A stretch of DNA of 64,000 nucleotides from Thermoplasmata archaeon (GTDB taxonomy: Archaea; Thermoplasmatota; Thermoplasmata; Thermoplasmatales; Thermoplasmataceae), in assembly GCA_021806235.1 (NCBI GenBank), contig JAJZXU010000028.1, positions 1-64,000 of the forward strand, read 5' to 3'. The notes under the pieces were generated by a model that was given only the letters and a program-made list of their open reading frames with translations, was not told the origin of the DNA and ran no database searches. A program made the position numbers and the translations under genes. This document shows positions 1-64,000 of this stretch, in pieces. The stretch's first letter is position 1; each line of letters starts with the position of its first letter.

Positions 1-1
1 T

Positions 2-100
2 CAGGACATGATGGTCGAGACCGTTAAATCGAATTTCATCTGCCTGTCAAAAAAGAAGACATTCTGTGAAAGCTGGATAAATAAATTTGTAGGTCAATAA
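2..100 (+). CDS. C-terminal end of an unidentified gene
   Basis: An open frame runs in from the left edge and stops with TAA at 98-100, giving about 32 residues ending in ...CESWINKFVGQ. The reading is not recognisable as a family from so short a piece; a transposase tail is possible but unproven. Frame 1 is closed at once, so this is the only long plus-strand frame here. It is followed by a separate promoter for the next gene. Confidence 0.35.
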   Translation, partial: QDMMVETVKSNFICLSKKKTFCESWINKFVGQ

Positions 101-123
101 GGATACTATATTATGTCACACAC

Positions 124-131
124 TATATATC
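124..131 (+). promoter_or_regulatory. TATA box of sfsA
   Basis: The run tatatat lies about 20-26 bases before the ATG at 150. In Thermoplasmatales most first genes are transcribed leaderless from a TATA box at this distance, so it supports 150 rather than the in-frame ATG at 189 as the start. Confidence 0.5.
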
Positions 132-149
132 TATAATCAATTTACAGGC

Positions 150-830
150 ATGGCACCTTTCATAACTGTACCGGAAAATTACAGGGTGATGGAATTCAAA
201 AATTTAATTGATGCAGCCATTATTGACCGGCCCAATAGATTTATTGTAAGAACAGAGCTAAATAATAATATCATTAATGTGCACTTACACGACCCCGGGA
301 GGCTGGAGGAATTAATTTATGGCGGAAACCATATGCTAATAAGGGAGGCAAAGGGCAAAAAAACTAGTTATTCAGTTACTTTTATCAGGGACGGGGATGT
401 TTATACATTTAACGATGCCAGATTTCACTCAGAAATTGCCTCAAAATTCATAAAGGATGGCTATAGAAAGGAAGTTAAGGTAAATGATAGCAGAATAGAT
501 TTCAGGTATAATAATTCATTTATTGAAGTTAAATCATGCACACTGGTTGAAGATGGCATAGCAAAATTCCCGGACGCAAAAACAGTAAGGGGCAGAAAAC
601 ATCTGATGGCATTAATGGATTTAATCAAAGGCAACTATAAATCGTATGTCCTGTTTTTGATTTTTAATGAAAATGCATGTTGCTTTTTGCCAAACAGTGA
701 AAGGGATCCGGAATTCTCAAAAACGTTTTATGAGGCATATAATTATGGTGTTAAATTTAAATTTCTGGTATTTTACTATAAGAATGGTTCAATATACTTT
801 AAAAATGAGATAAAACTATGTAAGGGTTAA
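150..830 (+). CDS. sfsA: SfsA family DNA-binding/nuclease-like protein
   Basis: 226 residues, normal length for SfsA. Family signatures are present in order: a DPGRL motif (residues 48-52, NPGRL in most members), RIDF (115-118), EVKSCTL (126-132) and PDA-x-T-x2-RG-x-KHL (141-152). These acidic and basic residues resemble a PD-(D/E)xK nuclease core. The bacterial protein was named for sugar fermentation stimulation and binds DNA, but its real role is unsettled, particularly in archaea. An internal ATG at 189 (MEFKNL) also resembles the usual N-terminus; the TATA spacing favours 150. It is followed 33 bases later by a peptidase gene on the same strand. Confidence 0.85.
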   Translation: MAPFITVPENYRVMEFKNLIDAAIIDRPNRFIVRTELNNNIINVHLHDPGRLEELIYGGNHMLIREAKGKKTSYSVTFIRDGDVYTFNDARFHSEIASKFIKDGYRKEVKVNDSRIDFRYNNSFIEVKSCTLVEDGIAKFPDAKTVRGRKHLMALMDLIKGNYKSYVLFLIFNENACCFLPNSERDPEFSKTFYEAYNYGVKFKFLVFYYKNGSIYFKNEIKLCKG

Positions 831-863
831 AAAATTTTATATCTGAAAATGAAATAGAAGTAA

Positions 864-2054
864 ATGGAATTATCTAAATTAGATGATAAACCATTTATTG
901 AAACTGTGGCAAAAAGGTTACTGAGAATTAAGGCAATATCGCCGGAATCTGGAGGTAGTGGAGAATCGGAAAAAGCAGATGAAATAATTAAGATTCTGGA
1001 TGAATTGGGTTATGGTTATAAAAGATATGATATTATCGATAATAAAAATGTAAAAAGGTCAAATATAACAGTGAAAATAGGAAATTTTGAAAAAACCCTG
1101 TGGATTATTTCACATATTGATACAGTTCCTGAAGGCGATGTAAATTTATGGAATTACAATCCATTTGAGGCCACAGTAATAGATAATAAAATCTATGGCC
1201 GTGGATCAGCGGATAACGGACAGTCAATATTTATGGACTTACTGTTATTAAAAACCCTGGATAAGAGCAGATTAAAAATAAATCTGGGCATAGCCTTTGT
1301 ATCAGATGAAGAAACAGGCAATAATTATGGAATAAGGTATTTACTGGATAAAAATGTTTTTAATAATGATGATCTAATCATTGTGCCAGATGCAGGTTCA
1401 CAGGATGGACTGATGATAGAAACGGCAGAAAAAAGCATTTTGCAGTTAAAATTTACAGTTAAGGGATCGCAGGGCCATGCAAGCATGCCAGAATATTCAG
1501 TAAATGCCTTCAGGGATTCTTCAAAATTTGTTGATATGCTGGATTTTAACCTGCATGAGAAATATTATGGAAAAAACAATTTATTCATACCGCCATATTC
1601 AACATTTGAACCAACAAAGCACGAAAAGAATATAGATAATATAAATACCATTCCGGGCACCGATATTTTTTATCTTGATTGCAGGGTGTTGCCAGAGTAT
1701 AATTTAGGTGAGATTAAGAACCACATAAATGATCTCATAAACAAATTTGAATTAACAAATAAATCAAAGATAAGTTATGAGGTTATGGATGAAATAAATT
1801 CTCCACAACCCACCGATGATAATTCAAGCGTAATAAAAAAATTAAAACTGGCAATAAGAAATATAAGGGGTAAAGATGCAGTGACAGTTGGAATAGGTGG
1901 TGAAACCTTTGCATCGTTTTTCAGGGAAAGAAATATCCCCGCTGCGGTGTGGTCAACTACGGTAATAGAAAGTGCACATATGCCAGATGAATACTGCCTG
2001 ATAACTGATATACTGGACGATTTAAAAATTTTCGAGTATATTATATATAATTAA
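864..2054 (+). CDS. M20 family metallopeptidase (ArgE/DapE-like)
   Basis: 396 residues with the M20 di-zinc layout: HIDTVP (84-89) gives the first metal histidine, GRGSADNGQ (113-120) the bridging aspartate, SDEE (147-150) the general-base and metal acids, VPDAGSQDG (about 175) a further metal aspartate, and ESAHMPDEY near the C-terminus the last histidine. A GHASMPE dimerisation-domain segment lies near residue 205. The family removes acyl or peptidyl groups from amino acids (acetylornithine, succinyl-diaminopimelate, dipeptides). The substrate cannot be read from sequence; archaea of this order lack peptidoglycan, so a peptidase or lysine/arginine role is more likely than murein diaminopimelate. 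Confidence 0.85.
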   Translation: MELSKLDDKPFIETVAKRLLRIKAISPESGGSGESEKADEIIKILDELGYGYKRYDIIDNKNVKRSNITVKIGNFEKTLWIISHIDTVPEGDVNLWNYNPFEATVIDNKIYGRGSADNGQSIFMDLLLLKTLDKSRLKINLGIAFVSDEETGNNYGIRYLLDKNVFNNDDLIIVPDAGSQDGLMIETAEKSILQLKFTVKGSQGHASMPEYSVNAFRDSSKFVDMLDFNLHEKYYGKNNLFIPPYSTFEPTKHEKNIDNINTIPGTDIFYLDCRVLPEYNLGEIKNHINDLINKFELTNKSKISYEVMDEINSPQPTDDNSSVIKKLKLAIRNIRGKDAVTVGIGGETFASFFRERNIPAAVWSTTVIESAHMPDEYCLITDILDDLKIFEYIIYN

Positions 2055-2067
2055 TTATCAGTGAAAT

Positions 2068-2087
2068 TATACGTTAAGAGCCGTATA
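2068..2087. promoter_or_regulatory. Inverted repeat, candidate operator of the DHA2 transporter
   Basis: tatacg and cgtata are perfect inverted arms separated by eight bases. A second palindrome, cgtatacg at 2113-2120, lies just before the AT-rich TATA region (2122-2138). Two related sites upstream of a drug-type exporter suggest local repression. Confidence 0.4.
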
Positions 2088-2154
2088 TTTATTATTATCT
2101 TTGTTAATGTTTCGTATACGTAATATTTATTAATAAAGCTTTGATAAGCCCCCA

Positions 2155-3600
2155 ATGAATAATACAGGTACTCCAAGCAGGAGAGATATAAACATAACAA
2201 TAGCTTTAATGTCATTTTCAGGGTTATTAATTATATACGTTGAAACAATGATAGTCCCGGCAATACCTGTGTTCATTAAATTTTTTCACTCAAAATATGA
2301 TGATGTTTCATGGATTTTAACTGCATATATTATAAGTGGTACTGTATCAGCTGCAATATTTGGAAAGATTGCCGATGTTGTAGGCAAGAAAAAAATATTT
2401 TTGCTTTTAGGCATAATATACACCATTGCAGTATTATTCGGCGGGTTTGCAACAACACTTAATGAACTGATAGCTATAAGGGCTGTGCAGGGACTTGGCT
2501 TTGGAATGATACCCATAGCCTTTGCAATAATCAACGATGTTGTTCCAAGGGAAAGGTTAGCTTTGGCCCAGGGTATTATGAGCGCAACGTTTGCAATCGG
2601 TTCAGGGATAGGGCTTGTGCTGGGTGCATATATAACCGAAACACTGGGCTGGCAGTATGATTTTCACACAGCAATACCTGTTGCGGTTATACTGCTTGTA
2701 TTAACATATGTATTTTTAAAGGATTATTCACATACACATAGGGAAAAAATTGATTATGCCGGTGTAGCCTTACTTGGAATACCCTTAGTAACATTTATAT
2801 TCGCATTATCTGAGGGCCAGAAATATGGATGGATTTCAAAACTAATAATATCACTGTTTATATTTTCATTCATAATGTTCTCTGTGTTTACATACTTTGA
2901 ATCACATTATAAATATGCATTTATAAATATGAAGCTATTAAAGGTAAGAAATGTTATACTTGCAAATATAATTGGGTTATTTGCAATGTCAGCAATGTAC
3001 TTTCTTTTCTTTACTGTTCCAACGTTACTGCAGGATCCGGCTCCCGCGGGTTTTGGCAAAACCGTGTTTGATTCTGGATTGGTTTTATTTCCGGCAACTG
3101 TAATGAATATGGTTTTTGCACCGGTAGCGGCAAGGGTAATAAGGAAAAAAGGACCAAAACCTGCATTACTGATAGGATTAACCGTTGATTTTATAGGTTT
3201 CGTTCTGTTATTTTCATTCAGATCAAACATACCTGAAATATTATTTGATACCATGTTTGTCGGTGCCGGGATATCAATGATGCTGGTGGGAATAATTAAC
3301 GTACTGCTAACATCGACACCGAGGGAACATGCTGGTGAGGCCACTGGAATTAACACAGTTTTCAGGGATATCGGGATGTCCATTGCACCTGCAGTTGGAG
3401 GAGCTTTAGAAACAATGTATACAGTTCCTGTTGTTGTGGGCCATGCAGATGTCCACGGGGCAATAGTAAATATAACAGCCAAATTTCCAGATTCAACTGC
3501 TTATAATTATATATATCTGATCGGTGTAATATTCGTAATATTCGGATTTATATTTACATTACTTATCAAAAAACCGGATAAGAACTCAAATGAATTATGA
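2155..3600 (+). CDS. MFS transporter, DHA2 (EmrB/QacA-like) drug exporter
   Basis: 481 residues with about 14 hydrophobic segments, the number typical of the DHA2 branch of the major facilitator superfamily. Motif A, GKIADVVGKKK, falls in the loop after TM2 (about 62-75), and an RAVQGLGFGM segment after TM4 corresponds to motif B. Family members use proton influx to expel drugs or organic acids. It stands alone between a peptidase and an amino-acid permease, behind palindromic sites at 2068-2120 that may bind a regulator. Substrate unknown. The short open frames on the opposite strand are shadows. Confidence 0.85.
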   Translation: MNNTGTPSRRDINITIALMSFSGLLIIYVETMIVPAIPVFIKFFHSKYDDVSWILTAYIISGTVSAAIFGKIADVVGKKKIFLLLGIIYTIAVLFGGFATTLNELIAIRAVQGLGFGMIPIAFAIINDVVPRERLALAQGIMSATFAIGSGIGLVLGAYITETLGWQYDFHTAIPVAVILLVLTYVFLKDYSHTHREKIDYAGVALLGIPLVTFIFALSEGQKYGWISKLIISLFIFSFIMFSVFTYFESHYKYAFINMKLLKVRNVILANIIGLFAMSAMYFLFFTVPTLLQDPAPAGFGKTVFDSGLVLFPATVMNMVFAPVAARVIRKKGPKPALLIGLTVDFIGFVLLFSFRSNIPEILFDTMFVGAGISMMLVGIINVLLTSTPREHAGEATGINTVFRDIGMSIAPAVGGALETMYTVPVVVGHADVHGAIVNITAKFPDSTAYNYIYLIGVIFVIFGFIFTLLIKKPDKNSNEL

Positions 3601-3604
3601 ATTT

Positions 3605-3624
3605 TATAAAAACTTTTATATATA
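3605..3624 (+). promoter_or_regulatory. Strong BRE/TATA promoter of the APC permease
   Basis: The 20-mer tataaaaacttttatatata combines an A-rich BRE-like part with a TTTATATA box. The identical 20 bases recur at 18489-18508 in front of the secreted-protein/ABC operon. The ATG at 3643 lies 38 bases from the start of the motif. Confidence 0.6.
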
Positions 3625-3642
3625 AAATAAACTTAATCCTCT

Positions 3643-5058
3643 ATGACAGATAGTTACACGCTAAATAGGAATTATCTCAGTGGATTCAGGTTAATATGGC
3701 AGGCTATGGGAACATTATCAATTGCTGCTGATGCAGCTTATCTATTAATAGGTGTTGTTGAATATTCTCTGGGTGCCACACCACTGGCCTTATTATTGGG
3801 GGTTTTCGCATATTTGCTTATAATGAATACCGGTTATCAATTTTCAAAAAATGTTAATTCTGCAGGGTCATATTATACATTTGCCGGCAAAGGCCTCGGT
3901 GGGATAATAGCCACATTTCAGGCATGGAATATGGCGTTTTACGGTATTTTAGGTTATGGTAGTTTTGGCTTTCTCGGTTTAGCATCATTTATAACCCTAA
4001 TAGATCCAGCATATTCAAGTTTTATGTACTGGGTTCCAGTAGCTTTTGTGGCTGCACTGATATCATTTTTATTTACTCACAGGGGAATGAAATTATCAAC
4101 GGATTACCAGATAGCCGGAGGTTTAATAGAGGTATTAGTACTGGTAATAGGATCCATTGCTATAATAATAAATGCTGGAAAATTCAACACACTGAGCGTT
4201 TTTACAACAAAGTATATAGGTAATATATCGCAGCTGTTTTTTGCAATGATCTATTCAATGATATTATATTTTGGAACAACAGTATCAATAACTGCAATGG
4301 GAGAGGAGGCAAAAAGTCCCGAGAAAACTATAAAAAAAGCCCTGATTGGAACTGTTATAATATCAGGATTAACATTACTTCTGGTTTCATATGCATTTAC
4401 TATAGGCTGGGGTCCAGCAAACATGGCATCATTTGCAACCTCACCGGACCCGGGATTAATATTATTTAAGCATATAAATTATATACTTTATATATTACTG
4501 ATAATGGTTACGGTAAACAGTTTCATGGGATATAATATCTCTGTAAGCAATGCTGATTCAAGGATATTCTATAGCTTTGCAAGGGATGGCATACTATTCC
4601 TGCCGGCATCTGTTAAAAAAGTACATAAAAAATACAAAACACCATCAAACTCTGCACTTATAATCTTTATATTATCATTTGTCATTGCAGTAATATTTGG
4701 TTTAAAATTTGGCCCTGTTGCCGGTGGCTTAATAATGTTACTGATGAATGCCTATGCAGCCTATATGGAACATATTATCGCATCAATAAGTTTGCCATTC
4801 CTTATGCACAGAATTAAAAAACTAAAGATTATAGAACACATAATAATACCTGTGGTTGGAATAATAATTCTTGTAATAATTATGCTGGGCACATTAATAA
4901 CACCTGAAAAATATCCCTATAACATAGCCGTTTACTTTGGCATTTCATGGATTTTAATATCTGGATTGCTGACATTAATAGAATACAGAATACATCCAGA
5001 AAATGTTATAAATGCAGGAAATATATCAATAGAAACTATGGACAATGAGGTAAAATAA
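3643..5058 (+). CDS. APC superfamily amino acid permease
   Basis: 471 residues with about 12 membrane spans. The N-terminal part reads SGFRLIWQAMGTLSIAADAAYLLIG and is followed by glycine-rich segments (AGKGLGGIIATFQAWNMAFYG), and the TM6 region holds a TVSITAMGEEAKSPEKTI loop, a hallmark of amino-acid/polyamine/organocation permeases. It would import an amino acid with protons. It converges on a flavin-dependent amine/amino-acid oxidase gene (stop codons 12 bases apart), a plausible partner for using the imported compound. The specific amino acid is unknown. Confidence 0.85.
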   Translation: MTDSYTLNRNYLSGFRLIWQAMGTLSIAADAAYLLIGVVEYSLGATPLALLLGVFAYLLIMNTGYQFSKNVNSAGSYYTFAGKGLGGIIATFQAWNMAFYGILGYGSFGFLGLASFITLIDPAYSSFMYWVPVAFVAALISFLFTHRGMKLSTDYQIAGGLIEVLVLVIGSIAIIINAGKFNTLSVFTTKYIGNISQLFFAMIYSMILYFGTTVSITAMGEEAKSPEKTIKKALIGTVIISGLTLLLVSYAFTIGWGPANMASFATSPDPGLILFKHINYILYILLIMVTVNSFMGYNISVSNADSRIFYSFARDGILFLPASVKKVHKKYKTPSNSALIIFILSFVIAVIFGLKFGPVAGGLIMLLMNAYAAYMEHIIASISLPFLMHRIKKLKIIEHIIIPVVGIIILVIIMLGTLITPEKYPYNIAVYFGISWILISGLLTLIEYRIHPENVINAGNISIETMDNEVK

Positions 5059-5070
5059 TTATATTTTAAT

Positions 5071-6309
5071 TTATAAAATCATATCCTCTATTTTTGATAA
5101 TCTATATTTTCCCGAATATGTATTTATTACCTTCTTACCACCATACAGTGTTGTAGCCTTATCATGTTTATACCTTGAGGCAACAACCCTGCCTATGGAA
5201 TCACCCTTCATTATCCCGCTGCCTGTTGTGCCGGATACGGTTATTATGTTTAAGGAATTGAATATGTATGGCATGAAATCTATTGTATTGTATGAATAAT
5301 AACCCGCCCATGATGATGTAATCCGTGAATTATCAGCTGCAGGAAAATAATTATCCAGAATTGGCTTTACATTGTATGTATAGAAATCCGGCTCCGGCTC
5401 CGGGTTCTCTGTAAATGAGAAATCCCTGTTATAATCATCTGCTAAACTTGTCCAGAATGATGATGCCTGTGGATATGGCCTTATATAGACACCGGATGGA
5501 AATATTGTGAACGGAAAAACACCCGAATCATTGAATATATTTTTATGTACTGTATTTTTTATTCCGGGGGATGTTATCTGAAACACCTGTCTTTTCTTTG
5601 GCCTTAAGTGTGAATCTATGCCAAGTGGATCTAAAAGCTTTGTTGTCCACACATCCGTACATAAAACATAGAAATCGCTTTCTATTATTTCCCTATCAGT
5701 TTCAAGATATTTTACATCTGATTCCTGCCAGTTAAACGGTTCACCCGGATAATTTAGCGGTTTAGATGGAGATAAAACCAGTCTCTTTACCTCTGTATTA
5801 AATTTAAATTCAACACCCATTTCTCTTAATTCATCATAATAGAATTTTGATAGTAAATCCGGTTCTATTATTCCAGCATTTGTATCAAGAACTGCAGTTT
5901 TTATTGAATCGATATCCATAACCTTTTTTGTTTCATCGTCTACAGTAACATTAAAGAATTCCGATAGATCATCATATATTATTTTTGAATTTGGATATCT
6001 TGAAATAAACTCACTATCCTTTTCATGATCAAACAGGAATAAATATCCGCAGAATTTCATACCCAGATCCACATTCAGATTATCCTGTAAATGTTTATAA
6101 AAACTTATTGACGCCTGTGCCATTACCTGATTTTCCCTCAATGAGTAAAAATCCCTGAATGCAGCAGCACTTTTTGCCGTATTTCCTTGCGAAAATGTTT
6201 TGAATTTATCCACAACTAAAATTTTCAGTGAAGAATTGTTTTTCTTCAAATGGTACGCAGAGCTAAGCCCGGTAATTCCAGATCCCACAACAACAACATC
6301 ATATTTCAT
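5071..6309 (-). CDS. FAD-dependent oxidoreductase, DAO family
   Basis: 412 residues. A dinucleotide-binding GSGITG (9-14) opens the protein, followed by the NTAKSAAAFRDFY segment where glycine and sarcosine oxidases place the FAD ring, and a C-terminal GTTGSGIMKGDSIGR motif that closes the FAD site. The D-amino-acid-oxidase fold family includes sarcosine, glycine, proline and glycerol-3-phosphate oxidases and dehydrogenases. No substrate-determining signature stands out. It is transcribed toward the APC permease gene and lies downstream of a GNAT gene on the same strand. Confidence 0.8.
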   Translation of the reverse strand: MKYDVVVVGSGITGLSSAYHLKKNNSSLKILVVDKFKTFSQGNTAKSAAAFRDFYSLRENQVMAQASISFYKHLQDNLNVDLGMKFCGYLFLFDHEKDSEFISRYPNSKIIYDDLSEFFNVTVDDETKKVMDIDSIKTAVLDTNAGIIEPDLLSKFYYDELREMGVEFKFNTEVKRLVLSPSKPLNYPGEPFNWQESDVKYLETDREIIESDFYVLCTDVWTTKLLDPLGIDSHLRPKKRQVFQITSPGIKNTVHKNIFNDSGVFPFTIFPSGVYIRPYPQASSFWTSLADDYNRDFSFTENPEPEPDFYTYNVKPILDNYFPAADNSRITSSWAGYYSYNTIDFMPYIFNSLNIITVSGTTGSGIMKGDSIGRVVASRYKHDKATTLYGGKKVINTYSGKYRLSKIEDMIL

Positions 6310-6415
6310 ACATGTACAAAAGCCAGATATTTATATAAACGTATCTTTAAAGAAATTAGTATTAAAATATAAAATTTCAATAAAAAATAAATTAAATATA
6401 TTAATTATAAGCATT

Positions 6416-7267
6416 TCATGGAACGACTCCAGTATTATAATCCACAAATATACTCTCACCGATCGTTTTAAATCCAAGGTCTCTGTATAGATTAACTGCC
6501 GTATTATTCTGTCTAACATATAATATTATGTTTTCAGTTTTATTTGAGCAATATTTTACAATATATGAGATTAATTCTCTGGCATACCCCATGTTTCTGT
6601 ACTTCCTCAACGTGTATATACCCCCAAGGCCATAGGTTTTCAGTGTTTTTACAACTATTTCTCCGGATGATACAAGTTTATTATCAACAAAGTAACCAAA
6701 AACATCAAAATTTTTTATATATTCCTCCGGATTCACAACCTTGCCGGAGCATTTTATGAAATTACTGTACTGGTCTATATTACTTTCATCAAGTTTTTTT
6801 ATATTACCCGCATCAGAAAAAGTAAAATCCTTTATTTTTAATCTCATAATATATTCTTTATAATATCCTATTTTAAATTTTAATTTTATAATATCAAGGT
6901 TCTTTTCATCAATAATCATTATAAAACTATCATAGTTTATTGTATTTATTGCATATTTGCATGACTCTCTATTACCATAAAACCATATTATTTCATTGCT
7001 TCTATGGTATAACAGCAGCACCCCCCTTATAATATTATTTTCATATACTATTTTTATTTCCGAATTATTATCGTTTATATCCGAAATAATATATGCATTT
7101 CTATATGGATCCTTCATTAAAAATTCTTCAACACTGTATTTATTATCATCTGCCAGATTTACTATATTTATCATTACAGATGGAATATATAAACTGTATT
7201 TAATATTTAAATCAGTTCTCTGCTTCCAGTTTTTCCATTCATACTGATGTAACATATTTTTCAGCAA
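6416..7267 (-). CDS. GNAT family N-acetyltransferase (FR47-like)
   Basis: Up to 283 residues. The C-terminal third has the acetyl-CoA site, TLRKYRNMGYARELISYIV (R/Q-x2-G-x-G/A loop), followed by LYVRQNNTAVNLYRDLGFKTIGE, a classic GNAT ending. The N-terminal half (EEFLMKDPYRNAYIISDI) resembles two-lobed FR47 proteins. The start is uncertain: the longest frame uses TTG at 7267, an ATG lies at 7255 and another at 7174 (MINIVN), where the recognisable fold begins. Acceptor substrate unknown. Confidence 0.75.
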   Translation of the reverse strand: MLKNMLHQYEWKNWKQRTDLNIKYSLYIPSVMINIVNLADDNKYSVEEFLMKDPYRNAYIISDINDNNSEIKIVYENNIIRGVLLLYHRSNEIIWFYGNRESCKYAINTINYDSFIMIIDEKNLDIIKLKFKIGYYKEYIMRLKIKDFTFSDAGNIKKLDESNIDQYSNFIKCSGKVVNPEEYIKNFDVFGYFVDNKLVSSGEIVVKTLKTYGLGGIYTLRKYRNMGYARELISYIVKYCSNKTENIILYVRQNNTAVNLYRDLGFKTIGESIFVDYNTGVVP

Positions 7268-7299
7268 CCTTAAATTCAGGTTTCTGGTTGCACTGGTGT

Positions 7300-7420
7300 T
7301 TCATTTATTTCAGTTATAACATTAAGAACAGCAGGTCAGTCATGGGTAAAAAGTTCATCCAGCACCAGAGCATTCCTGTATATACAGCAGTGGAATGCAG
7401 TAAAAGTCTTTAACACATAA
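7300..7420 (-). pseudogene. Possible short coding relic upstream of the GNAT gene
   Basis: On the minus strand one frame reads YRNALVLDELFTHD, a stop, then PAVLNVITEINETPVQPE before another stop. This is better than chance-looking protein for so short a stretch, but I cannot assign it to a family. It could be a transposase or enzyme fragment. Confidence 0.25.
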
Positions 7421-7455
7421 ATAATAGTTAAATAATAATTATTGATTATATATAA

Positions 7456-7653
7456 ATGAATGATAGGGATGACTATAAAAAGGTTAAAATATGTCCGCAA
7501 TGTGGGTCCTTAAGAGTAAACTGGATAGCCGGTGGTATAGCTGGTCCTGTTTATAAATGTGATGATTGCAATTATGTCGGCTCATTTATCCTTGAGGTAA
7601 ATTTGAAGGATTTAAAAAAGTTTCAGGATGAAATAAAAAATGGTAAAAATTAA
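7456..7653 (+). CDS. Small zinc-ribbon protein
   Basis: 65 residues with two Cys pairs, CPQC and CDDC, at about 12-15 and 36-39, spaced like a zinc ribbon (CPQCGSLRVNWIAGG..., KCDDCNYVGSF). Similar tiny ribbon proteins are common in archaea and may act in transcription or RNA metabolism, but no function is known for this one. It has its own AT-rich promoter region (ttattgattatatataa). Confidence 0.75.
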   Translation: MNDRDDYKKVKICPQCGSLRVNWIAGGIAGPVYKCDDCNYVGSFILEVNLKDLKKFQDEIKNGKN

Positions 7654-7866
7654 TTTCAGGACACAATAAGCAGGACCGTATGAAAATGAAATATTAAAAA
7701 TAGGGGACAGGCTAAAAAATATTATACCACAAATAGTTTACCCTTATTATTTAAGGCTATTTCTATATGGTTAGTTATTTTATGTGTAGTATAAAACAGT
7801 AACAGCATAATGATGTGCCATAATAATTTTCCAGCACCAAATAATTGCCATATTTATTTACATAAA

Positions 7867-7876
7867 ATTTAAATAA
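7867..7876 (+). promoter_or_regulatory. TATA box for the 7897 gene
   Basis: tttaaataaa lies about 25 bases before the ATG at 7897, which argues for a leaderless start there and against the earlier in-frame TTG at 7882. Confidence 0.5.
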
Positions 7877-7896
7877 ATCTATTGCTTTATAATATT

Positions 7897-8568
7897 ATGC
7901 AATCTACAGATTTTTATGGAGAAATAAAAAACATAGTAAAAAAGCACGCAGCAATAAATAATGATTTTATAAACAGATTTTCCAGGGGAGAAATATCTGA
8001 CGATGAATTTATCCGGTTTTCCATTGAATTTTACCATTTTACAAGGGAATGGCCACAGATTTTGAGTACATTGCTTGTAAACACATCAAATGAAGGTGAT
8101 GCATATGAACTTACAAAGATTTTAGTATCTGAACTGGGCGATGATATGCCAGAACACAGGCATGAATTATTATATAGAAAATATTTAAGGTCAATAGGGC
8201 TTAAACCCGAAAATTTAGTTAGAAGAAAACAGTTAGCGACAACAAAGAACTGGTTAGATGGAATGAGAAAGGATTTTTCATCCGATTACCCAGTGGCCCT
8301 TGGTGCCGAATTTGGGCTGGAAAACATGGCAATACCAATGTGGGATAAACTATTACCCGGATTAAAAATAATGAAAGAAAGAAAATACCATGATATGGAT
8401 ATGCTATATTTTACATTTCACAGGGAAATAGAATCAAAACATGAGGACGCAACACAGAATATTATAGGAATACATAGCAATGATGAAAAAAATCAATTTA
8501 TTAATGGGTCAAAAGATATTTTAAATCTGGAAGAAAAATTCTGGCTTGGATTATCAGACAAAAAATAA
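7897..8568 (+). CDS. Heme-oxygenase-like di-iron enzyme candidate (HDO/TenA/CADD-like)
   Basis: 223 residues, all-helical. It has the ligand pattern of heme-oxygenase-like di-iron oxidases: E79 followed by H87/H89 (SELGDDMPEHRHELLYRKYL), E138 (GAEFGLENMA), and H175-x3-E179-x2-H182 (FTFHREIESKH). This closely parallels the six ligands of chlamydial CADD, a self-sacrificing p-aminobenzoate synthase, and distinguishes it from thiaminase TenA. The segment FYHFTREWPQIL is also typical of the TenA/PqqC/CADD superfamily. Reaction unknown: pABA formation, amino-acid oxidative cleavage or another di-iron oxidation are all possible. The gene converges on hmgA. The ATG was chosen over TTG 7882 because of the TATA spacing. 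Confidence 0.7.
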   Translation: MQSTDFYGEIKNIVKKHAAINNDFINRFSRGEISDDEFIRFSIEFYHFTREWPQILSTLLVNTSNEGDAYELTKILVSELGDDMPEHRHELLYRKYLRSIGLKPENLVRRKQLATTKNWLDGMRKDFSSDYPVALGAEFGLENMAIPMWDKLLPGLKIMKERKYHDMDMLYFTFHREIESKHEDATQNIIGIHSNDEKNQFINGSKDILNLEEKFWLGLSDKK

Positions 8569-8593
8569 ATTTTTAATTAATAGTATACTCAAA

Positions 8594-9736
8594 TCAATCC
8601 TTCCAGGATAAAGAATAATTCTTTTCTTCATTATTTAACATAGTGTTTGTTACATATAACTTTTCATAGGTTTCAACCATTATTGCTACTTCATCTGTGC
8701 CTTTACTGCCAAGGCTTTTTTCCAGTAATCCTGGCTGCGGCCCGTGGATCATTCCATGAACATGCAATGTTATTGAACCCCCTTCAATGCCCTTCCTGCT
8801 CATAAAATTACCCGATGAGTAAAAGATTAATTCATCTGAATCTATATTATTGTGGTAATACGGTATTGGTATTGCTCTTTCATTGAAATCAAACGGTCTG
8901 GGTAAGAATGTCCCAACCATGAAAGTTTTTGATTCAAACGTTTCGTGAACCGGGGGTGGCATATGTAATTTACCAACTATCGGTGCCATTTTATTTACAT
9001 TCAATGTAAATGGATACAGATAACCATCCCAGCCAGCAACATCAAACACGGGATAATCCCTTTTTATGTTCATGTAACAGTTTTTATAATTTACCTTTAC
9101 AGCATAATCGAATTTTCCATCCTTTTCTGGTTCCATGAATTCTGGAATATTAAAATCTCTATCATAATATGGCATGCCTTCCCTTATCTGGCCGTATTTA
9201 TTAAGGTACTTTTCTGGTATTTTTATGTGGTCAAATGATGTTATAAAAAGGAAATATGATTCTTCCTTAATGTTTATTTTATACGTTGTCCCCCTTGGAA
9301 TGTATATATAATCCCCTTTTTTATAATTATTTCTTCCGAATATTGATAATACCTCACCAGAACCATAATGAACAAAGAATAATTCATCGCATATTGCATT
9401 TCTGAAATAATAATCGGAATTATCTTCAGGCTTTATTATGCCTATTGATAACCTGTCGTTAAAAAATAATACCTTCCTGCCATAAACGAAATCGGAATAT
9501 TTTTCAAATTTGTCTGTTTTTATGTGCCTGTGCCTTGTTTCATCTATTCTACTAGGAAGTTTTTTTGGCTCCTTTTGAATTGTTTCTAATTCAGCAGGGT
9601 CATACAGATGATACAGCAGGGAATACTCACTATCAAAGGCATCAAAACCAAATAATTCCTCTCTCAATAAATCATCCTTATCTGTATATGTATGCCTTAA
9701 TTCAGGCATTTTACCACGCTTTACATAATAAACCAT
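8594..9736 (-). CDS. hmgA: Homogentisate 1,2-dioxygenase
   Basis: 380 residues, cupin-type iron dioxygenase that opens the homogentisate ring to maleylacetoacetate. The conserved core reads HMPPPVHETFE (258-268), PFDFNERAIPIPYYHNNIDSDE (281-302) and SITLHVHGMIHGPQPG (321-336). By alignment with known enzymes the likely iron ligands are H295, E302 and H331. It is shorter than the roughly 440-residue eukaryotic and bacterial enzymes and matches the compact archaeal/bacterial variant. It is the last gene of the hpd-fah-hmgA operon; its ATG overlaps the stop codon of the preceding gene by one base, so the genes are translationally coupled. Confidence 0.9.
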   Translation of the reverse strand: MVYYVKRGKMPELRHTYTDKDDLLREELFGFDAFDSEYSLLYHLYDPAELETIQKEPKKLPSRIDETRHRHIKTDKFEKYSDFVYGRKVLFFNDRLSIGIIKPEDNSDYYFRNAICDELFFVHYGSGEVLSIFGRNNYKKGDYIYIPRGTTYKINIKEESYFLFITSFDHIKIPEKYLNKYGQIREGMPYYDRDFNIPEFMEPEKDGKFDYAVKVNYKNCYMNIKRDYPVFDVAGWDGYLYPFTLNVNKMAPIVGKLHMPPPVHETFESKTFMVGTFLPRPFDFNERAIPIPYYHNNIDSDELIFYSSGNFMSRKGIEGGSITLHVHGMIHGPQPGLLEKSLGSKGTDEVAIMVETYEKLYVTNTMLNNEEKNYSLSWKD

Positions 9737-10614
9737 TAAACCACCTCATTCTCCAGAATTCCTAGGACATCAGATTTCATAATAACATTATCACCCCTCT
9801 TTAACCATTCCCTGCCAGTTTCCAGTATTGAACCGGAATTAAATGTCCCACTCCCTATAACATCCCCGGGCAGTAGCGTAACATCTTCAGAAGCACGCTC
9901 AAGCATATCGGAAAAGCCGAAATATATCTCATTTAAATTGCCTGAGGAGTATAATTTATCATTTACATACGTTTCCATTTTTAAATTAATTCTGTTTTCC
10001 TCCATTTTTGAAAACACCTCATCCGCCGTAACAAAATATCTACCAAAGGATGTTGCATAATCCTTTCCCTTTGCCGGTCCAAGCATCATTTTCATTTCCT
10101 CCCTCTGAATATCCCTTAAACTCCAGTCATTCATTATTATAAATCCATAAATTGATCTCAGGCAATCGTTTCCATGGCAGTTAATAATTTTTTTGCCTAT
10201 TACAGCTGCAATTTCCATTTCATAGTCAAACGCCTTGCTTTTTTCAGGATATTTTATTTTATAACCAGAGGGGTATATATTGGGTGTACATGAAAAATAG
10301 AATACCGGGAATTTATACCAGTCCCCTATCATTGATAAACCCTTATTCTTCCTTGCATTTTTAACATGCCCCTCAAATGAGTAAAAATCCCTTACAGACC
10401 TGATAAAAGGCACAGGGATTTTATACTGAATTTTATTATAGTGTATAACTGCATCATTATCCAGTTTTAATTTTAAAATTTTATCATACAGGTCAAAAAA
10501 ATTATTCTCTATATAACCTGTTTCTTCATTTAACAACAGGGACAAATCATATACATTACTGTTATAAATGCATATTTTATCATTATTATCTATTTTTGCC
10601 CTGAGGATTTTCAT
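9736..10614 (-). CDS. Fumarylacetoacetate hydrolase family protein
   Basis: 292 residues. The metal-binding acids of the FAH fold are visible in SKAFDYEMEIAAVIGK and NDWSLRDIQREEM, with LGPAKGKDYATSFG as the conserved substrate loop. In this position it should split fumarylacetoacetate (or maleylacetoacetate directly) into fumarate/maleate and acetoacetate, the last step of tyrosine breakdown. It overlaps hpd by four bases (ATGA) and hmgA by one. No maleylacetoacetate isomerase gene is seen in the window, so either the isomerase is elsewhere or this hydrolase takes the maleyl form. Confidence 0.85.
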   Translation of the reverse strand: MKILRAKIDNNDKICIYNSNVYDLSLLLNEETGYIENNFFDLYDKILKLKLDNDAVIHYNKIQYKIPVPFIRSVRDFYSFEGHVKNARKNKGLSMIGDWYKFPVFYFSCTPNIYPSGYKIKYPEKSKAFDYEMEIAAVIGKKIINCHGNDCLRSIYGFIIMNDWSLRDIQREEMKMMLGPAKGKDYATSFGRYFVTADEVFSKMEENRINLKMETYVNDKLYSSGNLNEIYFGFSDMLERASEDVTLLPGDVIGSGTFNSGSILETGREWLKRGDNVIMKSDVLGILENEVV

Positions 10615-11696
10615 AGATTTCCCCTTTTTGCCTGCTCCCTCTCTATGGATTCAAACAGTGCCCTGAAATTGCCAGCGCCGAAGGACTGTGCCCCCTTTCT
10701 CTCTATAATCTCGAAGAATAATGTGGGCCTGTCAACAAGAGGTTTTGTAAATATCTGCAATAGGTAACCCCTTTCATCCCTGTCGACTAAAATATTTAAC
10801 TCCCTTAATCTGTTTATATCCTCGTCTATATTTCCAACCCTCTCTGTTAATGTTTCGTAATACGATTCCGGTGTTTCCAGAAATTCTATGCCGTTTTCCC
10901 TCATTTTTTTAACTGTATCCAAAATATTATCAGTTTTCAATGCTATATGCTGAACACCTTCAGACCTATAATAATCCAGGTATTCCTCTATCTGGGATTT
11001 TTTTAGCCCTCTTGCAGGTTCATTTATTGGAAATGTTATATTATCATTGTATCTTACCACCTTTGATCTTAATGCCGAATAATCCGTACTTATATCCTTA
11101 TCATCAAACGTTACCAGTTGCTTAAAGTTCATTGATTTTATATAATAATTTGCCCACTGGTCCATTTCACCCTCATGGACATTGCCAACAACGTGATCTA
11201 TTTCATATATGCCTGTATTTTCTTCTTTATTGCTTATTTCCTCATATCCGGGCAATATGCCACCGTAATCCCCGCGTTCTATTAAACTATGTACTGTATC
11301 TCCATACGTTTTCATATAGGCCTTCCTTACATTTCCATATCTGTCTTTTAAGTTCTCTATCCTGGAAACCCTTACATTTTTTTCTTCGAGTTTTTTCTTT
11401 GTAAAATCTAAGTCATCAACACTCAATGCTATATCCTTTACGCCATCACCGTGTAAATTCACAGATTTGTTTATTTCAGTATTTGGATTCATTGAGGATG
11501 AAAAAACCATATCTATACCCCCCTGCTTCAGTGAATATGATATTTTATCCCTTATGCCGGTTTCAGGGCCAGCATAACCGTTTACATTGAAACCCATACT
11601 TTTCCTTAAAAAATATGACCATGTCCTTGCACTGCTTACATAAAATTCTATATGGTCAATTCCATTAAATAAACTATATTCTTCCTCCTGATACAT
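10611..11696 (-). CDS. hpd: 4-hydroxyphenylpyruvate dioxygenase
   Basis: 361 residues, usual length. Two vicinal-oxygen-chelate halves are present: N-terminal NGIDHIEFYVSSA and C-terminal YEIDHVVGNV. The catalytic iron ligands of the family are seen in IDHVVG (His), EGVQHIALKTDN (His) and LFFEIIERKGA (Glu). The C-terminal FGAGNFRALFESIEREQAKRG is a strong family signature. The enzyme converts 4-hydroxyphenylpyruvate to homogentisate with O2. First gene of the three-gene tyrosine-catabolic operon; tight overlaps imply one transcript. An inverted repeat at 11744-11760 sits upstream of its TATA region. Confidence 0.92.
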   Translation of the reverse strand: MYQEEEYSLFNGIDHIEFYVSSARTWSYFLRKSMGFNVNGYAGPETGIRDKISYSLKQGGIDMVFSSSMNPNTEINKSVNLHGDGVKDIALSVDDLDFTKKKLEEKNVRVSRIENLKDRYGNVRKAYMKTYGDTVHSLIERGDYGGILPGYEEISNKEENTGIYEIDHVVGNVHEGEMDQWANYYIKSMNFKQLVTFDDKDISTDYSALRSKVVRYNDNITFPINEPARGLKKSQIEEYLDYYRSEGVQHIALKTDNILDTVKKMRENGIEFLETPESYYETLTERVGNIDEDINRLRELNILVDRDERGYLLQIFTKPLVDRPTLFFEIIERKGAQSFGAGNFRALFESIEREQAKRGNL

Positions 11697-11743
11697 GGCT
11701 ATAATATATATGCAACCATATTTATATTTTTCTATGAACTTAT

Positions 11744-11760
11744 ATGATAGATAGTATCAT
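11744..11760. promoter_or_regulatory. Inverted repeat upstream of the tyrosine-catabolic operon
   Basis: atgata and tatcat are perfect 6-base arms around gatag. The site lies just upstream of the minus-strand TATA-like run (aaatataaata, plus-strand 11722-11735) of hpd, the position of an activator or repressor site. Confidence 0.4.
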
Positions 11761-11815
11761 ACACTGCTTGTCCAAATTATTATTAAAAAATTTTAAAATA
11801 AATATGCATTACAAT

Positions 11816-11945
11816 TTACGCTATTACCCCGAACTCCTGGATTTTGCCGTTAATTTTTAATGAACCTCAATATTTAGGATCATCAGGTTTCCCGGCAGGT
11901 TCCCAAAACCAGATGCCTCTTTTCTTTGCTCAAACTGAAAATCCT
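11816..11945 (-). pseudogene. Relic of a small unidentified protein gene
   Basis: On the minus strand a frame reads RGIWFWEPAGKPDDPKY, a TGA stop where TGG (Trp) would be expected, then GSLKINGKIQEFGVIA and a TAA stop. The composition (Trp, Pro, Gly, DGK-like turn) is protein-like and recalls small beta-rich proteins with a KDY/W-x-GS-x-K-x-(D/N)GK pattern. A further stop precedes it, so the gene is dead. Family assignment is not possible by eye. Confidence 0.4.
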
Positions 11946-11984
11946 TATAAAAAATATTATTTATAATCATTAACTTATGTTATA

Positions 11985-13175
11985 ATGAAATTTTACATAC
12001 ATTCTACTATATCATCAACATTTGCATGGGCTGGCAATATTTATGATTTAGTTTTAGTAACATATGTTTATTCCGAAATTGAAAAAGCATATAATATAGG
12101 TTTACTGTATGTATCGTTATTATTCAGTTTAGGCTTAATAGGAAGATTCTTTGGCGGAACATATTTCGGTAATATCTCGGATAAAATTGGAAGAAAACCT
12201 GTATTAATAATAAGTACAGCAGGTTATGCAATATTTTCTGGTATAATGGCATTTTCTCCCCTTGTAATAATATTATTTTTATCAAGATTAGTCCAGGGCA
12301 TATTCATGGGCGGTGAATGGGCTTCCGGTACAGTTCTTGCATATGAATTTTCACCCAAAAACATAACCGGAACTATTGTTGGAATAGTGCAGAGTGGTTA
12401 TGGTATAGGTTATGCATTAACAGGGTTAACATATGTACTGTTTTTATCAACAATAACAGTTAACTGGAGGTTATTTTTATTTACGGGCTTTATACCAATT
12501 ATGATTATACCATATGCATTTTTAAAAATACCCAAGGAAAACATAATAAAAAGCAGGGAAAAGCTCCCGATTAAAAATTATGCAAAAGATCTGATTAAAA
12601 TAACGATAATAATGTCAGGCATGTTCGGTGCATACTTTTCAATATTTTCATATTATCCCACAATTGCACCCCTGTATGGAATAAAACGGTCATATATAGG
12701 GTTATTAATGATTACCGCAAATATAGTACTGGCTTTCTCATTTATATTATTCGGGAAATTAAGCCATAAGATAAATAAAAAACTTTTAATTATAATAGCC
12801 ACGATAATATTAATATTTGCAGCATTTTTATCAATGCCATTTATAACTAAAATATTTAATTTCTCAGTAGTAGGGATACTGCTGTATTCATTCGGAGCAG
12901 GTGACTGGACGTTAGTTCCATTATTACTGATTGAAAAAGTGCCTGAAAGGGTAAGGGGTGCTTTATCAGGCACATCCTATAATCTGGGTGCGTTAATAGG
13001 CGGTTTTATATCATTAATTATTGGATTTTTTGAAACTTTTCTTGGTTATTCAATAAAACTTTTACTGCTTATAGATATAATAACATTTATTTCACTGGTT
13101 GCTGTTTTATTAACAATAATATCATGGGATAATAGGGTAAAAAGTGAGGGTGTAAATAAAATAGAGGTAAATTGA
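11985..13175 (+). CDS. MFS transporter (metabolite:H+ symporter type)
   Basis: 396 residues and about 12 membrane spans. Motif A GNISDKIGRKPVL lies after TM2 and a RLVQGIFMGGEWASGTVLAYEFSP segment after TM4, the form seen in proline/betaine, sialate and shikimate-type symporters (the GGEW motif). It probably imports an organic acid or related metabolite with protons. It is divergent from the tyrosine operon across 288 bases, so an aromatic or keto acid is one candidate substrate, but that rests only on proximity. Confidence 0.85.
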   Translation: MKFYIHSTISSTFAWAGNIYDLVLVTYVYSEIEKAYNIGLLYVSLLFSLGLIGRFFGGTYFGNISDKIGRKPVLIISTAGYAIFSGIMAFSPLVIILFLSRLVQGIFMGGEWASGTVLAYEFSPKNITGTIVGIVQSGYGIGYALTGLTYVLFLSTITVNWRLFLFTGFIPIMIIPYAFLKIPKENIIKSREKLPIKNYAKDLIKITIIMSGMFGAYFSIFSYYPTIAPLYGIKRSYIGLLMITANIVLAFSFILFGKLSHKINKKLLIIIATIILIFAAFLSMPFITKIFNFSVVGILLYSFGAGDWTLVPLLLIEKVPERVRGALSGTSYNLGALIGGFISLIIGFFETFLGYSIKLLLLIDIITFISLVAVLLTIISWDNRVKSEGVNKIEVN

Positions 13176-13265
13176 TTGCGGTTATATTATTATTTAATTA
13201 TATAGTTTTTTAATATTTTAAACATTCATACAAAATTAGATATATCAATTTTATATTACATTTCA

Positions 13266-14255
13266 ATGTCAAAAATATATATTCTGGGTGCTGGTTTATC
13301 CGGCATTTATTCTAAACTGGAGAACAGAAATGCAATATTAATTGATAAAAGTGATTTTATAACATTATCAACAAGATTAATATATATTATAAGGGGGGAG
13401 GACAAATCATACGTGTATAAAAAAAGGAATATAGATATAAACGAAGAGGTAAAGGATATAAATTTTGATAAAAAAATGATAATAACTGGAAATAATAATT
13501 ACAGTTATGACAGATTGATAATAGCCCTGGGCCACAGACAGAATGCAGATAAATTAAGGGGCAGTGAATTTTTATATAAACTTGAAACAGTAGATGATGT
13601 TTTAAAAATAGTGGAATCATCAAAAAATGCTAAAAATATAAACATTATAGGTGGGGGATATTTAGGTGTTGAACTTGCCGGCATTTTTAAAAATAAACAT
13701 GTAAACCTGATAGAATCAAACAATAGATTATTATCTGGTTCAAATGAAAAATCCTCGAATTACGTCTGTAATTTATTAAAAAATAATAATGTAAATATAA
13801 TTTTAAATTCAAGGGTAAGTGAAGTAAAAGAGAATTCAGTAATAATAGGTAATAATGAAATCAAATCAGATTTAACAATTTATTCCGGTGGCATTTCTGG
13901 AAATAGTTTAATAAATAATCTAAAAATTAAAAGCATAGGTTCGAGAATTGTTGTTGATAAATATTTAAAATCGGTAGATTATGATGATGTATATGCCTGT
14001 GGGGATTCCATGACTATGGATAACAGCATTCCAATGACTGCGGAAATAGCAAGGGAATCCGGTAAAACAGCAATGAAAAATGCTATGGGAAATGAAATTG
14101 AATTTAATTATGCGTTAAGAAATATTATAAATGTGGCTGATAATTATATCCTGATAAACAATAATTCTTTTATTAAGGGTTTTGCTGTTAAAGTTATAAA
14201 AAACCACGTTAAAAAAAATATGGAGGATTCCCTGAGAAAATTGAATTCAGAATAA
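13266..14255 (+). CDS. FAD/NAD(P)-binding oxidoreductase, NDH-2/SQR-like
   Basis: 329 residues, short for the family (about 380-420). GAGLSG (8-13) binds FAD; YDRLIIALGHRQN is the link region; NINIIGGGYLGVELAG is the second Rossmann motif for NAD(P)H; DDVYACGDSM is the C-terminal FAD motif. Type II NADH dehydrogenases and sulfide:quinone reductases share this plan. The redox cysteines needed by SQR are not evident, so an NADH:quinone or ferredoxin-reductase-like role is likelier. A C-terminal membrane-binding helix is weak. It stands alone on the plus strand. Confidence 0.7.
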   Translation: MSKIYILGAGLSGIYSKLENRNAILIDKSDFITLSTRLIYIIRGEDKSYVYKKRNIDINEEVKDINFDKKMIITGNNNYSYDRLIIALGHRQNADKLRGSEFLYKLETVDDVLKIVESSKNAKNINIIGGGYLGVELAGIFKNKHVNLIESNNRLLSGSNEKSSNYVCNLLKNNNVNIILNSRVSEVKENSVIIGNNEIKSDLTIYSGGISGNSLINNLKIKSIGSRIVVDKYLKSVDYDDVYACGDSMTMDNSIPMTAEIARESGKTAMKNAMGNEIEFNYALRNIINVADNYILINNNSFIKGFAVKVIKNHVKKNMEDSLRKLNSE

Positions 14256-14402
14256 TTTCATAAACTAATTTTGTATGGTAAAAATAATAAAATTATAATG
14301 ATTATATTACATTTAAAGTGGGGGAACTTCTCATAGCATTATATAATAGATAGAACTATTTTATTAACAATATATTTATAAGCATATTTTTTATCGCTAC
14401 TA

Positions 14403-14855
14403 ATGAATGATGAAAATTTTTTCTGCGAAATAACAGAAAGTGAAATGGGATACGACGAGGATGTTTTCCTGTATTTCTCAATAATGGATGAATTAGCTGC
14501 ATTAATATCGGAAATAAAGGACTACGATACGGGATATGACCATTATGATGACCTCATAAGAATTGCATATACAATCCCTGATTATGAATATAAAAATGTT
14601 GAGATTTTAGACGCCTTCAGGGACTGGATTCCTGTAAAAAAAACCGGAATAGATGAAATTTTAATGCATTGCAACAGGCAATCAAAATTACTGTACAGTG
14701 CATATACCAGAGGGAGAATAGCACTGCACTATTTTGTAAAAGTGAAGAAAGATCAGAGATTTAATAAAATATTTAACACAGAAAATTTAATACTTTTAAA
14801 GAGTTTAATGCGGTTCTTTTTATACCGGTTTGATGAAATTAACAATAATTTATAA
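14403..14855 (+). CDS. Hypothetical acidic helical protein
   Basis: 150 residues, no family recognised. It is acidic in its first half (ESEMGYDEDVFLYF, EIKDYDTGYDHYDD) and ends in a basic/aromatic helix (LLKSLMRFFLYRFDEI). There is no signal peptide or membrane span. A TATA-like run (aatatatttataagc) lies about 25-35 bases upstream, supporting the ATG at 14403 and real expression. It converges on the SDR gene. Confidence 0.6.
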   Translation: MNDENFFCEITESEMGYDEDVFLYFSIMDELAALISEIKDYDTGYDHYDDLIRIAYTIPDYEYKNVEILDAFRDWIPVKKTGIDEILMHCNRQSKLLYSAYTRGRIALHYFVKVKKDQRFNKIFNTENLILLKSLMRFFLYRFDEINNNL

Positions 14856-14874
14856 TATTTTAGCTGCCAGCATA

Positions 14875-15627
14875 TCATTGCAAGAACATTGATAGCTGGC
14901 CCGAATCCATTATAATTGTCTGGCCTGTTATCGATTCATTTCTGGTTAAAAACATGACAGCATCTGCGACCTCTTCCGGTTCTATTATTTTTTTTGTTAA
15001 TGTGTATCTCTCAGAGTATTCATTCTCATTTATATTCATGATTTTTAAAAGGCTATTGCCCATCTTTGTTTTTACTATTCCCGGGGCAACCCCATTTACA
15101 CGTATATTTTTCCCGGACAATTCCAGTGCCATTGATCTTGTTAAACCGTTTATTGCAGCCTTTGTCATGCCATATATTGATAACCCCTTAAAGGGTACAA
15201 TTGATGCCAGGGAAGAAATGTTTATTATTACACTGCCATTAAACATGGTTGAAAATAACTGTGAACAGTATACTGTTGAGTCTATATTTGTTTTTATTAT
15301 TTTATTTATTATTTTTTCCTCACTATCATTGAATAAACTGAATAATCCAATACCGGCATTGTTTATTAAAATATCAACATTGCCGAAGGCATTTTTAGCA
15401 TCATTAAACAATTTTTTAGCCCCTTCTATTCCGGATACGTCTGAAATGGAAAGTATAGAATCATTATACTTTTTTATTTCGTTTACAGTATTATTCCCCT
15501 CATCTATGCTTTTCTTAACATTTATTACTGTTTTAACACCATTTTTAGCAAGTGCTATCGCAATATCTCTTCCTATTCCCCTTCCTGATCCTGTTATTAC
15601 TGCTGTTTTATTTTTTAATTCATACAT
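14875..15627 (-). CDS. SDR family oxidoreductase (FabG-like)
   Basis: 250 residues, the standard short-chain dehydrogenase length. TGSGRGIG (12-19) binds the nucleotide, NNAG marks the core, and the catalytic Ser...YGMTK set is present (INISSLASIVPFKGLSIYGMTKAA). VNGVAPGIVKTKM follows as expected. It would reduce or oxidise a carbonyl/alcohol pair with NAD(P)H. It is 9 bases downstream of the Old Yellow Enzyme gene in the same direction, so the two probably act in sequence on an unsaturated or oxo compound. Confidence 0.8.
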   Translation of the reverse strand: MYELKNKTAVITGSGRGIGRDIAIALAKNGVKTVINVKKSIDEGNNTVNEIKKYNDSILSISDVSGIEGAKKLFNDAKNAFGNVDILINNAGIGLFSLFNDSEEKIINKIIKTNIDSTVYCSQLFSTMFNGSVIINISSLASIVPFKGLSIYGMTKAAINGLTRSMALELSGKNIRVNGVAPGIVKTKMGNSLLKIMNINENEYSERYTLTKKIIEPEEVADAVMFLTRNESITGQTIIMDSGQLSMFLQ

Positions 15628-15636
15628 AAAATCACC

Positions 15637-17277
15637 CTAAAATACATCTATTAAATTTTTCATTATATAGTTATCAACTGCATTTCTTCCACTGATCATT
15701 GCTTTTCTTATGTCATATTGATCGTTATCATATATAACAAAATCATATTTATCAGCATCCTTAAATTTAATACCTGCATTCTCTGCAAGTTTTTTATAAA
15801 CATCCCTCCTTGACCTTTCAATTGACAGTAACGATTTACTGCTCATAACAACATTATTCCTCTTTGCGATTTCAAGGATATCATCGAAATATCTGTAAAT
15901 ATTTGTATCTATAGATATATCGCCATTACCGTATATATCTGGATATATTATATCAGGTGAACAGTTGATTCCACTATTATCCCTGGATCCGTTAATTTCA
16001 ATATTATTTTTTTTCAGTATATTTTTATAATAATCTATAAGTGTATTAAACTCTCTTTTTTTGTATTCGTCCCTTATTTCATTCAACTGTCCTCCAGTAT
16101 CATTTTCCTCATAGACAACCGGCTTAAATCCAAGTTTTAACGAATACAGGGCTGCTTCAAGGCCCTTTATGCCTGCACCATCTATTATTATTTCTCCGGA
16201 ATATTTATTATAACTTTTATGCAATTCAAGGCCGGTATCAACGTTTACAGTACATCTTACCTCTGATCTTGAAAGGTTTCTGCATGCCTGGTTGCATCTA
16301 ATGCATGACCTTATTTCGATGCTGTTCTGAATTTTATACGGAAAATATGGATCAGCAAGTGCTGCCCTTCCAAGTGCAATAAAATCTGTTTTTTCAAGGG
16401 CTTTTTCAGCATCTCTTAAATTAACGATAGATCCCACAAGAATTGTTGTTTTATCAGGTTTCCTGGGTAGTTTATCCAATATATGGTCATGGTTATAATA
16501 AAATGATGCAGATGAACCGGGTGGTGCAAATCTACCCGCTGAATAATGTAAATAATCAACGTGTTTTAATGATTCACCCACCTTTAAACCGTAATTTGCA
16601 TCATAACCATCGCTATCGTCCTCATAGAGGCTTAGCCTTATTCCAACGGGAAAATCATAATATTTTTTTATGTTTTCAGATATTTCGTTTATTATCCTTA
16701 TTCTGTTTTCAAAGTTTCCACCGTATTTATCACTTCTTTTATTCAATGCCGGAGATATAAATTCGTCCAGTAAATATCCGTGTGCTCCATGCAGTTCTAT
16801 GCCATCAAAACCGGATTTATATGCAATGTCAGCTGCCCTGTAAAATCTCTCCTCAACATCATTTATATCATCTAAGGTCATTTCATCAGGTTTATATCCC
16901 AGATAATCCACAGAGGATGGCGCAAATGGTTCTTTTCTGTTATAATTTTCATCTGCCTTGCCTCCAGCATGTACCAGCTGTATAAATATTTTTGAACCAT
17001 GTTTATGTATCCTCTCCGTTAATCTGCTAAATTTCGGCTCCTGTTCGTGTGAAAATATTCCCATCTCGTTAGGTGACCCTTTACCGTTAAATTCATCAAC
17101 ATATGTATATTCTGTAATTATTAAACCAAAATTACCCTTAGCCCGCTCCTCTAAATATGCAATATGATTTTCATTGGTATTTCCGTCAACATTGCATAAA
17201 TTTGATATCATTGGTGACATTACAAACCTGTTTTTAATCTCAATATTCCCTATACTTTTCGGCTCAAATAATTTCAT
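15637..17277 (-). CDS. Old Yellow Enzyme / 2,4-dienoyl-CoA reductase-like flavoenzyme
   Basis: 546 residues. The N-terminal two thirds is an FMN TIM barrel (NRFVMSPM, QLVHAGGKA, GFDGIELHGAHGYLLDEFISP, NKRSDKYGG, ALGRAALADP). A four-cysteine cluster follows (CIRCNQAC and RCTVN), binding 4Fe-4S as in 2,4-dienoyl-CoA reductase and trimethylamine dehydrogenase. The C-terminal FAD/NAD part starts with DGAGIKGLEAAL but is much shorter and more diverged than in the roughly 670-residue relatives, so its cofactor binding is doubtful. Likely an NAD(P)H-dependent enoate or enoyl-CoA reductase. It is the first gene of a pair with the SDR. Confidence 0.78.
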   Translation of the reverse strand: MKLFEPKSIGNIEIKNRFVMSPMISNLCNVDGNTNENHIAYLEERAKGNFGLIITEYTYVDEFNGKGSPNEMGIFSHEQEPKFSRLTERIHKHGSKIFIQLVHAGGKADENYNRKEPFAPSSVDYLGYKPDEMTLDDINDVEERFYRAADIAYKSGFDGIELHGAHGYLLDEFISPALNKRSDKYGGNFENRIRIINEISENIKKYYDFPVGIRLSLYEDDSDGYDANYGLKVGESLKHVDYLHYSAGRFAPPGSSASFYYNHDHILDKLPRKPDKTTILVGSIVNLRDAEKALEKTDFIALGRAALADPYFPYKIQNSIEIRSCIRCNQACRNLSRSEVRCTVNVDTGLELHKSYNKYSGEIIIDGAGIKGLEAALYSLKLGFKPVVYEENDTGGQLNEIRDEYKKREFNTLIDYYKNILKKNNIEINGSRDNSGINCSPDIIYPDIYGNGDISIDTNIYRYFDDILEIAKRNNVVMSSKSLLSIERSRRDVYKKLAENAGIKFKDADKYDFVIYDNDQYDIRKAMISGRNAVDNYIMKNLIDVF

Positions 17278-17444
17278 TCATCAACATTCAGTAATAAAAA
17301 ATAAAGTTTTTTATGAATATTATAGCCAACACATAATTAAATTTTCCTGTAAAGCCTATGGCGGAAATAAGTAGCTAGGAATTTCGTATAATTTTCTCAT
17401 ACTGGTTCTGTGATTTACTACCTGACCGAAAGGTTTAAGCCGTG

Positions 17445-17460
17445 TTATGTATATACATAA
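17445..17460. promoter_or_regulatory. 16-bp perfect palindrome at the start of the 17464 gene
   Basis: ttatgtatatacataa is perfectly self-complementary and ends three bases before the ATG at 17464. Such a site over the transcription start would block a leaderless promoter when bound, so it is a candidate operator or a mobile-element end. Confidence 0.45.
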
Positions 17461-17463
17461 TAC

Positions 17464-17775
17464 ATGACAGTGATACCAAGAAAAGTGAAGAGAAAACACG
17501 GAGAATACTGGGAGCTTGTTGATGAGAAACGTGTAAATGGAAAGGTTGTTCAGAAGTATGTTGGCTATCTGGGAAAGGATCCAAAATCCAAGGTTGAGGT
17601 TACATATGGTGATATACTGCCATATGTAAACAGGTTAATGGATCTGGAGATCACCGATACTGAAATCCATGAAATACTGAAAAAGATCGGCATAGACTCC
17701 GATATAACTCCCATAACAAAGCTTGTGCTGGAGAATGACAGAAAGCTGAAGAAAACATTCCTGAGGATAAAATGA
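17464..17775 (+). CDS. Small protein resembling the N-terminus of an IS4/IS1634-type transposase
   Basis: 103 residues, basic. The segment HGEYWELVDEKRVNGKVV followed by QKYVGYLGK is like the N-terminal beta part of archaeal IS1634-type transposases, but the catalytic DDE domain is missing. The stop overlaps the ATG of a second short frame (17772) by ATGA. It sits upstream of an acyl-CoA synthetase relic, so a truncated insertion is the simplest reading. A retained small DNA-binding protein is the alternative, given the palindrome directly upstream and the intact frame. Confidence 0.5.
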   Translation: MTVIPRKVKRKHGEYWELVDEKRVNGKVVQKYVGYLGKDPKSKVEVTYGDILPYVNRLMDLEITDTEIHEILKKIGIDSDITPITKLVLENDRKLKKTFLRIK

Positions 17776-17906
17776 ATATAAACTTTAAAACTGCACTGAG
17801 GAAATGCCCTGAATGTAACTCATTGCTTATGCCATATGCAGTAAGGAGGAGAATGGGCCCCAACATATATTATAGAGTCAATAATATCAGAAATTCCGGG
17901 GGTTAA
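17772..17906 (+). pseudogene. Truncated zinc-motif frame fused to relic DNA
   Basis: A 44-codon frame begins MNINFKTALRKCPECNSLL, with one CxxC pair of a zinc ribbon. From about 17866 its DNA reads, in another frame, as acyl-CoA synthetase, so the last residues are out-of-frame read-through. The partner Cys pair is lost. This is probably the broken second part of the mobile-element fragment at 17464. Confidence 0.45.
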
Positions 17907-18136
17907 TTCTGTGGCTGTTATAGGTATACATAATGAAAATGGGGGAAGAGGGCAGTAGCTATTATTAAATCTGAAATGTTAAAATCGATAAAATTAAAAG
18001 CATTATTGATAATAATGTATCCGGTGGCAAAATAAATAAATGATGAGTCCATGACAGATTTGAGTTTATAGATGGGATGTCAGTGACAAGTGTAGGCAAA
18101 ATAGACAAAAATAAATTGAGAAAAATCTTTAATTAA
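17866..18136 (+). pseudogene. Relic of an AMP-forming acyl-CoA synthetase, C-terminal domain
   Basis: Three frame segments reconstruct the C-terminal domain of acyl-CoA synthetases: IESIISEIPGVNSVAVIGIH from 17872, AVAIIKSE after a frameshift near 17950, and DRFEFIDGMSVTSVGKIDKN ending at a TAA at 18134-18136. The last holds the family's TSVGKIDK motif, whose lysine (after Gly) is the acyl-adenylate catalytic residue, and it terminates at the normal place. The rest of the gene is absent; the IS-like fragment abuts its left end. Confidence 0.65.
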
Positions 18137-18163
18137 ATTACTAAAACTAAATTTATATCTATA

Positions 18164-18232
18164 ATGTTGTTAATCGGATTTCTATTGATTTCTGCTGGAA
18201 TTGCCACTGCCTTTTCGGCCAGTAAGGTTTAA
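18164..18232 (+). pseudogene. Orphan signal-peptide fragment
   Basis: ATG at 18164 opens 22 codons, MLLIGFLLISAGIATAFSAS then KV and stop. It is a hydrophobic signal sequence with an AFS-A type cleavage site and nothing behind it. It may be what remains of a secreted-protein gene at the border of the following island; chance is not excluded. Confidence 0.3.
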
Positions 18233-18488
18233 AATTCAAAATTGGTAGATAATTAAGCATACATGATGTTATATATTTAGACAATTTTAAATAAAATATC
18301 AGTTCAGTGCACAAAAAATATGAATATATACTATATTACTAATGTGTAATTATAAAATATTGGATTTGGTGAGTTTAGGTAATGATAATATCAGGGGGTA
18401 TGGTGCAAATAATTATCATTGTTATATGGATAAAATATATAATTTCAGTAATAATTAAAGTATAAAGATAAATAACAGGCATATGTTC
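18233..18488. other. AT-rich spacer without a recognisable gene
   Basis: About 250 bases between the relics and the promoter of the secreted-protein operon. No frame shows protein-like sequence. It includes gtgtaattataaa near 18343, a half match to the palindrome at 58285. Confidence 0.5.
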
Positions 18489-18508
18489 TATAAAAACTTT
18501 TATATATA
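18489..18508 (+). promoter_or_regulatory. BRE/TATA promoter of the secreted-protein/ABC operon
   Basis: tataaaaacttttatatata, identical over 20 bases to the promoter at 3605-3624. With the TATA part around 18499-18506, transcription would start near the ATG at 18523, so the first gene is probably leaderless. Confidence 0.6.
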
Positions 18509-18522
18509 TTATTATTATGATT

Positions 18523-19311
18523 ATGAAACGAAGATATATGATAATAGCATCAATAATGGTTGTTGTAATGTTTCTAATGATTGCATATTCACCTGAACAG
18601 GTTAATAATATTAAAAATAACAATAGTGCTAGCAGTCCGGCTATTAGCACGTCAGGTGTTAAGATGATATATAATAACATTTACCAGTTTTCGGGTAAAG
18701 GAGGAACTGTTTACTATAACTTCTCTGCATACCACGCATCAGGATCGAACTATATAATTTATACGATATTTGTGTACATAACGGCCAATTCAAAAAATAG
18801 TTATTGGGTAGCAGGTAATAAACCTAATAGTGGGCAGTGGTCAGGGTATGCAGATTTTTCAAATCCCTTATATGGCTGTAACCTTGGAGCTACTGGAGAT
18901 ATTAGCCAGGGAAAATTTAATGAATTTCAACCAAATAACCCTATGGAAAAAGGTAGCGCAGGTACAATAACAACTGGAATAAGCACAACAGCAGGTGCAA
19001 CGGCATATGGTACTTCTCTGTCGAGCACATATTCGGTGCAGTATTCATACAATGTCCCGATGTTTGAACTTAATCCAGTATCAATGACAAAGAGCAATGC
19101 AAAGATCGACTTCTCAAACGATCTTGATAACACTGGTCAGCATCCACTCTCAACATCTTTTATGTATGCTGCGTCCGTGAAAGGCATTGGACCAAACAAT
19201 AGCATATCGGTAGGTACGGGGGGTCAGTTTGCCCACCACTCTGGATGGTTCAATACCTATACAAATTACTACTGGGTTACACACTCCAGCAGTTACGAGA
19301 TTAATACATAA
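18523..19311 (+). CDS. Secreted protein, first gene of ABC-linked operon
   Basis: 262 residues from ATG 18523 (an ATG two codons earlier at 18517 is also possible). A positively charged MKRRYM start leads into a hydrophobic segment (about 7-25) ending near MIAYSPEQ, a signal peptide or anchor. The rest is exported in character: rich in Asn, Ser, Thr, Tyr and Gly, with TITTGISTTAGATAYGTSLS and many N-x-S/T sites, two cysteine-poor beta-like halves and a single Cys (YGCNLG). No family recognised. Being first in an operon with an ABC exporter, it is the candidate cargo or effector. Two relatives in position are the proteins at 19322 and 21667. Confidence 0.7.
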   Translation: MKRRYMIIASIMVVVMFLMIAYSPEQVNNIKNNNSASSPAISTSGVKMIYNNIYQFSGKGGTVYYNFSAYHASGSNYIIYTIFVYITANSKNSYWVAGNKPNSGQWSGYADFSNPLYGCNLGATGDISQGKFNEFQPNNPMEKGSAGTITTGISTTAGATAYGTSLSSTYSVQYSYNVPMFELNPVSMTKSNAKIDFSNDLDNTGQHPLSTSFMYAASVKGIGPNNSISVGTGGQFAHHSGWFNTYTNYYWVTHSSSYEINT

Positions 19312-19321
19312 GGTGATTTAA

Positions 19322-19876
19322 ATGTCGAAGGTAAGAAATATTGTACTTGTTTCATTGATTTGCGTGGTAGTCATTTCGTCAGGCATTATATATTACCACA
19401 GTTACGTTGAAGGACATTCCAATCCATCTGTTGGTGTTTCGGTACATACAAGCGTAACCAACAGCAGAACACTTATTTTTCATATAAACGCAATCATAAA
19501 TTCTACAAATAAATTCACAAAATTTGATTTTAATGAGCGTACATACGTTGAGGGACTGCACCTATTTTATGCAGGAAAAAACAAGTCTGTGGTACCGGGG
19601 GTTATAAATAACAGTATAACTCCCAGCCAACAAATTTGTGGTTTTATACATTTTAATATATCCAACAATCATCCGGATGCTGTTGTTAACTGGAATAATA
19701 CCGTGTATAATTTCAACAATTCCAGTTATATGCATGCACCCAATGGATACTATATTATTACAGCCAGTATGGGAGGCAATGGTAAAGATGCCGGCGTAGC
19801 TGTTTTAAAAATCCCGCAGGTGATAGTACAGGTGGAGAATAATAATATAAAAATAATGCCGATAGGTGGAATATGA
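19322..19876 (+). CDS. Second secreted/anchored protein of the operon
   Basis: 184 residues. One N-terminal hydrophobic helix (NIVLVSLICVVVISSGIIYY, about 6-25) and then an extracellular domain rich in Asn and beta-type alternation (VSVHTSVTNSRTLIFHINAI; PDAVVNWNNTVYNFNNSSY). It resembles an immunoglobulin-like or small beta-sandwich domain but no family can be named. A GGTGAT Shine-Dalgarno (19312-19317) precedes the ATG, and the gene ends by overlapping the ABC ATPase start by four bases (ATGA), so it is translationally coupled to it. Confidence 0.7.
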   Translation: MSKVRNIVLVSLICVVVISSGIIYYHSYVEGHSNPSVGVSVHTSVTNSRTLIFHINAIINSTNKFTKFDFNERTYVEGLHLFYAGKNKSVVPGVINNSITPSQQICGFIHFNISNNHPDAVVNWNNTVYNFNNSSYMHAPNGYYIITASMGGNGKDAGVAVLKIPQVIVQVENNNIKIMPIGGI

Positions 19877-20742
19877 CAACCCCCAGTACTCTTTCAGGAA
19901 ATGATGCTATGATGGCTGTTGAATCCATATCCAAGACGTATGGAGTAATAAATAAAACGGAATCACTACATGATCTAACCATTGCCCTGAAGAAGGGTAA
20001 ATGTATCTGTCTGGTTGGAAGAAACGGTGCCGGCAAGAGCACCGCACTGAGAATAATTGCAGGATTGATTACACGGTCTTCTGGAAATGTAAGGACGGAA
20101 TACAGTATTGGTTATTTACCTGAAACTCTTGGCATATATCCAAATCTCACGCTACGGGACAATCTACAATTCTTTGCACGTTTGGCCCGAAACACAGCTC
20201 CCATGGACGGGCTTCTAACAAAACTCGGCCTGCCAGTTTCGTCAAATCCACTGGCATCAAAACTATCCAAGGGAATGAAAAGAAAGCTTGCATTTGCCAT
20301 GATTATGGTTCAGAAACCGGATATATATATTCTGGATGAGCCATTTGAAGGAGTTGATTATATATCAGTAAGGTATATGATATCCGTTATAAATGAGTTG
20401 AAGCAGAACAATAAAAGCTTCATCATAAGTTCGCACAGTTTTTCTTACCTTGATGAAATAACAGATGAGGTAATATTGCTGGATAATAGCATGGTTAAAA
20501 GGACATTTAATTTACCATATAACGGTTTAATTATACGATTCAATAGTGATAGAGAAAATGTGGATAAAATAATTACAAAACTCGGTCTCAGGGCAAATTT
20601 TTCTATGTTCCCGGATGTGCTGATCGAAAACGTTGAAAACCCGGAAAGTATCATCAGGAGTTTGATGGATAATGGTCTATTTCCAGCAGAATACAGAAAT
20701 ATATCACTGTCGGATATTATAAGGGATGATGGTATTGAATAA
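19873..20742 (+). CDS. ABC transporter ATP-binding protein
   Basis: 289 residues. Walker A GRNGAGKST (49-57), a PETLGIYPNLT Q-loop region in which Glu replaces the usual Gln (about 84), signature LSKGM (131-135), Walker B IYILDE (151-156) and H-loop SSHS (H188) are all in order, so the ATPase should be active. It belongs to the CcmA/DrrA-like group that drives ABC-2 permeases. The about 90-residue C-terminal tail has no known domain. It overlaps the upstream exoprotein gene by 4 bases and the permease gene by 17. Arginine codons CGG, CGT and CGA appear several times (for example LRDNL and FARLAR), unlike most neighbours, which use AGA/AGG. Confidence 0.9.
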   Translation: MTTPSTLSGNDAMMAVESISKTYGVINKTESLHDLTIALKKGKCICLVGRNGAGKSTALRIIAGLITRSSGNVRTEYSIGYLPETLGIYPNLTLRDNLQFFARLARNTAPMDGLLTKLGLPVSSNPLASKLSKGMKRKLAFAMIMVQKPDIYILDEPFEGVDYISVRYMISVINELKQNNKSFIISSHSFSYLDEITDEVILLDNSMVKRTFNLPYNGLIIRFNSDRENVDKIITKLGLRANFSMFPDVLIENVENPESIIRSLMDNGLFPAEYRNISLSDIIRDDGIE

Positions 20743-21682
20743 TTTATCTATTGTACATGCAGAGTTCATAAAGGAAATGAAGGCCATGAGAGGGTCTATA
20801 ATGGCACCTGCCCTTATAATTACGGTCTTCCTTATTGCCATCCTGTCATCAGCGGAAGCATTATCCTCCCCTGTTTATGCCCGGATTCCTCTTCAATTGA
20901 CAATGATAAATATAATTACCTTTTTTCTTGGGTTTTTTATAATTTTTATGATTTATCCATCAATTTCTGTTGCAGACGATATGGAAAACAACACGATGAA
21001 CATGATTTTACCATTCCTTGGAGATGATACGGCCGTGATGTTCGGATACTTAATATTTCAACTGTTCTTTGCCTTTATTTTAGTACTGGTCTCTATTGCC
21101 GGCATGGTCTTTTCAATGATCCTCAAATTCGGCACACTTGGCACAGCAACTTTAATGAAGGTTCAGACAACAGTTTATAAATATTATTTCTTCCCCACGA
21201 GAACTCCTGTGTTAATCAAACACACTTCATATTCCTATATCCACTATGGATTAGATCCAGAAGCACTTCTAATCGAGATTGGCCTTTATTTTGCATCCAT
21301 AGTACCTGAGATAATAATCGGTTTAATTTTCTCAAGGCTTGGTGGAAAGAAAGCTGTTAGTGTATTTTTAAGTGTTCTCTATTATATAGTAGTAATAAAT
21401 GCATATCAGAATCTGACTACATTTCATTTCCATGGGATAACCGGTTACATCTACAGGTCATTGTTAGTTCTGTCACCGGTTGCTGTGTTCAGTAACTCAC
21501 CATCAATAATTGGTGTTAAAAGTTTACTTGTGAAATTCGGAAGTGGCTTTTATGATCTGGGGTTTGTCTCCCATATACCTGTGTTTATAGCATTTGCATC
21601 ACTCTGCCTGATTTCCATTATATTGCTTATTATATACTTCCTTCCAAGATTTGTTGAGGTGAAAAAATGGATAAAAAAATAA
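20726..21682 (+). CDS. ABC-2 type permease subunit
   Basis: 318 residues with about six membrane spans (for example 25-45, 55-78, 108-132, 195-215, 220-240, 290-312). The order cytosolic N-terminus, AEFIKEMKAMRGS, then a first span is typical of ABC-2 permeases, and DDMENNTMNMILPF matches the conserved loop that contacts the ATPase. A long extracytoplasmic loop lies at about 140-190. With the ATPase it should export a substrate or protect against one. It overlaps both flanking genes, showing one operon. Confidence 0.8.
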   Translation: MMVLNNLSIVHAEFIKEMKAMRGSIMAPALIITVFLIAILSSAEALSSPVYARIPLQLTMINIITFFLGFFIIFMIYPSISVADDMENNTMNMILPFLGDDTAVMFGYLIFQLFFAFILVLVSIAGMVFSMILKFGTLGTATLMKVQTTVYKYYFFPTRTPVLIKHTSYSYIHYGLDPEALLIEIGLYFASIVPEIIIGLIFSRLGGKKAVSVFLSVLYYIVVINAYQNLTTFHFHGITGYIYRSLLVLSPVAVFSNSPSIIGVKSLLVKFGSGFYDLGFVSHIPVFIAFASLCLISIILLIIYFLPRFVEVKKWIKK

Positions 21683-22104
21683 GAAGTATTCTGATATCTG
21701 CCGTCATTATAACCATAATTTTCCTTGGAATCATATATGGAAGCAGAATACCGGCAGATAGTACTACTGGGCCTTCCGGTCCACATATTCCGATTCCATC
21801 AGGATATACACTGTTCAATAACAATGTTTCCATAGGCAAGTCATTAGGGTCAAATCTTTCATTCAATCTTACACACAAGAACGCTACAAAAATCTTAATA
21901 TATACAAGTACCAGTTCAGTGCACAATTCAACAATGAATATTTATTTTCCCAACGGAACACTGGAAAGTCGATCCCCTGCAGGAGGGACCTCACTAACTT
22001 CAATTTTTCCATCTCATTCAAAATATCTCACTACAGGAACATGGCACATGAATCTAACGGCCAAACATAAAATGACATTTTATATAAAGATAACTGCGCA
22101 ATGA
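21667..22104 (+). CDS. Third secreted/anchored protein of the operon
   Basis: 145 residues. N-terminal hydrophobic helix (ILISAVIITIIFLGIIYGS) followed by a Gly/Pro linker (STTGPSGPHIPIPSG) and a roughly 90-residue beta domain with STMNIYFPNGTLES and GTWHMNLTAKHKMTFYIKIT, which looks like a pre-peptidase C-terminal (PPC) type beta sandwich. A GAGGTGA ribosome site (21656-21662) precedes the ATG. The start overlaps the permease gene. It may be a surface receptor, accessory or immunity protein of the ABC system. Assignment of the domain is by eye only. Confidence 0.65.
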   Translation: MDKKIRSILISAVIITIIFLGIIYGSRIPADSTTGPSGPHIPIPSGYTLFNNNVSIGKSLGSNLSFNLTHKNATKILIYTSTSSVHNSTMNIYFPNGTLESRSPAGGTSLTSIFPSHSKYLTTGTWHMNLTAKHKMTFYIKITAQ

Positions 22105-22185
22105 ATGATGGTAGATAACGTTACAGGTTTAAACTCTGATTTAACAAAAATTACAGAGAAAATACATGCAGAAGCACCACGATAA
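22105..22185 (+). CDS. Possible 26-residue peptide at the end of the operon
   Basis: ATG at 22105 directly follows the previous stop and opens MMVDNVTGLNSDLTKITEKI and a short tail. It is amphipathic and charged. It could be a small accessory peptide or only a chance frame; there is no Shine-Dalgarno site. Confidence 0.2.
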   Translation: MMVDNVTGLNSDLTKITEKIHAEAPR

Positions 22186-22298
22186 ATCATTCATGCCAGT
22201 TTCCTCAAATCTTATACTATAACAATATCAGATAATATATTGTTAAGGCCCCGGGTTTATAGAATAACGGGCATATTATTAATCCCCATAGGTTTTAG

Positions 22299-22778
22299 CT
22301 GTCCTTTAAATATAGTGTATTCTTTATACTGGATGTAATAAGAATTTTATTATTTGCTTTTTCAATTAAAATTATCTCGGATTATTATGGCAGTAACATC
22401 CCGTTTAAATATGCAATTACAGGTCTTGTTATATCAATTATAGGCTATTTAATTTCATTATTTTTTATATTGCCAGCCTTTTTTGTCCCGGGTTTTGGCA
22501 TTTTCTCCCTTATTTTTGCGGCAGGATTAATAATACTGACACTTTTTCTATCATCCATATTTTTATATCTTGCATATGATGAAATATCAGGATTAACGAG
22601 AATAGATGACTTCCATACAGGTGCAGTTTTAATATTAATAGGGCTTATATTAACAGTAATATTAATCGGATTTTTATTAATGTTTATTGGAATTGTATTT
22701 ATATTCACAGGATATAATAAGTTACCATATAGGGCTAAAACAAAAAGTATAGATACAAATTTTTATAATAATCAATAA
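22299..22778 (+). pseudogene. DUF996-like membrane protein lacking a start codon
   Basis: An open frame begins just after a stop at 22296-22298 and encodes about 159 residues with four hydrophobic spans. The part RILLFAFSIKIISDYYGSNI with FKYAITGLVISIIG resembles the second segment of archaeal DUF996 membrane proteins. No ATG or GTG exists upstream in frame, and the first span expected in that family is missing; the first usable start is a TTG at 22470 that would cut off two spans. Either the 5' end was lost or a frameshift hides it. The intact-looking 3' part suggests recent damage. Confidence 0.45.
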
Positions 22779-22783
22779 AAATA

Positions 22784-23200
22784 TTATTCTATATTTAACT
22801 CATTCAGCTTTGAATCATCATTAAATTTTCTTGTTAAAGATACATCATTTAGTTTTGTTATCCTTACTTCAAGCAGTGGATCAGCAGTTCCAAGGAAGAA
22901 ATGGCCACCAAATATTCTGTGGTTGTTCCTGGCACCTGATATATGTATGTGGTATTTTGGGTCATTTTCTGCTATTGTTCCATGGAAAGATACAATTTCA
23001 ATCCTTTCAGGTATATTCATTTTTTCATAATGGTCATTGTCCCAGTAACCTATTGTTGTATCCTTTATCATTCCTATTGCAAAATCTATGAGGCCAGATT
23101 TAATGTCATATTTATCTATAACGTTATTAAAATCTGTTATAACATCCTCGCCTGACTCAAATTTTGCAATAATTACATTATCCTCATTTTTTATTTGCAT
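22784..23200 (-). CDS. PPC (DUF296) domain DNA-binding-like protein
   Basis: 138 residues, the size of single-domain archaeal PPC proteins. The trimeric fold's signature appears as IDFAIGMIKDTTIGYWD, then IEIVSFHGTIAENDPKYHIHISGARNNHRIFGGHF (the HIHIS...GGH metal-binding histidines), then a short closing strand. Plant relatives are AT-hook proteins; stand-alone prokaryotic ones have unknown roles, with a zinc or nucleotide ligand suggested. It has its own promoter and no obvious partner. Confidence 0.85.
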   Translation of the reverse strand: MQIKNEDNVIIAKFESGEDVITDFNNVIDKYDIKSGLIDFAIGMIKDTTIGYWDNDHYEKMNIPERIEIVSFHGTIAENDPKYHIHISGARNNHRIFGGHFFLGTADPLLEVRITKLNDVSLTRKFNDDSKLNELNIE

Positions 23201-23344
23201 AATACATTATGTTTTATTATATTAAATAGTTTATATTTTGTAACCTGGCAGTCTGATACGAAATTTATTCTTCCAGTATAGTGCTACTGATTGCCCAATG
23301 ATATCTTTGTCATCCTTTCGGCTTTTCCTCAATATTTCATTTCA

Positions 23345-25081
23345 TTAAATTTTATTTTTGAATACTAAAATTGTAAACGATGCAATATATGAAATCTCCT
23401 TTGCCACATCTGATAATGAAGATCCCACATGTCCACCATTTGATATCATTAAATAGGATTTATCATCATATTTTTTTAATTTATCATAGAATCTCAATGC
23501 ATGTGAGGGATGTACCCTATCATCATTAATTCTGGAGTATATAAGTGCAGGTGGATATTTTTTATCGGCAATATTGTTCAATGGTGAATACTTTTTTAAG
23601 TATTTGATATCTTCAGAATTATCGGGGTCTCCATATTCACTTACCCAGTATTTTCCGGCCAGCAGTTTATTGAATACTGTCAGGTCTATTACAGGATTCC
23701 CTATAATTGCCCCATTTAATTCTTCGGGTATATCTGTAAAGGTATACGCTGATAATAAACCACCATTGCTTACACCATAACATATAACGTTATAATTATC
23801 ATCCTTTAATTTCTCTATTATTTTCTTAAAGGAAGTATATACATTTATCCTGTTTTCCTTCATTCCGAATTTATGCCATTCTTCACCGTATTCACCACCG
23901 CCAGGCAGGTTGCACATTACTACGTTTATACCATTATTTAACAGAAATGAGAATAATGGAAAATATTTAGGTGTAACCGAAATATTGAATCCACCATATC
24001 CATAAACCAGTACATTTTTTGATTCAGTTTTTGATTTTAACATAAAATAATGTATTCTCTTACTGTTATATTCTATAAAATCCTCACTATATTTTATATC
24101 GGATACAATGTTTTTATTTACGCTTTCAAGGCCGCCATTACTGTATTTATATGTTGAATAACTGATCCCAAAGGATGAAAATACCATCAGGGCATTTTCC
24201 ATATCTGAATCCGACGTAACAATACCGTATGGCAGATCCATTTTAAATTCCCTCAGTTTTTTCCCTGAAAAATCATACAGTACGGGCTCTATCTTTGCAT
24301 CATTTAAATGGAATACAAGAAAACCATCATGGACAAGTAAAGCATCCTCAACAGGCATATCAAATATTATTTTATTTTCATTATATTCAATTATACCATA
24401 ATTTATTTTGTCCAGGATATACAAAGTTTCATTTTTGTATCCAAGAACCTTAACCTCATTAAAATAGTTTTTAGATAATTTCCAGCTTTCCGGGTTGTCT
24501 ATATCACCCGTGTAAATTGCTGAGGAGGCTTCATCACTCACATTTATTATTATTTTGCCATTATATGCATCACCGGAAATAGACATGCCCGGTTTCATAT
24601 CCTTACCAAAAACTATATTATTGTTTAGCATAATTCTTTGGGATTCGTTATTTGCATCCCTGTTTTCCTTTATAATGTATAGTTCATCAGAAAATATTAT
24701 ATCGTTAATATATCCATCTTCGGTATATATTATCTTATCATCCTGTATTATCTTTAACACTCCATTATCTGAACCGGGTGTCTCAAAAAATGCTATTCTT
24801 TTTTTTATTCCATCAAACTTTATCCACTGTATTATATTTTTTGTTGAGTATATAACCTCATCATTAAATATTATTTTATAGAGGCCATTATCAATGATTA
24901 GGTATATTATATCATCCTTGAATATTTTTGCCATATATATTCTTCTTGCATAAACATAATCCTTTACATCAGATTGTATTTTGCTATATTCTTCACTAAT
25001 AATATCCGTAAATTTCCGGTTTTCATCTCCGATATAATTTTTAATATTTTCATCAATATAATTAAAATTTAATTCATCCAT
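23345..25081 (-). CDS. Prolyl oligopeptidase family serine peptidase (S9)
   Basis: 578 residues. The N-terminal 340 residues form repeated beta strands consistent with a beta-propeller, and the C-terminal alpha/beta-hydrolase domain begins near VLVYGYGGFNISVTP. The catalytic triad is visible: S438 in GVSNGG, an aspartate at 520/521 in RINDDRVHP and H551 in SNGGHVG. The LPGGGEYGEEWHKFG segment is typical of S9A. It should cleave short proline-containing peptides in the cytosol; there is no signal peptide. It is shorter than the approximately 700-residue pig or bacterial enzymes. Confidence 0.88.
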   Translation of the reverse strand: MDELNFNYIDENIKNYIGDENRKFTDIISEEYSKIQSDVKDYVYARRIYMAKIFKDDIIYLIIDNGLYKIIFNDEVIYSTKNIIQWIKFDGIKKRIAFFETPGSDNGVLKIIQDDKIIYTEDGYINDIIFSDELYIIKENRDANNESQRIMLNNNIVFGKDMKPGMSISGDAYNGKIIINVSDEASSAIYTGDIDNPESWKLSKNYFNEVKVLGYKNETLYILDKINYGIIEYNENKIIFDMPVEDALLVHDGFLVFHLNDAKIEPVLYDFSGKKLREFKMDLPYGIVTSDSDMENALMVFSSFGISYSTYKYSNGGLESVNKNIVSDIKYSEDFIEYNSKRIHYFMLKSKTESKNVLVYGYGGFNISVTPKYFPLFSFLLNNGINVVMCNLPGGGEYGEEWHKFGMKENRINVYTSFKKIIEKLKDDNYNVICYGVSNGGLLSAYTFTDIPEELNGAIIGNPVIDLTVFNKLLAGKYWVSEYGDPDNSEDIKYLKKYSPLNNIADKKYPPALIYSRINDDRVHPSHALRFYDKLKKYDDKSYLMISNGGHVGSSLSDVAKEISYIASFTILVFKNKI

Positions 25082-25147
25082 ATATACATAATATTACATA
25101 ATATTTATAATTTTTATATCGCATAGAAATACAGAATAATAAAGCAT

Positions 25148-26116
25148 TTATTCAGAAAAATATATAACCCTTGACCCCTCAAAGTCAAAATCAAAGTCAA
25201 TATTCCTTAACCCCAGTGTTTTCAGGTTTTTTTTCTTATCCTTATCTATGATAAATATGAAGAAACCACCACCACCTGCACCTATTAAATTACCACCATA
25301 TGCACCCAAATTTATAGCCTTATTATAATAGTTATCTATATCCTTATTGGTTATGCCATCGGATAATTTTCTTTTTAAATTCCAGTTTTCATTCAGGGTA
25401 CTGCCAAGTTTTTTTATGTCCATTTTATATAATTCCTTATAAAACTCCAGAGAATACTGTTTCATTATATTGTAATCATCTATATGTTTTGATACATCCT
25501 TCCTCTGGTTATTATGTATACCACCTGAATTATGATTTTTGCCAGTATATAATAAGCACAGATTATTTTTCAGTTCTTCCATTATATCGGTGTTTAACGT
25601 AACGGCATTCACATTAACCGAGTCATTTTCATTAAATTTTAATAAATTTATACCTCCATATGCTGCCATATACTGATCCTGCTTTCCTCCGGGTTCCCTT
25701 AAAATTTCCCGTTCAATTTTTACAGCTTCTCTTGCCAGGTCTTCTCTGGAAACAAATTCGGATTTATATGCATGTAATGCATTTAATAACCCAACCAGAA
25801 ACGTTGAGCTTGATCCAAGGCCAGTGCCAGTTGATGGTATATCGGATATACTTAATATTTCTATTCCACCATCTATATCCAATAATTTTAATGCCTCCCT
25901 TATCGAGGGATGCTCAATTTCATTTACGGTTTTTACCATTTCCGTCTTTGAATATGATATTCTTATCTCATCATCAAATTTTTTATTTACAACAATGTAA
26001 ATGTACTTATTTATTGCGGCAGAAACCAGTAAACCGCCATGTTTTCTGTAATATTCCGGTATATCCGTTCCACCACCTACAAAGCCAATTCTCAATGGCG
26101 TTTTTGTAATTATCAT
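25148..26116 (-). CDS. GHMP family sugar kinase (heptose-7-phosphate kinase-like)
   Basis: 322 residues. The N-terminus TPLRIGFVGGGTDIPEYY and the ATP loop TGLGSSSTFLVG (98-109) place it with HddA-type D-glycero-D-manno-heptose 7-phosphate 1-kinases and related fucokinase/galactokinase-like sugar kinases. EPGGKQDQYMAAYGG is the conserved sugar/Mg segment, and GNLIGAGGGGFFIF the C-terminal GHMP glycine-rich motif. In this archaeon it could make a sugar-1-phosphate for surface glycans. No partner glycosylation genes lie beside it. Confidence 0.82.
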   Translation of the reverse strand: MIITKTPLRIGFVGGGTDIPEYYRKHGGLLVSAAINKYIYIVVNKKFDDEIRISYSKTEMVKTVNEIEHPSIREALKLLDIDGGIEILSISDIPSTGTGLGSSSTFLVGLLNALHAYKSEFVSREDLAREAVKIEREILREPGGKQDQYMAAYGGINLLKFNENDSVNVNAVTLNTDIMEELKNNLCLLYTGKNHNSGGIHNNQRKDVSKHIDDYNIMKQYSLEFYKELYKMDIKKLGSTLNENWNLKRKLSDGITNKDIDNYYNKAINLGAYGGNLIGAGGGGFFIFIIDKDKKKNLKTLGLRNIDFDFDFEGSRVIYFSE

Positions 26117-26154
26117 TGAAAAGTAAATATTATATTATATAAAAAATTTTTTAA

Positions 26155-26616
26155 TTATTCCTTGTTTATTTCATAATATAGATGGTCTATAATTTCATTT
26201 ATTATATTATATGCTATCTCCTGTGCATTTTCCGATCCGGGCAATGTAAAAATTATTTTATTTTTATAGATAAACAGTGATGCATCAGAAATATAGGGAA
26301 AAGTACCGCCTGATTTATTTCTGAACAATTCGCCAAAGCCCTTTATTTCCCTTTCAGCTATTTTCCTTACTGCAGTGGATGTTTGATCCAGCCGTGATAT
26401 ACCGGTGCCACCAATATATATGAACACATCATAGTTATAATAATCCTTAAACAATTCATTTAATATCTGGACCTCATCATCCTTTACTACTGTTCTATCA
26501 GAATTTTTTATTAATTTTGCCATCAGTTTGCCTGATAAATCGTTTTCTAAATTTCTTGATGATGATACCGTAATAATTTTATATTTCAGGCTATAATTTT
26601 TTTCAAGGTGGTGCAT
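26155..26616 (-). CDS. moaB: Molybdenum cofactor biosynthesis protein MoaB/MogA-like
   Basis: 153 residues of the MoCF-binding fold: IITVSSSRNLENDLSGKLMAKLI at the start, YDVFIYIGGTGISRLDQT (the TGGTG-x-x-xRD loop, here IGGTGISRLD), and FTLPGSENAQEIA near the end. It adenylylates molybdopterin so that metal can be inserted. It overlaps moaC by 14 bases and lies near the molybdenum-type aldehyde oxidoreductase at 29.4-32.7 kb, which needs this cofactor. Confidence 0.85.
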   Translation of the reverse strand: MHHLEKNYSLKYKIITVSSSRNLENDLSGKLMAKLIKNSDRTVVKDDEVQILNELFKDYYNYDVFIYIGGTGISRLDQTSTAVRKIAEREIKGFGELFRNKSGGTFPYISDASLFIYKNKIIFTLPGSENAQEIAYNIINEIIDHLYYEINKE

Positions 26617-27046
26617 TCAAACTTACCTTCCTTTTATAGAGTACGCTTACATCGCTGATCCTCGTTTCCGGATAGTTTCCCGTTTCATCCTTTTCCAGAT
26701 ATTTTACCATGTCCCATATTGTCAGCAATGATGTTAAAACCCCGTTTATCGTTTCCATTTCAACACCCGTTTTATATATTGCTTTTACATAACAGTATGC
26801 AACAATATTATCCTCATTTATTTCAAAATTAAAATCTATTGACGATAATGGCACCTGGTGGCAATACGGTATATTATTCCATGTATTTTTAACTGCCATG
26901 GTACCTGCAATTTTGGCGGTTTCTATTGTATCACCCTTTTTAACATTTTTATTTTTTATTAATTCTACCGTTTCCTTTTTTAATTTTATTTTGCCTGAAG
27001 CCCCGGCTTCTCTTAAAACAACATTTTTATCGGTTATATCTATCAT
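26603..27046 (-). CDS. moaC: Cyclic pyranopterin monophosphate synthase MoaC
   Basis: 147 residues, usual archaeal length. MIDITDKNVVLREAGASG is the standard opening (MvDv..K..t.R.A.A.G), followed by AGTMAVKNTWNNIPYCHQVPLSSIDF with the catalytic CHQ/CHPL region, and KTGVEMETINGVLTSLLTIWDMVKY, including the active-site KTGVEMEAL block. The enzyme makes cyclic pyranopterin monophosphate, the second step of molybdopterin synthesis. It leads the moaC-moaB pair. Confidence 0.92.
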   Translation of the reverse strand: MIDITDKNVVLREAGASGKIKLKKETVELIKNKNVKKGDTIETAKIAGTMAVKNTWNNIPYCHQVPLSSIDFNFEINEDNIVAYCYVKAIYKTGVEMETINGVLTSLLTIWDMVKYLEKDETGNYPETRISDVSVLYKRKVSLNAPP

Positions 27047-27095
27047 TAATTATTAAATAGTTATAAAATATAAATTTTTATTGTTAAAATAATAT

Positions 27096-27431
27096 TTATA
27101 AATCTATCATTAAATTTCCGTCCTCTACCTTTGTGTCATATAGTTTTAAATCCTTTGCATCTTTTTTTGTCATCATTTTGAGTAATCCGTTTATGTTTTT
27201 TGTGACCTTTCCTGTTTTTAAATCAAACTGTGCATGGTGCTTGGGGCATATAACTACACCGCTGTTTGTTTTGCCTTTTCCGAGGTCTCCACTCATGTGT
27301 GAACATAGAGCATCTATTGCATAGTATTTATTATCAAAGTTTGATATAACTATTTTCTTGCCACTTACATCAAATTCTTTCATTTTGCCATTTTCTATAT
27401 CTTCAGGTTTGCCTACAGTATTCCATGCCAT
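27096..27431 (-). CDS. Rieske [2Fe-2S] ferredoxin-like protein
   Basis: 111 residues. The cluster ligands are C43-x-H45 (CSHMSGDLG) and C62-x2-H65 (CPKHHAQFD), the spacing found in small soluble Rieske ferredoxins of oxygenase systems and nitrite reductase NirD. There is no membrane helix, so it is not a respiratory Rieske protein. It may pass electrons to an oxygenase or to the nearby molybdenum enzyme; the P450 at 43.7 kb is another candidate partner. Single gene with a TATA-rich upstream region. Confidence 0.88.
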   Translation of the reverse strand: MAWNTVGKPEDIENGKMKEFDVSGKKIVISNFDNKYYAIDALCSHMSGDLGKGKTNSGVVICPKHHAQFDLKTGKVTKNINGLLKMMTKKDAKDLKLYDTKVEDGNLMIDL

Positions 27432-27560
27432 AACTATCGTAAGTGTATTATAATTACTGTATATAAATTATGGCATAGACAGATTGATTATAGATATTTT
27501 AATTGCATATTATATGGATATGGAAAATATTAAAATATAATGCAGTATATAACATAAAAC

Positions 27561-28070
27561 ATGTTCAGTAATATGTTGAATGAGATTGCAAAAAAATACC
27601 CGGTAAACGAGCTGATAAATTATGTTGGGCTTATAGCCATTTCAGTATCATTATGGAATATTGATTTTTCAATAGATAAACTTGTTAATATACCACTTAT
27701 ATTTCACACCATTAAAATATCAGGGGTGCAGCTATATATGCTTTCGTTCTTTTTAATTTATTTAGTTTCAATACTTTTCATGCTGACAAACAGATATTAT
27801 CATTCATTAATCGTTTTATTTGACTTTATAACCGCAATAAATTTTATGCTCTTTATTTCATACCAGTTTGGTTATATATCACTTGCAGCATATGGTATAT
27901 ACTGGAACGATGCAATATTCTTTTTTGGATACCCAATAATAATAGTATTCTTATTTTTAAATTCCTTTGAAAGGCATAAAAGACAGATAGCCATGGAAGA
28001 AGCCATAGACACTCATAATATAAAAATAGAGGGTAATAAAAAGAGAAACATAAAAAAACCGGCAAAATAA
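27561..28070 (+). CDS. Four-span membrane protein of unknown function
   Basis: 169 residues. Hydrophobic spans at about 20-37, 48-72, 78-100 and 112-135, then a charged, lysine-rich cytosolic tail (RHKRQIAMEEAI ... KKRNIKKPAK). No family recognised. It converges on the HtrA-like protease gene with only three bases between the stop codons, so it is not co-transcribed with it. Confidence 0.6.
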   Translation: MFSNMLNEIAKKYPVNELINYVGLIAISVSLWNIDFSIDKLVNIPLIFHTIKISGVQLYMLSFFLIYLVSILFMLTNRYYHSLIVLFDFITAINFMLFISYQFGYISLAAYGIYWNDAIFFFGYPIIIVFLFLNSFERHKRQIAMEEAIDTHNIKIEGNKKRNIKKPAK

Positions 28071-28073
28071 TTT

Positions 28074-28994
28074 TTAATCTATTTTTATTATTTTTGGCGT
28101 TTTAAATTTAATACTGCTTTTATATTTAACCCCGTTTCTTAATATTATTAATTCTGCACTGTCTTCAACCCTTGATAAATTGTTTATTAAATCTCTCATT
28201 GTTTCAATTTTAGTATCATTTATGGATATTATTATATCATCAGGCCTTAATCCAGATTCATAGGCAGGTCCGGATCTGTCCATGTCTACTATTAAAACAC
28301 CATGTTTTTTGCTATTTGAATAGTTTTCAAGGTCTACACCGGTTATTCCGAGATATTTCCTTTTAACATAGCCACTGTTTATTATTTCATCAGTTACATT
28401 TTTAATTGTATTTACAGGTATTGAAAACCCAATTCCCTGTGCAAACGGTATTATTGCGGTATTCATTCCTATTACCTCATTTTTTAAATTCATCAGGGGA
28501 CCACCACTGTTTCCAGGATTCACAGCTGCATCTGTTTGCAGTAATCCCTCAAGGACAAAATTTGCCCATGGCATAGGCCTGTTCTTTGCACTTATGACTC
28601 CCATTGAAACCGTGTTTCCTCCAGGCAATCCAAGAGAGTTCCCTATGGCTATTGCTATCTGCCCTACCCTTATATTTTCAGAGTCCCCAAGTTTTAATGG
28701 CCTTAAATCATTTCTGTTAACCTTTATTACTGCTATATCTGTCTGCGGATCGGTACCTGTAACAATGCCATTTAACTTCTCGCCACTGTTAAGTATTATT
28801 TCTACCTCTTCGGAATTCTCAACTACATGATTATTTGTTACTATGTGGGATCCGTCTATGATAAATCCCGTTCCAGACCCCTTTACAGGCTCATAATAAT
28901 TTCTGGCCATAAGGGTGCTGTTTATGCTCACTACAGATTCCATGGCATTGTCAACCACCTCTATTATATCATTTTCCATATTTTTTAAATCCAT
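28074..28994 (-). CDS. HtrA/Deg-type serine protease with PDZ domain
   Basis: 306 residues. Trypsin-like domain with catalytic triad H56 (VTNNHVVE), D86 (TDIAVIKV) and S163 (NPGNSGGPL), then one PDZ domain (about 210-300; KYLGITGVDLENYS, GLRPDDIIISINDTKI). The N-terminus (MDLKNMENDIIEVVD) has no signal peptide or membrane helix, so unlike bacterial DegP it appears cytosolic. It probably handles damaged proteins. Monocistronic, head-to-head with the HxlR regulator gene across a short region. Confidence 0.9.
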   Translation of the reverse strand: MDLKNMENDIIEVVDNAMESVVSINSTLMARNYYEPVKGSGTGFIIDGSHIVTNNHVVENSEEVEIILNSGEKLNGIVTGTDPQTDIAVIKVNRNDLRPLKLGDSENIRVGQIAIAIGNSLGLPGGNTVSMGVISAKNRPMPWANFVLEGLLQTDAAVNPGNSGGPLMNLKNEVIGMNTAIIPFAQGIGFSIPVNTIKNVTDEIINSGYVKRKYLGITGVDLENYSNSKKHGVLIVDMDRSGPAYESGLRPDDIIISINDTKIETMRDLINNLSRVEDSAELIILRNGVKYKSSIKFKTPKIIKID

Positions 28995-29054
28995 TTCTAT
29001 CAGAATGTTATTACAGACACGTTTATATATTAGAAAGTCCTTTATATTATAGCA

Positions 29055-29059
29055 GGTGA
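29055..29059 (+). promoter_or_regulatory. GGTGA ribosome-binding site for a TTG start
   Basis: ggtga is seven bases ahead of TTG 29067, matching the archaeal 16S tail. It supports TTG as the real start of the HxlR-type regulator, which has no ATG or GTG at its expected N-terminus. Confidence 0.5.
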
Positions 29060-29066
29060 GTTTAAA

Positions 29067-29390
29067 TTGACCTTGTTAAAGTTATATGACCTTATAAACA
29101 ATGAGGAATTAAATGCTAAATACCATGATATATTAAGGCAATGGACAATGCCGGTAATATTATCCCTGGGCAATAAAAATTCGGGATTTAATGAATTAAA
29201 AAGAGGAATAAAGGGAATAAATTCTACAACACTATCAAGCATGTTATCAATCTTTGAAAAATATAATGTAGTTGAAAGAGAAATCATTCCATCTAAACCT
29301 GTAAAGATCAAATATTCATTAACAGAAAATGGCAATAAATTATATAATATAATCAGTTCTTTAGCTGACTTTTTAATAGATTTAAAATAA
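29067..29390 (+). CDS. HxlR-family winged-helix transcriptional regulator
   Basis: 107 residues from a TTG start with a good GGTGA site. The sequence WTMPVILSLGNKNSGFNELKRGIKGINSTTLSSMLSIFEKYNVVER followed by KYSLTENGNKLYNII is the HxlR/MarR-like winged helix, although the usual N-terminal redox cysteine is absent. It lies between htrA (divergent) and the aldehyde oxidoreductase operon (convergent) and could regulate either. The effector is unknown. Confidence 0.8.
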   Translation: MTLLKLYDLINNEELNAKYHDILRQWTMPVILSLGNKNSGFNELKRGIKGINSTTLSSMLSIFEKYNVVEREIIPSKPVKIKYSLTENGNKLYNIISSLADFLIDLK

Positions 29391-29426
29391 TTTTATCAAT
29401 AGGGTTTTAATAAAATAAAAATAATT

Positions 29427-31427
29427 TCACTCCATGCATTTGTTGAAGAGTGATAGATCATCAATAGGGAATTTTGTAACTCTCTTTCCCGTCTGCAGTT
29501 CAATTGAACGTGCAAGTGCACTTGGTATCCCTATCATTGTTGATTCACCTATGCCCTTTGCCTTATCGGGGAACTCTGAGTTGTTTTCTACAATCTTTAT
29601 GTTATACTGCGGGATCTTATCTGCTGTTAATAAACCTGCATCGGCTATATTATTTGTTATTAACTGCCCATCCTCATCATATCTTAACGTTTCTGATAGC
29701 GCCTCTCCAAGTGCCTGTAAACCACCACCATGTATAGACCCTAAAACGTTTTTCAGGTTAAGGACCTTACCGAGGTCGTAATACGTGTATATCTTTATTG
29801 AATTCATATCATTTACATTACATGAAACCATATTAAAATTAACAGAGTTTGCATTGTAATCTATTTTATAATAGTAGTATTCATTGAATTCATTGTTTAA
29901 TAATAAATCCTTATCATATTTGCCGAATTTTTTTATTACATCGTTTTTTATTATTTCCGCAGTTTTCATCAGAACCGAACCATGTGTTATGGCTGATCTG
30001 GAGCCCCATGTACCTGTTCCGTCTTTTAAAGTATTAGTATCATCGTAATCCAGGGATATTAAATCCTTATCTATCTTAAATTCTTCGCTTAACATTTCCT
30101 GCACAAACAGTTCATGGCCCTGGCCAGATACATCACCACCGAAATATACCGTTACCTTTCCATTCTTTACAATTATCCTGCAGGATTCTCCCGGTGCGGT
30201 ATCTTCATCAAGTATGAATAAAGATATGCCTAACTTCTCCTTTTTTGACAGGTTATAATAATCAAAATGCTTTAATGCGGCTTCAAGTAATGGTTTTGTT
30301 GGATAATTTATATCAAATCCCAGAGGTGATTTAAATGGTTTTTCCGTTGCATTTTTAATTCTTATATCGGCAATATCCATTTTTAGCTTATCCGCCAGTA
30401 AATCAATCATCCTTTCCATTATTCTTGACGCTTCAGGTTTGCCAGCGCCACGGTAATAGCCATTTAAAGCCTTATTTGTCAATACATATTTTCCTGTTAA
30501 ATGTGCGTTCTCTATAAAATATGGCCCTGTAACCTCATGCATTGCATTTCCAAGGTCAACCAAATCATCATCTGTGAAATATGCACCGGTATCAAGATAA
30601 ACCGTCCCATCAAGTCCATTGATTTTTCCATCCTTTTTGGCATATAATGTTATATCTGCTTTTACGCCTCTTCCTGCATGTGCCGCCTGCAAATGTTCAC
30701 TTCTGGTTTCAATCCATTTTACCGGTTTTTTATATTTCATAGAGGCGTATGCAGCTATAATATATTCCGGAAATATTAATGCCTTTAATCCGAAGGCACC
30801 ACCAGTATCAACATGATGCACTACAATCTCGCCATCCTTTAAATTCAGGGTTTTCATTATGCCGCCCTTCAATCTATGTATGGACTGGCTTGATGCGTAT
30901 ATATGCAGTACATTATCCTTATAATCAGCTATTATTCCTCTTGTTTCTATTGGATTTGCACTTATTCTATCCATGAAAAGTGTATCAGAAACTTTGATAT
31001 CATAATCTATATCCTTTTCATTAAATTTATTTCCCACATCTTCTGTATCCAGTATATTATCCTTCATGCCATCATGTATAGCCGGTTTTTTTAACGCATC
31101 GTCTATTGATGATACTGCATCCAGGGGTTCATAATCAACCTCCACGGAATTTAATAAATCCTCGGACTCATAACGGTTTTCGGAAAAAACAGCTGCAACA
31201 CACTGGCCAACATAGTTGACCTCATCAATAGCCAGTACAGGTTCGCGCATTGCATGGTCCATTCCAGTATAATATGCCTTTAATTCACTGGAATTTAAGC
31301 CACCCTTTACTTTTTTAATTTTAGCATGTGCATAGGGGCTTCTTACAATAGACATGTATAACATGTTGTCAAATTTAATGTCATCTACATATTTTCCCTC
31401 TCCATTAACAAATCTATTTAGATACAT
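29427..31427 (-). CDS. Molybdopterin aldehyde oxidoreductase, large subunit
   Basis: 666 residues, about 100 shorter than most CoxL/CutA-type subunits (750-800). The Mo-cofactor binding segments are GGAFG (209-213) and YYRGAGKPE (324-332), and the catalytic glutamate is E628 in KGIGEST. The active-site loop is YRGAG rather than the AYRCSFR of true CO dehydrogenase, so CO is not the substrate; aldehydes such as glyceraldehyde (as in Sulfolobus and relatives) fit better. N-terminal fold begins at FVNGEGKYVDDIKF. It is the last gene of the medium-small-large operon and overlaps the small-subunit gene by 14 bases. Confidence 0.88.
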   Translation of the reverse strand: MYLNRFVNGEGKYVDDIKFDNMLYMSIVRSPYAHAKIKKVKGGLNSSELKAYYTGMDHAMREPVLAIDEVNYVGQCVAAVFSENRYESEDLLNSVEVDYEPLDAVSSIDDALKKPAIHDGMKDNILDTEDVGNKFNEKDIDYDIKVSDTLFMDRISANPIETRGIIADYKDNVLHIYASSQSIHRLKGGIMKTLNLKDGEIVVHHVDTGGAFGLKALIFPEYIIAAYASMKYKKPVKWIETRSEHLQAAHAGRGVKADITLYAKKDGKINGLDGTVYLDTGAYFTDDDLVDLGNAMHEVTGPYFIENAHLTGKYVLTNKALNGYYRGAGKPEASRIMERMIDLLADKLKMDIADIRIKNATEKPFKSPLGFDINYPTKPLLEAALKHFDYYNLSKKEKLGISLFILDEDTAPGESCRIIVKNGKVTVYFGGDVSGQGHELFVQEMLSEEFKIDKDLISLDYDDTNTLKDGTGTWGSRSAITHGSVLMKTAEIIKNDVIKKFGKYDKDLLLNNEFNEYYYYKIDYNANSVNFNMVSCNVNDMNSIKIYTYYDLGKVLNLKNVLGSIHGGGLQALGEALSETLRYDEDGQLITNNIADAGLLTADKIPQYNIKIVENNSEFPDKAKGIGESTMIGIPSALARSIELQTGKRVTKFPIDDLSLFNKCME

Positions 31428-31890
31428 TTATCTCACCCTTTACCCTTTCTTCTGCTTTTTTAACAGAGTCTATAATACTTTTATACCCTGTACATCTGCA
31501 GAGATTGCCCCTCAAATTCTTTTTTATATACTCCTCATCAGCATCTTCACTGTTTTCCAGTATGTAAAATGTTTGCATTATCATCCCGGGTGTGCAGAAA
31601 CCACACTGTAATCCATTTTCCTCTACAAACGATTGTTTAATTACATCCAGCTTCGGGTCACTGCTTTCTATAGTTGTTATCTCATGGTTATTTGCCTGTG
31701 CTGCCAGTACTGTGCATGATTTAACTGATTTTCCATCCATTAATACTGTACATGCACCACAGTTAGATGTGTCGCATCCTATATGTGTACCTGTTAAATT
31801 CAGTTCATCCCTTAAAAAACTAACCAGTAACATTCTTGGTTCTATATCTTTTTTATATTCCCTGCCATTTACCTTAATGTTAACCATCAT
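31414..31890 (-). CDS. Aldehyde oxidoreductase, [2Fe-2S] small subunit
   Basis: 158 residues with both clusters complete: plant-ferredoxin type C39, C44, C47, C59 (GCDTSNCGACTVL) and the second domain C96, C99, C131, C133 (CGFCTPGM, CRCTGY). It carries electrons from the molybdenum site to the FAD subunit. It overlaps the large-subunit gene and directly adjoins the FAD-subunit gene, with no gap, as is usual for the CutBCA/CoxMSL order. Confidence 0.93.
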   Translation of the reverse strand: MMVNIKVNGREYKKDIEPRMLLVSFLRDELNLTGTHIGCDTSNCGACTVLMDGKSVKSCTVLAAQANNHEITTIESSDPKLDVIKQSFVEENGLQCGFCTPGMIMQTFYILENSEDADEEYIKKNLRGNLCRCTGYKSIIDSVKKAEERVKGEINVSK

Positions 31891-32748
31891 TTAAAGCACC
31901 TCATATATTTCTTTTAATCCATTTATAAATATATTTTTAAGTATTTTCTCTTTGTTTTTTGCTGTTCCATTAATATCATCCTCAATATCACATGATTTTA
32001 ATAATAAATCAAATGCCTCTCCAGCAACCTTATCATCGATTTTTTTATTTTTCAGGTAATTTTCCACCTCTACCGGTTTAACTGCTGTTGAATTTAAATT
32101 GGTCAATCCTATGCCAATATCTTTTACTGTTTTATTATTATTCAGAGACATATTAATTGCTATGGCAAAAACGGCGAAATCACTGGATAGCGTTGTATAT
32201 TTATAATATTTTCCATAATAATTTTCCGTGTTTTTTATAACTATTCTGGTTAAAATATCATTTGATTCAAGTGCTGTTGTATAGGCATCTTTAAAGAAAT
32301 CTTCAGCCTTTACTGTTCTTTTTTCCTTGGAATTTGTTACCTCAAATTCGGCATTTAATGCTAACATTACTGCAGGTAGATCATTTCTTGGATCCGCCTC
32401 GCATACATCTCCACCAACTGTGCCCATGTTCCTTACCTGCGGATCAGCAATTTTTGATGCTGCATCGGCTAATAATTTGCATTTATCCCCTATAATTTTA
32501 TTTGAAGCAACTTCTCCTGTTCTCACCATAGGGCCAATTTCAAGTGCATTATTACAATCTACAAAACTCAAATCCTTAATATTTGAAATATCAATGATGT
32601 AAGGTATACTTGTTAGCCTTAATTTCAAAAGTGGTATTAAGCTATGTCCACCTGCCAGTATCTTGGAATCATCTTTGTACTTATCTAACAACTCTTCTAA
32701 TCCTTCTATGTTATCCGGTGTAAAATATTCAAACTTGTCTGGGTACAT
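31891..32748 (-). CDS. Aldehyde oxidoreductase, FAD-binding medium subunit
   Basis: 285 residues, normal for CoxM/CutB. FAD-pyrophosphate binding segments are LAGGHSLIPLLKLR (the AGGHSL/I loop) and NMGTVGGDVCEADPRNDLP (the TVGGN/D motif). First gene of the three-subunit operon. On the minus strand a TATA-like cttaaatataa lies about 26 bases before the ATG, giving a leaderless transcript. Electrons pass on to an unknown acceptor. Confidence 0.92.
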   Translation of the reverse strand: MYPDKFEYFTPDNIEGLEELLDKYKDDSKILAGGHSLIPLLKLRLTSIPYIIDISNIKDLSFVDCNNALEIGPMVRTGEVASNKIIGDKCKLLADAASKIADPQVRNMGTVGGDVCEADPRNDLPAVMLALNAEFEVTNSKEKRTVKAEDFFKDAYTTALESNDILTRIVIKNTENYYGKYYKYTTLSSDFAVFAIAINMSLNNNKTVKDIGIGLTNLNSTAVKPVEVENYLKNKKIDDKVAGEAFDLLLKSCDIEDDINGTAKNKEKILKNIFINGLKEIYEVL

Positions 32749-33076
32749 AGTTGATTAACATAAAATTATATTTAAGAGTTTCTGAACCTTATGAATAAAT
32801 GAATAAATAAATATAAAAATATAATAAAAATAAATAATATGTACATGAAATTTATTAAATTTATACGGGCAATATAACTATTTATATACAAACTTAATAA
32901 TTATATTTAAATCTTGCTAATCTTAAAATATTTCAATCGGTTTTATATTTACATAAAATTATATACACGATCGGAAATGCCTATATTAGATTAATAACAC
33001 AGTGGTACATAAACAATTTACTTTTTTAAACACTTTTTTTTAATAAAATATTTTACATATAATACCATACAGATAG
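32749..33076. other. AT-rich divergent promoter region
   Basis: About 330 bases between the aldehyde oxidoreductase operon and an MFS gene on the other strand. It holds their two promoters and otherwise very AT-rich DNA. I see no gene, relic or clear palindrome. Confidence 0.5.
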
Positions 33077-34216
33077 ATGAAAAGCAAAAGCATAATAGTA
33101 TCATTTTCTAAGGCATCCCGGTCTTTTGTACTATCTGTTCTGGCGATAATAACACCATTTTATCTATCAGAATACATAAATGTGTTTGATGTTAGTATAG
33201 TTGTTGTTTTCAGTATAATTTTCTCCACGTTAATCATATATTTATTTCCATTAATAAAACTGAAAAACAATTCAAAGATGTTCTTAATATCATCTCTAAT
33301 GGCAATTGCAATGCTTTTAAATTATATTTTTATGAATTATTATGTGTTTATTTTCTCACTGATGTTAGGTTCAATATCATTATCTGGCAGGGATATCAGT
33401 CCAAATCAGCCAGTAGAGCAGTATGCAATAAGTTCATATGAGGTGGATATAGGTAGCAGGAGCACGGCATTTTCATTTTATAACTTTTTATCCTACGGTT
33501 CATCAATAATTTCATCAATTTTTCTTTTCTTATATACAGATGTTAATTATAAAATAATATTTTTAGTGCTGTTTATTGTAGCGTTGTTACAGTTTATTTT
33601 ATATCTGTTTATAAAATTCCCCCAGAATAAAAGAATAAGGGCAAAGGACCTTAACATAGAAACTAAAAATCATGTTAAATCATTATCGGTGCTATTCTCA
33701 ATGGATGCTTTGGCAGGGGGAATGGTAACAGTTTCAATGATATCTTTATGGTTTAAGTTTGTATATAACATATCACTGAGCACTGCCGGTTTTATATTCA
33801 TATTTGTAAATGTTATAACAACAGTATCAATACTGTTATCATCGGTAATATCAGGTAGAATAGGATTAATAAGGACAATGGTTTACACACATTCTGTTAG
33901 CAATATATTTTTAATTCTTGTGCCGGCAATCCATTCATTAATATTAAGTGAGGTTTTTCTGTATCTACGGCAAACAACAAGTCAGATGGATGTACCTGCA
34001 AGAGATACATTAATAAATACAATAATAGATGAAGATTACCGTGTAAAAAGCAATACAATATTTTCCGCTGTGAGAAATGGTTCACAGATCCCGGGACCCG
34101 GAATAGTAGGATATATGCTATATATTTTTCCACCATTCATGTTCTTTGCTGCAGGCACATTGAAATTATCCTATGATATTATATTTTATATAAGGTATAG
34201 AAAAATTAAAATCTGA
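33077..34216 (+). CDS. MFS-like transporter, diverged
   Basis: 379 residues with 10-12 predicted spans. Motif A is weak. A conserved-looking loop, LRQTTSQMDVPARDTLINTI with IIDEDYRVKSNTIFSAVRNG, in the C-terminal half resembles MFS members in which PARD/xTLI follows TM10, so MFS is the best call. Substrate unknown. Low-complexity Ile/Phe/Leu content is high even for a membrane protein. It is transcribed away from the aldehyde oxidoreductase operon. Confidence 0.65.
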   Translation: MKSKSIIVSFSKASRSFVLSVLAIITPFYLSEYINVFDVSIVVVFSIIFSTLIIYLFPLIKLKNNSKMFLISSLMAIAMLLNYIFMNYYVFIFSLMLGSISLSGRDISPNQPVEQYAISSYEVDIGSRSTAFSFYNFLSYGSSIISSIFLFLYTDVNYKIIFLVLFIVALLQFILYLFIKFPQNKRIRAKDLNIETKNHVKSLSVLFSMDALAGGMVTVSMISLWFKFVYNISLSTAGFIFIFVNVITTVSILLSSVISGRIGLIRTMVYTHSVSNIFLILVPAIHSLILSEVFLYLRQTTSQMDVPARDTLINTIIDEDYRVKSNTIFSAVRNGSQIPGPGIVGYMLYIFPPFMFFAAGTLKLSYDIIFYIRYRKIKI

Positions 34217-34362
34217 TTGTTTTGGTACTCTTTCATCACAATAAAAGAAGTAGTTACTGAAGCATTTACAGATAGCTCCATGGTACAGTGTTATGCCATG
34301 TGGGTTTAAATATCATAGGTATATCTACTCCCAGAGGCGTTTGTTAACAGTGTTGACAGAAT

Positions 34363-35058
34363 CTATAAATCAAGGTAAGGTTCAGGTTTTCTCATTATCT
34401 TCACTCCTAAATATACAAACAGTGATATAAATATCAATACTGATACGATTCTAATTATGCTATAAGGATAAATAAACCCCAGGCTTTCTATTTTAGATTC
34501 AACGGATGATATGTTAGAAAAACTTATTGTTTCTGCCCCTATAACCGAGCTGAAGCTTTTGAGAAACATAAATGAATATATATTTTCTAATATTGTTGCT
34601 ACAAATAGCAATGCAATAAAAATATATTTTTTTGTTTCAAGGAATTTATACGACGTCAATATATATGCAATAAGGGAAACAAGTGAAATTGCCACTGAAG
34701 CATATACCGCTTCGGCTATTATGGGAACCATATATCTCCCTGCCAGTTCATTATTTCTAACATGTGCAGCCATGCTGGATGCAGCCGCAACTATAGATAT
34801 CTCAAGGAATACTCCAGCAACAGTTATGGAAATAATATATAATATTATACTCGCATAAACATATTTTTTTATTTCTGATTTTATATATTTCCCCTGAGTT
34901 AAAAAAATTATAACACCTATTATACCTACTAAAATGCCCACGTCCACGAATGTACTACTTAAGGAAAAAATAAACGAAATTCCAAAAAGTATATAAGATA
35001 TACCAATAGCACTGCCTATTGACTGAACATCGACACCGCCATTATTTACATTTTCCAT
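34363..35058 (-). CDS. Multi-span membrane protein (DUF973-like)
   Basis: 231 residues with about six hydrophobic spans and a small C-terminal cytosolic tail (KIMRKPEPYLDL). The pattern IGSAIGISYILFGISFIFSL, VGILVGIIGVIIFLTQGKYI and KKYVYASIILYIISI recalls archaeal DUF973/DUF996-type membrane proteins of unknown function. It is downstream of, and in the same direction as, an MFS gene, separated by 70 bases. Confidence 0.55.
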   Translation of the reverse strand: MENVNNGGVDVQSIGSAIGISYILFGISFIFSLSSTFVDVGILVGIIGVIIFLTQGKYIKSEIKKYVYASIILYIISITVAGVFLEISIVAAASSMAAHVRNNELAGRYMVPIIAEAVYASVAISLVSLIAYILTSYKFLETKKYIFIALLFVATILENIYSFMFLKSFSSVIGAETISFSNISSVESKIESLGFIYPYSIIRIVSVLIFISLFVYLGVKIMRKPEPYLDL

Positions 35059-35128
35059 AAACTCTAAATATAAGTTTGTATTTAAATTTATTTGTAGTTT
35101 AATTAATAAAATATTATATAAAAATTAA

Positions 35129-36370
35129 CTACGCTTCAGATAATTCGGCTTTTTCATCCTCCATATCTACTTTTTTATAATCCGGGCTTTTCATTGCAAT
35201 GAGCATTACCAATATAACTACCATTGGTAAAAATATTGTAAATATACCGGATGTAAAATAACTTTTTGTACCTGAAAGCACAATACCAAATAATGGTCCA
35301 CCCATTATAGCACCTATATTAAATATGCCAAAAAGGAAGCCAGTTGCAGAACCTGACCATGAAACCTCAACAAATTCCTGAACTATGGCCGCTATATTTA
35401 CACCGTATATTCCATATCCAAATCCAAACATTAGCGTTGCGATTATAGCTTCAGGTATATTCATTTTTGTGAAAAACATCATGGATGTTGATACAACATA
35501 AAATAAAGAGGCAATTAACAGTGCACCTTTTCTTGAGAATTTATCGCCTATAAAAGACCCGGGTAACGCACTTATTATAAGTCCGAGGCCGAATAATGAA
35601 AACACTAAAGTATCCTGTGCTGTGGTAAAACCTATACCTACCAGAAATGCGGAATAATAACTATTGTATGCAAAAAAGCCTATTCCCCATGCAAGCATTG
35701 AAAATACAGCCAGCAACATGTCAATTTTAAGGTATTTATAAAATCCCTTTTTGGGTTTCTGGTTTTTCATATAATATTTTGGCAGTACAGAGAAAACCAT
35801 GAGTATTAGAATAACTCCGAGTACACCCGATATTATAAATGGTATATCAAATGTTGTTTTTGTACTGAATATGCTAAAAACATAGGGTGCTATAAATAAA
35901 CCTGTGCCAAACATTATTGCTGGCAATGCTATAAATCTCCCCCTTGATTTTGGAATAAGGTCGCCCATAAATGTGTATATTAATGGCTGAACCATGCCAA
36001 CACCGAAACCGGTTATAAATCTAAATATAACCAGTTCATATTGATTTGTAACAAAACCTGTAAAGGCAGAAAATATCGAAAATAATATCATTGCTGTTAT
36101 TAACCCGTATTTTACCGACATCCTATCAAATATGTAACCACCAATGAAACTGAATACCGCTATACCGGCAGCAAAACCGGTACCTGCAACCCCAAGTAAA
36201 AATGGAGATACATCAATTATTTTTAAGATAAATGTGCCTCCGAAGAAAAATAGGTCAGCATCAAATCCGTCAAGAAACATTCCAAATACTACTATACCGG
36301 CAAACAGTGCAAGTTTGTACTTGCTTTTATGTATGCCATTAATTACTGTCTCAGTCTTTTCCATAAACAC
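35129..36370 (-). CDS. MFS transporter
   Basis: 413 residues (ATG 36364 would remove two). Twelve spans; the N-terminal FDGFDADLFFFGG is the DxD/E-type TM1 typical of aromatic-acid and metabolite:proton symporters, motif A is GGYIFDRMSVKYG, and RFITGFGVGMVQPLIYTFMGDLIPKSRGR follows TM4. It should take up an organic acid with protons. It precedes the DUF973-like gene and follows an amidohydrolase gene on the same strand, separated by 235 bases. Confidence 0.82.
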   Translation of the reverse strand: MFMEKTETVINGIHKSKYKLALFAGIVVFGMFLDGFDADLFFFGGTFILKIIDVSPFLLGVAGTGFAAGIAVFSFIGGYIFDRMSVKYGLITAMILFSIFSAFTGFVTNQYELVIFRFITGFGVGMVQPLIYTFMGDLIPKSRGRFIALPAIMFGTGLFIAPYVFSIFSTKTTFDIPFIISGVLGVILILMVFSVLPKYYMKNQKPKKGFYKYLKIDMLLAVFSMLAWGIGFFAYNSYYSAFLVGIGFTTAQDTLVFSLFGLGLIISALPGSFIGDKFSRKGALLIASLFYVVSTSMMFFTKMNIPEAIIATLMFGFGYGIYGVNIAAIVQEFVEVSWSGSATGFLFGIFNIGAIMGGPLFGIVLSGTKSYFTSGIFTIFLPMVVILVMLIAMKSPDYKKVDMEDEKAELSEA

Positions 36371-36605
36371 ATATTAATTTTTTAGTATATAATTATTTTT
36401 GAATAAAAATAGAATAATTGTCATTTTATTGACTCTTTGTCGAATTGTTTTATTATATTTTTATGGTTTATCCTTAATCCGGAACATTTTTATGTATACC
36501 AGTCATTACTGTTCTTTTTTCATGCCTGTGAGGTATATTTTTGATAATTGCAGGGTAGCATCCCACACTAATCCTCCTGTTTATATCATTTTCTTCAGCA
36601 GTTTC

Positions 36606-37763
36606 CTAAATAGAATCCAGGTTAGGTTTTATATTTAAAATACTCTCTGCGGAATTTTTTAATAACAATGCGCCCCTGTATAATACGCTTTCATCTATAT
36701 CAAACGTTGGAGAATGATTTGGTGAATTTATTTTATCGTTTGCGCCACCAAGTACATAATAGGCTCCTGGTATTTTTTCCAGATAAAATGCAAAGTCCTC
36801 ACCACCCATATTTGGTTTTGGATGGGTTATATTATCTTTTCCAAATGTTGCTTCTGCAGCTTTCTCTATTATTTTTGATATTTCCGTATTATTTATCAGG
36901 ACAGGATATCCCTTTTTATATTCGTATTCATATTTTATATTGTATGTTAGTTCAAGGCCCTTTAATATATCTTCAATCCTTTTTATTATTTTATTCTGGA
37001 CATCCTTATTAAGTGTTCTTACTGTTCCCATTAATTCAGCATGAGCGGCTATTATATTAAATCTATATCCTGCATCTAACCTGCCTATAGTTATAACTGC
37101 CGCTTCCTGTGGGTCTATCTCTCTGGATACTATAGTATTTACCATTTCTATTAAATGCGATGTTATATAAATTACATCTATTGAATCCTGTGGAGCAGAT
37201 CCATGGCCGCCTTTACCATGTATTTTTATTGTAAACTCATCTGCATTTGCCATCATTTCTTTATAATATATTGCCACCTTTCCTGCCGGTAATGTTCCCC
37301 ATATATGCTGGCCTATAATATAATCAACATTTTTTAATGCCCCGTTTTTTATCATTTCTATAGCACCGCCAGGTGGTGTTTCCTCTGCTGGCTGAAAAAT
37401 TAACCTTATATTCCCATTTAAATTATTCTTATCCTCAAGTAATAATTTTGCTGCCCCCAGTAACATTGCCATATGGGTATCATGTCCACATGCATGCATT
37501 ATACCGCTATTTTCTGATTTATATTTTACATCGTTTTCCTCCATCACTGGTAAAGCATCAATATCGGATCTTATTGCAACGGTTTTATTTCCATTTCCCA
37601 TTATATCACATATAATACCAGTTTCAGTTATTCTCTGTGGTTTTAATCCCATTTTAGCCAGTTCTTCTTCTATCTTATCTGCCGTTAAATATTCCTTAAA
37701 ACTTAATTCAGGATGTTTATGAAAGTATTCCCTTATATTTATTATATATTCATTGATTTCCAT
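36606..37763 (-). CDS. M20 amidohydrolase (hippurate/IAA-amino acid hydrolase type)
   Basis: 385 residues. M20D signatures: FHKHPELSFKEY (14-25), SDIDALPV, HACGHDTHMAMLLGAA (the metal site, C-G-H-D-x-H), PAEETPPGGA, and the final metal histidine in NHSPTFDIDE. Family members remove acyl groups from amino acids or act as thermostable carboxypeptidases (CpsA). Likely cytosolic and part of peptide/acyl-amino-acid use. A TATA-like element lies shortly upstream (plus-strand 37780-37800). Confidence 0.9.
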   Translation of the reverse strand: MEINEYIINIREYFHKHPELSFKEYLTADKIEEELAKMGLKPQRITETGIICDIMGNGNKTVAIRSDIDALPVMEENDVKYKSENSGIMHACGHDTHMAMLLGAAKLLLEDKNNLNGNIRLIFQPAEETPPGGAIEMIKNGALKNVDYIIGQHIWGTLPAGKVAIYYKEMMANADEFTIKIHGKGGHGSAPQDSIDVIYITSHLIEMVNTIVSREIDPQEAAVITIGRLDAGYRFNIIAAHAELMGTVRTLNKDVQNKIIKRIEDILKGLELTYNIKYEYEYKKGYPVLINNTEISKIIEKAAEATFGKDNITHPKPNMGGEDFAFYLEKIPGAYYVLGGANDKINSPNHSPTFDIDESVLYRGALLLKNSAESILNIKPNLDSI

Positions 37764-38133
37764 ATCTTTTTAATCGTATCTATTATGTATTTCAACATTA
37801 TAGATAGATTACACACTCCGTAAATATTATTACTATTTAATATATAAGTTTTTTATTGTAATATACCACCATTTAGTAATGGTACTGGAAAACAACTCAG
37901 ATTATATTAATGGTGTACTTTAAATGGGGTTGTGTGTATAATTAAAAAATTCAAAAGAACAATCAATAAATTATTATATGAATTTTTACTGTAAAAAATT
38001 ATAATATTTTACTTAATAAAATATAATTTCACCCTCTATTATGTTTATTTCAGTCTTTCTATTTTCACGAATATATTCAAAACTTTCATAAATATTAAAT
38101 TATATCAGTAAATTGATATTTAGTGACAAAAAA
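37764..38133. other. AT-rich intergenic region before the sulfur oxygenase reductase gene
   Basis: About 370 bases. It carries the divergent promoters of the amidohydrolase and SOR genes (AT-run aatattaaattata near 38092-38105). I see no protein-like frame. Confidence 0.5.
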
Positions 38134-39057
38134 ATGCCTAAACCTGAAGTGGCAATTAATTTTGCTGAACTGCTAAACAATGAAAACACACGAAAAATAT
38201 TTGCGCAGGTTGGTCCTAAAGTCTGCCAGGTAACAGCCAGGCATCCCGGGTTTATTGGTTTCCAGAATCATTTTCAAACAGGGATAATACCGTTGGGAAC
38301 AAGATATGGCGGTGGATCAATGGATATGACAGAAATGGATACCGTAAATGTGTATCAATATACATTCTGGAAAAAAATAGAAGACCATGAAGATATGCAC
38401 AGGGAGAATTTTACATCAATATTCAGATTGTGTAGTGCATGCCTATCACAGGTGGTTTATGGTCCGTGGGAGCCAGTTTATGAAATACGGGATGCGGATA
38501 TACCGTTAAATACAGAATTAACAGATTTTACAGCAATGTTTGGCAGGAAATTTGCAGCCGGAGATCCGGCTGGAGTGCCACCCATATCAATGCCCTATGG
38601 AAAGAGAACAATAGCAATGTCAGAACATACGGTAAAAGTAGGGATGGAAAAGGATTTTGAATCAAATATAGAAGAGGTAATGAAAGATTTTGTACATGCA
38701 CCGGGTTACCTTGGTTATATGGTACTTAAACAGAAAGGTGTATCTGCACTTGGATCATTCCAGTTAAAGGCAAAGGGTACACATGAGGCACTGGAATCAA
38801 ACGGCGAGGTGCCAGTCCATCAGGAAGGTGCATTTAAATATCCAGAAGCAAAACCAACACCACCTGAATATATAGTGCACATGGAGTGGTCTTCACCCCA
38901 GGATGCAATGTTTGGTATTGGCAGGGTATTATTCTCACATTCGGCAAGAGAAATACATGACAGGGTACTGGATACTTTAATAAGAGGGCCATATATAAGA
39001 TTATTAAGCCCCATGATGGAAGGAACAACATGGAGGGAATACCTGAACTCACCATAA
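38134..39057 (+). CDS. sor: Sulfur oxygenase reductase
   Basis: 307 residues, the length of the Acidianus enzyme, which it matches throughout ([45 protein letters not shown]). All catalytic residues are kept, one position lower than in Acidianus after residue 60: Cys31, the iron ligands H85, H89 and E113, and C100/C103. The cytosolic 24-subunit enzyme turns sulfur plus O2 into sulfite, thiosulfate and sulfide without cofactors. The start is the ATG giving MPKPEV, not the upstream TTG at 38113; a gtgac site precedes it. No other sulfur genes adjoin it. The coding sequence looks less AT-biased than its flanks. Confidence 0.95.
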
Positions 39058-39258
39058 ATTAAATGATTTTTACTGGAACTTTTATTCTGCATTTTTATGA
39101 ATGTTTTTTCTTATATTCAGATTTTTAATTATCTCCATCATGATAGTGTATTAAATATACTGAAAATTTATAATAAATTAAAAACTGAATTTAAACTAAT
39201 ATAAAAGTGTTAAAATTACACAGATATAACTATATATTGAATGTAAATATAGGTTTAC

Positions 39259-40047
39259 ATGATTTTAGTAACAAATGATGATGGCTATAATACATCAGGC
39301 ATTAAAAATTTGTATGGTATTGCCTCGCAATTTGATAACACCATTATGGTTGCACCCGATGGCATGAGGAGTGCATCCGGCATGAGTATATCCTTTTCAG
39401 ATTCTATAAAAATAAATTCCCTTGAAAATTATGGAATAAATGGTTATTCAATTTCAGGTTATCCGGCAGATTGTATATTCCTTGCAAAGAATATGATACT
39501 GAAGGATAAAAAAATAGATCTGGTGTTAAGTGGAATAAACTATGGGCCTAATGTATCATTAATATCACTGTATGCAAGCGGCACACTCAGTGCAGCAATG
39601 GCAGCCGCTTTAACAGGTATAAAAAGTATGGCGTTTTCAATACGTACCGATGATTTTAACATTGAAAACGGTGGGGACATAGAAAAAGCTTCATTAATTA
39701 CAAAATCAATAATGAAAGAGTTTAATAAAAACGGTTTTCCAGAAAATGTTGATGTGTTAAATATAAATTATCCAGAGAAAATAGATAATAATACAAGGAT
39801 AAGAATTGTTCCAATGTTAAAAAATCCATTTATGGTAACAGACTTTAAATCAGATTTGTTTAATAGTTACAGGTATGGCAATAAAATAGATCTGTACAGT
39901 GAAAAAAATTCTGATTATAATGTTTTGTTTAACGAGAAAAATATTTCGGTAACACCGTTAAGTGTTAATGGCCATGATATAAAAAATATAGGTTCAACAG
40001 TAAAATTCTTTAAAAATGTATCTAAATCTATATATGAAAATATATAG
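39259..40047 (+). CDS. surE: 5'-nucleotidase SurE
   Basis: 262 residues. ILVTNDDGY (2-10) supplies the metal-binding D7 and D8, APDGMRSASGMSIS the serine of the metal site, and LSGINYGPNVS the asparagine loop. SurE is a metal-dependent phosphatase that dephosphorylates nucleoside monophosphates and is linked to stationary-phase survival. Its C-terminal PLSVNGHDI matches the family's ending. Monocistronic, with an AT-rich TATA region immediately upstream. Confidence 0.93.
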   Translation: MILVTNDDGYNTSGIKNLYGIASQFDNTIMVAPDGMRSASGMSISFSDSIKINSLENYGINGYSISGYPADCIFLAKNMILKDKKIDLVLSGINYGPNVSLISLYASGTLSAAMAAALTGIKSMAFSIRTDDFNIENGGDIEKASLITKSIMKEFNKNGFPENVDVLNINYPEKIDNNTRIRIVPMLKNPFMVTDFKSDLFNSYRYGNKIDLYSEKNSDYNVLFNEKNISVTPLSVNGHDIKNIGSTVKFFKNVSKSIYENI

Positions 40048-40143
40048 ATGGCAATCAATGCTTCTGGATATGAATTTATTCCTATATTTTTATTGAGGAA
40101 TTATAAATAACAAATTTAATATAAAATATAATCATAATTAATT

Positions 40144-40557
40144 ATGTGCATATTCTGTGATATAGTCAATAATAGGGCAAAATCTTATAAAATATATAAA
40201 AACAACAAAACCTTAGCATTTTTAGATATACACCCAATTTCCTATGGACATATACTGGTTATTCCAAAAAATCATTATGAAAATATATACGAAATGGATA
40301 ATGATATATTAACGGAAATCATAAAAACTGTAAAAACAGTAACTGAATTATTGAAAGAGAACATGGGTATAAATGCTGTAAACATAATAAACTCAAATGG
40401 TAAAATAGCAAATCAAACAGTATTTCATTACCACATGCACGTAATACCAAGAAGGGAAAATGATAATCTGGATTTTATCCATGAATGGTGGGTTAATAAA
40501 CTTATTAAAATGGATAATGATATTTTAAGTGAAATAATGAATAAATTAAAAAATTAA
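40144..40557 (+). CDS. HIT family nucleotide hydrolase/transferase
   Basis: 137 residues. CIFCDIV opens the protein with a Cys pair seen in zinc-binding Hint proteins; HPISYGHILVIPKNHYENI is the family core; the histidine triad is H95-Y-H97-M-H99 (FHYHMHVIPR). The family splits AMP or related groups from nucleotide conjugates. A TATA-like ttaatataaaatata lies about 27 bases upstream, indicating a leaderless transcript. Confidence 0.92.
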   Translation: MCIFCDIVNNRAKSYKIYKNNKTLAFLDIHPISYGHILVIPKNHYENIYEMDNDILTEIIKTVKTVTELLKENMGINAVNIINSNGKIANQTVFHYHMHVIPRRENDNLDFIHEWWVNKLIKMDNDILSEIMNKLKN

Positions 40558-40704
40558 ATTATTTTTATATACTGCTTCAAAATATTATCATTCAGTATAA
40601 AAATAATGACTATAACTAAATTTTCAATAGCATGTTATGTTAGAATAACTTTTTATGGTAATATTATAACAATAGTATTTAATATCACATAATAATATTA
40701 AATA

Positions 40705-40899
40705 ATGCAGGAAAAATGGATCAAATTAAATCTATATCCATTTTATAAAAAAACTGGGAAAAGTTACCCGGTAAGTTTTGGCACCGGTTATCAGGCATAT
40801 GGAGTTTATAGATATAATGATGCAAAAGAGACCGTTATACCACTGGAAAGCAAAAAAGTTTTTAGCTTTAAGGAGCTGCATGTTATAAAAAATAATTGA
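40705..40899 (+). CDS. Small hypothetical protein
   Basis: 64 residues, basic (MQEKWIKLNLYPFYKKTGKS). The GTGYQAYGVYRYNDAKE segment suggests a small beta-barrel, as in OB or SH3-like folds, but no family can be named. It ends 10 bases before a methyltransferase gene that has a GAGGTA ribosome site, so the two probably form an operon. Confidence 0.5.
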   Translation: MQEKWIKLNLYPFYKKTGKSYPVSFGTGYQAYGVYRYNDAKETVIPLESKKVFSFKELHVIKNN

Positions 40900-40909
40900 G
40901 GTAATTATT

Positions 40910-41419
40910 ATGAATGAACCATCAATGAGTGAAATAATGAGCAGGATAATTCCCATAGTAACCGGAAATGATATTTTAGATATAGGGACAGGATTTGGAA
41001 TTGTAATTAAGGCATTAATAAACAATAAAAATATAAATATTACAAGCATTGACCCGGAAATGTGGAGATTTGATGAATTAAAGAACACCTTTTTAAATGA
41101 AATATATGAGGGCAGACTAAAGTTATTAAAAACATCCATAGAGGAAATAAATTCTCCGGATAATAGATTTTCATCCTCAATATCATTATTTTCAGCACAT
41201 CACTTTAGTAATACTCTAAAAGCTATAAATAAAATAGAAAATGTTACATCAGGGACGATTATCATTGCCGACTGGTCTCCTGAATCATCTGGAATATCAA
41301 ATCCGCATTCTCCTGAAGAATTAAAAAAATCCATGGATACAGTAAAAAATTATGCCCTAAAAAATAAATATAAAATACAGAATAATAAAATGTGGTTTAT
41401 GATTTATAAAACAAAATAA
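40910..41419 (+). CDS. Class I SAM-dependent methyltransferase
   Basis: 169 residues. Motif I NDILDIGTGFGIVIKAL (about 20-36) and the acidic end of strand 2 (ITSIDPE, about 48) form the SAM site; SISLFSAHHFSN is motif IV. It is short, with no added substrate domain, so the target is unknown. It is preceded by GAGGTAATT as a ribosome site and appears co-transcribed with the 64-residue protein upstream. Confidence 0.78.
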   Translation: MNEPSMSEIMSRIIPIVTGNDILDIGTGFGIVIKALINNKNINITSIDPEMWRFDELKNTFLNEIYEGRLKLLKTSIEEINSPDNRFSSSISLFSAHHFSNTLKAINKIENVTSGTIIIADWSPESSGISNPHSPEELKKSMDTVKNYALKNKYKIQNNKMWFMIYKTK

Positions 41420-41471
41420 TTTATTAAAAAATTTGACAGAATATAATAATTATGAAACTATAAAAAAGTGT

Positions 41472-41488
41472 ACGTATTTAGTATACGT
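41472..41488. promoter_or_regulatory. Inverted repeat at the start of the ribbon-helix-helix gene
   Basis: acgtat and atacgt are perfect arms around ttagt, overlapping the GTG start at 41487. Ribbon-helix-helix antitoxins usually repress their own promoter through such sites. The site shares the gtatacg core with the palindrome at 2113-2120. Confidence 0.4.
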
Positions 41489-41696
41489 GAATACCGGTGT
41501 TGTGCCAATAAGAGTAAATAAAACAACGTTGAGCAAAATAGACGAAATGGTAAAATCTGGCATGTTTAAATCGAGAAACGCGGTTTTAAACATTATACTA
41601 ATGACTGGCATAAAAAATTTTAATGCATGGTCTGGTATACTTAGCAAATCAAGTAGCTATAATAAGGATTATGATAGGGAAGTATCAAAAAATTAG
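41487..41696 (+). CDS. Ribbon-helix-helix (CopG/VapB-like) protein
   Basis: 69 residues from GTG 41487 (the frame is open to a TTG at 41433, but similarity begins only here). VPIRVNKTTLSKIDEMVKSG then MFKSRNAVLNIILMTGI is the ribbon-helix-helix pattern of a DNA-binding strand plus two helices. The tail is charged and disordered-looking. It is followed by a broken PIN-domain gene, so it is probably the surviving antitoxin of a VapBC pair, self-regulated at the overlapping inverted repeat. Confidence 0.55.
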   Translation: MNTGVVPIRVNKTTLSKIDEMVKSGMFKSRNAVLNIILMTGIKNFNAWSGILSKSSSYNKDYDREVSKN

Positions 41697-41736
41697 GCAG
41701 TGCACTGAATAAATTTTTAATGGAACGTGATAGATT

Positions 41737-42003
41737 TTGAATTACATTGATACCTAAAAAATAAAAATAGATCCGTTGTCCGGTACTGATAAATCCTCTA
41801 TTTCTGGATTTATTGAGGTTAACAGCATATTTTATAATGCACTAAATTTATCAGAAAAACTAAAACTAAGAACTCTTGACCTGATACGTATTTCATATTG
41901 TTTAGAATTAAATAAAAATGGGTATAACATTGATAATTTATATACTGCGGATAAGGAATTTATCGGGGCTAAAAGTATTTTAGAGGATCATAAAATAAAT
42001 TAA
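41737..42003 (+). pseudogene. Broken PIN-domain toxin (VapC-like)
   Basis: From TTG 41737 the frame reads LNYIDT, a TAA stop at 41755-41757 where PIN proteins have Asn, then KIKIDPLSGTDKSS and a PIN-like second half (KLRTLDLIRISYCLELN, NLYTADKEFIGAK). LNYIDT matches the N-terminal strand carrying the first catalytic aspartate. About 40 residues of the middle appear deleted. The gene cannot make a full toxin; a 75-residue C-terminal piece could start at TTG 41776. Confidence 0.5.
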
Positions 42004-42045
42004 AAATAAAATTGTTAAAAATATTTTAAAAATAAATAATTATTA

Positions 42046-43374
42046 TTAACTCGATAGTTCTTCCAGTGTTTTATCCTTTGTTTCTTCCCCAAGGAAAAAT
42101 GTTATTAAAAATCCAGAAACTCCAACTGCAAATAGGAGCATCTCCATTGGGACTATGCCGTATAATTTCAATGTTATTGGGAATACAACCGCAGATATAA
42201 TTGCACCTACCCTGCTTATAGCCGTTCCTGCACCCATTGCCGTTGTCCTCATTCTTGTTGGGAATAATTCACTGACAAATATACCTGTTGTTTCACCGGT
42301 ACCGCCCGCATTTGCAAAATAAAATATTGCAAACATTGGAAATAGTAACGCTATTGGTGGTGTAGCCCCCACAACAACGAAGTATATGCCCAGTACAAAT
42401 AATGACACTCCCTGAGCAAGGAAAGTATATTCCTGCCATTTCTTTCTACCAAATATATCTGCTGTGAATACAAAAACCAGTGTCCCAACAACACCGATAA
42501 TATAAAGTATCAGTGTTAATGTTAATGCACCTGAATGTGATGAATACCCCAGTTCTAAAAGCAAAATTGCTGTGTATATGCCTATACCATAAAATATTAA
42601 ATCATTAAGAAACCAGGAAGTAAATGTGAAAATAGCTCTTTTTTTGTAGTTCGCCTTTTCTGCACTAAATGCTGGATATAAATCAGCACCTTCCTTTTTA
42701 ATATTAAATTTTTTCTTTATATCTTCTATTTCATTTTTTTCATTTTTTTCAGCTGCATATCTTGGTGTTTCATCAACCTTGTGCCTCAGTATTAAAACTA
42801 TTATTGCAGGTATTGCCCCGATTCCGAGAAGCCACCTCCAGGTTGCACTGCCCAGGGGTAAAAATAAAAGTCCCAGTGCAACTGCTACGGTACCGCCAAT
42901 CCACCATGACATTAATCCCGTACCGAGGTATTTGCCCCTGTTTTTTACGGGAGAATATTCACCTATAATTGATAACGTCAGTGCATAATCTGCACCTATC
43001 GCCAGTCCTAGAAGTGCCCTGAAAGCAATTAATTCAATATAATTCTGTGATAATGCACATAAAATAGCGAAAACAGCGAATATAAGCATATCCCACTGGT
43101 ATATCACCTTTCTACCTTTCATATCGGCAACAAAACCAAATATTGCACCCCCAATTAACTGGCCTACAATTGTTGCAACACCAATAAGTGCAGATATTAC
43201 AGCTCCAATCTTAAATAATGGTCCAATAAATATCAATGCCGGTCCTATCACCAATAGATCATAGCCATCAAGAAAATATCCCATATCAGACAGTGCATCT
43301 ATAAAATAATGATACCTGCTGGGTTTCAATTTATCCATTTCTCTGAGAAAATTTGTATCCTCATTTTTTTCCAT
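42046..43374 (-). CDS. MFS transporter (sugar-porter/metabolite:H+ type)
   Basis: 442 residues, 12 spans. TM1 carries GYFLDGYDLLVIGPALI; motif A is GFVADMKGRKVIY; RALLGLAIGADYALTLSIIGEYSP follows TM4; a central loop of charged residues (KVDETPRYAAEKNEKNEIEDIKKK, around 195-220) separates the halves; and ELFPTRMRTTAMGAG is the sugar-porter-like C-terminal motif. Proton-coupled uptake of a sugar, phosphate or organic acid is likely. Divergent from the P450 gene. Confidence 0.85.
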   Translation of the reverse strand: MEKNEDTNFLREMDKLKPSRYHYFIDALSDMGYFLDGYDLLVIGPALIFIGPLFKIGAVISALIGVATIVGQLIGGAIFGFVADMKGRKVIYQWDMLIFAVFAILCALSQNYIELIAFRALLGLAIGADYALTLSIIGEYSPVKNRGKYLGTGLMSWWIGGTVAVALGLLFLPLGSATWRWLLGIGAIPAIIVLILRHKVDETPRYAAEKNEKNEIEDIKKKFNIKKEGADLYPAFSAEKANYKKRAIFTFTSWFLNDLIFYGIGIYTAILLLELGYSSHSGALTLTLILYIIGVVGTLVFVFTADIFGRKKWQEYTFLAQGVSLFVLGIYFVVVGATPPIALLFPMFAIFYFANAGGTGETTGIFVSELFPTRMRTTAMGAGTAISRVGAIISAVVFPITLKLYGIVPMEMLLFAVGVSGFLITFFLGEETKDKTLEELSS

Positions 43375-43690
43375 TAGGTGTTAACCTTTACTTCTATATT
43401 AATATTTCTAATGTTATATTAATGATATATCGCTCTATTGTAGCGGGCATTTTGCCTCAAATACCGGTATTCTTCCGTATTAACATAACTCCATACAGGC
43501 CCAAAGTTGCAATATACACTGAAATAAACTCAGGACTCCATGCCTCTACTTATATACCTATTTTAGAAGTATATAAATGCTTTTTTCCCGTCCTCACGCA
43601 CTATCATCTTAGATGGGACATTATACTTACAGAATTAAAAATTTAAGGTGTATACAGAAATTACATAAATGTTTTATTTACAGTTGATTT
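43375..43690. other. Intergenic region between MFS and P450 genes
   Basis: About 315 bases with a short G+C-richer patch (ccggtattcttccg, tcccgtcctcacgc). Several short frames exist on both strands but none resembles a known protein. A TATA-like tttatttac precedes the P450 start. A decayed gene is possible but not supported. Confidence 0.4.
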
Positions 43691-43699
43691 ATGTATACC

Positions 43700-44833
43700 A
43701 TGAATATACCTACATATAAAGAAGAACCGTTTGAATGGTATAAAAAAATGAGAAAGGAAAATCCCGTTTATAAGGAGGGAAATGTAATATATTTGTTTAA
43801 AAATAGGGATATAATCAGTGTCCTATCGGATTATAAAACATATTCATCACAGTTCAGAAGCCTGCTGGGAGTAGAAACAGCACAGGAACTCGATAACATG
43901 GCATCACCAAGCATATTAATATCAGATCCGCCAGCGCATACAGATTTACGAAATCTTGTAAGCAGTGCATTTTCTCCAAACGCAATAATGTCCTATGAGA
44001 ATAAAATAAGGGAAATAACAGTATCGTTAATAAGCAATTTAGGAAATAAAAAGTCCTTTGATCTGGTATCTTCATTATCATCCCCGTTACCCATTAATGT
44101 CATAGCAGATATATTGGGAATACCCATGAAAGATACTGGCCTGTTTAAGAAATGGTCAGATAGGCTGGCAACATCACTTGGGCGTGGCCCTGATATGCAA
44201 ACACAGATGGAAATGTCCGGGTATTTTGGTAGGATGATAGATAATAATTATAGCGATAATTTAATTAAAAAATTAACCGATGTTATTATCGATAACAAAA
44301 AATTAACAAAGCCTGAAATAGCAAGTTTCGCAATTTTATTGCTGGTAGCCGGCAATGAAACAACAGCAAATCTGCTTACAAATACAATGCTTATTCTATC
44401 AAAAAGGCCAGAAATATATGAGAGAATAAAAAATGATAATAAATTTATAGATTCCGTAATAGAAGAAGCCTTAAGATACACTTCTCCAGTGCAGTCTACA
44501 AGAAGATATGCAAAAAAGGATACGCATATAAGCGGCATTGGAGTAAATAAAAATGATTTTATTCAGTTATACCTGGGTTCCGCTAACAGGGATGAGGATT
44601 TATACGAAAATCCAGAAGAATTTAATCCAGACAGGAAAAACAAAAGGCACATAGCATTTGGAAACGGTATTCATTTCTGCTTGGGTGCTCCCCTGGCAAG
44701 ACTGGAATCAAGAATATTTTTAAAGGAATTTTCAGGGGCAATTGATAGATTCAGCGTTATAGACCCGGCACCAGATGATAAAATAGACAGCGATATAATG
44801 TACGGTTATAATAAATTAATTATAAAAATATAA
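43700..44833 (+). CDS. Cytochrome P450
   Basis: 377 residues from ATG 43700 (ATG 43691 is also in frame; numbering here uses 43691). The I-helix LLVAGNETT (217-225), ExxR E259-A-L-R262, and heme loop FGNGIHFCLGAP with C330 are intact. The small size and absence of a membrane anchor resemble thermostable archaeal P450s (CYP119, and CYP231 of Picrophilus). It would hydroxylate a lipid or aromatic compound with electrons from a ferredoxin. The isolated Rieske protein at 27 kb or another ferredoxin could serve. Substrate unknown. Confidence 0.93.
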   Translation: MNIPTYKEEPFEWYKKMRKENPVYKEGNVIYLFKNRDIISVLSDYKTYSSQFRSLLGVETAQELDNMASPSILISDPPAHTDLRNLVSSAFSPNAIMSYENKIREITVSLISNLGNKKSFDLVSSLSSPLPINVIADILGIPMKDTGLFKKWSDRLATSLGRGPDMQTQMEMSGYFGRMIDNNYSDNLIKKLTDVIIDNKKLTKPEIASFAILLLVAGNETTANLLTNTMLILSKRPEIYERIKNDNKFIDSVIEEALRYTSPVQSTRRYAKKDTHISGIGVNKNDFIQLYLGSANRDEDLYENPEEFNPDRKNKRHIAFGNGIHFCLGAPLARLESRIFLKEFSGAIDRFSVIDPAPDDKIDSDIMYGYNKLIIKI

Positions 44834-44863
44834 TTTTAATATTAAAAACTAAAAATAATTTTA

Positions 44864-45835
44864 TTACTGGGCTGCAGCTATTCTGTAACCAAGTACGTTT
44901 GCAAACTGTGCATCTTCTGGGAGTACTTTAACCATATGCCCTGGAGCCAGTTCCTCAAGTTTATGTCCCACAAGGACTGATCCACCGCCAACAGGTATAA
45001 GTGAGGTTATTCTGTCTATATCCTCCCTTAAATTTCCCCTGATTTCATCTATTATATTCTGTGCAAGTTCGTTTAAAAGAGGTTCAGAAACTATCGGTCC
45101 ACCCACCTCTTTCTGTTTAAAAACAACCTTCTGTGATATTGCCTCCCTTGCAACATCAGCAGGAACAATAAACCCGGTTTCTCTGGCTATTTCCTTACTT
45201 ATTCCAGAAACAACATCACCCACGCCAGCCTGAATGCTGAATGATGACTCAACCATCGGCTCAAAATTTTTAAGGTTTATTGATAGTACATCTGTTGTTT
45301 TAAAACCTATATCAACTATAACGCCGTTCCCATACTGCTGTTTTATTAATCCCTTATCTAGCAGGTATATGGCAGCTCCAACTCCCTGGGGTCTTAACAC
45401 AAGTTTTGATATTTTAAATTTCTGTTCCTCACCTGTGGTCGCCTTTATTTTTAATTCCTTACCCTCAAATAATTTTTTTGCTGTTTCATTTTCCCTATCA
45501 AATGCTCCTAACTGTGTACCGCTGGCAACTGTTACTTCTGTAGTCTGTGAATTTTTACCGGATGCACTTGTCCATAATGCTGCTGCCATAAGTGGTAATG
45601 CATTTTTATCCGAAAGCCTTCCATCACCCTGAGGTTCTCTTATATTTACACCTATAGCGTTGTCACCAAATGCGAAAGAAGGTTCATCGTCTATAGATAA
45701 AATCGGTATATTACCGCCTATTCCCCAGTTACGTGCTTCCGTTGTAATCCATCTTGATGGGAACTTCTCCATTTTATTATTATCACCAACAACCTTTGTA
45801 TCTCCATAGCCTAAATCCATTCCAACAATTACCAA
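44864..45835 (-). CDS. Archaeal actin-like protein of the Ta0583/ParM type
   Basis: 323 residues, closely resembling Thermoplasma acidophilum Ta0583: GMDLGYGDTKV (phosphate 1 loop), FPSRW, NWGIGG, PQGDGRL, LRPQGVGAAIYLL, VIVDIGFKTTDVL (phosphate 2), and SLIPVGGGS (adenosine loop). Ta0583 assembles into filaments with ATP and is related to plasmid ParM and MreB; roles in shape or DNA segregation are proposed. The start is TTG 45835 (LVIVGMDLG), which aligns with the Thermoplasma start and has a GGTGAT site 5-6 bases upstream. Confidence 0.9.
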   Translation of the reverse strand: MVIVGMDLGYGDTKVVGDNNKMEKFPSRWITTEARNWGIGGNIPILSIDDEPSFAFGDNAIGVNIREPQGDGRLSDKNALPLMAAALWTSASGKNSQTTEVTVASGTQLGAFDRENETAKKLFEGKELKIKATTGEEQKFKISKLVLRPQGVGAAIYLLDKGLIKQQYGNGVIVDIGFKTTDVLSINLKNFEPMVESSFSIQAGVGDVVSGISKEIARETGFIVPADVAREAISQKVVFKQKEVGGPIVSEPLLNELAQNIIDEIRGNLREDIDRITSLIPVGGGSVLVGHKLEELAPGHMVKVLPEDAQFANVLGYRIAAAQ

Positions 45836-45840
45836 TTTAA

Positions 45841-45846
45841 ATCACC
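45841..45846 (-). promoter_or_regulatory. Ribosome-binding site deciding a TTG start
   Basis: Minus-strand GGTGAT lies about six bases before the TTG at 45835. It fixes the start of the actin-like gene at the TTG instead of the internal ATG five codons later. Confidence 0.55.
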
Positions 45847-46053
45847 AACCTTATCTCTCATCCTTTAAAAGAATAGGTTAAATATATTTAAATGTTTGTT
45901 TAACTTTATTAGTAATTTTTGGTATTCATATATATAAATTGCATAAATTATTTCACCCCGCTTCACATTTTATCATATTACTGGTATTTATTTATCGTTT
46001 TTACACAAATTGAAATTATTAGTGTATGGTACAGAATATATTATTGGATAAAA

Positions 46054-46812
46054 TTAATAAATCTTTTTTCCTATTATTACAAGCCATTTTTTAATAAATG
46101 TTTCATTTCTACTATCCCATGAAATATCTTTTAAAAAATCTTCAGAGGCATTTAAAATGAAATCTCTACATTTCTTTCCTGTATCGGAATTTACAGATAC
46201 AGGCCTTAACCACTCTGAAAATGGTATCACCTTATTGAAGCTATATAACTGAACAACATCGAAATTATTATTTTCAAATATATTAATCCATCCTGATTTT
46301 GACAGCATTTCAACATGTGACCTGTCCCTTATTTTTTCAAGGTCATTTAATGTATCTATGGATCTATTATAGGTGGTCATGTCATCTATACCGAATAATC
46401 CATTATTTTTTAACACCCGGCATGATTCTTTCATAACTTTATTTTTATCATGAAAATGATGTGCCGCCCTTCTACACGTTATTACATCAAAGTAACTGTC
46501 ATTAAATTCCATGTGTTCTGCATTTTCATTGATAAACCCAATATTATCCAGAGAATTTTGATTTGCAAGTTTTTTAGCCTCATTTATCATATTATCCGTA
46601 ATATCTATCGCTATTACCCTTTTTATGTGTTTTGCCAGTTCTATTGCTGTAAATCCCGTACCGGTTGCAATATCAAGGCCGGTATAATTGTCTTTTAAAT
46701 TTAATGAATTAATTAAAATCTTTAAATCATCATCATTTGCATGTGATTTGCTGGTTGCATAGCTATTAGCATTTTTATTAAAAAAATCTTCTGTTTCCTT
46801 ATATTTATCCAT
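46054..46812 (-). CDS. SAM-dependent methyltransferase (UbiE/Coq5-like)
   Basis: 252 residues. Motif I YTGLDIATGTGFTAIELA (39-56), post-I VIAIDITDNMINEAK, motif II NAEHMEFNDSYFDVITCRRAAHHF and motif III VLKNNGLFGIDDM follow the class I order, and the EHMEF-NDSYFDV and AAHHFHD segments are those of UbiE-type and small-molecule methyltransferases. It may act in quinone or secondary metabolism; the substrate is not certain. Single gene with a TATA-like tataattta ahead of the ATG. Confidence 0.8.
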   Translation of the reverse strand: MDKYKETEDFFNKNANSYATSKSHANDDDLKILINSLNLKDNYTGLDIATGTGFTAIELAKHIKRVIAIDITDNMINEAKKLANQNSLDNIGFINENAEHMEFNDSYFDVITCRRAAHHFHDKNKVMKESCRVLKNNGLFGIDDMTTYNRSIDTLNDLEKIRDRSHVEMLSKSGWINIFENNNFDVVQLYSFNKVIPFSEWLRPVSVNSDTGKKCRDFILNASEDFLKDISWDSRNETFIKKWLVIIGKKIY

Positions 46813-46903
46813 TTTTATAAATTATATATTTATATTTAATATTAACCATAATATAGTAATTATAAATTATTATAAATGAATTTTAACCCTTCACCAGAAA
46901 ATT

Positions 46904-46975
46904 TTACAATTTTCCCACAGGTACTGCATAATAATCTATCAATGGGATATCAAAAATTTTATCATTAACAGCCAT
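46904..46975 (-). CDS. Possible 23-residue peptide downstream of the APC permease
   Basis: ATG at 46975 (minus) opens MAVNDKIFDIPLIDYYAVPV and three more residues, then TAA. It starts 11 bases after the permease stop, with a GGAGG run about 14 bases upstream that is itself inside the permease gene's end. The composition is protein-like, but it may be a truncated remnant or chance. Confidence 0.2.
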   Translation of the reverse strand: MAVNDKIFDIPLIDYYAVPVGKL

Positions 46976-46986
46976 TTTATTTATTG

Positions 46987-48450
46987 TTATTCCTCCAGTA
47001 ATTTTGACCTTATGTAACTATCCAGATCTGCATCATATGCCTTTCTTGCAACGATAAATATTAGATAACCCGCAATAGCTGAGACAAACAATTGAAATGT
47101 TGGCTGTAGATAAATAGACACTCCGGGAGTATATATTACAGATGGTATCATTATAGCTGCAACTATTATGCCTGCTATGGCCGCAACGATCATTGCAGTG
47201 CCAGATACAACGTTCTCCCAATCCTTTTTTTCCTTTTTTAATTTTATTTTTATTACACCGATGCCGAGTACAGCTATTACAATAAGTATGGATATTGATC
47301 TTAAAACTATAACCGTTATTCCAATAACTGATGTATCTATTAGAAATAACGATGCAAGTACTGCAGTTATCAAAATTGCAACATCCGGGGCTTTATGCCT
47401 GTTGGTATGCCTTATGCCCTGGGGAAATATTTTATCCTCTGAAAACGCAAACATTGTTCTGCTACTGACCATCATTCCGGGGGCTAGTGTCTTTGCCAGA
47501 ATAATTGTGATAATTATTGAGATAAAAATACCCACAATTCTTGGAGTTACCAAACCTATGATCCCGGGAACTGTTGCATAATATGAATGCCCGGAATTTA
47601 TAATGCCAATAATTAAATTTGCATGTGCTACATGGAAAATAGCATATGCCACGGATGTAAATAATATTATAGCCGTTAACCATGCATATATTATTCCACG
47701 TGGCATGTTTTTCTTTGCATTTTTACTTTCACCTCCAAGCATGGGTGCCCCACTTAGCCCTCCGTAGGCAAATATGAATAGGGTTACTGTACCTAAAAAT
47801 CCACCAATGGTAAATCCGGGTATTATGGATGTTGGAGTATTACCGTGGAATACATTTGATGACAGCAATGAAGAAAATGTAGCATCCGATGTTGTTAATC
47901 CAAAATATATGTTTATCACCGCACTTAAGATTATTACACTGAACAATGCTATAACAAATATTCCGTAATTTTTTACACCGGAATAGTGTAATAAAAACAC
48001 TGTCCAGATGGCTATTATACCTATAACAATATGCCCGTATAGTGTTGCAAACCATGAACCGGAACCAATGCCCATAAGAATCAGTGTTGAAGCCAGTGTA
48101 TCACCTATAGTATATGCTATAAATCCCATGGCTGCAGTCACACCAATCCACCATATAAATTGAACTATAAATCCTATCATTGGAGACACACTTCTCGACA
48201 TCCATGCATACTCACCGCCACTACTATTCTCGACCCTGCTGTATCTCTGGAACATATATACTTTCGGAATTAAAATTAGGCCTGTAATAAACATGGCAAG
48301 TGGTACAAGATTTCCCACGTTGGGATAGGCACTAAGGGAGTCTATAGCAACATAATTTATGCCTGACCCATATTCCTGGGAAACTGCTGATGCCATAATA
48401 GCAAGTGGACCAAGCACTTTTGCAAGTCTTAAAGCCTGTGAACTCTTCAT
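46987..48450 (-). CDS. APC superfamily amino acid transporter
   Basis: 487 residues, about 12 spans. ALRLAKVLGPLAIMASAVSQEYGSG begins the protein; SGGEYAWMSRSVSPMIGF is the conserved first-loop motif; FAYGGLSGAPMLGGESKNAKKNMPRG is the TM6 region and loop of APC carriers. It faces away from a PLP-dependent decarboxylase gene across 153 bases. Permease plus decarboxylase is the arrangement of amino-acid-dependent acid resistance or of amino acid use, so exchange of an amino acid for its decarboxylated product is a reasonable idea. Confidence 0.83.
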   Translation of the reverse strand: MKSSQALRLAKVLGPLAIMASAVSQEYGSGINYVAIDSLSAYPNVGNLVPLAMFITGLILIPKVYMFQRYSRVENSSGGEYAWMSRSVSPMIGFIVQFIWWIGVTAAMGFIAYTIGDTLASTLILMGIGSGSWFATLYGHIVIGIIAIWTVFLLHYSGVKNYGIFVIALFSVIILSAVINIYFGLTTSDATFSSLLSSNVFHGNTPTSIIPGFTIGGFLGTVTLFIFAYGGLSGAPMLGGESKNAKKNMPRGIIYAWLTAIILFTSVAYAIFHVAHANLIIGIINSGHSYYATVPGIIGLVTPRIVGIFISIIITIILAKTLAPGMMVSSRTMFAFSEDKIFPQGIRHTNRHKAPDVAILITAVLASLFLIDTSVIGITVIVLRSISILIVIAVLGIGVIKIKLKKEKKDWENVVSGTAMIVAAIAGIIVAAIMIPSVIYTPGVSIYLQPTFQLFVSAIAGYLIFIVARKAYDADLDSYIRSKLLEE

Positions 48451-48603
48451 AGACGTATAATTGCAAGTTATATATAAATATATAGTAAAAATATTTGCAA
48501 TTTTTTATTTTCTATATTGTTTATTAATAAATATTTCTATGGAATACTGATAATATTCCGGATAAAATGGTAAAGGTTTTTTAATATAAATGCATATTAC
48601 ATT

Positions 48604-50001
48604 ATGTTAAAAAATTTTCCGGAGAAGGCTGAAACGTTGGAAAACATAATGGGAAGATTAAATGAATATGGCAGAAATGATATAAAAAATAGCAGGGGAA
48701 GATTATTCACATATTTTTATGATCCTGGAATAAATTTACTTGATCAGACCTCGGAAATATTCTTAAATTTTTATAATAGAAATGGAATGGATTATCACGC
48801 TTTTCCGAGTACACTGAAAATAGAAAATGATGTTATTGCCATGATGGGGTCATTAATGCACGGTAATGATAATTTGGCAGGTACATTCACAACAGGCGGC
48901 ACTGAAAGCATAATGCTCGCAGTCAAATCTGCACGTGATAAATATTTTGAAAACCATAACGGAATTCCAGAAATTGTTATGCCTGTTACGGCCCATCCAG
49001 CATTCGGAAAGGCTGCGGAATATTTAGGGTTAAAAACTGTTATATTGCCTGTGAATGATAAATATATAATGGATACTGAAGAATTAAAAAACAGTATAAA
49101 TGATAATACCGCAATGATAGTTGCATCTGCACCATCCTTTCCATATGGTGTAATTGACCCTGTAAAAGAAGCATCTGAAATAGCTATGGATAAAAACAAA
49201 TGGCTGCATGTGGATGCATGTGTTGGTGGCATGATACTGCCGTTTTTAAAGGATCTTGAAATAGGAATGGAGAAATTTGATTTTTCCCTGCCTGGAGTTA
49301 GTTCTATATCAATAGACTTACACAAATACGGTTTTACGCCCAAGGGTTCATCTGTAATTTTATATAAAAACAGGGAATTAAGAAAACACCAGATCTACGT
49401 TAATGCAAGATGGCCAGGATACCCCATGTCAAATTCCGGGTTACAGGCAACAAAATCCGCAGGCCCACTGGCAGGTACATGGGCAATTTTAAATTTTCTT
49501 GGAAGAAATGGCTATGATAAACTGGCAGAAAAAACGTTGAAGGCATATAGAATAATAAGTAAGGGAATAAGTTCCAGCGGGTTTAAAATTGTGGGAAAAC
49601 CAGATGCAACAATATTTGCATTCACCGGAGATAACATCTTTGACACCGGTGTAAAAATGATAGAAAATGGATGGTACCCACAGATCCAGCCTGCAAATGT
49701 AAAAATGGGCCTGCCACCTTCAGTGCATCTTAATATATGCCCCGTCCATTTAGAGGTTGCAGACGAATTTCTCGATACACTTAAGGCAATAAAAAATAAT
49801 AATCATAATACAGATGAAAATAAACTTGAAATGTTAAAATTAAAAAATAAATACGAAACTGTTGATAAGCTTGTGAAAATGATCAAGGAAGATAATAATA
49901 AAACAATTCTGTTCCACATACTGAGGAATTTTGATTACAATACAGGTGAGAACATCTTCAGGATTATCACGGATGAAGATTTTACAGCCTCAAAAAACTA
50001 A
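48604..50001 (+). CDS. PLP-dependent group II decarboxylase / sphingosine-1-phosphate lyase-like
   Basis: 465 residues, fold-type I. FTTGGTESIMLAV (95-107) binds the phosphate, H131 in VTAHPAFGKAAEY stacks on PLP, WLHVDACVGG holds D204 for the pyridine nitrogen, and SIDLHKYGF places the Schiff-base lysine at K241. The HVDACVGG and HKYG forms resemble the S1P-lyase and archaeal glutamate/tyrosine/aspartate decarboxylase group. The about 70-residue C-terminal extension (after IKNNN) is highly charged. Divergent from an APC permease. The exact amino acid or phospho-base cannot be read. Confidence 0.83.
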   Translation: MLKNFPEKAETLENIMGRLNEYGRNDIKNSRGRLFTYFYDPGINLLDQTSEIFLNFYNRNGMDYHAFPSTLKIENDVIAMMGSLMHGNDNLAGTFTTGGTESIMLAVKSARDKYFENHNGIPEIVMPVTAHPAFGKAAEYLGLKTVILPVNDKYIMDTEELKNSINDNTAMIVASAPSFPYGVIDPVKEASEIAMDKNKWLHVDACVGGMILPFLKDLEIGMEKFDFSLPGVSSISIDLHKYGFTPKGSSVILYKNRELRKHQIYVNARWPGYPMSNSGLQATKSAGPLAGTWAILNFLGRNGYDKLAEKTLKAYRIISKGISSSGFKIVGKPDATIFAFTGDNIFDTGVKMIENGWYPQIQPANVKMGLPPSVHLNICPVHLEVADEFLDTLKAIKNNNHNTDENKLEMLKLKNKYETVDKLVKMIKEDNNKTILFHILRNFDYNTGENIFRIITDEDFTASKN

Positions 50002-50040
50002 CAAATCAAATAATAAAAATTACCATATAATATATTTTAA

Positions 50041-50170
50041 TCTTCAGGAGCAATATATGCAACAGGGATTCATACCATAGTTCTGGGATTTATCTGTAAA
50101 TTCGGGCGTTAACCTTATTTTTGTTTTAAATGTCCTGTAATTTTCCTTTACATCATATTTTATGTATGGG
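50041..50170 (-). pseudogene. Deleted copy of the 55.2-55.6 kb locus
   Basis: Three blocks match the locus at 55.2-55.6 kb in order and orientation: aggagcaatatatgcaacag (50046; cf. 55209), catagttctgggatttatct (50076; cf. 55349) and ttttgttttaaatgtcctgt (50119; cf. 55524), the last continuing to about 50160. The DNA between the blocks in the other copy (about 110 and 140 bases) is missing. The minus-strand blocks are parts of the four-TM membrane protein gene; the first block reads in the plus direction as GAIYATGI with synonymous differences between the copies. Confidence 0.75.
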
Positions 50171-50189
50171 TTAAATTAAGCAGGTTGTT

Positions 50190-50972
50190 CTATCTGGCGG
50201 TATACCCATAATCCATTGTAAATACAGCACCGTTTACAGCATAAGCATTCCCGGAGCAGAGATATAATACAAGATTGGCAATGTCCCCCGGTTCTAGAAG
50301 TTTTTTAACCGGTGAGTCACGCATCAACACTTCGGAGATAACCTGTTCCTTTTTAACATTCATGATTTCTGCCTGACTTTTAATTTGTTTCTGTACCAGA
50401 CTGGTATTAACATATGTGGGAGCTATTGCATTACATGTTATGCCATGTAATATTCCCTCTAATGCAATAGCTTTTGTCATTCCAACCATTGCATGTTTGG
50501 CCGTTACATATGCAACTTTATTGGGTGAAGCCACCAATCCGTGTATAGAATCTATATTTATTATTCTCCCCCATTGCCTTTCCATCATTATTTTATAGGA
50601 ATATTTAGAAATGAGGAAAGCTGAAATTACCATTAAATTTATCATATTTTCAAATACATCATCCGGGAATTCATCCAGTGGTGCAACATGCTGGTAACCG
50701 GCATTGTTTATCAGAATATCAATCCTTCCAAATAAAGTGCCAGCTTTCTCCATAATGTATTCGCATTTTTTAATATCACTAAGATCAGCTTCAATAAATG
50801 CAAGATTGTGTTTTTCTGCCTGAAACTTCTTCCCCTCTTCTACATTTTTATCTATAATTATAACCCTATTGCCATTTTCTAAAAATGATTCAGCTATTGA
50901 TCTGCCTATACCCTCTGCCCCACCAGTTATTAAAACAACCCTATCTGGATTAATAAAATTATTATTTGCCAT
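50190..50972 (-). CDS. 3-hydroxybutyrate dehydrogenase (SDR)
   Basis: 260 residues. NAD site TGGAEGIGRS; the substrate-specific signature of the BDH group appears as NNAGYQHVAPLDEFPDDVF and IDSIHGLVASPNKVAYVTAKHAMVGMTKAIALEG, containing the catalytic Ser, Tyr and Lys; ITCNAIAPTYVNTSLVQKQI follows, and VNGAVFTMDYGYTAR ends it. It should interconvert 3-hydroxybutyrate and acetoacetate, the product of tyrosine breakdown elsewhere in this window. Adjacent upstream, divergently, is a zinc alcohol dehydrogenase. Confidence 0.88.
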   Translation of the reverse strand: MANNNFINPDRVVLITGGAEGIGRSIAESFLENGNRVIIIDKNVEEGKKFQAEKHNLAFIEADLSDIKKCEYIMEKAGTLFGRIDILINNAGYQHVAPLDEFPDDVFENMINLMVISAFLISKYSYKIMMERQWGRIINIDSIHGLVASPNKVAYVTAKHAMVGMTKAIALEGILHGITCNAIAPTYVNTSLVQKQIKSQAEIMNVKKEQVISEVLMRDSPVKKLLEPGDIANLVLYLCSGNAYAVNGAVFTMDYGYTAR

Positions 50973-51140
50973 ATTCCTATATAAGTATTATTTATACTTA
51001 AACATTTTTTACCTTACCACCCTGCAGATTTTACAGTATTTTCATAAAAAAGCTTAATACCGGTAATTAAGCAAAAATTATTGCCTTGAGAGTGTGTTTA
51101 TTAGGCACCACTGCGTAATGAATAGGTGTTGTGAGTTAAT

Positions 51141-51150
51141 TTTAAATACA
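51141..51150 (+). promoter_or_regulatory. TATA box of the alcohol dehydrogenase gene
   Basis: tttaaataca lies 19-28 bases ahead of ATG 51169, the distance for a leaderless transcript. It argues against the long N-terminal extension from 51094. Confidence 0.55.
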
Positions 51151-51168
51151 CTTACAATATATATTTTT

Positions 51169-52218
51169 ATGAAAGCCGCCAGATTAATTAAACAGGGAAA
51201 CGATCTTACCATTGCTGATGTTGAATTCTCCCAACCTAAAGGAAAGCAAGTACTCGTAAAAGTTAGGTCCGCTGGGGTATGCCATAGTGATGTTCATTAT
51301 AAAAATGGAAAATGGGGGGAGTATACACCAGAAAGTTTGGGTTTTTCACGACCATCCCTACCACTTACCCTTGGGCATGAAATTGCCGGAACTATTGAAG
51401 AGATAGGAGATGATGTAATGGGCTTAACACCAAACCAGCCTGTAGCAGTAAATCCATGGGAAGGTGAAGGACAGTGTTATTATTGTTCTATAGGTGAAGA
51501 GCAGATGTGTGATAACCCTCAAAGACTTGGTATAAACATTGATGGCGGATATGCGGAATATGTACTTGTTCCTGATAGTAGATATCTTAAGTTAATAAAG
51601 CATTTATCATATGACGATGCTGCGGTTTTAACCTGTTCAGGGGTAACAACGTATAGGGCAATAAAGGAAATTGGTATAGCACCAGATAAAAAATTTCTAA
51701 TTGTAGGTTCTGGTGGGGGTCTGGGTACTATGGCATTAAAAATTGGAAAAGTACTTGGCATAGGGGAACTGATAGGTGTTGATATCAATGACAAAGCTAT
51801 AGAGGCAACTAAAGAGGCTGGAGCGGATTTTGGAATAAATGCAATGTCAGAAAATGTGGAAAAGGAAGTTATGGATATTACAGATGGTCATGGAGTGGAT
51901 GGTATAATAGATCTGTCCAGTTCTCAAAAAACACTGGATGTATACCCAAAACTTCTATCTAAATTAGGAACATATATAATGGTAGGGCAGTTTGGTGCCC
52001 AATTAAATATGAATGCAGTAACTGCTGTTAGAAAAGCGATAAGATTTAAGGGTACCTATACTGGAAATCATAAGGACTTTGTGGAGGTCATAGATCTTGC
52101 AGAAAATAAACACATAAAACCCAATGTTAAGTATGTTGGCAATTTAGAGAAAGTTAATGAAGCCCTTAAAAACCTGGAGGATTTAAAAGTGTCAGGCAGG
52201 CAGGTTGTTAGGCCATAA
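51169..52218 (+). CDS. adh: Zinc-containing NAD(P)-dependent alcohol dehydrogenase
   Basis: 349 residues, much like the Sulfolobus enzyme. Catalytic zinc ligands C38 (GVCHSD), H70 and E71 (TLGHEIAG); structural zinc E100, C103, C106, C114 (EGQCYYCSIGEEQMCDNP), with Glu replacing the usual first Cys exactly as in the Sulfolobus enzyme. The nucleotide fold is VGSGGGLGTMALKI with a basic-poor loop after strand 2 (GVDINDKA), favouring NAD. It oxidises primary/secondary alcohols or reduces aldehydes. The ATG at 51169 fits both the TATA box and the conserved MKAARL start. Confidence 0.93.
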   Translation: MKAARLIKQGNDLTIADVEFSQPKGKQVLVKVRSAGVCHSDVHYKNGKWGEYTPESLGFSRPSLPLTLGHEIAGTIEEIGDDVMGLTPNQPVAVNPWEGEGQCYYCSIGEEQMCDNPQRLGINIDGGYAEYVLVPDSRYLKLIKHLSYDDAAVLTCSGVTTYRAIKEIGIAPDKKFLIVGSGGGLGTMALKIGKVLGIGELIGVDINDKAIEATKEAGADFGINAMSENVEKEVMDITDGHGVDGIIDLSSSQKTLDVYPKLLSKLGTYIMVGQFGAQLNMNAVTAVRKAIRFKGTYTGNHKDFVEVIDLAENKHIKPNVKYVGNLEKVNEALKNLEDLKVSGRQVVRP

Positions 52219-52916
52219 ATACAGAAATATCCTGTTTACTATTTTTTTTCTTCATAATACTGCTACACAATTTTTTGTATATGGAATTTCAAAAATATTG
52301 TCGTATATGTAAGTAAATAATAAACATAATATACTTTTCACCGTATTTTTAAAATAGAAATACCATATGTATTTTTATATTTTACCCCCAACTCCGTTCA
52401 TTTTATATGGCATGATATAATATTTTTAAATCCTGTTGTTACTACCTATTTTACTAATTTTGAGAATAAAAATTATTACACAACTATTTATATAAATAGT
52501 GTGTATATATTATATGATAATATTTCATATTGGACAATAAAGTATAATACTCAGAAGTATAATCCATTTTTCTGGATTCGGGCTCCTATCAAAAATCAAG
52601 AAATACTGATTAGAAGAACAACAAAACAGTGAGATTCAAAAAAGCAAATGAATCTATAATTGATCTAAATATAAACCCCGGCATGTTATGTAAAAAACGG
52701 TAAGTTAAGGTTTAATGGAATAATTTAGACAACAGCACTATGGCGGTCATTAACTGTTATCTTTTTCGAGTTGAAATTGAATTTTATAAGAAAAAAGATG
52801 TAAATTATCGGTTCCACACTGCAGAAATGCACAAAATTTCTAACAACGGCGATTGCCATAGTAACAATAGATATATTTAAGTATAGAATATAATTACTAC
52901 TTAAAATGGTGTTTTC
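52219..52916. other. 700-base gene-poor region with possible transposase relics
   Basis: It holds a hairpin (aatcca/tggatt, 52561-52578) and scattered protein-like frames, for example MAVINCYLFRVEIEFYKKKD from 52740 and IFLDSGSYQKSRNTD near 52568. FRVEIEF with following basic residues recalls the end of IS4/IS5-type transposases, but the match is weak. The promoter of the following MFS gene (tatatttaag near 52872) lies at its right end. Confidence 0.3.
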
Positions 52917-54335
52917 ATGAAAGAAAATAGTTATGATGAAAAGACGGCTATGTATATAGCGAGAGTTAATAGATTGCCAAAAAACGCCCTTAAGGCACCA
53001 ATAATTATAGCCCTGGCGTTTGGATATTTTATTGCATTATATGATGTAATTGATGTTGGACTTGCACTTCCATATATCACGCTTAGTGGCGTTTCATTGA
53101 CATCATCACAGGCATCTTTTATAGCATCTATGGGGTTATTTGGATATATTCCCGGTGCAATATTTCTGTCTATTTTAGCTGATAAGATTGGTAGAAAACC
53201 AGGACTGATGATAACTGCATCAATTACTGCTATAGGAAGCCTTGGAAATGCTTTTTCTATAAATTATTTAATGTTGGTAGTATTCAGATTTATAACAGGA
53301 ATGGGCATAGGTGGTGATTTAATATTAGTTATCGTGTATCTGGTTGAAATGGTACCTACCAAGGGAAGAGGACATTATGTAAACATAGTATATATAGTTG
53401 GATGGGCAGGTTTAGGCCTGGGGCCATTAATCGCTTCCGAAATAGTACTGTTAATTCCAGCTACTGGGTGGAGGATAGTATTTGCAATAGGCGGAGTTCT
53501 GGCGGTAATGGTTGTAGTAATAAGGGAAACTGCCCCAGAAACAGTAAGATTCCTTGGTGTTAAGAAAAGATATGATGAACTGGAAAAGGTAGTTTCTGAA
53601 ATGGAAAGAACAGCAATGAAGAAGGCACATATAACGTCATTGCCAGAACCAGTGCCTGATAAATTTACATACAGTGAACGAAAAAATCCTTTAAGTGTAT
53701 TTAAGGACAAAAAATATAGAAAGAGGATAATTGCAGTATTTATAACAATATTCTTCTTTTACTGGGGTGAATATCCATATCTAGCTTTGATGACAACCTA
53801 TACAAAAAGCGTTCTTCTCTATACTCCAGCACAGGAAAACACAGTAATATTATATTTTGGACTGGCAGGCATAGCAACATTCCTTGGAGCCATAGGCATA
53901 AGGCTGGTACTGGAAAAAATACACAGAGGAAAGCTTGTTACCTTTAGCAATGGTGTAGGCATGCTGCTGGGAATTGTAATTGTCGTGTACGGTGCAGTTA
54001 CTAGAAACCTGTTAATAATGTTTGTAGGAATGTTGCTAACAAACTTTATTGGAGTTGGATGGAGCAACCAGCTGAACTATTTAAATGGTTCAGAAAATGT
54101 TCCATCAGATGCACGTGCAACTGCGTTTTCACTTCAGGACGGGTTGGGTCATTTAGGGGCCGGAATCTCACTGCTTTTGCTGTTTCCATTAATTGCAGTT
54201 GTTGGAGGTTATGTAGGATGGATTATATACCAGGTACCAATGGTGATTGCGGCAATTGCCCTGATATTCATACTGCCTAATACTTTAAATAAAAACTTAG
54301 AAAATATAAATGAAGCGAGTGCGGCAGAAGAATAA
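52917..54335 (+). CDS. MFS transporter (metabolite:H+ symporter type)
   Basis: 472 residues, 12 spans, with a GGTG ribosome site (52908-52911). Motif A SILADKIGRKPGLM after TM2; RFITGMGIGGDLILVIVYLVEMVPTKGRG after TM4; a central cytosolic loop of about 60 residues with KKRYDELEKVVSEMERTAMKK. The C-terminal half has a PSDARATAFSLQDGLGHLGAG segment. Proton-coupled uptake of an organic acid or sugar is expected. It is the last intact gene before the second accessory zone. Confidence 0.85.
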   Translation: MKENSYDEKTAMYIARVNRLPKNALKAPIIIALAFGYFIALYDVIDVGLALPYITLSGVSLTSSQASFIASMGLFGYIPGAIFLSILADKIGRKPGLMITASITAIGSLGNAFSINYLMLVVFRFITGMGIGGDLILVIVYLVEMVPTKGRGHYVNIVYIVGWAGLGLGPLIASEIVLLIPATGWRIVFAIGGVLAVMVVVIRETAPETVRFLGVKKRYDELEKVVSEMERTAMKKAHITSLPEPVPDKFTYSERKNPLSVFKDKKYRKRIIAVFITIFFFYWGEYPYLALMTTYTKSVLLYTPAQENTVILYFGLAGIATFLGAIGIRLVLEKIHRGKLVTFSNGVGMLLGIVIVVYGAVTRNLLIMFVGMLLTNFIGVGWSNQLNYLNGSENVPSDARATAFSLQDGLGHLGAGISLLLLFPLIAVVGGYVGWIIYQVPMVIAAIALIFILPNTLNKNLENINEASAAEE

Positions 54336-54461
54336 TTTTTTATAAATATTTTTTAATTACAATATTTTTTGATGTTATAATTTTTTGTTATGTATCTATA
54401 GAAGTACTATATAATGTATGAACATATTCATGAAAATAGTAAAGTATATATATATAAATCA

Positions 54462-54983
54462 ATGAAAATAAGCAAGAAGAAATTATATACTTTATTTGCG
54501 ATATTGATTGTTGCTCTCCTGTCTTCAGCAGTATTTGCTTCGGTTATTATTAATGAAAGTTATAGTGCCAGTACTCAAACAGCTATAAACCCGTTTCAAT
54601 TAACACATGGACCAAATTATGCCACAGCAAACACTTTGGGTTTTACAGCACTTAAAAATGGAACCTCACCAACCATGAACACAATTACACTTGGGTATGT
54701 CAATAACGATAGCTCTGTAGAGCTTGTGGATGTTCTGGAAATCACAAATCATAGTAATGTGAAGAAACCAACATATATAGAACCGGGTGTTAGCAGCACA
54801 TCAGGTATTACATTTTATTACAACTCAACACTGTAACAACAACATATCCAACAACGGCCGATCTTGGAACACAAATAACAACAGCTACACAAATACAGGT
54901 AACATCTGGGGAGGCAATTTACCTATCAGCAAATGTAACTGGATCTGTTTACGACTCCTGTAACATTAACAATAACTTCCAGC
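54462..54983 (+). pseudogene. Broken secreted protein gene (TasA-like pilin type)
   Basis: From ATG 54462 the frame starts MKISKKKLYTLFAILIVALL with an FASVIINES cleavage region, a signal peptide, then an Asn/Thr-rich exported domain (TANTLGFTALKNGTSPTMNT). It stops at 54836, but after a one-base shift the same kind of sequence continues (TVTTTYPTTADLGTQITTAT, VTSGEAIYLSANVTGS), and a second shift gives TTPVTLTITSS up to the IS630 relic. The type II-like signal and beta-rich body suggest a TasA/camelysin or archaeal bundling-pilus subunit, but that is a guess. Confidence 0.6.
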
Positions 54984-55190
54984 AAACATGTAGGCTGGCT
55001 CAATATAGCAGAGATTGAGATCAATGCTATGGATATAGAATGCACAGGAAAAAGATTTGAATCCTATAAGGACCTTGAAAAAAATGTTACAGCGTGGCAG
55101 AAAACGAGAAATAGGAAGAAAGCAAAGATAAAATGGGCTTTCGCAAGGGAAAAAGCAGATCTAAAACTTTCAAAATATTATACAATATAA
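54975..55190 (+). mobile_element. C-terminal fragment of an IS630-family transposase
   Basis: A 71-codon frame holds the end of an IS630 (Tc1/mariner-like) transposase: HVGWLNIAEIEINAMDIECT, the last catalytic Glu in the LNIAEIE block, and FESYKDLEKNVTAWQKTRNR, then KIKWAFAREKADLKLSKYY and stop. The rest of the element is missing. It interrupts the tail of the secreted-protein gene; a short frame after it (GAIYATGIYTLSTC, 55210-55251) may be that gene's true C-terminus. Confidence 0.75.
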
Positions 55191-55331
55191 TTAATAGGTC
55201 ATAACACTAGGAGCGATATATGCAACAGGAATTTACACATTGTCCACTTGTTAATTTATTTCATATTTTCTCTATATTATTAAGATCCATAGTTTGAACC
55301 TGACTGTTTCAGTTTTTTGGAATCACCTTAA

Positions 55332-55727
55332 TTACTTTTTTGTTTTGTACATAGTTCTGAGCTTTATCTGTAAATGCATTAGATAGGCAGTTCCAATTAC
55401 AATGGTTGAAATCATAATACCACCAAGCATACCAATTAATATCTTTGACCCTATAGGCATAAATGGAAAGATGCCCATTATGAACATGAAGGGGGATTGA
55501 ACAAATGTGGCTGTTAACCCTATTTTTGTTTTAAATGTCCTGTAATCTTCCTTTACATTATATTTTTTTAATAACCTGAAGCCATATATGGAAGAGAATA
55601 GTGGTATTAGAATTCCAATAGAAAGCCCTATGATTGTGGCCGTCATAGCAAATAGTAATATGACTGTCATGACAAAAAAAACATAAGAAATCGTGGATAT
55701 TAAATTTATTTTTTTAATAATTTCCAT
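55332..55727 (-). CDS. Small four-span membrane protein, candidate immunity protein
   Basis: 131 residues with four hydrophobic spans (about 10-30, 33-50, 72-92, 97-117), short loops and a basic C-terminus (QIKLRTMYKTKK). No enzyme motif and no family recognised. It begins 9 bases after the stop of the secreted protein gene on the same strand, so the two are co-transcribed. Small multi-span proteins in this place are often immunity proteins to a membrane-active toxin. Fragments of a second copy lie at 50041-50170. Confidence 0.65.
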   Translation of the reverse strand: MEIIKKINLISTISYVFFVMTVILLFAMTATIIGLSIGILIPLFSSIYGFRLLKKYNVKEDYRTFKTKIGLTATFVQSPFMFIMGIFPFMPIGSKILIGMLGGIMISTIVIGTAYLMHLQIKLRTMYKTKK

Positions 55728-55736
55728 ATAATCACC

Positions 55737-56576
55737 TTAATTGAAAGGTATATAAAAATTTCCCTTATATAAAGTTATAATGCTTGTTTCATAGTTAGTT
55801 AAATCTGAAGGCACCTGAGTAGATGGGGCATTAAGACCCATAGAATAAACACCAGACAGCCAGGTGTTGGCCTGGTAATAGTATATACCATTGAGTCCAC
55901 CGGAATAGTCCAGTATTTGTATTATACTAACTCCCACAACTATTATCCCACCAACCAACATTCCTACAGGTCCACCCAATTTCATCAAAAATCCAGCTCC
56001 ACCACCAATAATGGCAAGAAGGATTTCCGTTGTTGTCTGATCAAATGCCAGTGAACGACCACCACTTCCCTTTCCATAAGTGGCATAGAGATCTACACAA
56101 ACACCCGGAGTGGCAGATGAACTGTCAGCTGTTATTGCTGTGGCATTATTTTTACCCCTGCTGGATGTATTATTTATTTTTGTTATATTATAATTATTAT
56201 TTTTTGAATATATTGGTATTACTGTTAAATTTGTGTTATTATCCTTTGTGCCGTTTATTAAAAATGCCTGGTGTGTCAGTGTGCCATTAATGTATCCATT
56301 TACTTCCATTGCAGTAATATTATCTGTTCCACTATAATAATTATATTTTAATGTTATATTGGATGATGTATTTTTTCCATTTGTGTCAGGGCTATTAAAA
56401 ACATATGTTTTATTTGCATTTGAAACATCCTTTAATCCGTACTTATTGATAACTGTGTGTGCATTGTAATGCCTGCTACTGTCTTTTCTGTCCACATCAT
56501 TATTTATATATAAAATAGATGCAAAACTTGATACTATCACTATTAACGTTATAACAATCACCACTATCCTTTTCAT
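55737..56576 (-). CDS. Secreted protein with Gly-rich membrane hairpin, candidate toxin
   Basis: 279 residues. Signal segment MKRIVVIVITLIVIVSSFAS, a roughly 120-residue Asn/Thr/Ser-rich propeptide-like part (about 15 N-x-S/T sites), then after ATPGVCVDLYATYGKGSGGR a strongly hydrophobic glycine-rich stretch at about 188-226 (IIGGGAGFLMKLGGPVGMLV, GGIIVVGVSIIQIL), and an aromatic tail (YYYQANTWLSGVY). The Gly-rich hairpin resembles pore-forming bacteriocins. Only one Cys, no catalytic motif. Bicistronic with the four-span protein. No homolog recalled, so the toxin role is inference. Confidence 0.65.
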   Translation of the reverse strand: MKRIVVIVITLIVIVSSFASILYINNDVDRKDSSRHYNAHTVINKYGLKDVSNANKTYVFNSPDTNGKNTSSNITLKYNYYSGTDNITAMEVNGYINGTLTHQAFLINGTKDNNTNLTVIPIYSKNNNYNITKINNTSSRGKNNATAITADSSSATPGVCVDLYATYGKGSGGRSLAFDQTTTEILLAIIGGGAGFLMKLGGPVGMLVGGIIVVGVSIIQILDYSGGLNGIYYYQANTWLSGVYSMGLNAPSTQVPSDLTNYETSIITLYKGNFYIPFN

Positions 56577-56580
56577 AAAT

Positions 56581-56605
56581 AATATAATATAATATAATAT
56601 AATAT
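56581..56605. repeat. Pentanucleotide tandem repeat (aatat)5
   Basis: Five units of aatat lie between the minus-strand TATA box (plus-strand tatataaa, 56603-56610) and the ATG of the candidate toxin at 56576. A change in unit number would alter the distance from TATA box to start codon by five bases. Confidence 0.7.
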
Positions 56606-56610
56606 ATAAA

Positions 56611-57092
56611 TATTTCTATAAACATATTATTTTATGTCATTTTCTGTTAAGTTATTATTTAAGGATAGCTATAATGTAAATAAATTATTTAAGCATGAAA
56701 TAAAGTTAAATATTTCTAAATAATAATTTTATATTTGAATGAGTGAATATATCGTTATAGTGTGTTAAAATTGCTGTAAAAATTAAAAAAATCACATAAC
56801 AGGTGATTCTCTACGGCATAAGAACGAAACAGACAACATAATAATATCTAAACATTATAATGGAGGGGACAGAAATACAGTTATTATCAATGCCATATAA
56901 ATAGATTGAGGATATAACTTGCTCAGTAATGATTCAGAAACAGAGATAGTGGTGTGTTACATCTAATTTGTTACACTTTTAACTTTTCTAGCTGGAGGTC
57001 TACTTAACCCGGTATGGGGATGGGCGCGGGAGAAAACATTATTAATATTAGTTATATAATTACACATTCACTGGTAGATATAAGTGAAAATG
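56611..57092. other. Gene-poor accessory DNA
   Basis: About 480 bases with no protein-like frame. Near-direct repeats gtgtgttac/ttgttacac lie at 56951-56979. The right part is G+C-richer (ggtatggggatgggcgcggg, 57010) and leads into the IS605 relic. Confidence 0.4.
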
Positions 57093-57240
57093 GTCTGGTT
57101 GAATGTTGCTCCATGCGTGCCTGCATCCGTGAAATTGGGTGGCTTGTATGGACGAGAGAGAACTCCAGGACTGTGGGGATTCTATCAGCAATCGTTGAAG
57201 CAGGAAGCCCCTTTAGACAGACAGTGAAGGAAGTCGCGGG
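57093..57240 (+). mobile_element. Right-end relic of an IS200/IS605 tnpB element
   Basis: One frame (57093-57227) ends VKLGGLYGRERTPGLWGFYQ then QSLKQEAPLDRQ and TGA, like the C-terminal tail of archaeal TnpB/OrfB proteins (...KQEAP... near the end). The overlapping DNA gaagcaggaagccccttt ... gcgggga resembles the right end of such elements, which is also the omega-RNA 3' region; cccc (57208) and gggg (57237) could pair. No zinc-finger or RuvC part remains. Confidence 0.45.
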
Positions 57241-57491
57241 GAATTAATTAATAAATTAATCCTTTATTTCACTATAAATGATGTGATAAATAGTTTAATA
57301 TATTCATTCTATTTTATAAACATTGATCGGCAATAGCACATATAACATAATTTTTAATAATTAATTATCTAAATAATTTCAAATTGTTAATTACCCAAAA
57401 TTTAGAGGGTACAGCTCAGTTTAAAATTTACAGAAAATAATGCAACTATCTGCAACAAATATTATTATATCAATTTCCAATATATACATAT

Positions 57492-58145
57492 ATGGAGCAA
57501 TCCGATAAAAAACTAAAGGCAACAAAAAGGGGCGATATAAGGAATGATGTAATCAATATTTTAAATGAAAACAATACCTTTAAATGGATGATAAATACAG
57601 GAGTTGTTAATTATAATTCACTGTCACGTATAATCCAGGATGAAATAAAAAAGAAATATGGTTATAACCCCAAATTAAACACTATATCAACAATTTTAAG
57701 GAAAAATTATACTGTGTCCAGACAGAAAAGTGGGGAAAATCCATTTTCCCATATGAAAATTAACATTATTACAGGGCTTTCACTACTTTCCTGCGATTAT
57801 AATATTGATACAGCGGAGGCATACTTTCCATATTCCCGTGCAATACGTATAATGCCAGACAACAATACTATGTGGGTGATGATCTCCGGGGAGACACCAG
57901 AAAACGTTATAAAATCATATCCAGGAAAATTATATGGAGATTATTTCGAAATTAATATTACCATAGACAGAAATAAAATAAATGAAGATTCAATACAGAT
58001 ATTCCTGGAAACCCTATCATTTAATTACATAAATGTTTCACAGTTTATGATATCAAAGGATGGCTTTGAATTATTTATCAGTGAAAAATACCTTGATAGG
58101 GTATTAAAACTTATAGAAACAGTAAGATCGGACAGGCAGTTTTAA
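57492..58145 (+). CDS. Putative HTH plus ACT-like domain regulator
   Basis: 217 residues. The N-terminal 75 residues are helical and look like a winged helix (RNDVINILNENNTFKWMINT, SLSRIIQDEIKKKYGYNPKL). The C-terminal part has an ACT-like beta-alpha-beta pattern: IRIMPDNNTMWVMISGETPENVIKSY and a second half with FLETLSFNYINVSQFMISKDGFELFISEKYLDRVLKLI, as in aspartokinase ACT domains. It may sense an amino acid. Assignment is by pattern only. Preceded by a TATA-like tatatacatata. Confidence 0.5.
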   Translation: MEQSDKKLKATKRGDIRNDVINILNENNTFKWMINTGVVNYNSLSRIIQDEIKKKYGYNPKLNTISTILRKNYTVSRQKSGENPFSHMKINIITGLSLLSCDYNIDTAEAYFPYSRAIRIMPDNNTMWVMISGETPENVIKSYPGKLYGDYFEINITIDRNKINEDSIQIFLETLSFNYINVSQFMISKDGFELFISEKYLDRVLKLIETVRSDRQF

Positions 58146-58284
58146 TTTGTATTGTGGGTTTTACTGAAATATTTTAACGGCTCCAGTATTGTGTAGTTTT
58201 TATAACATCCTAAATTCCCATAATATTAGGCACTATGATTTCTATTTTCTTGAATAATTCCTTTGTACCGTATGAATGCCATAA

Positions 58285-58298
58285 TGTGTAATTACACA
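58285..58298. promoter_or_regulatory. 14-bp perfect palindrome
   Basis: tgtgtaattacaca is fully self-complementary and lies between the putative regulator and the TauE operon, about 160 bases before the latter. It is a likely protein-binding site; which gene it controls is open. Confidence 0.4.
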
Positions 58299-58383
58299 CT
58301 AATATACAAATTCTCATACCCATAAAAATACAGATAAAATTAACAACTAATACCTAATGATGCGGGAATTTAGGAGCATTTAC

Positions 58384-58434
58384 AATAATCTTATTTAAGA
58401 TTATTATTAATATTAAATCCTAAATAAGATTATT
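58384..58434. promoter_or_regulatory. Large inverted repeat at the TauE-MFS promoter
   Basis: aataatcttattta (58384-58397) and taaataagattatt (58421-58434) are perfect 14-base arms, 23 bases apart. The right arm runs into the TATA region (ttatttaaat, 58430-58439) 22-31 bases ahead of ATG 58461. A repressor bound there, or looping between arms, would control the operon. Confidence 0.5.
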
Positions 58435-58460
58435 TAAATAGTACAGTGGGATATACAGTT

Positions 58461-59213
58461 ATGTACATATTATATCTTGAATTTATCATACTGGGCATCA
58501 TCGTTGGTGCATTAACCGGTGTTCTTGGATCCAGTGGTGTTGTTGCAGTTGTTCCCGCATTAATAATTATAAATTCCGAACTGCCACAGGATGCTATAGG
58601 CACAAGTTTATTAATAGATGTTATTACCTCAGGTATTGTTGCGTATATATATTTCAGGAGGGGCAGGGTAAACATAAAAAAGGGCATACCCATGATTATA
58701 GGTGCAATAATAGGGTCCCAGATTGGTGTCAGGGTAGCATTTCTAATTCCACCGGTATATATAAAGATAGGTTTTGCTATTTTTATAATTGCTATGGGCA
58801 TTTATTCCCTGATAAGAAAGAAAAACACATCTGAAAACAAAAGCAGGAAAAATATAAACATCAATGCATATGAAATTGTTCTAATAACAATACCTATAGG
58901 ACTGGCAACCGGAATACTTGGAGCCAGTGGAGGAATAATGTTTCTTATTATATCAATTTTAATACTGAAACTGGATATAAAAACTGCAATAGGAACAGCA
59001 ACATTTGCAATGATAATCTCTGCCCTTTCAGGCACTGTTGGATATCTCATTGTTGGGCATATAGTAATTCTGGCTGCTATTGTTATAGGCATTGTATCTA
59101 TAATATCCGGATTTATCTTTTCCAAGATAGGGAATAATATAAATCCCTTAACTACATATAAAATTCTTGGGACTGTTTTTATAATAATAGGAATAGCCCA
59201 GATAGTTTTGTGA
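58461..59213 (+). CDS. TauE/SafE (DUF81) family anion exporter
   Basis: 250 residues from ATG 58461 (a GTG at 58446 is also in frame), about eight spans. The family's two repeated motifs are IVGALTGVLGSSGVVAVVPAL and IGLATGILGASGGIMFLIIS, each beginning a half. TauE/SafE proteins move sulfoacetate, sulfite or other organic anions. With a sulfur oxygenase reductase in the window, sulfite export is a reasonable but unproven idea. It is 9 bases upstream of an MFS gene with a GGTGA site; the two form an operon. Confidence 0.85.
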   Translation: MYILYLEFIILGIIVGALTGVLGSSGVVAVVPALIIINSELPQDAIGTSLLIDVITSGIVAYIYFRRGRVNIKKGIPMIIGAIIGSQIGVRVAFLIPPVYIKIGFAIFIIAMGIYSLIRKKNTSENKSRKNININAYEIVLITIPIGLATGILGASGGIMFLIISILILKLDIKTAIGTATFAMIISALSGTVGYLIVGHIVILAAIVIGIVSIISGFIFSKIGNNINPLTTYKILGTVFIIIGIAQIVL

Positions 59214-59222
59214 GGGTGATTT

Positions 59223-60446
59223 ATGATTGCAAAAGAATATAAATGGGTTGCTCTGATTATAATGAGCATTTCGGAATTAATGGTTATGAGCTTATGGTTC
59301 AGTGCATCTGCCATAGCACCTGAACTTGCCGGTATCTGGGGTATTTCCGGAATAGGTACCCTTATTGTAACCTTAATGGTACAGTTTGGCTTTGTGGCAG
59401 GTGCCCTTATAAGTGCATCCCTGGGCCTTGCAGATAAAATTAATCCAAGGAAATTGTTTGCATTTTCCGCCACCATGGGTTCTTTATTCACAGTAATGTT
59501 TGTTTTCCTGTATCATTACTTTTTTATTGAAATGATTTTGATGCTGTTAACCGGTATTATGATGGCAGGCATTTATCCCGTTGCAGTTTTAATTGTATCA
59601 ATCTGGTTCCCGGCAAGAAGGGGGCTGGCACTTGGCATTGTAATAGCAGGGCTTACACTCGGATCTGCACTGCCACATATAATACTGGATTTGCCATTTA
59701 TCCGGGAATGGGAGGCATTGCTGGAATTTTCTTCACTGTTATCGCTTTTAGGAGGAGCTATGGTTTTTTTGATTCTACATGATAATAAAAAATATGTGAA
59801 TGCACCCAAATTTAAATTGGATACAATTAAACTGATAATAAGAAACAAACCTGTAATGCTTGCGAATTATGGCTATTTTGGGCATCAGTGGGAACTTTAC
59901 GCCATGTGGACATGGATTCCCGTATTTATACTTTCCAGTTTTTCCTTTTATTACACAGGAAGCGAATTATTATTTATGGCAGGCATTATTTCGTTTTCAA
60001 TTATTGGTTTATCCGGTGTAATCGGATCTATACTTGGCGGCCTCATATCAGATAGAATTGGAAGAACGTTATCAACATCAATATATCTCGGCATAAGTGG
60101 GACTTCCGCAGTATTAATAGGATTAACATATGGGGTTATGCCGTATATTACAGTAATCGTGGGCATTATATGGGGAATAACCGTAATAGCGGATTCGGCA
60201 CAGTTCTCAACGGCAGTTACAGAATTAAGCAGTGATAAGATAAGGGGGAGCGCATTAACGTTTCAGATGGCACTTGGTTTTTTAATAACCGTTGGATCAA
60301 TTTATGCCATAGATATATTGAGAACCACTGTTGGCTGGCACTGGGCCTTTTCGTTTCTATCAATAGGGCCATTGCTGGGCATAATTTCAATGATGAGGCT
60401 CAGGTATAAAAATGAATCGTCATTAATGTGCAATGGTAAAAAATAG
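59223..60446 (+). CDS. MFS transporter
   Basis: 407 residues, 12 spans. SLWFSASAIAPELAGIWGIS is the TM1 region, and motif A is present only in diverged form (LADKINPRKLF). The C-terminal half has a good motif A copy (GGLISDRIGRTLSTS). SIWFPARRGLALGIVIAGLTLGSALP recalls nitrate/nitrite and oxalate:formate-type MFS carriers with the FP-x-R-RGLA segment. Ribosome site GGTGA at 59215-59219. Second gene of the TauE operon; probably handles a related anion. Confidence 0.82.
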   Translation: MIAKEYKWVALIIMSISELMVMSLWFSASAIAPELAGIWGISGIGTLIVTLMVQFGFVAGALISASLGLADKINPRKLFAFSATMGSLFTVMFVFLYHYFFIEMILMLLTGIMMAGIYPVAVLIVSIWFPARRGLALGIVIAGLTLGSALPHIILDLPFIREWEALLEFSSLLSLLGGAMVFLILHDNKKYVNAPKFKLDTIKLIIRNKPVMLANYGYFGHQWELYAMWTWIPVFILSSFSFYYTGSELLFMAGIISFSIIGLSGVIGSILGGLISDRIGRTLSTSIYLGISGTSAVLIGLTYGVMPYITVIVGIIWGITVIADSAQFSTAVTELSSDKIRGSALTFQMALGFLITVGSIYAIDILRTTVGWHWAFSFLSIGPLLGIISMMRLRYKNESSLMCNGKK

Positions 60447-60590
60447 TTTATTTCAAACCCTTATAGAAAGACTATGTACCTATTAATAATATTACTATAC
60501 TATATATAAAATTTGTTTAGAATACATTTAAAATTACCGATTTAAAAATTATATAAGAATAACTTATTATATTATAATTTATTTTAAAAA

Positions 60591-62705
60591 TTATGTTTTC
60601 CTTCTTGACCTTATTTCAATGAAAACATCAAGAATTACAATCAATAAAAGTATAACATCAAACACATTTACATTTAATGCATCTATTAAACTGGTTGCAA
60701 GGAATGAAACGCCAAGGGAATCAAATAACGGTATAAATACACTGTTCAGTACTTTGAGCCAGTTTTCCTCGGGATTTTTAATAATATACGTGTTTGAAAT
60801 AGCATTGAATGATTTATTATTCATACTGTACGAAATATTAGCGTATGGTACAAATTCTCCAGGACCGTTTAATTTAACTGTATATGAGAAGTTTTTATAC
60901 TGGCCTGGTTTCAATGTTACACCGTTTACTGACGGTGAACCGGATATAAGGCTTAAAGCCCCTGTTTTATTATAATTATTTATAAATGTATTTTCTGATA
61001 TACTTACATTTCTCAATGTAGAATTGTCCTTATTCTCCATTGTTGTATAAATTATGGTTCTATTGCTATATGTTTTATATGATATATTCAAATATATATA
61101 TGCAGGAAATGTATAATTAACGTTGATATATGCCGTATCTGGGTTTATATTTGATGTATAATTGTATGTTGCGTTTGAACTGTAAACAAAATTTTTTGCA
61201 AGGTTTTGATTGTTTGTGTAAAATATGTCCCTGCTTTCTAATTTATTATTGACCATATTCGGATATATTAATCCCATAAATGATAGTGTACCTTTATTAA
61301 AAACTATTGTTTTATTATAATTTATTATACCTGAAAGGCTCAAATTGTGATATGAACCCGATGAATGATAAATATCCTTCTTTTCAAAAATGCCAAGTAA
61401 AAATTCCTTATCACCTGTTACATTGTTTTTAAAAATCAGGGAATAATTGCCATAGCCATATGCCATTACGGAAGATGTTACACTTTTACTGTTTGTTCCC
61501 GGGATAAAATAGCCATTGTTTACATTGCCCTTCATCACGCTGAATAATGATAAATTCGTGTTATAACTGTTTACCATTGCATTTGCTGATTTACTAAAAT
61601 TAACATTCTGGCCATAAACGTAAAGGTTAAAGCCCTTATATGTAGAATTATACAGTGTTTCGGGGTTTGTCATTCCAGATATTTTAAGCAAATTGCCTGT
61701 GCCATCACTTCCAGGCGTATATGAATTTTTTGATAATACAATCATCAGGGAATCCGGCATTAATTTTATTAATCCTGAAAATCTGGAAAATGCTAAATTA
61801 TTATTAAGGAATCCACTGGAAATACTGGATAAATTACTGTTTAAAACTACAGCCGCAAATGCAATATTTTTATTTCCTGAATAATTGCTGGCAAATGCCA
61901 GTGAATTGATCAGTGACCCATTATGTGTTATAATATTTAAAGAACCCTGTATTGGTTCTGACAGACTTAAATTTTTTAAGGCAAAATTCTGATTGCTAAT
62001 TGTATTTACATTATTACTGTTATTTCCCTGTGGAATAATAACGGAAAATATCAAAATTAGAACTATGATTATGGAAATAGCGGCAATGACCTTTTTCGTA
62101 TCAACGCGTTTTCTTCTTTTTATAAGGGATCCAACTATTGATGAAACTATTATTAATATTACAAAGTTCTCCACAACATTCATTATCAGTGGTTTAAATG
62201 TTGTTATGCTTAATCCACTGGTAGATCCGGAACTAATGAGTGCGGTAATAATAGAATATAATGTTGAAATGACCGGTTCATTTTTTATTGATACAATACT
62301 TATGGCAGGAATTATATATGGCAATACCTCTGCTATATCTACAAATTTCTTCTCAATTATGGTTATATTAACTGTTAGAAAATCCATATTAAACATTGAT
62401 AAAAATATCAATGCCATAAACGATGCAGTTAAGGAGAAAATAAGTATTGATGCACCTGCGGCCCTTAAGCCCTTTCCTGCAAATACACCTATAATAACAC
62501 CTATAATTACCCATGATATTAAAATTATTAAATTTGTAAACGGATTGCCTGCAACCAGCCCCAAGATTCCAATAAGCAATGGAAATTTATAGCCCAAAAA
62601 TGGACCAAGCAAATTAATTAGTGGATTAAACAAACCCGCAATTTCAAAGTATGCCAGCAATGTTATGCTTATTATTCCTGCTATAATAGCAGATAACTTT
62701 CCCAT
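60591..62705 (-). CDS. Large membrane protein with extracellular Asn-rich domain
   Basis: 704 residues. The N-terminal 225 residues contain about seven spans, including a glycine-rich pair (GVIIGVFAGKGLRAAGASIL). Residues about 230-665 are extracellular in character: very rich in Asn, Ser, Tyr, with more than 20 N-x-S/T sites, and a CARDB/DUF11-like beta domain near the end (VNGVTLKPGQYKNFSYTVKL). A final span at about 670-697 ends in a basic tail (EIRSRRKT). This looks like a surface or S-layer-associated protein. Function unknown. Single gene, minus strand. Confidence 0.6.
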   Translation of the reverse strand: MGKLSAIIAGIISITLLAYFEIAGLFNPLINLLGPFLGYKFPLLIGILGLVAGNPFTNLIILISWVIIGVIIGVFAGKGLRAAGASILIFSLTASFMALIFLSMFNMDFLTVNITIIEKKFVDIAEVLPYIIPAISIVSIKNEPVISTLYSIITALISSGSTSGLSITTFKPLIMNVVENFVILIIVSSIVGSLIKRRKRVDTKKVIAAISIIIVLILIFSVIIPQGNNSNNVNTISNQNFALKNLSLSEPIQGSLNIITHNGSLINSLAFASNYSGNKNIAFAAVVLNSNLSSISSGFLNNNLAFSRFSGLIKLMPDSLMIVLSKNSYTPGSDGTGNLLKISGMTNPETLYNSTYKGFNLYVYGQNVNFSKSANAMVNSYNTNLSLFSVMKGNVNNGYFIPGTNSKSVTSSVMAYGYGNYSLIFKNNVTGDKEFLLGIFEKKDIYHSSGSYHNLSLSGIINYNKTIVFNKGTLSFMGLIYPNMVNNKLESRDIFYTNNQNLAKNFVYSSNATYNYTSNINPDTAYINVNYTFPAYIYLNISYKTYSNRTIIYTTMENKDNSTLRNVSISENTFINNYNKTGALSLISGSPSVNGVTLKPGQYKNFSYTVKLNGPGEFVPYANISYSMNNKSFNAISNTYIIKNPEENWLKVLNSVFIPLFDSLGVSFLATSLIDALNVNVFDVILLLIVILDVFIEIRSRRKT

Positions 62706-62798
62706 ATAAAAGTAAATCCAATTGATTATATAAATATTTGTAAATTAAAATAATTTTTATTTATCTTCAATAAAAAATTAAAATTATAAATTTTTCAA

Positions 62799-64000
62799 TC
62801 ATTCCGATATGATCTCTACCTGTTCCTTTGTGGCTTTCGGGCCCAGTATGGCAAGGTCAAGAACAACAATTGCTATAAACACCCATATAACTGCAAAGCT
62901 TGCCAGGACACCATGTGGTAATATCAGTGCCGTAATAAACAGAACAAGGATCGAAGTAGAAACTCTGCTCACAGAATAGACCGTACCAGCAGCCGTTGGC
63001 CTTACCCTTGTGGGAAATATTTCTGCCTGGTATGCATGGAAGAAATTCGAGAAATTCCACAGTATGAACGTTGTGATAAATCCAAATATTACTATTAAAT
63101 AAACATTATTTGCTAGGCCAAACAGCGTTCCAAATATCCCTGCAAGTAGAGATGTAAGAATTATCCCCCATTTCCTTTCTATCTTATCTATTATAAACAG
63201 GTTGAAAACAGATCCGAAGAAGAAACCGCCAAATATAAGGAAGGTAAATTCAAGTGTTTTTGCTATGTCAAATCCTTTTAATATAAGGAATGTGGGTGCT
63301 AATACAGCAAAGCCGTAAAATATCCCTGATTGAAAAAACTGAAATATCAGCATCATTATTGTTTTATCCCTCAGATCTGGCTTAAATATATCCTCAAATT
63401 TGCTTTTGTTTTCATTTACCGATGTTTCCGTTGTTACAGGTGGCAGTGATTTTATTTTCAGGTCCTCCATTGTTTTATTTTCCCATTCTGTAGTTATTTC
63501 GTTCGCTTTTTTATAATCACCCCTTACCTCAAGCCATCTGGGTGATTCCTTTAATTTTGTCCTTACAGCCCATACACCAATGCCTATTATGCCCATGAAC
63601 CAGAAAAGTATACGCCATGAATAGTACGCCGATGTTATATTTGTTGCTTCAAAGGCAAGAAAAGCTATTAATGGCCCTGCAGTAACAGCTATTGTATAAA
63701 CCAGTGCAAGCCTGTTTCCCCTTACCTTGCTTGGCATCATTTCAGTGGTATATGAGTCAACCAGTGGAAACTCACCACCAACGCCTATGCCTCCTATGAA
63801 AACAAACATTGCTATAAGTATATACTGTGACATCAAACCCGCAATAATCATGCCTGTAGAAAACACCAGAAGGTTGTACAGGAACACAAATTTTCTCCCT
63901 TTTCTATCAGCTAGCCATCCAAAAAATATACTTCCGGTAAATTCACCAAGGAAAAATGCTGTTGGTATAACAAGTGTGCCCACAATCGATGTAAATTTTA
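62799..64000 (-). CDS. MFS transporter, 5' end beyond the window
   Basis: At least 400 residues; the frame stays open through the window edge (KFTSIVGTLVIPTAFF), so the start and TM1 lie outside and the GTG at 63983 is not the true start. Motif A GWLADRKGRKFVFLYN, GGIGVGGEFPLVDSYTTEMMPSKVRG after TM4, a long central loop (ESPRWLEVRGDYKKANEI) and AEIFPTRVRPTAAG near the end mark a sugar-porter/metabolite:H+ symporter member. Substrate unknown. Confidence 0.85.
   Translation of the reverse strand, partial: KFTSIVGTLVIPTAFFLGEFTGSIFFGWLADRKGRKFVFLYNLLVFSTGMIIAGLMSQYILIAMFVFIGGIGVGGEFPLVDSYTTEMMPSKVRGNRLALVYTIAVTAGPLIAFLAFEATNITSAYYSWRILFWFMGIIGIGVWAVRTKLKESPRWLEVRGDYKKANEITTEWENKTMEDLKIKSLPPVTTETSVNENKSKFEDIFKPDLRDKTIMMLIFQFFQSGIFYGFAVLAPTFLILKGFDIAKTLEFTFLIFGGFFFGSVFNLFIIDKIERKWGIILTSLLAGIFGTLFGLANNVYLIVIFGFITTFILWNFSNFFHAYQAEIFPTRVRPTAAGTVYSVSRVSTSILVLFITALILPHGVLASFAVIWVFIAIVVLDLAILGPKATKEQVEIISE

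Follow-up and report, generated by a model that had tools for sequence, protein, structure and literature searches.

Halocin C8-type archaeocins are exported archaeal proteins that have a hydrophobic portion and for which a role in self-protection has been proposed. The T7SS of S. aureus has tandem immunity paralogues, namely esaG (for EsaD) and tsaI (for the membrane-depolarising TspA), some of which are pseudogenes, and both duplication and loss have been described for these paralogues (PMC9484751). Here we describe a comparable arrangement in a 64-kb stretch from an acidophilic archaeon of the genus Ferroplasma (the window, i.e. the whole DNA analysed), which is part of a 1.93-Mb draft genome (G000). 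Downstream of a putative exported toxin gene, and in the same orientation, this window carries an extra copy of the adjacent small membrane-protein gene, now 5 kb off and strongly decayed.

The intact locus lies on the minus strand. It comprises a gene for a 279-aa exported protein (55737..56576), the putative toxin, with N-terminal and Gly-rich hydrophobic segments, and a gene for a 131-aa membrane protein with hydrophobic segments (55332..55727), the putative immunity gene. A blastn comparison of positions 50000-50300 with the 64-kb window returned, as best non-self matches, three collinear plus/plus blocks within 50046-50161 that match 55209-55566: 50108-50161 with 55513-55566 (51/54 identical, 94%, E = 8e-19), 50076-50101 with 55350-55375 (24/26 identical, 92%, E = 3e-5) and 50046-50070 with 55209-55233 (23/25 identical, 92%, E = 1e-4). 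The original prediction of three blocks corresponding in order and orientation to the locus at 55.2-55.6 kb was thereby confirmed. Ungapped extension lengthened the outer matches to 50098-50161 / 55503-55566 (89%) and 50046-50075 / 55209-55238 (26/30, 87%). We name the relic blocks, all on the minus strand, A (50046..50075), B (50076..50101) and C (50098..50161). The membrane gene is the source of block B, which copies its C-terminal codons, and of block C, which copies its middle. Block A copies the 3' flank of the gene, about 94-123 bp past its stop; the corresponding block A of the intact locus (55209..55238, minus strand) was defined by blastn, ungapped extension and comparison with the genome G002. 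Relative to the intact locus the relic lacks two internal stretches, which had been put at 110 and 140 bases and measure 111 bp and about 127-137 bp.

The E values of the two short blocks are modest when taken alone and would be compatible with chance similarity of AT-rich DNA. The long block and its collinear chain with the others argue against this: the 188-bp intergenic region reached a chained score of 222 against 55100-55800, above all of 2000 dinucleotide shuffles (mean 104, maximum 184). Chance similarity was thus ruled out by the shuffles, and we give it practically no weight.

The relic is located between the stop of a pyridoxal-dependent decarboxylase gene (48604..50001, plus strand; Pfam PF00282, E = 2.6e-27; 98% identical orthologue in G002) and the stop, at 50190, of a short-chain dehydrogenase (SDR) gene. 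What can be seen of it derives solely from the 131-aa membrane gene, of which it covers a part, and from the flank 3' of that gene. The view that the toxin/immunity locus had been duplicated or moved therefore holds for the membrane gene with its 3' flank and does not extend to the toxin gene, of which tblastn and blastn gave no significant trace in 49.9-55.2 kb. If the whole exported/membrane locus had nevertheless been duplicated or moved, the relic would be its last piece; the SDR gene cuts the relic at the toxin-proximal side, so that a toxin copy could have been lost there. The lack of any toxin-gene piece in this interval, together with the observation that elsewhere the membrane gene alone is duplicated, makes such an event unlikely in our view. 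The relic gene lacks its 5' half, so that the original duplicate may have been the gene alone or the whole pair.

The relic reads KYDVKENYRTFKTKIRLTP, and the intact membrane gene reads KYNVKEDYRTFKTKIGLTA. All three DNA changes in the 54-bp core of block C are at first codon positions and change the amino acid. The spacing from C to B differs between relic and gene by a non-multiple of three, so that the reading frame of the relic is broken. In addition to its similarity to an intact gene, evident from the long block and from the chained score, the relic thus displays lost coding capacity: it bears two internal deletions, its blocks C and B are in different frames and the 5' half is absent. 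Judged by these features it is a pseudogene, the decayed second copy that had been proposed to lie near the decarboxylase, and most likely has no present function. A functional role as antisense RNA would have the decarboxylase read-through transcript pair over 54 nt with the membrane-gene mRNA (51/54 nt complementary; computed duplex energy -69.2 kcal/mol), and if true, control of the intact immunity gene would tie immunity to amino-acid or acid metabolism. However, any duplicate read inverted shows such complementarity, both partners are absent from G002, and there was no Rfam match; we regard this role as very improbable.

Of about 110 positions, 9 (8%) are different between the two copies. 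Intergenic DNA of G000 is mostly 6-10% different from that of G002, with one 54-bp stretch at 2%, and at the four-fold sites of the decarboxylase the two genomes have diverged by 9.6%. Given that the divergence of the copies is close to that of intergenic DNA between the two genomes, the duplication appears to be roughly as old as the species split, an age estimate that refers to the well-preserved blocks, which are the measurable ones.

Block A had also been suggested to be coding, as GAIYATGI on the plus strand, from a preponderance of third-position differences. Over its 30 bp the two versions differ at four positions, three of which share one codon phase, as expected by chance with p of about 1/3. 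Both differences within GAIYATGI are synonymous there, and equally so when the opposite strand is read as IPVAYIAP. Stops lie a few codons upstream in the plus-strand frame, and no start codon (ATG, GTG or TTG) occurs in it in the sequence. With a phase bias that is not significant, no start and stops just upstream, we rejected block A as a coding fragment. Its 20-base core occurs twice in the window (expected 0.01) and, across ten genomes of the genus, only at these two sites and once in G002; a dispersed element is ruled out by so few sites. A two-mismatch match to the core in G001 falls within a leuC-like gene and appears fortuitous.

An intact copy downstream of the decarboxylase was looked for in one sister species, G002, which has one flank block only at this position. 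G002 is collinear with the window at about 95% as far as 50069 and then from 57425 onwards; missing from it are the intervening 7.4 kb, which in the window hold the SDR, ADH and MFS genes, an IS630-like relic and the exported/membrane pair. The order in G002 is decarboxylase, single block A, 217-aa gene, and the block A of the relic has the same left context there, right after the decarboxylase. The left flank of this single block A matches copy 1 (decarboxylase side) and its right flank matches copy 2, indicating that block A is old at the site. The extra DNA together with the duplicate may have been a gain in the window lineage or a loss in G002; a deletion in G002, where block A stands without the membrane gene, could explain part of the pattern.

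The cargo between the two copies (50190..54335) consists of the SDR gene (50190-50972, minus strand), a zinc alcohol dehydrogenase gene (ADH; 51094-52218, plus strand) and an MFS transporter gene (52917-54335, plus strand), all assigned by Pfam. No DNA-level counterpart of these genes was seen in G002, and their matches in G003 are at about 67-69%; no plasmid or phage genes were recognised among the cargo. For the G002 stretch that replaces the extra DNA, no other copy was found in the genus beyond a 21-base match. A truncated IS630-like element (54984..55210, plus strand), assigned to IS630 by eye and without a Pfam match, comprises a transposase C-terminus and the right end, and ends exactly at the start of the intact copy's block A. 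Related copies in G000:C33 and C19 (85-91% identical) and in G002:C37 (80%) stop at the same base.

An integration by single crossover could have produced this layout: circular or incoming DNA with the cargo and a membrane-gene copy would have recombined with the copy already resident, so that the cargo came to be flanked by one copy on either side. This origin would suit both the position of the cargo, which lies between direct copies and has no DNA counterpart in G002, the closest genome, and the mixed flanks of the single block A in G002. The cargo, however, is devoid of recognised plasmid or phage genes, the IS630-like relic at one junction may have moved or removed DNA, and a tandem duplication followed by insertion fits the same data equally well. 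We hold single-crossover integration to be a doubtful, if conceivable, origin of the relic.

Three further observations concern the window. A 140-aa ORF of exported type at 54414-54963 seems to be continued in another frame and could be a frameshifted gene that the IS630-like element has cut. The ADH-MFS intergenic region at 52390-52714 resembles (71-77%) G000:C16:1659-2070 and G002:C22:54769-55181, near another exported-protein locus, and is perhaps a small dispersed repeat. Between the exported-protein and 217-aa genes, a 77-aa ORF at 57014-57247 resembles, as judged by eye, the 3' end of an insertion sequence.

We then considered the family to which the intact pair belongs. Within the taxonomic family, 15 of 77 genomes gave matches to the 279-aa protein, and its relatives share two hydrophobic segments, one N-terminal and one Gly-rich, as well as conserved motifs (YSKSGNYNIT-like and GGxNGV). 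The family members that were read are followed by a small same-strand ORF (about 70-170 aa) that encodes hydrophobic segments and overlaps the exported gene or starts within about 50 bp of it (195 bp at G000:C16). Several groups can be distinguished among these small proteins, and similarity from one group to another is low; the 131-aa protein itself has no Pfam or PADLOC match and no relative in 30-31 related genomes, where only the gene itself and the relic were found. At G000:C25 and G002:C52, the leader of the window protein is also carried by a protein of about 410 aa that is different in the rest of its sequence. At the loci of these longer proteins, L062:2898-4964 (G000:C25; followed by 151- and 100-aa ORFs) and L063:2658-4259 (G002:C52; followed by a 105-aa ORF), the small membrane ORFs are related and number one or two per locus. 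A further copy of the exported-protein gene, L061 (G000:C2:15555-16355), has in-frame stops, indicative of a pseudogene, and precedes several small hydrophobic ORFs. The match at G002:C37 adjoins a 308-aa exported-type protein and a 66-aa membrane ORF, and the similarity there is at most weak. In G007:C44 and G005:C14, the sequences that match parts of the locus sit at unrelated genes and were set aside, as was a virus origin, the viral contigs searched containing no relatives of the exported or the membrane protein.

A modular exported protein with a variable neighbour gene, as in polymorphic toxin/immunity loci, is therefore present. No recognisable toxin domain or known fold was detected by family or PDB matching, and the AlphaFold model of the exported protein was unusable (mean pLDDT 45.8). 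With an exported protein and a variable membrane protein side by side at about a dozen loci, a toxin/immunity label for the parent locus is plausible, and the intact pair most likely represents a putative membrane-acting exported protein with its cognate membrane immunity protein.

Tandem copies of the downstream membrane gene occur at three further loci: in G001 (73 and 76 aa, 76% DNA identity), in G000:C25 (the 151- and 100-aa genes, 73% DNA identity) and in G041, where a 96-aa membrane gene is accompanied by a truncated 55-aa copy (46% aa identity). The latter locus, L120:862-2094 (G041:C117), also holds a relative of the exported protein and presents a decaying extra immunity-type gene in another genus. 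The relic in the window would be a fourth such case, more decayed and parted from its source by cargo. We thus consider it probable that the relic is what remains of a tandem duplicate of the immunity-type membrane gene and its 3' flank, split by cargo and subsequently decayed. Because none of the genomes compared represents a strain with two intact copies, the tandem duplication is one that we infer. In this sequence of events, the membrane gene and flank would have been duplicated head to tail, as at the other loci of the group, and the foreign cargo (SDR, ADH, MFS) would have been inserted between the copies or have arrived with one of them by a single crossover. There would have followed the changes that can be read today: the decarboxylase-side copy has lost about 111 bp and 127-137 bp as well as everything upstream of its middle, is frameshifted and bears amino-acid-changing substitutions, and the IS630-like element has come to end at the flank block of the intact copy. 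Spare tandem immunity genes might offer protection against variant toxins and be quickly gained and lost.

Taken by itself, the relic of the gene is an ordinary one. Seen alongside the other tandem copies, it is suggestive of gain and loss of small membrane-gene copies in these archaeal exported/membrane pairs, as is known of immunity genes in bacteria, and this turnover lends circumstantial support to a toxin-immunity reading of such pairs in Ferroplasma and its family, on which the literature searched held nothing specific. The parent locus belongs to a little-described family of possible toxin-immunity pairs of archaea. It differs from the halocin C8 type in having no database family link to it and in that protection would come from a separate membrane gene. 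Similar to polymorphic toxin systems (PMC3482391), diverse exported proteins are each followed by a different small protein, and one leader is found on at least two different bodies; unlike in those systems, no known toxin domain was recognised, and the neighbours in the window family are small membrane proteins. Compared with esaG and tsaI of S. aureus, the window locus is archaeal, its relic lies about 5 kb away across cargo, the likeness is one of arrangement and the toxin is putative. As with these genes, extra copies, pseudogenes included, are found just downstream of an exported (here putative) toxin gene, and TsaI is a membrane protein like the 131-aa protein of the window (PMC9484751).
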